Shown here one piece after another: positions 1-32,672 of a stretch of DNA of 32,672 nt. The position numbers and the translations under genes are program-made. The DNA is taken from positions 1-32,672 of the forward strand of contig LJUQ01000024.1 in assembly GCA_001304505.1 (NCBI GenBank). Direction: 5' to 3'. Below the pieces are notes generated by a model. It worked only from the letters and a program-made list of their open reading frames with translations, searched no databases and was not told where the DNA came from. Source of the DNA: Bacteroides sp. SM23_62_1. GTDB taxonomy: Bacteria > Bacteroidota > Bacteroidia > Bacteroidales > SM23-62. Position 1 is the stretch's first letter, and every line of letters starts with the position of its first letter.

Positions 1-2518
1 CGTTCACGGTTACCGGTAGGTCAATGGAGTAAATGTAGAAATGGTCTTCCTGGATTAACCTACCACAACATTCGGTTAAATTTATGTTTTCTTTCTCAAC
101 GCTGAATCCAAGCTCCGAAATATTATCATTGCCGTTGACTCTTAGCAAAAGATGGTCAATGCCGCGTTCCACATTGAATACCTCGATTTGTTCGGAGGAA
201 TTCATCGTATTGAATCTGTAATCGACCAATTGGGGACTGGCATCCCTGAGCATTTCAATAAAACTCTGGGTCAGGTAACTGGCAAAAACATATGAATTAT
301 CTGTGGGTTCGAGATACGGAACTCCGCCGGTTGTATTTGCAATATTTTCCAAGAGCTGATCATAAGGATTATAGGCATTAATCCCAATGGTATAGATCTC
401 AATCTGGTCTTCCTCCCTGATTTGACGGCCGTGGGGATTCGTTGTGGAATTTCCTCCAATCGGAGGAGGAATTATATTTTCAATGATCAGGGAAACGGGA
501 TTAACCATAGGATTAACATTTTGTTCCCCGTCGGTTACCAGGATGATGTTCTGCCTGTGGCCGATCACATTATCCAGCAGGGTGTCAATTGCTACCTGCA
601 ATCCGCCTCCCATCGCCGTCCATCCGCCGTCAGTTTTTCCGTATACATCCGTCACAATATCATTGACATTGGGTGGCAGATAAACAAGGGAAGATTGAGA
701 ATTATCCACATTATCTTCAAAGTAAACCAACCCCACCCGGTCATCACATTCCACATAGTCCATATAAGTTGCCAGGAAGGTGTGCACTGCTTCCTGCAGC
801 TTCTCAAGTTTGGTATCCGTATCACTAGGATTACCAGGATCGGCTCTTAAGCCCATACTGCCTGAAATATCCAAAACCAGCATCAGATCTATGGCCGTCG
901 ATGAGGGTGTAGCCGGTATGGGATTGACGGTAATTGAAAATGATTTTGCTGATCCTGCGCAATCAACACCTCCATTCGAAAAGGTGGGCGTTACAGAAAT
1001 ATTGGCCACCTGAGGCGTTGTACCTGTATTCACTGCAATGAAAGAACCAATATTTCCTGATCCGTTGGCAGCTAGTCCAATGGATGTATTATTATTCGTC
1101 CATGAATATGAGGTTGTACCTCCTGTATTGTTTGTACTGAAGTTTACCGGCATTATGTTGACACCGGTACATAACTCCTGGTCTATAGGATCATTAACCT
1201 GACCGGAAGGATTAACCGTTATTTTAAATGTTTTGGGAGTTCCTTCACAATTGACTCCTCCATTGGAAAAGGTGGGAGTTACCTCTATGTTTGCTACTAC
1301 AGGCGATGTGCCTGTATTGACTGCAGTAAAGGAGCCTATATTTCCTGATCCGTTGTCAGACAACCCAATTGTTGTATTATCATTCGTCCATGCATATGTG
1401 GTTGTGCCTCCGGTATTGGCTGTGGTGAAAGTTACTGTGGTCGTGGAGGCACCATTGCACACTACCTGGTCGATGGGATCATTGACCTGTCCTGGAGGAT
1501 TCACAACAACATCCCTAGTAATGGGAGATCCTGTACAAGCTGTTGTCCTGGGTCCAATTGGTGTGATAGTATAGGTGACCGTTACCGGAGCATTGTGATC
1601 ATGTTCGAGTTGCCTGGATAATGTCTCGCTTCCGTCTGCATCAGAGTCTGTAATCGACCCGGCAACAGGATCCTTTGAAGCGGTCCAGTTATACCCGGTA
1701 GCAGGTGTACTGGTTACGGTATAGTTAAAAATGGTTGAATTGACAGTGGACTTCAGTGTAATATTACATGTGCCATTATTGCAGATAGTATTTGTATTAT
1801 TTAGAGTACCTGATGCATCGGGAATAGTATCCACCTTTATCGTCTGAATGGTTGAATATGCAACAGGGCATGTACCGCTCTGTACCTCCACCCTGTAGTC
1901 CCACGTCCCTCCGGATGATAGTGTCTCAGAATATGTTGTGGATGTATTTCCTGCATCCGTCCATCCACCTCCATTAAGCTGTTTTTGCCATGTAAGGTTA
2001 TTACCGGTATTTCCGTTTAACGTCATATTGCCTGTCCCTGATCCCTCACAGATGGGTGTGCTCCCCCCTGATATGGATCCCCCGACGCTTAAAGGATAAA
2101 TGGTAAATGTAAACTGTCTTGAGACAGGATTTCCCATTGATGCATCTTTCACCCAGGCTAGAAATACATATGTGCCAGCACCTGTTGGTGTGCCGGATAG
2201 ATTTAGTATCCGGCCGTTCGGTGTAGCGTTCAGCCAGTTGGGGAAATTGCTTTCGAAGCCAGGAGCTTCTGTTATTGGATTATTCGGAGGACTTGGAGAT
2301 CCCCAGGTAATCGGATTATCACCTGTCACGGAGATCTCATCTGTATAATTACCAATGTTAATACATCTGTCAGCTAAATCCGTATCATCCCAAGTGATAA
2401 TCAGCAGGATTTCCGGTTTAGCACGCATGTTTAAGCTTAAAATAAAAAGCAGGGAGAATACCAGAGTCATAAAAGTAATTATTGAACTTCGAACGGGAAG
2501 GAGCATGGATTTTTTCAT
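1..2518 (-). CDS. Secreted VWA-domain protein with PKD-like repeats (3' end beyond window)
   Basis: An open frame runs on the minus strand from ATG at 2518 to the window edge (about 839 residues) without a stop. The N-terminus (MKKSMLLPVRSSIITFMTLV...) is a signal peptide. An Ig-like domain (about residues 40-140, with a GTPTGAGTY turn) and further Ig/PKD-like modules follow. Two tandem repeats of 96 residues each start with VNDPIDQ at about residues 345 and 441. A von Willebrand factor A domain begins at about 545: its MIDAS motif is D550-I-S-G-S, with a later acidic VTDGEQN (D663). VWA domains bind ligands through a metal ion, so a surface adhesion role is inferred. Such proteins in Bacteroidetes often end in a type IX secretion sorting domain, but the C-terminus is outside the window. 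No Shine-Dalgarno is visible; ATG at 2506 is an alternative start. Confidence 0.88.
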   Translation of the reverse strand, partial: MKKSMLLPVRSSIITFMTLVFSLLFILSLNMRAKPEILLIITWDDTDLADRCINIGNYTDEISVTGDNPITWGSPSPPNNPITEAPGFESNFPNWLNATPNGRILNLSGTPTGAGTYVFLAWVKDASMGNPVSRQFTFTIYPLSVGGSISGGSTPICEGSGTGNMTLNGNTGNNLTWQKQLNGGGWTDAGNTSTTYSETLSSGGTWDYRVEVQSGTCPVAYSTIQTIKVDTIPDASGTLNNTNTICNNGTCNITLKSTVNSTIFNYTVTSTPATGYNWTASKDPVAGSITDSDADGSETLSRQLEHDHNAPVTVTYTITPIGPRTTACTGSPITRDVVVNPPGQVNDPIDQVVCNGASTTTVTFTTANTGGTTTYAWTNDNTTIGLSDNGSGNIGSFTAVNTGTSPVVANIEVTPTFSNGGVNCEGTPKTFKITVNPSGQVNDPIDQELCTGVNIMPVNFSTNNTGGTTSYSWTNNNTSIGLAANGSGNIGSFIAVNTGTTPQVANISVTPTFSNGGVDCAGSAKSFSITVNPIPATPSSTAIDLMLVLDISGSMGLRADPGNPSDTDTKLEKLQEAVHTFLATYMDYVECDDRVGLVYFEDNVDNSQSSLVYLPPNVNDIVTDVYGKTDGGWTAMGGGLQVAIDTLLDNVIGHRQNIILVTDGEQNVNPMVNPVSLIIENIIPPPIGGNSTTNPHGRQIREEDQIEIYTIGINAYNPYDQLLENIANTTGGVPYLEPTDNSYVFASYLTQSFIEMLRDASPQLVDYRFNTMNSSEQIEVFNVERGIDHLLLRVNGNDNISELGFSVEKENINLTECCGRLIQEDHFYIYSIDLPVTVN

Positions 2519-2677
2519 GATTTAAGGTTTAGGGCTTATTGCCTGGAAAAATTAATTGCCCGGATTTTTGATTATATGATACAAGTTATATAATATCTTT
2601 TTAATAATCAAGCAGTTTATTTTTTATTGGGTGAAAAAAGTCTTTTAGACTGTTTGGAAAGTTATCAGGTATGTAAG

Positions 2678-2781
2678 TCTGCAAGTCCACAAGTCTGCAA
2701 GTCTGCAAGTCTGCAAGTCTGCAAGTCCACAAGTCTGCAAGTCTGCAAGTTCACAAGTCTGCGAGTCTGCAAATCTGCAAG
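2678..2781 (+). repeat. 8-bp tandem repeat array, 13 units (TCTGCAAG family)
   Basis: Thirteen consecutive 8-bp units are readable. Eight are exact TCTGCAAG; two are TCCACAAG, one TTCACAAG, one TCTGCGAG and one TCTGCAAA. There are no spacers, so this is not a CRISPR. The variant units (2, 7 and 10) are interspersed rather than clustered, which suggests duplication of multi-unit blocks. The same phased CAAGnnnn pattern recurs at 25241-25280, 26001-26027 and 26462-26497. Confidence 0.95.
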
Positions 2782-2886
2782 ACTGAAGTTCAAAAAGACT
2801 GAAAGTCATTTTAATTGATAAAAACATCTTATCCTTCCCTTACTCCAACTTTTATCCAGTTCCCAATGCCCAAACACAAACCCGCC

Positions 2887-2915
2887 AGGAACCAACAACA
2901 AGGAACCAGGAACCA
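2887..2915 (+). repeat. Short AGGAACC direct-repeat cluster
   Basis: AGGAACC occurs at 2887, 2901 and 2908, spacings of 14 and 7 bp, so the copies are in 7-bp phase. The cluster lies 106 bp downstream of the octamer array and 62 bp before the next start codon. It is low-complexity sequence with no evident coding role. Confidence 0.6.
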
Positions 2916-2976
2916 ATTAATTTTCATTTCATCTTATTTTTATTTAATTTTGATAACGATCTCAAAATCATTGGCG

Positions 2977-3762
2977 ATGAAATATAAATCTGTTCCTTTT
3001 TTCATACTGTTTCTTTCATGTTCGTTTACCTTCTCCTTATCAGCACAGGATAGCAAAGCCAGGGTAGACAATGTAATGTTTGAAGCAGTCGAAATGGAAG
3101 GAACCAAAGTGGTGGTCTATTACGATATCCTGCATGCCTCACCTGTTGAACGCTTTGAAATAGAACTGGCATTTGTCGATGATGAAGATTTTTATTATTA
3201 TCCACAGACAACTACCGGAGATATTGGGCCCGGTATTAAAGGTGGGAAGAAGAAAAGGATTATCTGGGATATCTTCGAGGATGTGGATGAGGTCGGACGG
3301 ATCAAGGCTATCGTCAATATCTCATCCATTACAGAAGAGCCCGGAGGAGCAGCATATGCACTGCTATCTGTCCCGGTACCCGGACTGGGGGATATATTTG
3401 TGACCAATACCAGGACAGCAGCAATCAAACCCTATTATAAAACCATCCTGGCCTATGGGCTGGTGGGATACGGAATGTTCCAGAGATTCCAATCAGATAA
3501 GTATTATGATGATTATAATACATCTCCTGACCGTGACGATTTTGATAACCTGTATAATAAAGCTAACTCAGCAAATCATCAGTTCTATATCTTTACGGGA
3601 CTGGGAGCGGCCGTATGGTTCAGTGATGTGGTCTGGGTGGCAGCGAAAGGAATCTCAAATTCCAGGAAACCTGATGATTCTGAAGTTTTACTCAGGAAAA
3701 GTTTTATTGTAACACCCAATTCTTACGGTGGCATGAATATTGGTTATATTTTAAATTTTTAA
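2977..3762 (+). CDS. Exported protein with beta-sandwich domain and membrane-associated C-terminus, unknown function
   Basis: The protein has 261 residues from ATG 2977. The frame opens at a TTG at 2815, but the ATG is followed directly by a clear signal peptide (MKYKSVPFFILFLSCSFTFS, ending LSAQ), so the longer version is rejected. Residues about 30-115 form a beta-rich domain with the pattern GDIGPGIKGGKKKRIIWDIF; I recognise it as a domain common in exported Bacteroidetes proteins, often beside caspase or PEGA-type genes. The C-terminal half has a PGLGD motif, aromatic stretches with many Tyr/Asp, and two hydrophobic segments (around ILAYGLVGYGMF and IFTGLGAAVWFSDVVWVA), resembling DUF5683-type membrane-associated regions. 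The broken caspase gene follows 61 bp downstream, so the two probably form a transcription unit. Function unknown; an accessory role for the protease is only inferred from context. Confidence 0.8.
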   Translation: MKYKSVPFFILFLSCSFTFSLSAQDSKARVDNVMFEAVEMEGTKVVVYYDILHASPVERFEIELAFVDDEDFYYYPQTTTGDIGPGIKGGKKKRIIWDIFEDVDEVGRIKAIVNISSITEEPGGAAYALLSVPVPGLGDIFVTNTRTAAIKPYYKTILAYGLVGYGMFQRFQSDKYYDDYNTSPDRDDFDNLYNKANSANHQFYIFTGLGAAVWFSDVVWVAAKGISNSRKPDDSEVLLRKSFIVTPNSYGGMNIGYILNF

Positions 3763-3823
3763 CAGGAAACTTATCAAAACAAAACAACTTTTTTTTCGTA
3801 TAAGATTTTAAATATTTAATAAA

Positions 3824-4691
3824 ATGAAAACAAAAACATTCTTCCTTCTTTTCACCTTTGTTTTCATCACATTTACAGCATTCTCACAATCAGGTGAAAG
3901 TACCTATAAGTCTTTGAACCTCTCCAAGGATCCTAAAAAAACAAGAGGTACGGCAGATCCCTTGAGCGGGCTGAATGTGGCCCTAGAAGAACAGGAAATG
4001 ATCATCGGGGATTATTATGCCCTGATCATCGGAATCGATAAATATTCGGGAGCATGGCAACCGCTCAACAATGCTGTGAGAGATGCCCAGACTATTAAAC
4101 AAACACTCGAGACAAATTATAAGGTTGACCATTTTAAGACTTTATATGACGAGGAGGCATCCAGGGAAAACATCATTAAAGCTTTTGAGTGGCTGATGAA
4201 ATCAGCGCAGGATAATGATAACGTGCTGATCTATTACTCTGGCCATGGTGAATATGTCAGGAACCTTGATAAGGGATTCTGGGTCCCTGCAGATGCCACC
4301 ACATCATCCGTTGCAAATTATTACCCTGCTGATCTCCGATGCCTGTTTCAGCGGTGACATCTTCAGGGGTAAGACTGTATCTATCCCCTTTGAAGATTCT
4401 GAGAGATATTATAATACCGTACATAACAAAATTTCAAGGAGTGCTATTACTTCCGGTGGAAATGAACCGGTTATGGATGGTGGCCGTGAAGGGCATTCTG
4501 TTTTTGCATATTATGTGCTGAAAGCCCTGCAAACCAATGACAGGAAATTCTTTGATGCCAGTCAGCTTTACGGAGCTATAAAAATCCCGGTGATCAATAA
4601 TTCGGAACAATCACCAAAATTTGAACCGATCAAGAATACCGGTGATGAGGGTGGGCAGTTTATATTTATCAGGAAAGAAGATATAGAATAA
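3824..4691 (+). pseudogene. Exported caspase-like (C14) protease, frameshifted between the catalytic His and Cys
   Basis: The first frame (3824-4357) encodes a signal peptide (ends TAFSQ) and the start of a caspase fold: YYALIIGIDKY, then IYYSGHGEY with the catalytic His codon at 4244. The frame then runs into LRCLFQR and stops. The rest of the domain continues in another frame, with LLISDACFSGD (catalytic Cys codon at 4344), TSGGNEPVMDGG and a C-terminal HSVFAYYVLKAL helix, ending with TAA at 4689-4691. His and Cys codons are 100 nt apart, about 33 codons and not a multiple of 3. In the intact caspase at 8095-10461 the spacing is 52 residues. The likely cause is a deletion of roughly 55-60 bp near 4310-4330 that removed the linking helix and shifted the frame. 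The parts on both sides are well conserved, so the lesion looks recent; assembly error is an alternative. Confidence 0.82.
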
Positions 4692-4726
4692 TCTATGCAC
4701 GTGAATGGTGTGAAATCAATGAAAAT

Positions 4727-7700
4727 ATGAACCGCCACTTCACCATCACCTGTTTACTTTTATTCTGCCTGATCAAAACTTCTCTGTTCTCACAACAAAA
4801 TAATTTTAATATTTTTTCTATCCAGGAAGGATTGCCTAATTCTTCTGTATTAACTATGTTCCAGGATTCGAGAGGTATCATATGGCTGGGAACCCAGGGA
4901 GGAGGAATGATACGTTTCGAGGGAAAAGAATTTCATTCCTATACAACCAATGATGGATTGTTCAGTAATTCGGTCCGGGCTTTTGCTGAAGACCGCCATG
5001 GTAATATCTGGATCGGTACTGATGACGGACTAAACCTGTTTAACGGTATTAGTATAAGCGGTTTTAAAAATATACCTGAATTGTATGGGGATCCCATTTT
5101 ATGTATTCTTGAGGATAAACAGGGAGATATCTGGATCGGGACAAGGAGTTCGGGATTGCTCCGCATCCGCCAAATTAAAAAAGATACTCTCATAACAGAA
5201 AGGTATGACAGTGATAACGGGCTGAGCTCAGATTTTATCTTTTCCCTATATGAGGATACACGTGGAAGGATATGGGCCGGTACTTATGGACAGGGTATCA
5301 ATATACTTACGCCTAGGGATACCTCAATTGTGATAGAAACCCTGCTGCCACAAATCAATATTCCTGCAACAAGAATTATCTGTATGGAGGAGGATGCTTC
5401 AGGCAATATGTGGGTAGGATCTATTGATGCAGGAGCTTTTTGTATCATGAATGAAGGAGAAGGAACCGGCAAAATAAAATCCCTGTCCGAAAGTGTAAGT
5501 TTGAAAAATGAGGTAATCTGGTCTATCCTGGCAGATTCAAAAGGAAATCTCTGGTTTGGAACCGGTACAAAAGGTGCTATTAAATTAAAAGAAAACAGGA
5601 TGATTTTCTTTTCCGATTCACTTGGCATGCCCGGAAACCAGGTTTATGAGATCCTGGAAGACTATGAGGGAAACATCTGGTTCAGTACTTTCGGGAATGG
5701 TATATGCAGGTATGGGGGTGACCATTTTGCTCATTATTCTGAATATGACGGATTATCAAATAATCTCGTTTCAAGTATTGAGCAGGATATTAACGGAAAT
5801 ATCTGGATCGCAACCCTCGGAGGTGGCCTGAATGCCCTGGATCCGGACCTACCTGTACCGGATTTTATTCATTACGGAGAAAATGTAGGAATCACCGATA
5901 AATCAATAAATGATATTGTTCTTGGAAGGGATGGCTCTTTCTGGATTGCTACACCCTCTAATGGCATCGCCTATTTTAACGGGAAGAAATTTGTCTATCT
6001 CACCGAAAAAGAAGGCCTTATTAATAATTATGTAAACTCCCTGCTAATTGATGAATCCCGGGATTTATTATGGTGCGGTACAAGAGGCGGAATCAGCATC
6101 TTTAACGGGACAGGTTTTTTTAATATCAGTGAATTATCAGATCCCGGGCTGATCAATAATGAGGTTCAGCATATCATCATGGACCAGACAGGAAATATCT
6201 GGGTGGCAACACTTGGAGGACTGGCTAAATTCTACGAAGGGACAATGACAGATTATGATGAAATGGAAGGATTATTCTATAAACAACTGCATACACTGGC
6301 AGAAGATAAGGATGGCAATATATGGATCGGGACATTCGGAGGAGGATTATTTGTGTTCGATGTACTTGCCGATAGCATGCCCATATCTTTTGTTGCAGAC
6401 AATACCATCCTCAGCTCAAACAATATATATTCGTTGATTTTTCAGGATGATTCGACTCTGCTGGTGGCAACTAACAGAGGGCTTGACCGGGTGACCCTGG
6501 ATAAGTTTAAGAAAATATCCGGTGTGAAAAATTATAACAGGTCAGATGGTTTTAAAGGGCTTGAAAATCAATTAAATGCTGCCTTTAAGGATGAATCCGG
6601 GAATATCTGGTTTGGAACAACAGGGGGGCTCACAAGATACAATCCGAAAGTAGAATACCTAAGTCTGAATTCTCCCCTGCTCCACCTGACAGATATTGAT
6701 CTGTTTTACCAGGATGTTAACTGGAATGAAATATCGGACAGTGTTACACCCTGGTACGAGGTACCATATGCGCTCGAATTACCATATTCAAGTAACAATC
6801 TTACTTTCAAATTTGTAGCCATCTCAAACACCAATCCTGATAAAGTTACGTATCAATTTTTTCTGGATGGGCTGGATAAGGATTTTACACCTCCTACCCG
6901 CAGTAACGAAATCACTTATTCAGGACTAAAACCGGGGCAATATACCCTGAATGTTGTTGTCACAAATGTTAACCAAATCAAATCAGAACCGCTGGACTAT
7001 TCATTTGTAATCAATCCACCTTTCTGGCAAACGTGGTGGTTTTACAGCATCGTCATCTTCCTTGTTGCACTTGGTGTTTACAGTTATATAAAATACCGTG
7101 AAAGGCAACTGATCAGGAAGAACCGCGAACTTGAAATGAAAGTCCTGGAAAGAACAGCTGAGATCAGAAGGCAAAAATCCGTGATCGAGGAGAAGAATAA
7201 AAACCTTGAGGCTGCCAACGTTGAGATCAGCGAACAAAAAAATGTCATTGAAACCAAGAACAGGGATATTACAGACAGTATCAAATATGCCCAGAGGATC
7301 CAGAATGCTCTCCTGCCTTCGTATGAGATTCTTAAAGAAAGTTTTTCGGATTCCTTTATACTGTTTAAACCCCGGGATATCGTTAGCGGGGATTTCTACT
7401 GGGTAAAAAGAAAAAACGGTGAAGTGATTGTTGTTGCAGCTGATTGCACAGGGCACGGGGTGCCCGGTTCTTTTATGAGTATGCTTGGTATATCGTTCCT
7501 GAATGAGATAGTAGACAAAAATAATATTACCGAACCCGGAGAAATCCTGAACCATCTGAGAGAATTGGTTATTACCTCATTGAAGCAGCGGCATGCCGAT
7601 TCCGAAACAAGGGATGGTATGGATATCGCCATATGTAAGATAAATTATGAACAGAATAAACTTTGGTTTGCCGGAGCAAATAATCCTCTGTGGTTTATCC

Positions 7701-8014
7701 GGTGTGGAGAATTAAAAGAACAAAGGGCAGACAGGATGCCGATTGCTATCTATGATGAGATGAATGAATTCAATACACACACTATCAATCTTCAGAAGGG
7801 TGATGCAATCTATATGTTTTCTGACGGATATGCTGATCAGTTCGGAGGGCCAGCCGGGAAAAAATTTAAATACAAGCCTTTCCAGGAACTTCTGGTCAGC
7901 CTGCAGGAGAAAAATATGGAAGAACAAAAGGTAATCCTGAATGGAAAAATTGAAGAATGGCGCGGAGATTTTGAACAGATCGACGATATTATTGTTGTGG
8001 GGATGAAATATTAA
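4727..8014 (+). CDS. Reg_prop/Y_Y_Y sensor with C-terminal SpoIIE/PP2C-type Ser/Thr phosphatase
   Basis: The protein has 1095 residues. A signal peptide (CLLLFCLIKTSLFSQQ) leads into a periplasmic beta-propeller sensor of about 14 short repeats of the form D-x-x-GNIWIGT-x-GGG (about residues 35-650). A Y_Y_Y beta-sandwich follows (about 690-765; YQFFLDGLDKDFTPP, GLKPGQYTLNV), then one membrane helix (about 766-787), a coiled coil (about 790-850) and a cytoplasmic SpoIIE-type PP2C phosphatase. Metal-binding phosphatase motifs are visible: SGDFYW (about 888), ADCTGHGVPGSFMSM (about 904), DGMD (about 962), FSDGYADQFGG (about 1030) and QIDDIIVVGMK at the end. In most Bacteroidetes proteins this sensor is joined to a histidine kinase; here the output is dephosphorylation, probably of an anti-sigma-antagonist-like target. 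It starts 35 bp after the broken caspase gene on the same strand, so co-transcription is likely. Confidence 0.92.
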   Translation: MNRHFTITCLLLFCLIKTSLFSQQNNFNIFSIQEGLPNSSVLTMFQDSRGIIWLGTQGGGMIRFEGKEFHSYTTNDGLFSNSVRAFAEDRHGNIWIGTDDGLNLFNGISISGFKNIPELYGDPILCILEDKQGDIWIGTRSSGLLRIRQIKKDTLITERYDSDNGLSSDFIFSLYEDTRGRIWAGTYGQGINILTPRDTSIVIETLLPQINIPATRIICMEEDASGNMWVGSIDAGAFCIMNEGEGTGKIKSLSESVSLKNEVIWSILADSKGNLWFGTGTKGAIKLKENRMIFFSDSLGMPGNQVYEILEDYEGNIWFSTFGNGICRYGGDHFAHYSEYDGLSNNLVSSIEQDINGNIWIATLGGGLNALDPDLPVPDFIHYGENVGITDKSINDIVLGRDGSFWIATPSNGIAYFNGKKFVYLTEKEGLINNYVNSLLIDESRDLLWCGTRGGISIFNGTGFFNISELSDPGLINNEVQHIIMDQTGNIWVATLGGLAKFYEGTMTDYDEMEGLFYKQLHTLAEDKDGNIWIGTFGGGLFVFDVLADSMPISFVADNTILSSNNIYSLIFQDDSTLLVATNRGLDRVTLDKFKKISGVKNYNRSDGFKGLENQLNAAFKDESGNIWFGTTGGLTRYNPKVEYLSLNSPLLHLTDIDLFYQDVNWNEISDSVTPWYEVPYALELPYSSNNLTFKFVAISNTNPDKVTYQFFLDGLDKDFTPPTRSNEITYSGLKPGQYTLNVVVTNVNQIKSEPLDYSFVINPPFWQTWWFYSIVIFLVALGVYSYIKYRERQLIRKNRELEMKVLERTAEIRRQKSVIEEKNKNLEAANVEISEQKNVIETKNRDITDSIKYAQRIQNALLPSYEILKESFSDSFILFKPRDIVSGDFYWVKRKNGEVIVVAADCTGHGVPGSFMSMLGISFLNEIVDKNNITEPGEILNHLRELVITSLKQRHADSETRDGMDIAICKINYEQNKLWFAGANNPLWFIRCGELKEQRADRMPIAIYDEMNEFNTHTINLQKGDAIYMFSDGYADQFGGPAGKKFKYKPFQELLVSLQEKNMEEQKVILNGKIEEWRGDFEQIDDIIVVGMKY

Positions 8015-8015
8015 T

Positions 8016-8070
8016 ACTCACCCCCTTGCCCCCTCTCTCAGGAGAGAGGGGGGAAACAAAGGGGGTGAGT
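8016..8070. terminator. Long two-part hairpin between convergent genes
   Basis: The outer arms are a perfect 12-bp inverted repeat, ACTCACCCCCTT (8016-8027) with AAGGGGGTGAGT (8059-8070). Nested inside is a perfect 11-bp inverted repeat, CCCCCTCTCTC (8029-8039) with GAGAGAGGGGG (8042-8052). It lies in the 80-bp gap between two converging genes, so a bidirectional terminator is plausible. There is no U-tract, so it may instead be a dispersed palindromic repeat. Confidence 0.6.
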
Positions 8071-8094
8071 CCGTAATAACCTGACATTCTTCAA

Positions 8095-10461
8095 TCATCT
8101 GAACACTGGCGGCTGGCCAGTCCCGGGAATAAAATAAAAACTCCCCTTCAATGAAGTAGATTCCCAGGGAGTTTGTTTTTTATCTGATATATCCTCTATC
8201 TCTGATCTTACATTCTTGAATACTTCCTCAATCTGCAGTCCCGGAACCTGTATATATTTCAGTAATATACCGGTATATAATCCATTCTCACCGGTACCAT
8301 CGGATGCTGTCCGACCTGGCGCGGTGGAATATGCAATAATCGAGCCTGAAGGCGCATTCATAAACGCTAATCCCTGCGTTTTAAGACTTCTTCCACCCCA
8401 TCTTCTTTCAAACGGATTATCCCGGCAGGCGTCCAGAATGATAATATTTGTCTCACACCCTGAACCCTCCATTTTGCCCAGTATTCTTCCAACCTCAACA
8501 CAGTCATATTCAACATCCTGTTCCATATATAAACTGGCATCAATCGGAATGATATAATTACTGCCATTGACCTGCACTCCATGGCCTGCATAATAGAATA
8601 ATCCTACATTATAATTTTCCAGTTTATCACCAAATTTATCCATCGCCATTTTAATAGTTTTCTGGTCTGCATCCGTATAACTCTCAACTTCAAAACCGAC
8701 TGATTCCAGAACTTTAGCCATTGCTATTGCATCATTAACAGGATTAAGTAAAAAATCTCCGTGTTGATATTTACTATTTCCGATAACCAGTGCCAGCCGT
8801 CTTTCTACAGCATATTCCTGAAAAATAATTGTTCGATTGTCAGTAATCACTGAATTATCTTCATTAACTGCTTCAATTTTAACTTCATTATTTCCCTCCT
8901 GAAGATTGATCTCTTTTTCAAATTTTAATGTACAGTCAAGAGATGTTTGAGAAATATTATCTGTTCTTTCGAATGCCCACAAATTATTATTCAGATATAA
9001 AGAAATTTGTTTAATCTTTGTTCTGGATTTAATACATACTTTAACATTGAAATTTTCACTATTCGTGATTTCATTATCTCTCGATGGGATCTCCCATAAA
9101 ACTTCATTACCCGGGGTTATAACAGGAAGCCAATAATAAACAGCCCGGATTTCTGAAGTAGTCGGACCAGCATTATTTACAGCTTTTATAACTATACTAT
9201 TATTCCCATTGTCAAGTATTAAATTCTGTTCAACCGTGAGATTATATTCACCAGATGGTTTTGCCATGTAAGATGTTAAATCTAACTCCCTGATCATGGA
9301 ATTATGGTAAATGCTGACACTTTCTAATTGAGTCCCCGATTTAATGATTGCTTGCATTGTATAGTTCCGGCTGGAACTTGTGTCAGTTGCCCTGGCAGGT
9401 ACCTGCCAGATTATATCCGGATTAGCGGTAGTACTTACAGGTTCAGTCGTTCTATCATTTGATCTTTGTGCAACAGAACTGATTTCTATGTTACTATTCC
9501 AAAGTTTTATTGTTTTATCATCCGATGCAGTAGCAATTAATTTACCATCCGGGCTGATGTCTACAGCATTGATCACATCTTCATGCCTGTAACTTCTGAC
9601 AAATATCCCGGATGATGTTTCAAACATCTTTGAGGTTTCATCCTCCGATGAACTAATGATGTATTTTCCATCAGGACTAAAACAAACCGAAGTAACAAGA
9701 TCTTCATGAGCCGTGATCGTCCTAATTGAATTGCCAGTTGACAGATCCCATACATGAATTATACCATCTTCTGATCCACTGACCAGAAAATTTCCGTCAG
9801 GGCTTATATTTATTGAAGTTACGTCACCATTGTGCCCTAGAAGTGTGCGGGCATGTTCTCCTGTTTCAAAATCCCATTGAATAATTTTTTTGTCTTTTGA
9901 TCCACTGTAAAGATATTTACCATCCTGATCAAAAACCGCAGTTAATATACTTCTTGAATGGCCTTTTAATGTTCTTACTGGCCTGTATGATACAATCGAC
10001 CATACTGGTATTATTTTATCAGAGGTGCCGGCAACAAAATAATTACCATCAGGACTGAATGATAAACAATTAACAGGAGCTAAAGTTGGTAGGCTATAAA
10101 AATTCCTGACGTTCCCATACTCTAAATCCCACATTGTTATCCGTCCCATTTCAACCCTTCCACCGATTAAAATATTTTTATCATCCGGACTGAAGTCCAA
10201 ACAATTAATCGTAAAATTTGTTATGCTCTCCTTTAATGTTTTTATCAATCCTCCTGATACCTCCCATAAAAAAACAGTTTCACCTTTAGAAGAACTTATT
10301 ACACTACCTGCAATATATTGACCATCGTGGCTGAATGAAACATCACTTACTTTTTCAGGAAAAGGTAAGTTCAGCATCTGTGAGTGGGTAATATTAAACG
10401 ATGATAATATCACTAAAACCGATGATACTAATCTGTACATTTTTATATTTGTTCTCATCAT
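8095..10461 (-). CDS. Exported WD40-repeat caspase-like protease
   Basis: The protein has 788 residues from ATG 10461; ATG 10458 and ATG 10440 are alternatives, and a TTG further upstream is rejected. The signal peptide is around MYRLVSSVLVILSSFNITHS. About residues 25-325 are a seven-bladed WD40 propeller (repeats such as FSPDGKYIISSSEDETSKMF and ISPDGKLIATASDDKTIKLW). Two Ig-like beta domains follow (about 345-440 and 450-545). The C-terminal caspase/peptidase C14 domain starts at RRLALVIGNSKY. The catalytic dyad is present: His627 in YYAGHGVQ and Cys679 in ILDACRDNPFE. The propeller probably senses or scaffolds a partner in the periplasm; substrates are unknown. It converges on the phosphatase gene. 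The domain order WD40-Ig-caspase is seen in bacterial orthocaspases, usually discussed as signalling or stress proteases. Confidence 0.92.
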   Translation of the reverse strand: MMRTNIKMYRLVSSVLVILSSFNITHSQMLNLPFPEKVSDVSFSHDGQYIAGSVISSSKGETVFLWEVSGGLIKTLKESITNFTINCLDFSPDDKNILIGGRVEMGRITMWDLEYGNVRNFYSLPTLAPVNCLSFSPDGNYFVAGTSDKIIPVWSIVSYRPVRTLKGHSRSILTAVFDQDGKYLYSGSKDKKIIQWDFETGEHARTLLGHNGDVTSINISPDGNFLVSGSEDGIIHVWDLSTGNSIRTITAHEDLVTSVCFSPDGKYIISSSEDETSKMFETSSGIFVRSYRHEDVINAVDISPDGKLIATASDDKTIKLWNSNIEISSVAQRSNDRTTEPVSTTANPDIIWQVPARATDTSSSRNYTMQAIIKSGTQLESVSIYHNSMIRELDLTSYMAKPSGEYNLTVEQNLILDNGNNSIVIKAVNNAGPTTSEIRAVYYWLPVITPGNEVLWEIPSRDNEITNSENFNVKVCIKSRTKIKQISLYLNNNLWAFERTDNISQTSLDCTLKFEKEINLQEGNNEVKIEAVNEDNSVITDNRTIIFQEYAVERRLALVIGNSKYQHGDFLLNPVNDAIAMAKVLESVGFEVESYTDADQKTIKMAMDKFGDKLENYNVGLFYYAGHGVQVNGSNYIIPIDASLYMEQDVEYDCVEVGRILGKMEGSGCETNIIILDACRDNPFERRWGGRSLKTQGLAFMNAPSGSIIAYSTAPGRTASDGTGENGLYTGILLKYIQVPGLQIEEVFKNVRSEIEDISDKKQTPWESTSLKGSFYFIPGTGQPPVFR

Positions 10462-10748
10462 TTCAAGAGTTATCAAGTTTAATCATTTATTAATGAGAAT
10501 ATATAGAACATAATTTTCTTAAATAATATCACTAAAAATGATTTAAGGTAATTCTTCTTAATGACACACCTTAATACTTTCTCAAGGAAATCCTATTGAA
10601 AACAATTTAATAACAAATCCCCTGAAATATTTCATTGAAAATTATATAGAAATAATAACCTTAAAAAAATATTCCTACAGAAGTATAGTCAAACTAGAGA
10701 TAAAGTTATCATATTTTTTATTAACTGTCAAAAAATCTTATTATTAGC

Positions 10749-10781
10749 ACTCACCGGGCGACTCCAAATCACCCGGTGAGT
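10749..10781. other. Orphan hairpin in the intergenic region
   Basis: ACTCACCGGG (10749-10758) pairs perfectly with CCCGGTGAGT (10772-10781) across a 13-nt loop. Read on the minus strand, the hairpin is followed by GCTAATAATAAGATTTTTTG, so it could end a short minus-strand transcript. No gene lies just upstream on that strand. Its outer ACTCACC/GGTGAGT ends match those of the hairpin at 8016-8070, on the other side of the WD40-caspase gene. Confidence 0.45.
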
Positions 10782-10883
10782 ATAATATTTCAAAACCAGC
10801 TTATTATCCAAAGAATATTCAGGGTATGACTTCAGGTTAAACCCTGAGTGATTCCCCCATACTAAGCCCAAAAAATTTTTTGT

Positions 10884-10914
10884 TTTGTTTATAAACTAAT
10901 TATTTGTAACTTTG
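10884..10914 (+). promoter_or_regulatory. Bacteroidetes-type promoter of the RRM gene
   Basis: A TTTG at 10884-10887 is separated by 19 bp from TAACTTTG at 10907-10914. This matches the Bacteroidetes primary sigma consensus (TTTG, 19-21 bp, TAnnTTTG). Transcription should begin near 10920, leaving a 5' leader of about 95 nt rich in pyrimidines before the ATG at 11014. Confidence 0.75.
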
Positions 10915-11013
10915 CGTCCTGAATAGATTTTATAGTACCGCACTTCTGACTTTGATTTGCCTCCCTACAACTTCTATCCATTTTATTATTTTTTATCTAA
11001 TTTAATTTTTATT

Positions 11014-11298
11014 ATGAACATTTTTGTAGCAAAGTTAAGTTCTTCCACAACAAGTGAGGACTTAAAGGAATTATTTGAAGAGCACGGTGAAGTAGTATCA
11101 GCTCAGGTCATTATTGATAAATACACCGGAAATTCCAAACGTTTTGGTTTCGTGGAAATGAAAAACGAGACCGATGCCATTAAAGCAATTAAGGAATTAG
11201 ACGAATGTGAATTTGATAACAGCCAGATCGTTGTGAAAAAAGCCAGGCCGAAAAGTGATTCTCCCAGGCAAAAAGGCTATGAATACAATAGATATTAA
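11014..11298 (+). CDS. RRM-domain RNA-binding protein
   Basis: A 94-residue single-domain RNA recognition motif protein. RNP2 is I3-F-V-A-K-L8 and RNP1 is R43-FGFVEM49; the aromatic residues of both motifs that stack on RNA are present. A short basic tail follows (KKARPKSDSPRQKGYEYNRY). The frame is open upstream to 10957, but ATG 11014 places the RNP2 strand at the N-terminus as usual for bacterial RRM proteins, and it sits after the promoter-derived leader. Stand-alone RRM proteins are abundant in Bacteroidetes, where they act as RNA-binding regulators. Monocistronic: own promoter and own terminator. Confidence 0.93.
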   Translation: MNIFVAKLSSSTTSEDLKELFEEHGEVVSAQVIIDKYTGNSKRFGFVEMKNETDAIKAIKELDECEFDNSQIVVKKARPKSDSPRQKGYEYNRY

Positions 11299-11331
11299 TC
11301 TATTCGATTTATAAATAACCTTTAATTTGTC

Positions 11332-11366
11332 AAAAAGGCTGTCGGGAATGAACCGCCAGCCTTTTT
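11332..11366 (+). terminator. Rho-independent terminator after the RRM gene
   Basis: AAAAAGGCTG (11332-11341) and CAGCCTTTTT (11357-11366) form a perfect 10-bp stem with a 15-nt loop, and the 3' arm ends in five T. It lies 34 bp after the RRM stop codon. Confidence 0.88.
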
Positions 11367-11597
11367 ATTGCGTAAACGTGTTGTGCTGATAATTATATAA
11401 TTGTATCCAATCCCGTTCTTCATATCAATATTTTAACTAATAGTACAATCCGCTGCCGGGTAACCCGATGGTACCCTGAATAAAAAGTTTCTTTTCATGA
11501 TTGTTTAATATCCCGGTATTCCATTCACATAGTATTAATAGACTTAAATTTATATGTCAATACTAAATTATATATCGAATTCACTTTAATAAAAAAT

Positions 11598-13427
11598 ATG
11601 GAAACAAGATTATTACATACTTTCCATATCCCTGTTATGGGAATAGGTTATACAATTGATACTCCTGTCAAAGTAGCCCAATATGGTATATCATCTGTAA
11701 TATCCCTGGTTGACGATATGCTTTTGGATAAGTTAAGAGAATTTTATAGCTCAAAATTCAATATCCCATTTCAGGCTATTACGAATAAAATTGAAGACTT
11801 CAGGGCAAAAAGAATTACATCTTATCTGAACCTTGTTGAAAGTATTGTAAAAGAAAAATTTGCTTCGTTAAAGAATTCTGTTCTGGAAAAAAACAATGAC
11901 CTGGAAAAATATATAGACATGCTGCCAAATCTTTCAGCAGTTAAACAAAAATTCAACCAGTTCATTAAAGAAAGCAATATAAAATCCGAATTATCCGCAT
12001 GGATCCAAGATAACTTATCCATTGGGAACATTGATGTAAATATCATGACAAAACTGGATAAGGAGAATTATGTTAAAAAGCAAAAACTGCCGGTTGAATA
12101 CAATGATGCACATTCCGCCCTGAGAGGTTTTGGAAACAGCAACCTGAGATCTTCGCTCGTTTTATCAGCCGGCATGAATCCGGGGCTGTACAGTTATATT
12201 GAAAAATTTAATGATTTTTATCCTGATGAAAACGGAGAGTTAAAAAAGAAAATTACCTTAAAGGTAAGTGATTACAGGTCAGCATTGATCCAGGGGAAGT
12301 TCCTGGCTAAAAAAGGTTTATGGGTCTCCGAATACAGGATTGAATCGGGATTGAACTGTGGAGGGCATGCTTTTGCTACAGATGGCTATCTGCTGGGGCC
12401 AATATTGGAAAAATTTAAGAATGACCGTGATGAACTCGTTCAGGAAATATACAATATCTATTATCAATCCCTGAAGGATAAAAACCGTTTTTGTCCAGAA
12501 TCACCCCTTCAGGTGAGATTTACGGCACAGGGAGGAGTCGGCACTGCGGAAGAACATCAGTTCCTTCTTGATTATTATCAGCTTGATTCAGTAGGTTGGG
12601 GGACACCATTTTTGTTAGTACCGGAAGCCACCAGTGTGGATTCAGATACACTGAGCCTGTTGAGTAAAGCCAGGGAAGAAGACCTGTATCTGAGTGATAT
12701 TTCACCGCTGGGTATCCCTTTTAATACTTTGAGAGGCAATACAAAAGATATTGAAAAAACAGCTCTTATAAAAAAGGGCCGCCCGGGAAGTAACTGCCCG
12801 AAAAAATATGCCTCACTCAGTAAAGAATTTTCTGAAAAAGGACACTGTCCTTCTTCTCACTATTATCAGAACCTGAAAATAAAAGCCCTTCATAATCAAA
12901 ATCTTAGCCCTGATGACTACATAAAAAAATACGATAAGATTGTAGAGAAATCATGTATATGTGTAGGATTGGGAACAGCTTCACTTCTGGTCAATAATCT
13001 GAATACAAAAACTGAGGGTAAGGGTGTTTCAATATGTCCTGGACCTAATATGACAAATTTCTCAGGCCCTGTATCATTAACTGATATGGTGGACCATATT
13101 TATGGAAGAAACAATATTATAAAAGATGCAAACCGACCTAATATGTTCATTAAAGAATTACAGATGTATATTGAATACTTCAAAAACAAACTGAATGATA
13201 GCCCAACCCCAATGGAAGAAAAACAAAAGAAGTATTTCGATAATTTCCGGAAAAACCTGAAGGATGGTTTTCAATATTATAAAAGTTTGTTTTCAGAATC
13301 CAGTAATAAAATTAATGGTATACAAATCAAAATTCTGAAGGATCTGGCATTACTGGAGGAGGAATTTGACAAATTATTTCGTCATGATTCATCATTAAAT
13401 CTTTCTCAAAGTCTCATCCAGGACTGA
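11598..13427 (+). CDS. Cys-rich nitronate-monooxygenase-like (FMN TIM-barrel) protein, unknown role
   Basis: The protein has 609 residues. The N-terminus (IPVMGIGYTIDTPVKVAQYG, then SSVISLVDD) resembles the first strand-helix of 2-nitropropane dioxygenase/FabK-type flavin barrels. GLNCGGHA (Cys254) and FTAQGGVGTAEEHQFLLDYY (about 308-327), followed by a GTPFLL segment and E-A-T-S, match the barrel's GGHA and phosphate-binding GGIGT/GTxF regions. A helical insertion of about 110 residues (50-160) separates the start from the rest. Further cysteines cluster in the C-terminal half: 299, 400 (SNCPKKY), 417 (GHCPSSHYY), 453 and 455 (CIC) and 480 (SICPGPN), which may bind an Fe-S cluster. The activase fusion starts 227 bp downstream on the same strand, so a redox partnership is inferred. 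The barrel assignment is by motif; the enzymatic reaction is not known. Confidence 0.7.
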   Translation: METRLLHTFHIPVMGIGYTIDTPVKVAQYGISSVISLVDDMLLDKLREFYSSKFNIPFQAITNKIEDFRAKRITSYLNLVESIVKEKFASLKNSVLEKNNDLEKYIDMLPNLSAVKQKFNQFIKESNIKSELSAWIQDNLSIGNIDVNIMTKLDKENYVKKQKLPVEYNDAHSALRGFGNSNLRSSLVLSAGMNPGLYSYIEKFNDFYPDENGELKKKITLKVSDYRSALIQGKFLAKKGLWVSEYRIESGLNCGGHAFATDGYLLGPILEKFKNDRDELVQEIYNIYYQSLKDKNRFCPESPLQVRFTAQGGVGTAEEHQFLLDYYQLDSVGWGTPFLLVPEATSVDSDTLSLLSKAREEDLYLSDISPLGIPFNTLRGNTKDIEKTALIKKGRPGSNCPKKYASLSKEFSEKGHCPSSHYYQNLKIKALHNQNLSPDDYIKKYDKIVEKSCICVGLGTASLLVNNLNTKTEGKGVSICPGPNMTNFSGPVSLTDMVDHIYGRNNIIKDANRPNMFIKELQMYIEYFKNKLNDSPTPMEEKQKKYFDNFRKNLKDGFQYYKSLFSESSNKINGIQIKILKDLALLEEEFDKLFRHDSSLNLSQSLIQD

Positions 13428-13433
13428 AATCTT

Positions 13434-13465
13434 ATGTCATGCTACGCTTCTTAAATTCATGACAT
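13434..13465 (+). terminator. Weak hairpin after the barrel-protein gene
   Basis: ATGTCATG (13434-13441) and CATGACAT (13458-13465) are a perfect 8-bp inverted repeat with a 16-nt loop, just after the stop codon. No T-tract follows, so termination may be partial or absent. Confidence 0.3.
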
Positions 13466-13654
13466 TTATAAGGTGCCGTGTTTTGCGATTGAGTTGGTGA
13501 TATTGATAATTAAGAATTTGCATAGCCACGACTGACCAGACTATGCAGAAGAATCTATCTTCCAAAAACCTGGCTAAATCAATCCTACAACACGTTTATC
13601 ATGTTCTGATACATTATTAATTTTTATTGCTGATAACCAATCAAAAATCACAGG

Positions 13655-16600
13655 ATGGCTTTCACATCAGACAAGGGTTCGCTGTTGGGAATTGATATCG
13701 GTTCTGTCGCAATGTCAATAGTAAAAGTTGACCTATCCGGGAATCTCCTCTCATCATCCTATGTTTTTCACCATGGCAGGATCCCCGAGACATTGTTCAA
13801 ACTCAACGAAAACGTTGATTTGTCAGATATTCGTGGTGTCACAACTGTTTCAAAAAATTGGTTTAATCCTGAATCTGTAAGATTTTATGATCATCAAACT
13901 GCTATTGTAACAGCCGTAAAAGCGCTCTTCAATAATCTTGGATCAATTATGATTGTTGGTGCGGAGAAATTTCAGCTTATTAATTTCAACAAAGAAGGCA
14001 GGTATGAACATACAGCAACAAATACATCATGTGCGGTAGGCACCGGCAGTTTTCTTGACCAGCAGGCCCAAAGGCTGGATTTGAAGGATGTTGCAGAGCT
14101 CTGCGATATAGCTTTAAAAAATACAGGGGAAATTCCGGATATTGCCTCTCGCTGCTCAGTATTTGCAAAAACCGATCTGATTCATGCACAGCAGGTTGGA
14201 TATTCCCTGAATGCCATTTGTGACAGCCTCTGTCACGGCCTCGCAAAAAATATTGTTGATACGCTTTTCAGTGATGATACTCCAAGGAATCCAATACTTT
14301 TTGCCGGAGGAGTATCCCGAAATCTTGCCGTTAAAAAACATCTCGAAAATTTACTGGGTATTTCTCTTTTACACCATGAGCACGCTCATGTATTGCCTGC
14401 TTTTGGTGCATGCCTTTTATTTCTGAAGGAAAATAAATCCATCCAGCTTACCGGGATTTCATCCCTGAATGATTTCTTAATAAGCCAGGAAAGGGAGAAA
14501 GAATATTTTCACGGGCCTTTATCATTATCACTCACAAAATATCCGGATTTTACTTCAGCAGAATCGTTCGAGTTTAAATCAGAGTATACAGACCATCCTG
14601 ATAAAATCCAGGTAGATCTGTATCAAAAGATAGATGGGAAGACAAAAATAGACTCTTACCTCGGAATTGATGTTGGTTCAACAAGTACGAAAGCCATATT
14701 ATGTGATCAAAAAAATAATCCTGTTGCCGGTTTTTATACATACACAGCCGGCAGGCCGATTATGGCCACACAGTCTGTTCTGGAAGCCATTGTCAGCATT
14801 CAGAATAGAAAAGATGTCAAATTTGAATTCCTCGGTGTCGGGACAACCGGTTCAGGCAGGAAATTTATCGGAAAAATATTGAATGCCGATCTCATTATCG
14901 ATGAAATAACTACCCACGCCAGGGCAGCTTTTGAACTGAATCCTGAAACTGATACCATTATCGAGATCGGTGGGCAGGATGCGAAGTTCACACTGATGAA
15001 AGATGGCAGGGTTACTTTCGCACAAATGAATTCTGTATGTGCCGCCGGAACAGGCAGTTTCATTGAGGAACAGGCTAAAAAACTCAATGTCTCCCTTGAT
15101 GAATATGCAGCTATGACTGAGGGATCAAAGGCACCGCTGTCAAGTGACCGTTGCACCGTTTTCATGGAACGGGATATAAATAATTACCTCAATAAAGGCT
15201 ATAGTGTTAATGAGATCCTGGCAAGTGTGCTGCATTCGGTACGGGAAAATTATTTGAAAAAAGTAGCTGTTGAGGCTACCATTGGTAATCATATTTCTTT
15301 CCAGGGTGCCACAGCAAAAAATAAAGCGTTGGTGGCAGCTTTTGAAGAAAAACTTGGTAAAGAAATTTTTGTTTCAAAATACTGTCATCTCACCGGTGCA
15401 CTTGGCCTGTCCTTTCTGCTGGAAGAAGAACACAAAGGGAAATCTGCGTTTCGCGGACTGGAATTATTCAGGAATGAAATTCCTATCATGATTGAAACAT
15501 GTCAGCTATGCAACAATCATTGCAAGATCAGGCTGGCGGATATAGCAGGTGAAAAGGTTGCCTATGGATTTCTCTGTGGAAGGGATTATGATACTAAAAA
15601 ATATGTTGACAGGAACATTTCAGGTTTTGACCTTGTCGGGGAGCGTAAAAAGCATTTTCATGTACCTAAACGTGGAAAATACAGATCAAACCTGAAAATA
15701 GGTCTTCCTGCCTCCCTTCATATGTTCGAAGAAATAAGTCTCTGGAAAAGATTCTTTGATAATCTGTCCATTCAGACCTTCTCCAGTGAAACATTTGAGG
15801 ATCCGGTCAAAACAGGAAAACGCCTTGCCGGGGCTGAGTTCTGCGCCCCTATGGAAGCCATGTACGGGCATGTCTCCTGGCTTGCTGACAGGGCGGATTA
15901 TATTTTCCTTCCTATCTACCTTGAAACAAGGGATAAAGAATACAAGGCTGAAAGAAATTATTGTTACTATACACAGTTCAGCCCTTCCCTTGTTTCGGCT
16001 ACAGTTCACGGGCAGATCCGGGGAAAATTCATCATGCCTTTCCTGAATTATTCAAAAGGTATCAATTACATCAGGAAGGAATTGTGGAACCGTCTGAAAC
16101 CGATATCCAATAATGCTTTCAGCAATGATAAATTGAATGAAGCATTTGATGAAGCGCTTCATTTCTATAACAGGAAAAAAGATTCATTTAAATCTGTTTT
16201 CACCCACAGTTTTGATTCTTCTGGTGACATTTCTGTTATTCTCCTCGGACGGCCTTACCAGGTGCTGTCTCCACATATGAACAAAGGAATTCCAGATATT
16301 CTTGGAGGAATGGGGATAAAAACCTTTTTCCAGGATATGATACCATATGAACACTATGATTTTTCTGATATCGATTACCTGCTTAAAATATTTCCCTGGT
16401 ATTATGCAGCCAATATTCTGGAAGCGGCAAAGGTCTCAGCTATCACTAAAAATCTCTATCCTGTCCTGGTCACCGCTTTCAAATGTGCACCCGATTCATT
16501 TCTGATGGATTACTTCAAAAAAATAATGGATGCCCATCAGAAACCTTACCTGATACTTCAGATCGACGAACATGATTCGAATATAGGTTATGAAACAAGA

Positions 16601-17866
16601 ATTGAAGCTGGTATCCGTTCGTTCCGGAATCATAGCTCAATGATTACAAGAAATATTAAACCAAAACTTCCCCTTATAATCCCTCCTGAAAAATCGATCC
16701 ATGCAAGGAAAACCATCATTTTCCCCAACTGGGACCAGGTGGTGGCACCCCTGCTGGTAGCAAATCTCAGGAAAACAGGACTGGATGCACGGCTGCTTGA
16801 ACCTGACGAATCTATTGTACGGCAGAGTATGGCACATAATACCGGACAATGTCTGCCACTGAATATCATAACCCAGGAATACATTGAATATATCAGAAAA
16901 AACAACCTTGACACAGAAGATACAATGCTATGGATGGTTGAGACAAGGCTTACCTGCAACATCCGGCTTTACCCCCATTACATTAAGAACCTGCTTGACA
17001 ATCAGGGAAATGGTATGGAAAAAGCCATCGTATATTCAGGAGATATCACACATCTTGATATATCACTGGCAACCTGCCTGAATGCATATCTTGCCTATAT
17101 GATCGGGGGCTTGATCCGCCGTGTAGGATGCAGAATCAGACCATATGAGTTGATTAAAGGCAGAACAGATGAAGCCATCCGGGAAGCAATTAAAGTCATG
17201 GAAAAAGCTTTTCTGGGAAAAGCATCCATGGAGAAATCGCTCATAAAGGCATTATCCCTTTTTGACTCTATTGAATACAAACCTGAACAAAGACCAAAAG
17301 TTGCTATCTTCGGAGATCTGTATGTCAGAGATAACCAGGTACTAAACCAGGATCTGATACATGTTATTGAAGAGGCAGGTGGCGAGGTACTAACAACTCC
17401 CTATCATGAATATGTTAAAATCACTGCTGAAAATAGTCTCCGCAGGCGGGCTGCCAGAGGCGAAAACCTGGAAGCAATGGGACTTAAAGCTATGCTGGCC
17501 GCAATCCAGTTAATGGATAATAAATACTACAAACACTTTAAAAAATTTCTTGGCAAACAGGCACCAATTCATCCACTCAAGCTTGAAAAGAAACTTGAAC
17601 TATTTAATATAAAAAATATGCATAGCGGGGAATCCTATGATAATATCCTTAAAATATTCTATATTCTCGAAAACTATCCGGATGTATCACTTTTTGTCCA
17701 GACCAATCCTGCATTCTGTTGTCCTTCCCTCGTAACGGAAGCAATGAAAAATGAGATAAGAAGGATTACAGGCGTTCCTATCATCACAATAACCTATGAC
17801 GGGACAAGTGAGTTCAAGAATGATATTATTGTTCCCTATCTGAAGCTTGCGGTTATAGATAATTGA
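13655..17866 (+). CDS. Double acyl-CoA dehydratase activase fused to DUF2229/HgdB-like reductase region
   Basis: The protein has 1403 residues. Two BadF/BadG/BcrA/BcrD (ASKHA ATPase) modules are in tandem: LGIDIGS at residue 12 and LGIDVGSTSTK at about 336. Each has the two cysteines that bridge a [4Fe-4S] cluster between activase subunits: Cys126 (SCAVGTGSF) and Cys167 (SRCSVFAKTD); Cys462 (VCAAGTGSF) and Cys500 (DRCTVFMERD). Next comes a Cys616/619/623/641 site at the start of the DUF2229 region, then an HgdB-like part with Cys1066, Cys1101 and Cys1355-Cys1356 (NPAFCCPSLVTEAM). Activases use ATP to inject a low-potential electron into 2-hydroxyacyl-CoA dehydratases, benzoyl-CoA reductases or double-cubane-cluster proteins. 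Donor and acceptor here appear to be on one chain, and no separate hgdA/hgdB gene is in the window. Long fusions of this kind exist in databases as activase-related proteins with unknown substrate. ATG start preceded by ACAGG. Confidence 0.9.
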   Translation: MAFTSDKGSLLGIDIGSVAMSIVKVDLSGNLLSSSYVFHHGRIPETLFKLNENVDLSDIRGVTTVSKNWFNPESVRFYDHQTAIVTAVKALFNNLGSIMIVGAEKFQLINFNKEGRYEHTATNTSCAVGTGSFLDQQAQRLDLKDVAELCDIALKNTGEIPDIASRCSVFAKTDLIHAQQVGYSLNAICDSLCHGLAKNIVDTLFSDDTPRNPILFAGGVSRNLAVKKHLENLLGISLLHHEHAHVLPAFGACLLFLKENKSIQLTGISSLNDFLISQEREKEYFHGPLSLSLTKYPDFTSAESFEFKSEYTDHPDKIQVDLYQKIDGKTKIDSYLGIDVGSTSTKAILCDQKNNPVAGFYTYTAGRPIMATQSVLEAIVSIQNRKDVKFEFLGVGTTGSGRKFIGKILNADLIIDEITTHARAAFELNPETDTIIEIGGQDAKFTLMKDGRVTFAQMNSVCAAGTGSFIEEQAKKLNVSLDEYAAMTEGSKAPLSSDRCTVFMERDINNYLNKGYSVNEILASVLHSVRENYLKKVAVEATIGNHISFQGATAKNKALVAAFEEKLGKEIFVSKYCHLTGALGLSFLLEEEHKGKSAFRGLELFRNEIPIMIETCQLCNNHCKIRLADIAGEKVAYGFLCGRDYDTKKYVDRNISGFDLVGERKKHFHVPKRGKYRSNLKIGLPASLHMFEEISLWKRFFDNLSIQTFSSETFEDPVKTGKRLAGAEFCAPMEAMYGHVSWLADRADYIFLPIYLETRDKEYKAERNYCYYTQFSPSLVSATVHGQIRGKFIMPFLNYSKGINYIRKELWNRLKPISNNAFSNDKLNEAFDEALHFYNRKKDSFKSVFTHSFDSSGDISVILLGRPYQVLSPHMNKGIPDILGGMGIKTFFQDMIPYEHYDFSDIDYLLKIFPWYYAANILEAAKVSAITKNLYPVLVTAFKCAPDSFLMDYFKKIMDAHQKPYLILQIDEHDSNIGYETRIEAGIRSFRNHSSMITRNIKPKLPLIIPPEKSIHARKTIIFPNWDQVVAPLLVANLRKTGLDARLLEPDESIVRQSMAHNTGQCLPLNIITQEYIEYIRKNNLDTEDTMLWMVETRLTCNIRLYPHYIKNLLDNQGNGMEKAIVYSGDITHLDISLATCLNAYLAYMIGGLIRRVGCRIRPYELIKGRTDEAIREAIKVMEKAFLGKASMEKSLIKALSLFDSIEYKPEQRPKVAIFGDLYVRDNQVLNQDLIHVIEEAGGEVLTTPYHEYVKITAENSLRRRAARGENLEAMGLKAMLAAIQLMDNKYYKHFKKFLGKQAPIHPLKLEKKLELFNIKNMHSGESYDNILKIFYILENYPDVSLFVQTNPAFCCPSLVTEAMKNEIRRITGVPIITITYDGTSEFKNDIIVPYLKLAVIDN

Positions 17867-17955
17867 GGACATAATTTCAAGTTATGCCCTAACTGTTAAT
17901 GCAATTCTTTTTTTATTAGCTTTAAAATTCCAAAATTTTAATAATTATTTTGTCC

Positions 17956-20373
17956 ATGTTTAGAAATTTTTTATTAACCTCTCTGAGAAATTTATGGAGA
18001 CATAAAAGCTATACACTGATCAATATCCTTGGACTCGCCATTGGTATTGCCAGTTCGGTGATTATTTTACTTTTTGTCCAGGATGAACTCAGTTATGACC
18101 GGCATAACGAAAAATTTGATCGGATTTACAGGTTTCATATTAAAGGGAAGATACAGGGAAATGAAGTGCAGGCAGCTTTATCCTGTGCCCCTCTTGGGCC
18201 GACATTAAAATCTGATTTTCCTGAAGTTCTGGAATACACACGTTTGTATACATTCAGTGGTGATCCTATTGTACGTTACGAGGATAAGGTTTTCATTGAA
18301 GACAATTTTTTCTATGCTGATTCTACTTTTTTTAATGTATTCACAGCTCCTCCCATCCATGGCAATCCACGACAGATGCTTACCAGGCCTAATACTGTTG
18401 TCTTGACTGAAGAAACAGCAAAAAAGTATTTTGGTGATGAAGTTCCTATTGGTAAAATTCTGAAAGTTGGTCAGGATGAAACACCTTATGAGATTACCGG
18501 TGTTATCAGGGGTTTCCCATCCAACTCGCATTTCCATTTCAACCTCCTGGGGTCTTTTGCATCCACATGGCTTGCCGATGTGACTATGTGGCTTGGAAAT
18601 AACAACTACACGTACATTGTTTTACAGGAAGGTTATCCCCCTGAACAATTGGAAGCCAAGATACCGGCATTGCTTGAAAAATATATGGGGCCGCAACTGG
18701 AACAGATGTTAGGCATGACACTTGAACATTTTCTGGAAGGAGGGAATGAGTATGGTTATTTTATCAAGCCACTGGAAGATATTCATCTCCGTTCTGATCT
18801 TCAGTTCGAGATTGAACCGGGAGGAAGCATGACAACAGTCTATATCTTCTCACTCATTGCTGCTTTCCTGATACTTATAGCCTCCATTAACTTTATGAAC
18901 CTGGCAACAGCAAGTTCTTCATCTCGTGCACCTGAAGTAGGCATCCGGAAAGTGGTAGGATCAGACAGGTACAGGCTGATATGGCAGTTCATGACAGAAT
19001 CTTTTATCATTACATTTATAGCCCTGCTCCTGGCAATCCTTTTGGTAGAATTGTTCATTCCCTCTTTCAACAATCTTGCACAAAAATCACTCGATTTCAA
19101 TGTTTTAAAAAATCCCCTCGTGCTACCCGCTATCATTTTGATAGGAATAATTGTTGGCTTTCTGTCAGGTAGCTACCCTGCATTTATTCTATCTTCTTTC
19201 AAGCCAGCAAGTGTGTTAAAAGGAAAATTAAGGGAAGGAATGAAAAGTTCTTACCTGAGAAGTATTCTGGTGACATTGCAATTTACAATCACTATCTGCT
19301 TGTTCATAAGCACTTTCGTGGTTTATAATCAGATGAGGTTTATTCAGAACAAAAATCTTGGATTCAGTAAGGAAGATGTAATAATTATCGACCGTGCTTA
19401 TGTTCTTGGTGAACAAAAAGAAATTTTCCGGCAGGAATTATTGAACAATCCGGATATTCTGTCAGTTTCAAATTCCAATACTGTTCCCGGTGAACTGTTC
19501 GGTGACAATGCCTGGTTACCTGAAGGTGCCAGCACAGATGAAACGCATGCAATTAACAATATGTTTGCGGATCCATATTTCGCAAATGTATTTAATCTCG
19601 AGATAAGGGAGGGACGCTGGTTTTCCGAAGATAATCCCACAGATTCCTTTTCTGTTGTTGTAAATGAAGCCACAGTAAAAGCTTTTGGCTTTGATGATCC
19701 GCTGTCAAAAAGACTCGTAAATAATTTCGGAGAAAATGTGCATCCATACCAGATTATAGGTATTGTAAAAGATTTCAATTTTCACTCGCTTCACCAGGAA
19801 ATAAAACCACTGATAATAGTTTTCCTTAACTACAATGCATATAAAATGTCAGTCAAAATCAGGGGAAACAATATTGAAAAAACACTTTCTTATATAGAAT
19901 CTTCCTGGAATAAATTCGTCGCTGACCAACCCATTAATATGACCTTTATTGAGGATGACCTGGGTACACATTATTCTTCAGACCGGAGTGTTGGATTGAT
20001 CTTTTCTATCTTCTCCATCCTTGCTATATTCATAGCTGCGCTGGGCTTGCTTGGTCTGGCTTCCTATTCAGCAGAACAAAGGACAAAAGAAGTGGGTATA
20101 CGAAAAGTTATGGGAGCCACCATCACCAATGTGATGACAATATTATCAAAAGAGATTGTATGGCTTATTCTGTTTGCCACCATTATTGCATGGCCGGTTG
20201 GTTATTTCTTCATGAAAGACTGGCTTCAGAATTTCGCATTCAGGATTAAACTGGACCCGCTAATATTTATTCTCAGCACCCTTCTTGCATTTCTGATCGC
20301 CATTCTTACCGTAAGTATTCGTACCTATCGTGCAGCAATCGTGAATCCGGCAGAATCATTACGCTATGAATAA
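17956..20373 (+). CDS. FtsX/MacB-type ABC transporter permease
   Basis: The protein has 805 residues from ATG 17956; an in-frame TTG six bases upstream is less likely. The N-terminal MLRNLWRHK-like segment and first helix (YTLINILGLAIGIASSVIIL) are followed by a MacB periplasmic core domain (about 45-285). Three helices form the first FtsX domain (about 290-415, including ASSSSRAPEVGIRKVVG), then comes a second copy of the layout: helix at about 435, periplasmic domain, and the last FtsX domain (about 675-805, including SAEQRTKEVGIRKVMGA). The repeated EVGIRKV-G signature marks both cytoplasmic loops that contact the ATPase. No ATPase gene is adjacent, which is usual for this large Bacteroidetes family. 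Substrate unknown; related permeases export peptides, lipoproteins or antimicrobials. Confidence 0.93.
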   Translation: MFRNFLLTSLRNLWRHKSYTLINILGLAIGIASSVIILLFVQDELSYDRHNEKFDRIYRFHIKGKIQGNEVQAALSCAPLGPTLKSDFPEVLEYTRLYTFSGDPIVRYEDKVFIEDNFFYADSTFFNVFTAPPIHGNPRQMLTRPNTVVLTEETAKKYFGDEVPIGKILKVGQDETPYEITGVIRGFPSNSHFHFNLLGSFASTWLADVTMWLGNNNYTYIVLQEGYPPEQLEAKIPALLEKYMGPQLEQMLGMTLEHFLEGGNEYGYFIKPLEDIHLRSDLQFEIEPGGSMTTVYIFSLIAAFLILIASINFMNLATASSSSRAPEVGIRKVVGSDRYRLIWQFMTESFIITFIALLLAILLVELFIPSFNNLAQKSLDFNVLKNPLVLPAIILIGIIVGFLSGSYPAFILSSFKPASVLKGKLREGMKSSYLRSILVTLQFTITICLFISTFVVYNQMRFIQNKNLGFSKEDVIIIDRAYVLGEQKEIFRQELLNNPDILSVSNSNTVPGELFGDNAWLPEGASTDETHAINNMFADPYFANVFNLEIREGRWFSEDNPTDSFSVVVNEATVKAFGFDDPLSKRLVNNFGENVHPYQIIGIVKDFNFHSLHQEIKPLIIVFLNYNAYKMSVKIRGNNIEKTLSYIESSWNKFVADQPINMTFIEDDLGTHYSSDRSVGLIFSIFSILAIFIAALGLLGLASYSAEQRTKEVGIRKVMGATITNVMTILSKEIVWLILFATIIAWPVGYFFMKDWLQNFAFRIKLDPLIFILSTLLAFLIAILTVSIRTYRAAIVNPAESLRYE

Positions 20374-20451
20374 GGGGAATTTTATCCTAAAAATTATTAT
20401 TTTCGGAAAAGACTTAATTTTATGCATTCACTAAACTTAAATCAAATTAAA

Positions 20452-20997
20452 ATGACAACAAAAAAAGTATTAGATCACGGATTAAAAAGAACCATCATCC
20501 CGGTTTTTGTTTCCCTCCTGCTGTTAGTTTTACCATCACTATCCTCCAATGCAATGCCCATGGCTAAAAAAGTCAAGTTAACTGGCACCTGGGTTTTGAA
20601 TGAGTCAAAAAGTGACTTCGGGGACTATGGCCGTATGTGGGCATCCAATAAATTAATTATCATTCAAAAAAGGAAAACCCTTTCCATGGAGAGATTTTCT
20701 TCAGGGCCATCTGGGGAGGAATATAACGCACTTGAGAATTATACACTGGATGGTATGGAATGTGAAAATTCTTTCGGTGATCAAATGAAAAAAACATCTA
20801 CTGTAACCTGGTCGGAAGATAAACAAAGCCTGACAATCAACTCCAAACTTGATATTGAAGCCGAGGGGCAGCAGATGACTATTGATACGATTGAAATACT
20901 AAGCCTCCAGGATGATGGTAATACACTGGTTATAAAAGGTACTGCCATGACCGATTTTGGTGATATGGTTGTGGAATTCATTTACGATTTACAGTAA
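20452..20997 (+). CDS. Exported lipocalin-like protein
   Basis: The protein has 181 residues from ATG 20452; an in-frame ATG at 20422 would add ten residues ahead of the signal peptide. N-terminal basic residues and a hydrophobic stretch (IIPVFVSLLLLVLPSLSSNA) predict export with cleavage after SNA. The mature part is beta-rich: LTGTWVLNESKSDFGDYG, then alternating strands such as KLIIIQKRKTLSMERF and TVTWSEDKQSLTINSKL. The GTWxLNxSKSDF start is typical of small lipocalin-like/calycin exported proteins of Bacteroidetes. Ligand unknown. It follows the permease by 78 bp on the same strand and may be co-transcribed with it. Confidence 0.75.
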   Translation: MTTKKVLDHGLKRTIIPVFVSLLLLVLPSLSSNAMPMAKKVKLTGTWVLNESKSDFGDYGRMWASNKLIIIQKRKTLSMERFSSGPSGEEYNALENYTLDGMECENSFGDQMKKTSTVTWSEDKQSLTINSKLDIEAEGQQMTIDTIEILSLQDDGNTLVIKGTAMTDFGDMVVEFIYDLQ

Positions 20998-20999
20998 TA

Positions 21000-21335
21000 A
21001 TAGATATACAGTGAGGGTATGACTATCATTCATGCCCTCACTTATATACAATTTAAAAACTCTCTTCCATTAGACATAATAGCAAGGACATAACTATCAT
21101 TCATGCCCTCACTATCATGAGTTTTCCAATTTAAAGAATCAGATTTATTTTAGGGCAGAGTGAGGGTATAACGAACATTCATACTACAATTTTTTCATGC
21201 TGGATAATGTGCCAGATCAATATTTTTTTATCGTATAACATATTATTTTATTTCCCGAAATACTATATTTAAAACTATTCACACACCAACAAAACATTAT
21301 ACCTATAAAAGAATAAAACAGAATATCAATAATCC
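21000..21335. other. Gene-free region with imperfect ~71-bp repeats
   Basis: No open frame of note. The first 180 bp hold repeated sequence (21010-21180). The last 150 bp are AT-rich and presumably carry the promoter of the lipoprotein gene, though I found no TAnnTTTG match there. Confidence 0.5.
21010..21180 (+). repeat. Partial tandem repeats, period about 71 bp, with a terminator-like hairpin in unit 1
   Basis: A perfect 21-bp direct repeat starts with ACTATCATTC and ends with GCCCTCACT; copies are at 21022-21042 and 21093-21113 (71 bp apart). AGTGAGGGTAT occurs at 21010 and again at 21159, each followed by a similar ...CATTCAT segment. In unit 1, AGTGAGGG (21010-21017) pairs with CCCTCACT (21035-21042), a possible terminator for the lipocalin-like gene. 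The CAATTTAAA-like spacer sequence is also shared (about 21049 and 21126). Confidence 0.75.
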
Positions 21336-22328
21336 ATGAAGACAAACTTTTTTACTGGCCTTTTCATTGCAATTATAATTATTCATACCCACAGTTGTCA
21401 GGTACCGCAAAGTGAAAAACAATCCTTAATCTTTTATTCATATGCTGAAAATGCAGATCAGGTTCACTACCTCGTTCCTATGGTGGAAAGTATCCGCACC
21501 TTTGCCGGGAAATTCAGCGATGCAGAAATATGGGTATACATACCCTCCGAAATCATAAAACTTGACACTTCAACGATTGAAAGACTTAATTCCCTGAATG
21601 TTGAGGTAAGAGAAATTGAAGTCCCAGAAGAAGCAGGATGGTTTTTTCTTTCCGGTAAAGTATATGCCGCAGCGTTGGCTGAATCTGAAGCAGAAGGAAA
21701 AACTGATATATTGGTCTTTCTGAATTATGATACTGTTGTCCTGGAGGAATTGAATGAGTTTATACTTCCTGAGAACAAGAAGCTTGGCTACCGGCCTGTC
21801 ATGCATAAAAATGTCGGGCTCCTGTATTCAGAACCTCTGGATTCTTTCTGGAGAAGGATATATGAAATAATGTCTGTTGACGAGTCCAGGCTTTTCCCCA
21901 TGATCACACCTGCTGATGAAGATACCATTCGTCCCTATTTCAACGCCGGCCTCCTGGTTGTTAGGCCTGACGCAGAAATTCTCAGAAAGTGGATTGATTA
22001 TTATGAAAAGTTATATCAGGACACAATCTTGAAAAAAATGTGCGAACAGGATATATCAAAAAGAATTTTCCTTCATCAGACTGCACTTACAGGTGCTATA
22101 ATGAATCACTTTGACGGAGAGGATATCTTACAGCTTTCAGACCAGGTTAATTTCCCGATCTTCTTCAGGGAACAATTTGGGGCAAAGAAAGATTTTCATG
22201 ACATTACCGGAGTGGTAACGTTCAGGCATGAGTCATATTTCCGCAATCCTGATCTTGATTGGGAGAAAAAAATCACAGGGCCAAAAGAAAAGATTGATTG
22301 GATAAAAGTACACTTGATTGCTGAATAA
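21336..22328 (+). CDS. Lipoprotein with glycosyltransferase-like (GT-A type) fold
   Basis: The protein has 330 residues. The signal sequence ends in a lipobox-like HTHSC with Cys21, so membrane lipid anchoring is predicted. The mature part resembles nucleotide-diphospho-sugar transferase folds: strand and helix pattern from LIFYSYAENADQVHYLVPMV, a hydrophobic strand ending in an Asp (DILVFLNYDTVVLEE, the place of the usual DxD metal site, here only one Asp), and YFNAGLLVVRPD, a hallmark of GT8-like enzymes where the active-site strand follows. His/Asp residues near the end (TGALTGAIMNHF-like region, FHDITG) could complete a site. A sugar-transferase-like protein tethered outside the cytoplasm has no obvious access to nucleotide sugars, so it may be a binding or inactive relative. 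Confidence 0.65.
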   Translation: MKTNFFTGLFIAIIIIHTHSCQVPQSEKQSLIFYSYAENADQVHYLVPMVESIRTFAGKFSDAEIWVYIPSEIIKLDTSTIERLNSLNVEVREIEVPEEAGWFFLSGKVYAAALAESEAEGKTDILVFLNYDTVVLEELNEFILPENKKLGYRPVMHKNVGLLYSEPLDSFWRRIYEIMSVDESRLFPMITPADEDTIRPYFNAGLLVVRPDAEILRKWIDYYEKLYQDTILKKMCEQDISKRIFLHQTALTGAIMNHFDGEDILQLSDQVNFPIFFREQFGAKKDFHDITGVVTFRHESYFRNPDLDWEKKITGPKEKIDWIKVHLIAE

Positions 22329-22332
22329 TCAC

Positions 22333-22401
22333 TCAGGATTTGATGTATTGACTTTGAATTATCTGCGAGAAGCCTTTAAAAGCATCCTGAATAAAGTCAA
22401 T
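22333..22401. terminator. Interleaved inverted repeats between convergent genes
   Basis: TCAGGAT (22333-22339) can pair with ATCCTGA (22384-22390), and ATTGACTTT (22347-22355) with AAAGTCAAT (22393-22401). The two pairs overlap in a-b-a'-b' order, so they are either alternative stems or a pseudoknot. The second stem is followed by CTATTTTTCC on the plus strand, which fits a terminator for the lipoprotein gene. Confidence 0.4.
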
Positions 22402-24465
22402 CTATTTTTCCAATGGTGTGACATACTCCCAGCGTTTTATTTTTATTACCTGCCACGACCTGACAAAAGCCACCACATCCTGCCTTTCTTTCCCTGACAA
22501 AGCGGGATGCTTTTCATCTCCCCTTCCCCAGGAGGGCATATCTGTACCTGTTCTTCCCAGGGTGATAGTGGCCATTATATATCCATTTGTTGCAGCATTC
22601 AGAAAATCCTGATTATGCAGTTGGGGAGCAAGGATACCATTTCCATTTTCTCCATGACACCCGGCACAATGAGAAATGAAAATTTTCCGGCCTTCTTCCA
22701 TATTGCCAGGATTGGTCCCCGGATAAATATAATCCCATGTCTTATCCATAACAGATCTCATATAGGCAATTATATCTGCGATTTGATTCTCCTTGATGAT
22801 TTCCTGTCCGGCCTCTTGTCCTTTCCAGCCAAACATGGCTGTACGTGCTCTGCCAAATGCAATGGTTCTATAGAGATATTCATTATCGGCAACCGCCAGG
22901 AAGTTTTTATTCAATATTGATGGGCCGGTCTCTCCTTCACCAAATTCACCATGACATCGTGAACATAAATAATGAAACTGAAGAAATCCTTTTTGAGGAT
23001 CTCCTTCTGGCAAATAACTTCCAGGTAAAATACTGTACCTGCTTCCCCAGGATCTTATCAATGCCAGCAGGTCAGACATTTCCTGGTCATCAAACCAGAA
23101 CCAGGAGGGCATGGCTGTATTATATCTTCCGTTGCGAATGGTAAGATAATAGAACATGTCGGTGATTGTTTTCTGTATATCCGGGTTATTCAAAGCCAGG
23201 CCTACCTGTCCCTCCCCATTTTCACCATGACACATACGGCAATGAGAATGATAGATAATTTGTCCCCTGCCATGGTTGCCATGTCTATTTTTCATTCCAT
23301 CGAAAGATGATTGGAATAGTCTTCCATTCCTTATTAATTGGATTAATGAATCCACTTCCTGAACAAACAGTCCGGAGAATTCAGGAAACCATGATGCCAT
23401 TGGACGTGTTCCTCTGCCATTCAACACTGTAAACCGGATTAGTTCAGATGAAGCCATACTGAGAAAATCCCTGTTGCTTAATGCAGGTACCCCGGTTTTA
23501 TATTCATTATAATTTTTCCCTTCTCGTTCTTTCCCGTGGCAGGCTGAACAGCAATATTGAAAAATTTGAATTCCATTGAGTAAATTCCTTGCACCCTTCA
23601 GTTCATTCAGGGTTTCTACCGAATAATATGTATATGGAATTTCCGGCCTTGCAAGTCCCATAACAAATGTGACCAATGCCTCCAACTCTTCTTCCTGCAA
23701 GCTAATCTTCAGCATCTGTGATCCGGGAGACACCATTTCCGGATCCCGAAAATGCTCCTTCAGCCAGTTAGATACTGTTTGCTCACCTTTGACATTCTGG
23801 AAATTATATTCATGTTTTGTCTTTTCTCCCTGCTCGGTCAGATCCGGGCCAACTGTTACTCCAACACCTCTGGCACGGTGACAACCCAGACACCCTTCCC
23901 GGTTAAATACTTGCTGGCCTATCCTGAAAATTTCTGTACCAGCCAACTCATTCCCTTCAGTAAAAAGTGCCAGATGACACTTCCCGCAAGATGATTGGAT
24001 ATAAGGTTGATCAAGTAAAGGGGACGACCAGTAGGCGTCCGCATTTCTACCAAAAGCTGTTTCTTTGTCCAGTGCTCTTCCCTGTCCTCCGTGACAAATC
24101 GTGCATCCAAATCTTTGTGGCTGATGGTCATTCAGATATTCCCCTGTATGTGCGCTGTGAGGTTGCATAACATTTACCATCCCCGGATCATCAATACCCA
24201 GATGACAGGTGATACACCTGTCTATTCTGATTAAATCCTGAAGATCGTATTCCCTGATTCCAACTTCTACACCGACAAAATCCCGGTCTGCACCAATGCT
24301 TTCAGCCATTTTTTCAATAATATCGATAAATTCATGCTGGTATCTCTTCCATTCACTGAATAAACTTTCCCTTATCCATGCTGATAAAATAAGGATAATC
24401 AACAGTGAACTAAGAATTACTGTTAAGATCCTGTATGTCCTGATATATTTCTTTTCGGTTATCAT
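22402..24465 (-). CDS. Membrane-anchored octaheme cytochrome c subunit of the bc complex
   Basis: The protein has 687 residues from ATG 24465, which begins five bases after the cytochrome b stop codon; longer versions would overlap cytochrome b. One N-terminal membrane helix (about 10-30; ILTVILSSLLIILILSAWI) anchors a periplasmic chain with eight CxxCH haem motifs, starting at residues 84, 121, 160, 192, 306, 409, 501 and 600. The last four are spaced about 100 residues apart and look like class I monohaem modules, each with a downstream Met in a PMASW/AMPSW/TAMFGW/DMPSW context as the sixth ligand. The first four sit closer together in a separate N-terminal domain. It replaces cytochrome c1 or f as electron acceptor from the Rieske protein, inferred from the operon and tight spacing. 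Confidence 0.9.
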   Translation of the reverse strand: MITEKKYIRTYRILTVILSSLLIILILSAWIRESLFSEWKRYQHEFIDIIEKMAESIGADRDFVGVEVGIREYDLQDLIRIDRCITCHLGIDDPGMVNVMQPHSAHTGEYLNDHQPQRFGCTICHGGQGRALDKETAFGRNADAYWSSPLLDQPYIQSSCGKCHLALFTEGNELAGTEIFRIGQQVFNREGCLGCHRARGVGVTVGPDLTEQGEKTKHEYNFQNVKGEQTVSNWLKEHFRDPEMVSPGSQMLKISLQEEELEALVTFVMGLARPEIPYTYYSVETLNELKGARNLLNGIQIFQYCCSACHGKEREGKNYNEYKTGVPALSNRDFLSMASSELIRFTVLNGRGTRPMASWFPEFSGLFVQEVDSLIQLIRNGRLFQSSFDGMKNRHGNHGRGQIIYHSHCRMCHGENGEGQVGLALNNPDIQKTITDMFYYLTIRNGRYNTAMPSWFWFDDQEMSDLLALIRSWGSRYSILPGSYLPEGDPQKGFLQFHYLCSRCHGEFGEGETGPSILNKNFLAVADNEYLYRTIAFGRARTAMFGWKGQEAGQEIIKENQIADIIAYMRSVMDKTWDYIYPGTNPGNMEEGRKIFISHCAGCHGENGNGILAPQLHNQDFLNAATNGYIMATITLGRTGTDMPSWGRGDEKHPALSGKERQDVVAFVRSWQVIKIKRWEYVTPLEK

Positions 24466-24470
24466 TTGTC

Positions 24471-25991
24471 TTAAATCATAGGCCATTGTGACTGAGACCA
24501 GTAAAAATCCCAGTTTGGTCCCCTGAACCATATCCCTATTGACGTATATATTATTAATCCGGTCATGGCACATAGAAAAAGCGCAATGGCTGCCATCCTG
24601 GTTGATCCCGTCCTAGTTTTTATGAGGATAGACCATAAAATATAAAACAAGGCGGATAGTGTGCCCGGATTGATTATCATAATGATAAATCCGGGAATAT
24701 CACCAAACCATTCCCTGAACCAGCCAAATTTAACTGCGATAAATACCAGTATTACAGTTATTAAAAGAGAATACAAAATAGTGACTGCCCCAATCTTTAA
24801 TCCCTGTTTGCCGGAAAACCATATTCCCGAAAACCTGTCTTCTTTATCAATAAAAGGTATGGAGATCAGAAAAGCTATAAAAAGAAGTGGTATCAATAGT
24901 CCACCGGTAAAGGCAGAATAGGAAACCAGCTCCTGGATCCCAAGGAAATACCATGATGATTTTGCTGGATTCTCAGGAAAGGAAATATTTGCCTGTTCCC
25001 GAAGCGGAGCATCAAATACAAATGCCATGATCAGGATGATGGTTGTCGTAAAAAGTAGTAATGATAATTCTATCCACATCAGTACCGGCCAGGTATAAAT
25101 TCGCTTATCAGCACGCAATGTATCCTGATTCTTTGAACTTATAGATCCGTGGGCCTGAACCACCGGGGGCCTCTCCCTGTCCGGATCAGATCTATCCTGG
25201 AATTTTACATCATCAGACATCAAATTTCCGGCCTTGCTGTACTGCAGACTCGAGGGCTTGAGGACTTGAGGACTTGCAGACTCTTCTCTTAAGGGCCTGC
25301 TTAATCCTCCATCTTTGCGGATTCTCCAGAAATGCCAGCCTGTTAATACCATCAATGTTATGGGAAGGAATACCACATGAAGCATAAAAAATCGTGTAAG
25401 AGCAGTCTGTCCGACTGTTTCATCTCCGATTAATAATTTCTTGAAGAAGCCACCAATATCGAGGACATTTGTAATTCCAAGTATATCTGTCAGTTCCCTG
25501 GCCGAGGCCGCAATGTTTGACCCGATGGTAACAGCCCAGTAGGCCAGCTGATCCCAGGGAAGAAGATACCCGCTAAAACTCATAAACATTACCACCAGAA
25601 GCATGCAAATTCCAATAATCCAGTTCCATTTTCTTTTACCAAAATAGGAACCTGTAAGGAACGTCCTGGTTAAATGCAGGAATGTTACCAGCACCATACC
25701 ATGAGCAGCCCATCGGTGGATATTGCGAATATATTTCCCCCCTGGTACAACAAAAACTATATCTTTCACAGAATTGTATGCCTGTTCAACCGATGGAGTA
25801 TAGTTCATCATCAATATAAATCCAGTGATGATCATGATCAAGAAAAGAAAAGCCAGGATCACTCCGAGCCCAAAAGTGTAGGTAGGCCTCAATGCATGTG
25901 GGTGAATTTTTGGTGAATGGATATGAAGGAAGAAGTTCCGTGATATACGTTGTATTCTCTTTATGTTTATATTTTGAGAGTTCGTTTTCAT
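24471..25991 (-). CDS. Cytochrome b (b6/subunit IV-type fusion) of quinol:cytochrome c oxidoreductase
   Basis: The protein has 506 residues. The N-terminal half is b6-like, with haem-ligand His92 (NIHRWAAH) and His106 (FLHLTR), 14 apart, and His205 and His220, 15 apart, a b6-type spacing. SGYLLPWDQLAYWAVTIGS lies between them and contains part of the Qo site. The C-terminal half is like subunit IV, with ENPAKSSWYFLGIQELV in place of the PEWY motif (WYF retained). The two halves are joined by an unusually long hydrophilic linker (about residues 230-290). The part encoding S-A-S-P-Q-V-L-K-P-S-S-L-Q (about 238-250) is made of five 8-bp repeat units of the same family as the array at 2678-2781. 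The first half, second half and TM helices are otherwise intact, so the protein is probably functional. The octaheme gene follows 5 bp downstream. Confidence 0.95.
   Translation of the reverse strand: MKTNSQNINIKRIQRISRNFFLHIHSPKIHPHALRPTYTFGLGVILAFLFLIMIITGFILMMNYTPSVEQAYNSVKDIVFVVPGGKYIRNIHRWAAHGMVLVTFLHLTRTFLTGSYFGKRKWNWIIGICMLLVVMFMSFSGYLLPWDQLAYWAVTIGSNIAASARELTDILGITNVLDIGGFFKKLLIGDETVGQTALTRFFMLHVVFLPITLMVLTGWHFWRIRKDGGLSRPLREESASPQVLKPSSLQYSKAGNLMSDDVKFQDRSDPDRERPPVVQAHGSISSKNQDTLRADKRIYTWPVLMWIELSLLLFTTTIILIMAFVFDAPLREQANISFPENPAKSSWYFLGIQELVSYSAFTGGLLIPLLFIAFLISIPFIDKEDRFSGIWFSGKQGLKIGAVTILYSLLITVILVFIAVKFGWFREWFGDIPGFIIMIINPGTLSALFYILWSILIKTRTGSTRMAAIALFLCAMTGLIIYTSIGIWFRGPNWDFYWSQSQWPMI
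25241..25280 (-). repeat. Five 8-bp repeat units inside cytochrome b
   Basis: Read on the coding (minus) strand from 25280 down to 25241, the units are TCTGCAAG, TCCTCAAG (twice), CCCTCGAG and TCTGCAGT. They keep the same 8-bp phase (CAAG every 8 bp) as the array at 2678-2781. They lie in the linker between the two membrane halves, where added residues should be tolerated. Confidence 0.85.
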
Positions 25992-26000
25992 AATTTAAAA

Positions 26001-26027
26001 GAGGTCAAGGATTCAAGGGGTAAAAGG
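26001..26027 (-). repeat. Left arm of octamer repeats flanking the four-helix-bundle pseudogene
   Basis: On the plus strand CAAG recurs at 8-bp spacing (26006 and 26014), in an array reading GGTCAAGG, ATTCAAGG, GGTAAAAGG. It lies 9 bp before the cytochrome b start codon. TCAAGGATTCA (26005-26015) matches the reverse complement of 26464-26474 exactly over 11 bp. Confidence 0.75.
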
Positions 26028-26042
26028 ATTTCTTTTTTTCCA

Positions 26043-26408
26043 CTAATTAATTAAGGCTTTTAAAATTCTTTCAACTTCTCTGAGATCTTCATCGATATCA
26101 CCCAACACTTTTTTATCATGATAGTCAAGATCAGTTGATAGTAATTACTGTGTTTCCGGTTCGGATAATGATCCATAAGTAACGTGATACAAATAGATAA
26201 ATTCTGGTGTTGTTTTTCTGCCATATCCTTCCGCAATTTTCGTAGGCATTGAAACTGCTGAGCTTCTCATTTGCGCAACTAATTCAAATTTGTCTTCAGC
26301 CAGAAAATTTCGGGTACTCCTGTAAATATCAAGACATAGCTGGTAACTCTTTTGCCAGATGATTAAATCATCAAAAGTTTTGAGCATGATGATTTGATTT
26401 TTAATCAA
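26043..26408 (-). pseudogene. Four-helix-bundle protein (23S rRNA intervening-sequence/S23 type), premature stop
   Basis: The open part (26145-26408) encodes 87 residues: LKTFDDLIIWQKSYQLCLDI, then FLAEDKFELVAQMRSSAVSMPTKIAEGYGR and YHVTYGSLSEPETQ, the family signature. The probable start is the first ATG at 26408, or ATG 26387. A TAA at 26147-26145 ends it in the middle of helix 3. Reading on in the same frame gives L-L-S-T-D-L-D-Y-H-D-K-K and ...LREVERILKALIN, ending at TAG (26045-26043), the expected C-terminus. The total then equals about 121 codons, the normal family length. The usual residue here is Leu, and TTA to TAA is one base change. These proteins are named after open reading frames in 23S rRNA intervening sequences and also occur as stand-alone genes; function is unclear. 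It sits inside the bc operon between Rieske and cytochrome b. Confidence 0.9.
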
Positions 26409-26461
26409 TCTTTATTGAAATGATAAATAATATTTTGAAAAACTTTATGTTTCCCTTTCCA

Positions 26462-26497
26462 CCTGAATCCTTGAGTCCTCTAACCCTTGACCCCTTA
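26462..26497 (+). repeat. Right arm of octamer repeats flanking the four-helix-bundle pseudogene
   Basis: On the minus strand the arm reads as 8-bp units GGGGTCAA, GGGTTAGA, GGACTCAA and GGATTCAG, with CAAG-type phase. It begins about 3 bp after the Rieske stop codon. It is inverted relative to the left arm and shares an exact 11-bp block (26464-26474) with it. Confidence 0.75.
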
Positions 26498-26499
26498 AT

Positions 26500-26946
26500 T
26501 TAATTTGTCGCCAGAATATAATCTGAATCAACTGCTTCATCAAGATCCACGACAAGCTGCCCATCATAATCTTTATATAAACGATACCATGTAAGATCCT
26601 TGAAGGCTGCACCTGAGATTACTTCCCCTTTCTCATTGAAACAGGATCCATGGCATGGACATTGAAATCCATTGTCAGATTTTTCGATCACGCATCCAAG
26701 ATGTGTACAAATTGCAGATACAACTCTTAGACCCCCATGATCCCGGTATACAAATAATTTATGTTCAGACACATATGTAAAATCATTCAATGGGAACGAT
26801 GTTGGTCTGCCAATCTTAATTCTTTTATCTTTACGATAACCAGCCGGGAGAACCTGCCTGAATAAACTGATGAATGCCAGGAATCCTGCAACAGATGCAA
26901 GTATAAGGGATAAATGCCTGAGGAATGTTCTTCTCCTGTTTACCAT
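26500..26946 (-). CDS. Rieske [2Fe-2S] protein of the bc complex
   Basis: The protein has 148 residues from ATG 26946 (a TTG six bases upstream is less likely). The N-terminus VNRRRTFLRHLSLILASVAGFLAFISL has an RRxFLR twin-arginine-like motif and one membrane helix, as expected for a Tat-exported Rieske subunit. The cluster motifs are complete: CTHLGC and CPCHGSCF, supplying two Cys and two His ligands plus the disulfide pair. The rest (ISGAAFKDLTWYRLYKDYDG) fits the beta fold. It heads the minus-strand operon Rieske, (pseudogene), cytochrome b, octaheme c. The pseudogene insert increases the distance to cytochrome b to 508 bp. Confidence 0.96.
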   Translation of the reverse strand: MVNRRRTFLRHLSLILASVAGFLAFISLFRQVLPAGYRKDKRIKIGRPTSFPLNDFTYVSEHKLFVYRDHGGLRVVSAICTHLGCVIEKSDNGFQCPCHGSCFNEKGEVISGAAFKDLTWYRLYKDYDGQLVVDLDEAVDSDYILATN

Positions 26947-26992
26947 GGGCAAATATCATTTATTATGGGATTAAATTTATAAAGTTCCCTCA

Positions 26993-27000
26993 TAAATTTG
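26993..27000 (+). promoter_or_regulatory. Possible -7 element for the octaheme-TPR gene
   Basis: TAAATTTG matches TAnnTTTG in the 118-bp gap between the divergent Rieske and octaheme-TPR genes. It would put transcription start about 58 bp before the ATG. No clear TTTG lies 19-21 bp upstream, so support is limited. Confidence 0.35.
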
Positions 27001-27064
27001 AAGATCATTATCCTTTTTCCTGCTTATTTTTATACATTTAATACTTCACTGAGAATAGATCTTA

Positions 27065-29419
27065 ATGGAAATGCCTGACAGATACCGTATAATCATAATG
27101 GGATCATTAATGCTTTTAATGGTATCCCTTATTATCACCTGCAGTCAATCGGGGAGCAGGAGAATGCCCTCAGGAAAGGATATTAAAGAAAACAATGGCG
27201 GATTATCCTCTCAGTATACTGGAAGAGGAAGCTGCAGAGAATGCCACCAGAAGCAATATGAGCTTTTCCTTGGATCGGATCATGATATGGCGATGGATGT
27301 TGCGACAGATTCAACTGTGCTGGGCAGTTTTAACAATGTGATTTTTAATCAGGGAGGGATAACTTCAAGGTTTTTCAGGAAAGAAGATAAATTCATGGTT
27401 AACACTGAAGGCCCTGATGGCAAGCTGCATGATTATGTGGTCAAATATGTTTTTGGCATCCGGCCACTCCAACAATATCTTGTTGAATTCCCCGGAGGCT
27501 GTTACCAGATGCTTCCGTTTTGCTGGGATACACGTCCTGAGGATAGGGGTGGACAGAAATGGTTTCATATTTATAACCAGGAACGTATTCCTCCTGATGA
27601 TATACTTTTCTGGACCAGAGTCACTCAGAACTGGAATTATATGTGTTCTGAATGCCATTCAACAAACATCAAAAAACAATTTGACTACTATTCAAACACC
27701 TACAACACCACCTGGAATGAAATGGATGTTTCCTGTGAAGCCTGTCATGGTCCTGGCTTAATCCACATTGAATGGGCACGAAATATTGAAGAAGGTGGCA
27801 CACCCGATGCTCTTCCAAACATGGGGCTGGTTATCAGGTTAAAAGATACGGACAATGCAACCTGGGTATTTGATATGGAAACCGGTACTGCAACACGTTC
27901 TGTACCAAAGACCTCAGATATCCTGGTTCAAATGTGTGCACGTTGTCACTCCCGGCGCTCAGTGGCAACAGAAAACTATACCTGGGGAAATCACCTTCTG
28001 GAAACCCACTGGCCTTCCCTGCTCGAAGAAGGTCTGTATTTTCCTGACGGGCAGATTTTAGAGGAGGTTTATGTGTATGCTTCTTTTCTGCAAAGCAAGA
28101 TGTACCATGCAGGTGTAACCTGCAAAGATTGTCATGAACCTCACAGCGGGAAAGTTTTTGTTCATGGGAATGCGCTTTGTTACCGTTGCCATCTGGCCGA
28201 AAAATATGGTAACCGGTCTCATCATTTTCATGACCCGGATCAAAACGGTTCAAGTTGTTTCGAATGCCACATGCCGGAGCGAAACTATATGGTAATCGAC
28301 CCCAGACGGGATCATAGCATACGTATCCCCAGGCCTGATCTTTCTGATAAACTTAAAACACCCAATTCATGCACAAAATGCCATAATGACAAAAGCAACC
28401 AATGGGCATCCGCATACCTAAGACAGTGGTATGGCACAGTTGAAAAAGGAAAAAAACATTATGGCGAAGTATTCTGGGCCGGACGGCTTGGATACCCTGA
28501 AGCTCTCCCGGAATTGATTAATCTCTCTTTAGACAGTACACTCGCCCCCATGATCCGTGCTACTGCGGTTTCTCTTTTTCAGAATTATAATGATCCATCT
28601 GTTTTAAGAACCCTTCATCGAACCATCAGTGACCCGGAACCCCTTATACGGTTTGCATCCCTGAATACTTTCATTATTCCGGATGAGAATATCCTGGCAG
28701 AATTTGTAATACCCCGGCTGAACGATTCTATTATGCTGATTCGTGCCCTGTCGGCAAGGCTGCTTACCAGTCTGCCTTCCCAGTACTTCACCAGAACAAC
28801 ACAACGTCTCCAGGAAAAAGCACTGGATGAATATATCAACACACAGATGATCAATGCTGATCATCCTTCAGCACATATGAATCTGGGAATAATGTATTTA
28901 AACCTGGGAAATTATGCAAAGGCTGAAGCATCCTATAAAAAAGCCATTGAAATTGAGCCGGCGATGACGACCGCTTATATTAACCTTGCCGATTTATACC
29001 GGATGCTGAACAGGGATCATGAAGGTGAACAGGTACTTCGCAGCGCCCTTGAAAGAGATCCCGGAATGGCCGCTGTGCATTATGCACTCGGATTACTTTT
29101 TGTAAGAAAGGGTAATACTGTAGAGGCTATGGAACATCTTCAGGTTGCTGCCGAACTGGAACCCGACAATGCCCGGTTTGCATATGTTTACGGAGTGGGA
29201 TTATATTCGGATGGAAAACATGAAGAAGCTATAAATTATCTCGAATCAGCCCTGAAAAAAAATTCATACGACCGGGATATCCTTTATTCACTTGCCTCTT
29301 TTAACCAGGAACAGGGGAATATAAAGATGGCAAGAGAGTACGCGGGTAAATTAGTTGAATATTATCCCCAGGACCAGGATTACCGTCAATTGATGCAATA
29401 TCTGCAAAGCTTAAAATAA
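27065..29419 (+). CDS. Exported octaheme cytochrome c with TPR domain (lipoprotein)
   Basis: The protein has 784 residues; ATG 27071 is an alternative start. A hydrophobic stretch ends at LIITC, a lipobox-like site (Cys26), so lipid anchoring is likely. Eight CxxCH motifs start at residues 57, 194, 224, 291, 353, 372, 398 and 436, in a layout like cytochrome c554/octaheme-type proteins. A helical, HEAT-like segment (about 490-590, RATAVSLFQNY, IRALSARLL) follows, then about five TPR repeats (about 599-775, e.g. AHMNLGIMYLNLGNYAKAEA). The TPRs suggest a docking surface for another protein. It is transcribed divergently from the bc operon and shares its gap, so joint use in electron transfer from quinol to a periplasmic acceptor is inferred. 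The terminal acceptor is not identified. A catalytic role, such as with nitrogen compounds, cannot be excluded. Confidence 0.9.
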   Translation: MEMPDRYRIIIMGSLMLLMVSLIITCSQSGSRRMPSGKDIKENNGGLSSQYTGRGSCRECHQKQYELFLGSDHDMAMDVATDSTVLGSFNNVIFNQGGITSRFFRKEDKFMVNTEGPDGKLHDYVVKYVFGIRPLQQYLVEFPGGCYQMLPFCWDTRPEDRGGQKWFHIYNQERIPPDDILFWTRVTQNWNYMCSECHSTNIKKQFDYYSNTYNTTWNEMDVSCEACHGPGLIHIEWARNIEEGGTPDALPNMGLVIRLKDTDNATWVFDMETGTATRSVPKTSDILVQMCARCHSRRSVATENYTWGNHLLETHWPSLLEEGLYFPDGQILEEVYVYASFLQSKMYHAGVTCKDCHEPHSGKVFVHGNALCYRCHLAEKYGNRSHHFHDPDQNGSSCFECHMPERNYMVIDPRRDHSIRIPRPDLSDKLKTPNSCTKCHNDKSNQWASAYLRQWYGTVEKGKKHYGEVFWAGRLGYPEALPELINLSLDSTLAPMIRATAVSLFQNYNDPSVLRTLHRTISDPEPLIRFASLNTFIIPDENILAEFVIPRLNDSIMLIRALSARLLTSLPSQYFTRTTQRLQEKALDEYINTQMINADHPSAHMNLGIMYLNLGNYAKAEASYKKAIEIEPAMTTAYINLADLYRMLNRDHEGEQVLRSALERDPGMAAVHYALGLLFVRKGNTVEAMEHLQVAAELEPDNARFAYVYGVGLYSDGKHEEAINYLESALKKNSYDRDILYSLASFNQEQGNIKMAREYAGKLVEYYPQDQDYRQLMQYLQSLK

Positions 29420-29491
29420 ATCGGTGCAATACCATATTAAATAGTAACGCATTGTGCTATTAAATAATGCATGTTATTGAATGTTACCTTT

Positions 29492-29528
29492 TTATAACAG
29501 GCCGCGCCGATGGTGCGGCCTGTTATAA
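29492..29528. terminator. Long near-perfect palindrome after the octaheme-TPR gene
   Basis: TTATAACAGGCCGC (29492-29505) and GCGGCCTGTTATAA (29515-29528) form a perfect 14-bp stem. The middle GCC-GAT-GGT can add three pairs (one G-T), leaving a 3-nt loop. It lies 72 bp after the stop codon. No T-tract follows on the plus strand, so it may terminate weakly or have another role. Confidence 0.5.
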
Positions 29529-29678
29529 ATCTGATTATCAATATTATCGTCTTAATAGCAAAACACGTTAAACAGTAATTAAAATCCAAGAAGATTCAGT
29601 AGATAGGGGGGAAAAAAAATTTCTCAATTTATTTCAATAAATACATGTTTTCCCCTCCTTTCAAAATAGATTTCACAT

Positions 29679-29686
29679 TATATTTG
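29679..29686 (+). promoter_or_regulatory. -7 element for the small outer-membrane-type gene
   Basis: TATATTTG matches TAnnTTTG. Upstream at about 29659 is a CTTTC in place of a clear TTTG. Transcription would start near 29693, about 50 bp before the ATG at 29745. Confidence 0.5.
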
Positions 29687-29744
29687 TCGTGTTTTTTATC
29701 TTTATAAATATTTGAAATTATTATCCACTATAAAAAGTATTAAA

Positions 29745-30188
29745 ATGAAAAAGCTGATTATTTTATTCATTTCCGGTTTGTTTGCTCTGAATGTACTTGC
29801 CCAGGATCATGGTTTTGGAATTGGAATAATCCTCGGTGAACCGACCGGAATCAGTGCTAAAAACTGGATATCCAGTAAGACTGCTGTGGATGCAGCTGTT
29901 GCATGGTCATTATATGATCCCTCTCTTCATATTCATGCCGACTTTCTTTTACATAATTTTAATCTGATCAGTGTTAGTAAAGGTCAGTTACCTGTTTATT
30001 TCGGATTAGGTGCGAGGATCAGGCTGGCAGATGAGACAAATTTCGGAGCACGCATCCCGGTGGGTATTGATTACCATTTTGAAGGTGCACCTCTGGATAT
30101 CTTTTTCGAGGTTGTTCCGATACTGAATTTTGTCCCAACCACTGCATTTGATCTGAATGCTGCAATAGGAATGAGATACTTCTTCTAA
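29745..30188 (+). CDS. Small outer-membrane beta-barrel-like protein (DUF3996-like)
   Basis: The protein has 147 residues from ATG 29745; the frame opens earlier at TTG 29712, but the ATG starts a clear signal peptide (MKKLIILFISGLFALNVLAQ). The mature part alternates short amphipathic strands, with the recognisable start GFGIGIILGEPTGISAKNW, then VDAAVAWSLYD, IHADFLLHNF, LPVYFGLGARIRL and FFEVVPILNFVPTTAFDLNAAIGMRYFF. The final aromatic residue is the usual end of an outer-membrane barrel. The pattern resembles the DUF3996 family; ligand and role unknown. It probably has its own promoter (TATATTTG). Confidence 0.75.
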   Translation: MKKLIILFISGLFALNVLAQDHGFGIGIILGEPTGISAKNWISSKTAVDAAVAWSLYDPSLHIHADFLLHNFNLISVSKGQLPVYFGLGARIRLADETNFGARIPVGIDYHFEGAPLDIFFEVVPILNFVPTTAFDLNAAIGMRYFF

Positions 30189-30288
30189 ACAGAGTTTGAG
30201 ATTAATCAGGGACTTTCATTATCAGTGTTGTAGACATTGATCCAAATACAGCATCTTGTATTTCAGTATTATATTATAGATATTGCAC

Positions 30289-31455
30289 ATGGAAGAACAG
30301 ACCCGCAGTGTTCTTAAAAATCCTAATCTTCACATTATTTTTCTTGTTACCCTGCTTGCTGTAATGGGAGTATCCAGTATTGCCCCGGCACTCCCCTTAA
30401 TGGTCAGAGAGCTGAATACTACCCCGGGGCAGATAGGCCTTCTGATAACAGTTTTTACTTTGCCCGGGATGATTCTAACTCCCATTACAGGTATCCTGGC
30501 TGACCGGTATGGAAGAAAAACCATCCTTGCACCATCTCTTGTCTTATTCGGGTTAGCAGGCTTTCTATGTACCTTCACCAGAAGTTTTGAGTTGTTGCTT
30601 GTGCTCCGTTTTTTTCAGGGCCTGGGAGCTGCTTCACTTGGATCAATGAACATAACACTGATCGGTGATATTTTTTCAGGGAACCGGCGTGCAGCTGCGA
30701 TGGGTTATAACTCCAGCGTCCTCAGTGTTGGAACAGCTTCATATCCGGCTATTGGCGGTGCTTTGGCTATGGCAGGGTGGTACTATCCATTCCTATTACC
30801 TGTACTGGCTATACCAGTCGGATTGCTGGTGCTGTTCCGGCTGAAAAATCCGGAGCCTGAAGCTCCGGCGTCAATGAAACAATATCTTCTGAACACATGG
30901 AAAACCATTAATAAACCAAAAGTGTGGGGCCTTTTTGTAATTAACGTCCTGATATTCTTTGTCATTTATGGAACAATCCTGACTTATTTCCCTATTCATC
31001 TTGAAAATGAATTTAATCTAACATCCCTGTTTATTGGTCTCGTGATTTCATCCATGTCCGTGACAACTGCTATCGCATCCTCCCTTACCGGATACCTTAC
31101 CCGACGTTTTTCTCCGCGTAACCTTCTGCTTGTCAGTTATAGTATTTATGTCATATCCATGTCGATGATACCTTTCGCCAATCATATTGTGTTCTTTATC
31201 CTTGCATCATTACTGGCAGGTTTTTCACATGGTATCAGCATGCCGAATGTCCAGACTCTTCTGGTGGGCATGGCCCCGCTTACCGAACGTGCAGCTTTTA
31301 TGTCGCTAAATAGTATGATACTCAGAACCGGTCAGACATTCGGCCCACTCTTCATGGGATTCTGGTACAGTCTTGCCGGAACAGATGCAACTTTTTTTGC
31401 TGCAGCAGGTATTGCAGTTGTAATGTTTTTAATCACTTTTTTAGTCGTGAAATAA
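30289..31455 (+). CDS. MFS transporter (drug/metabolite efflux type)
   Basis: The protein has 388 residues from ATG 30289; a TTG at 30283 is less likely. Twelve predicted membrane helices. The MFS motif A, GILADRYGRKTIL, sits between helices 2 and 3, and its partner in the second half is YLTRRFSPRNLLL. The first helix pair (VTLLAVMGVSSIAPALPLMV) and the GLGAASLGSMNITLIGDIF region resemble the DHA1/Bcr-type antiporters, so drug or metabolite efflux is possible. Substrate cannot be read from the sequence. It follows the barrel-type gene by 100 bp and may share its transcript. Confidence 0.92.
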   Translation: MEEQTRSVLKNPNLHIIFLVTLLAVMGVSSIAPALPLMVRELNTTPGQIGLLITVFTLPGMILTPITGILADRYGRKTILAPSLVLFGLAGFLCTFTRSFELLLVLRFFQGLGAASLGSMNITLIGDIFSGNRRAAAMGYNSSVLSVGTASYPAIGGALAMAGWYYPFLLPVLAIPVGLLVLFRLKNPEPEAPASMKQYLLNTWKTINKPKVWGLFVINVLIFFVIYGTILTYFPIHLENEFNLTSLFIGLVISSMSVTTAIASSLTGYLTRRFSPRNLLLVSYSIYVISMSMIPFANHIVFFILASLLAGFSHGISMPNVQTLLVGMAPLTERAAFMSLNSMILRTGQTFGPLFMGFWYSLAGTDATFFAAAGIAVVMFLITFLVVK

Positions 31456-31498
31456 TCATCTGCAAAGTATGCCTCTCTGAATATTTGAATAAATCACT

Positions 31499-31514
31499 TT
31501 ATATAATTATATAA
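31499..31514. other. 16-bp AT palindrome downstream of the MFS gene
   Basis: TTATATAATTATATAA is a perfect palindrome 44 bp after the MFS stop codon. It may be chance in AT-rich DNA; a regulator site is possible but not shown. Confidence 0.3.
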
Positions 31515-31596
31515 GGCTTGAATTATTTTCTCTTAATGAAAATCATTAAATATTGAATGATAATTATCTGTTTTTTCTAAATCTTCTTTATACTCC

Positions 31597-31604
31597 TAAA
31601 TTTG
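31597..31604 (+). promoter_or_regulatory. Possible -7 element for the M28 peptidase gene
   Basis: TAAATTTG matches TAnnTTTG and would place the start of transcription about 68 bp before the ATG at 31679. No TTTG is present at the expected upstream distance. Confidence 0.35.
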
Positions 31605-31678
31605 ATGTTCCACACATGATGATTATTTATTACATTTAAAAATAATTTTCCTGTTGCCAACAGCTTAAATTATTTTAA

Positions 31679-32672
31679 ATGAAATCCGGAAGATCATTAC
31701 CGCACATTTTAATGTTTATTTATTTCTTCATTGCAGGAAGTCAAAGTTTGACTGCTCAGAAGATCGGAATACAATCCATTACGATTTCAGACCTTGAATC
31801 ACATCTCTGGTTCCTTGCTTCAGATGAGTTACAGGGAAGAGCAACCGGTGAGATTGGCCATGAGATTGCAGCCAGATACCTTGCCTCACAGGCACAAAAA
31901 ATCGGATTGAAAGCTGCCGATAATTACAATGATTTCTTCCAGACATATATCATTGAAGAGAATTCATATGATCTGGAAAACAGTAAGATAACAATTGAAT
32001 CACCCGGAGCAGAGCCTGTTGTCATGGATGATGATTTTTATCTGATCATCCCCGAAGCTTCTGAAGATCTGAATATTTCAGGCGATATTGTATTCTGTGG
32101 CTATGGAATTAATTCGGAAAAATTCAACTATAATGATTTCAGTGAAGTGGATGTCCAGGATAAGATTATTCTTATCATGAATCGTGGCCCCATGGACGAT
32201 GATGGCATTACTCCCAAATTTGATGACTATAACTGGAATGACATGCAAAACTTTAATAATAAATTCTTTTATATCCATTCACTTCACCCTAAGGCAATAC
32301 TGATGGTCCTTGATCCAAAGTCAGGATTCAAAAGTCTGGAAGATATCAATCCTGCTCTGCCAAAATATCTTTCTTCCTCAAAAAAACTGAAGGATTCAGA
32401 AAATAATTTAACAGGCTTTTTTCAGGATGCAACAAGGCTTTTTCTAATTCACCGTAATGTTGCGGATAAGCTTCTTGAAGACACTGGGATGAACCTGGAA
32501 ACATTACAGAAAAAGATTGATGATTCACTAAAACCTCATTCCTTTCCTATCAGTGGAAAAACACTGAATATCCAGCTTAAAATTAATTCTTCTGAACTAA
32601 CAGTTCCCAACGTATTTGGAATCATAGAAGGAAGTGATCCTGTAAAAAAAGATGAATATCTCCTCTATATTG
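31679..32672 (+). CDS. M28-family aminopeptidase, N-terminal part (3' end beyond window)
   Basis: The frame is open from ATG 31679 to the window end (331 residues). A signal peptide (HILMFIYFFIAGSQSLTAQ) is followed by the M28 family's N-terminal helix region, with LWFLASDELQGRATGEIGHEIAARYLASQAQKIGL as signature (the DELQGR-TG box). A PA (protease-associated) domain follows (about 110-280, FCGYGINSEKFNYNDFSEVDVQDKIIL). The last residues, TVPNVFGIIEGSDPVKKDEYLLY, are the lead-in to the catalytic zinc domain (usually followed by an H-D/E site), which is outside the window. Likely exported and used in peptide degradation. It is separated from the MFS gene by 223 bp, with a possible own promoter. 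Confidence 0.9.
   Translation, partial: MKSGRSLPHILMFIYFFIAGSQSLTAQKIGIQSITISDLESHLWFLASDELQGRATGEIGHEIAARYLASQAQKIGLKAADNYNDFFQTYIIEENSYDLENSKITIESPGAEPVVMDDDFYLIIPEASEDLNISGDIVFCGYGINSEKFNYNDFSEVDVQDKIILIMNRGPMDDDGITPKFDDYNWNDMQNFNNKFFYIHSLHPKAILMVLDPKSGFKSLEDINPALPKYLSSSKKLKDSENNLTGFFQDATRLFLIHRNVADKLLEDTGMNLETLQKKIDDSLKPHSFPISGKTLNIQLKINSSELTVPNVFGIIEGSDPVKKDEYLLYI

What the first reader, a model, noticed from the sequence alone, without database searches (positions are those of the whole stretch)
26001..26497. Four-helix-bundle gene as a cassette bounded by inverted octamer arms
The pseudogene is bracketed by repeat arms in opposite orientation that share an exact 11-bp block (26005-26015 and 26464-26474). 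The arms begin right at the Rieske stop and 9 bp before the cytochrome b start, so the whole gap looks like one inserted unit. Genes of this family are known as insertions in 23S rRNA, but mobility with such arms, as a stand-alone cassette, is to my knowledge not described.
Basis: partly seen in the sequence, partly recalled or inferred. Interest (0 to 1): 0.68.

Follow-up and report, generated by a model that had tools for sequence, protein, structure and literature searches.

The report
Mobile four-helix-bundle cassette with inverted arms
Between two genes of a respiratory operon sits a roughly 500-base inserted cassette, a small helical-protein gene flanked by mirrored arms of 7-8-base repeats; the same design recurs at about two thirds of the related genes examined across many bacteria, including at sites where relatives have a clean empty junction, which suggests a widespread small mobile element that appears not to have been described outside ribosomal RNA genes.

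Summary
Window 25992-26499 is an extra 508 bp between a Rieske and a cytochrome b gene that abut directly in six relatives. It holds a PF05635 four-helix-bundle (4HB, '23S IVP') gene with one nonsense codon, between inverted arms of short repeats. Eight of nine 4HB genes in this genome have such arms, each with its own unit. Of 148 non-redundant 4HB loci from many genomes (mostly Bacteroidota, a few from other phyla), 96 have them (20 in direct orientation). The 93 armed loci analysed share a strict anatomy: about 480 bp, AG every 7 nt in the left arm, usually lying in an operon from a stop codon to the next ATG, in sense. One genus shows an exact empty site in two species, the cassette in five, and a different cassette swapped in at the same site in one. 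Proteins are under strong purifying selection (dN/dS 0-0.15). Best reading: a small insertable, exchangeable cassette, a stand-alone relative of the 23S rRNA intervening sequence. How it moves, and whether the protein binds the arms, is inferred, not shown.

The parts
25992..26499 (-). Whole inserted unit between the Rieske stop and the cytochrome b start
   Evidence: Absent in six relatives, where the Rieske gene is directly followed by the cytochrome b ATG
26456..26496 (-). Arm 5' of the 4HB gene (G-rich strand TTAAGGGGTCAAGGGTTAGAGGACTCAAGGATTCAGG, read on the - strand)
   Evidence: Inverted repeat pairs I2-I4; score 29 against the other arm
25999..26023 (-). Arm 3' of the 4HB gene, complementary to the first (CCCCTTGAATCCTTGACCTCTT on the - strand)
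26043..26387 (-). Four-helix-bundle gene (PF05635 / TIGR02436), 115 codons from ATG to TAG, with one nonsense codon
26145..26147 (-). In-frame TAA that breaks the 4HB gene
26500..26952 (-). Rieske iron-sulfur protein gene (upstream neighbour in the operon)
   Evidence: PF00355
24471..25991 (-). Cytochrome b gene (downstream neighbour in the operon)
   Evidence: PF00033

Best explanation
It is a degenerate copy of a small insertable and exchangeable DNA cassette. The cassette is about 480 bp: a PF05635 four-helix-bundle gene bounded by two oppositely oriented arms built of short degenerate tandem repeats, typically heptads carrying AG on the coding strand of the 5' arm. SHOWN: (1) the two arms match each other at each locus while the unit differs between loci; (2) gene plus arms are absent as one unit from orthologous sites in relatives; (3) at two neighbouring sites in one genus whole cassettes are replaced by others between conserved flanks; (4) the cassette usually fills an operon spacer from stop codon to next start codon, in sense; (5) the protein is under strong purifying selection. 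INFERRED: it spreads as a mobile element. The ring-shaped 4HB pentamer probably recognises the oriented repeats at both ends, as multi-site end-binding proteins of transposons do, and an unidentified host or trans-acting activity moves it. In operon transcripts the arms can pair and loop out the ORF, as in the 23S rRNA intervening sequence that RNase III removes, which would make the insertion tolerable. The core (discrete insertable cassette) is about 0.9 likely, true mobility about 0.75, protein-arm recognition about 0.4, an RNA-stem role about 0.35.
For: Own genome: left/right complementarity scores 72, 38, 53, 29, 48, 48, 46, 47 at eight 4HB loci against at most 26 for cross-locus pairs. 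An unbiased scan of about 1.5 Mb from 12 genomes found three inverted pairs at that spacing, one of them around the only 4HB gene in the sample. Window site empty in 6/6 sister-genus genomes; three further sites have short array-free junctions. Genus g72 site 2: five species with the cassette, one with another cassette, two with an exact empty site whose missing stretch ends at the outer arm ends; a second cassette swap at site 1. Phylum survey: 90 of 118 genomes have the gene, up to 16 copies. 96 of 148 non-redundant loci armed inverted vs 20 direct; inverted beats direct 124:21, p=6e-19. Arms also seen in Ignavibacteriae, Acidobacteriota and CPR records. Polarity G>C 35:2 and 49:2. AG autocorrelation 0.59 at lag 7, at most 0.12 at other lags except 14. 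Neighbours both in sense 71, both antisense 7; dN/dS 0-0.15. Protein similarity and arm similarity correlate among non-orthologous loci (Mantel p=0.011).
Against: About a third of 4HB loci show no arms by this measure, including L009 in this genome. No transposase or RT lies in the cassette; the genome has no PF00078 match. No target duplication was resolved. Empty sites could be precise losses. Sense-strand G-U compatible mismatches are not in excess (108 vs 97, p=0.49), so RNA pairing is not shown to be what is selected. Within-species arm matching exceeds cross-species matching only modestly (33.7 vs 29.0). No copies identical in gene and arms at two unlinked sites of one genome were found.
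Confidence: 0.7

Rival explanations
1. The cassette is a passenger: the arms are terminal inverted repeats recognised by a transposase acting in trans, and the 4HB gene is carried along for another reason (MITE-like unit with cargo).
For: Arms coincide with the ends of the insertion; the cassette encodes no other protein; three Y1_Tnp matches exist in G000, a broken one about 1.5 kb from locus L002.
Against: Arms differ between loci of the same genome, which a single trans transposase would not tolerate easily; arm type tracks 4HB lineage to some degree; such arms were found around 4HB genes and hardly anywhere else.
Confidence: 0.2
2. The unit is a resident regulatory or RNA-processing module of operons (attenuator, RNase III site or mRNA stabiliser with its own RNA-binding protein), inherited mostly vertically; presence and absence reflect loss.
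For: Sense orientation in operon spacers (71:7), strong purifying selection, orthologous retention across genera at some sites, stem pairing of the arms in the window RNA.
Against: Whole-cassette swaps at conserved sites, copy number 0-16, sporadic sites with unrelated neighbours, no wobble signature, and in this genome three of five cassettes between co-directional neighbours lie antisense.
Confidence: 0.2
3. A 4HB gene happened to insert into a pre-existing short-repeat array or hairpin, in a genome full of such arrays.
For: This genome has about 110 free intergenic arrays per Mb with the same kinds of unit, and two gene-less hairpin pairs.
Against: Insertion into a tandem array gives direct, not inverted, flanks. 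None of the free arrays sampled has an inverted partner at gene distance apart from the 4HB loci. Armed 4HB genes also occur in a genome whose sampled DNA has no free arrays (G105). Arms are missing in relatives.
Confidence: 0.06
4. Chance similarity of AT-rich flanks.
For: The window copy alone is weak (score 29; 0.7% of random positions reach it).
Against: The same feature at 8 of 9 loci in the genome and 96 of 148 loci overall.
Confidence: 0.02

Closest known systems
23S rRNA intervening sequence (IVS) with S23p / 23S_rRNA_IVP ORF, e.g. Coxiella burnetii IVS (PMC4990558)
   Same: Same protein family in the middle, about 430-480 bp, complementary termini; the Coxiella 5' arm carries tandem heptamers GACAGAT, which also put AG every 7 nt upstream of the ORF. 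Termini form a stem with the ORF in the loop.
   Different: Here it is not in rRNA but in spacers of protein-coding operons, in many sites per genome, with locus-specific units; in the orthologous groups tested the protein is strongly conserved rather than decaying; excision by RNase III is untested.
Insertion sequences and MITEs with terminal inverted repeats
   Same: Discrete unit with inverted ends, presence/absence polymorphism, many copies.
   Different: No transposase, no demonstrated target duplication, ends are degenerate repeat arrays that differ from copy to copy.
Diversity-generating retroelement Avd protein
   Same: Distantly related four-helix-bundle protein (weak NF033474 match for some members; homology noted in PMC10053308).
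   Different: No reverse transcriptase in this genome; template and variable repeats were not searched for.
Intergenic heptamer arrays (TAACTGA repeats of Beggiatoaceae, Cyanobacteria, Bacteroidetes; PMC4679880)
   Same: Arrays of 7-mers in intergenic DNA.
   Different: Those are direct repeats, usually a single array near a start codon, with only one inverted case reported and no mention of 4HB genes.

Membership tests
23S rRNA intervening sequence (IVS) | ORF of the S23p / PF05635 family | tested here: met
   PF05635 95.6 bits, TIGR02436 above cut-off
23S rRNA intervening sequence (IVS) | Complementary termini enclosing the ORF | tested here: met
23S rRNA intervening sequence (IVS) | Located in a 23S rRNA gene (helix 25 or 45) | tested here: not met
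   Lies between Rieske and cytochrome b genes
23S rRNA intervening sequence (IVS) | Excised from the transcript by RNase III without religation | not testable with these tools
   Needs RNA experiments
Insertion sequence / transposon | Encodes a transposase | tested here: not met
   Only the 4HB ORF lies in the 508-bp insert
Insertion sequence / transposon | Terminal inverted repeats at the exact ends | tested here: met
   Missing stretch at the g72 empty site ends at the outer arm ends
Insertion sequence / transposon | Target-site duplication | tested here: inconclusive
   Possible AAATTA on both sides in the window, but AT-rich; none obvious at the g72 site
Diversity-generating retroelement | Reverse transcriptase | tested here: not met
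   No PF00078 match in the genome; draft of 92% completeness
Known structured RNA family | Rfam match | tested here: not met
   No match at gathering threshold for 25900-26600

The most novel reading that the evidence does not exclude
Most stand-alone PF05635/TIGR02436 genes of bacteria are the single gene of a previously unrecognised class of mobile elements whose ends are oriented heptad arrays recognised by the encoded ring-shaped four-helix-bundle protein; the 23S rRNA intervening sequences known since the 1990s are just the members that landed in rRNA.
Probability: 0.45. Interest if true: 0.87.

Novelty: new variant of a known kind. Interest (0 to 1): 0.74.

Why it matters
The S23/IVP family has had no known function since it was found in rRNA insertions, although its genes are common in Bacteroidota (90 of 118 genomes surveyed here). 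A defined cassette with known ends, empty sites, exchange at fixed sites and a heptad rule gives a testable handle on what the protein binds and how these units spread. It also suggests that operon spacers carry a class of roughly 500-bp insertion that mobile-element annotation based on transposases would miss, with possible effects on operon expression.

Tried and rejected
Insertion of the gene into pre-existing arrays: rejected because arms are inverted, occur in a genome whose sampled DNA has no free arrays, and are absent at empty sites. A link between free-array density and 4HB number: first suggested by G000 versus G001/G006, not upheld with five more 4HB-rich genomes. RNA-pairing selection through G-U wobble asymmetry: no signal. 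RT-driven mobility in this genome: no RVT_1. Arms as a fixed property of the gene lineage: L001 and L005 are 70% identical proteins with different arm units, while L007/L071, L001/L078 and L003/L139 share units, so linkage is partial. Synteny for loci 1, 5, 6 and 7 of this genome: no clean orthologous junction found.

Full report
CHECK OF THE OBSERVATION. The window is contig 90 of a 4.74-Mb draft genome, taken to be Bacteroidota because the nearest named relatives of its 4HB proteins are mostly of that phylum (inference). Between the Rieske gene (26500-26952, minus strand) and the cytochrome b gene (24471-25991, minus) lie 508 bp. They contain a PF05635 four-helix-bundle (4HB) gene with a single in-frame TAA, bracketed by inverted arms. 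The exact 11-mer at 26005-26015 / 26464-26474 is present. The arm alignment scores 29; 0.7% of random positions in this genome do as well, so this copy alone would be only suggestive.

OTHER COPIES IN THE GENOME. The genome has nine PF05635 loci. Aligning each left flank with the reverse complement of each right flank gives 72, 38, 53, 29, 48, 48, 46 and 47 on the diagonal for eight loci, with a cross-locus maximum of 26. Each locus has its own unit: GTTCAAGG, GCAAGTCT, GTGAGTC, TCAAGGAT, GGTTGTC, TTGTCGCAA, TTGTTAAA and AGCAGGG (by eye). The ninth (L009) has no arms. In a 0.65-Mb sample the genome also has many free arrays, but inverted partners 100-1500 bp away were found only at the 4HB loci. 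A wider unbiased scan of about 1.5 Mb from 12 genomes found three inverted pairs, one of which encloses the only 4HB gene in the sample.

EMPTY SITES. In all six genomes of the sister genus the cytochrome b ATG directly follows the Rieske gene with no intervening DNA. Three more loci (FMT/LysM-hydrolase, DUF5723/RtcB, transporter/LiaF-like; names by eye from sequence) have short junctions without arms or gene in those genomes. Five of six sister genomes have no PF05635 match; the sixth has one, related to the armless L009. The cleanest case is in another genus, g72, between a thiolase-like gene and a PaaY-like gene. Five species carry one cassette, one carries a different cassette, and two have an exact empty site with a few bp between stop and ATG. 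The missing stretch begins and ends with the arms. At the next site about 1.6 kb away, three species carry cassette A and one carries cassette B. The gene is about 60% identical at protein level and the arms are of another type, while most flanking windows are above 90% identical. The unit that is present, absent or exchanged is therefore gene plus both arms.

HOW GENERAL. In the phylum sample 90 of 118 genomes have the gene, up to 16 copies, and none of 14 control genomes does. Over 148 non-redundant loci, 96 have inverted arms at score 28 or more against 20 direct, and inverted beats direct 124 to 21 (p=6e-19). Named relatives with arms include records from Ignavibacteriae, Acidobacteriota and CPR bacteria. 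Some of these are MAGs, whose binning was not checked.

ANATOMY. In 93 armed loci the cassette has a median of 482 bp. An upstream co-directional stop codon lies near the left-arm start in 80. A downstream ATG begins within -7 to +84 bp (mostly 0-20) of the right-arm end in 73. Neighbours are both in the sense of the 4HB gene in 71 and both antisense in 7; in this genome, though, three of the five cassettes with co-directional neighbours are antisense. In the left arm AG recurs at 7 nt (59% of AGs) and 14 nt (54%) and hardly at other spacings. The left arm is richer in G than C in 35 of 41 and in 49 of 53 loci, poorer in 2 and 2. The published Coxiella IVS has heptamers GACAGAT in its 5' arm upstream of the same kind of ORF (PMC4990558), which obeys the same rule.

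EVOLUTION. Orthologous 4HB genes show dN/dS between 0 and 0.15 (14 pairs), so the protein is maintained in those lineages, unlike the window copy. Protein and arm similarity correlate weakly among non-orthologous loci (r=0.13, Mantel p=0.011). Within-species arm matching (33.7) exceeds cross-species matching at the same site (29.0); the clearest concerted changes are at swapped sites. Mismatches show no sense-strand G-U bias (p=0.49), so nothing here shows that the complementarity is selected at RNA level.

MECHANISM. Shown: a discrete, insertable, exchangeable unit with inverted arms as its ends. Inferred: that it moves. The ring-forming 4HB protein (nearest solved structures 2GSC and 2RLD; pentameric ring of Xcc0516 as cited in PMC4990558) is a good candidate to bind the oriented repeats; that is not tested. 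Also inferred is that the arms pair in the operon transcript (the window RNA folds so, MFE z-score -2.05) and are handled as in the rRNA IVS. The agent of movement is unknown: the cassette has no transposase, the genome no detected reverse transcriptase.

COMPARISON AND NOVELTY. It works like, and shares its gene with, the 23S rRNA IVS, but fails the defining rRNA location, so it is filed as a stand-alone variant of that kind. In the paper library used, few papers mention the family at all and none found describes such arms outside rRNA; most subscription literature could not be searched. Two CRISPR surveys list 23S IVP genes near cas loci or arrays.

LIMITS. About a third of loci lack recognisable arms; gain versus loss at empty sites is inferred from distribution; the genome is a draft with 7% contamination; the sample favours one subfamily; the score threshold of 28 was chosen after seeing the first loci, and cross-locus controls at that threshold run from about 2% to 10% depending on the set.

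Noticed in passing
window 25243-25283: An 8-bp repeat array (GACTTGAG/GACTTGCA type) lies inside the cytochrome b reading frame, in a linker of about 50 residues that does not align to relatives (matches break near residues 236 and 293).
   Followed up: partly
window 2675-2789: Free array AAGTCTGC, about 14 copies, intergenic, without a 4HB gene.
   Followed up: no
L019-L058 (own-genome sample): About 110 free intergenic 7-9-bp arrays per Mb in this genome; none in samples of the sister-genus genomes G001 and G006.
   Followed up: partly
L044:8840-8926 and L048:7768-7868: Gene-less inverted array pairs with 18-29 bp loops (TTGTTAAA/TTTAACAA): possible emptied cassettes or terminators.
   Followed up: no
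L009 (contig 65) and L068: A 4HB gene next to tRNA genes, without arms, conserved at DNA level with the only 4HB gene of G002: a different, apparently resident member.
   Followed up: no
L038:10490-11400: Two copies of a REP-like palindrome (CAGATTTATATcAGGCC..GGCCTGATATA) flank a sigma-factor-like gene.
   Followed up: no
G000 contig 62:22704-23003: A broken Y1 transposase (PF01797) about 1.5 kb from 4HB locus L002.
   Followed up: no
L301: In a Ca. Harrisonbacteria record the arm unit is a 12-mer, ATAGATGCTGCT, rather than a heptad.
   Followed up: no
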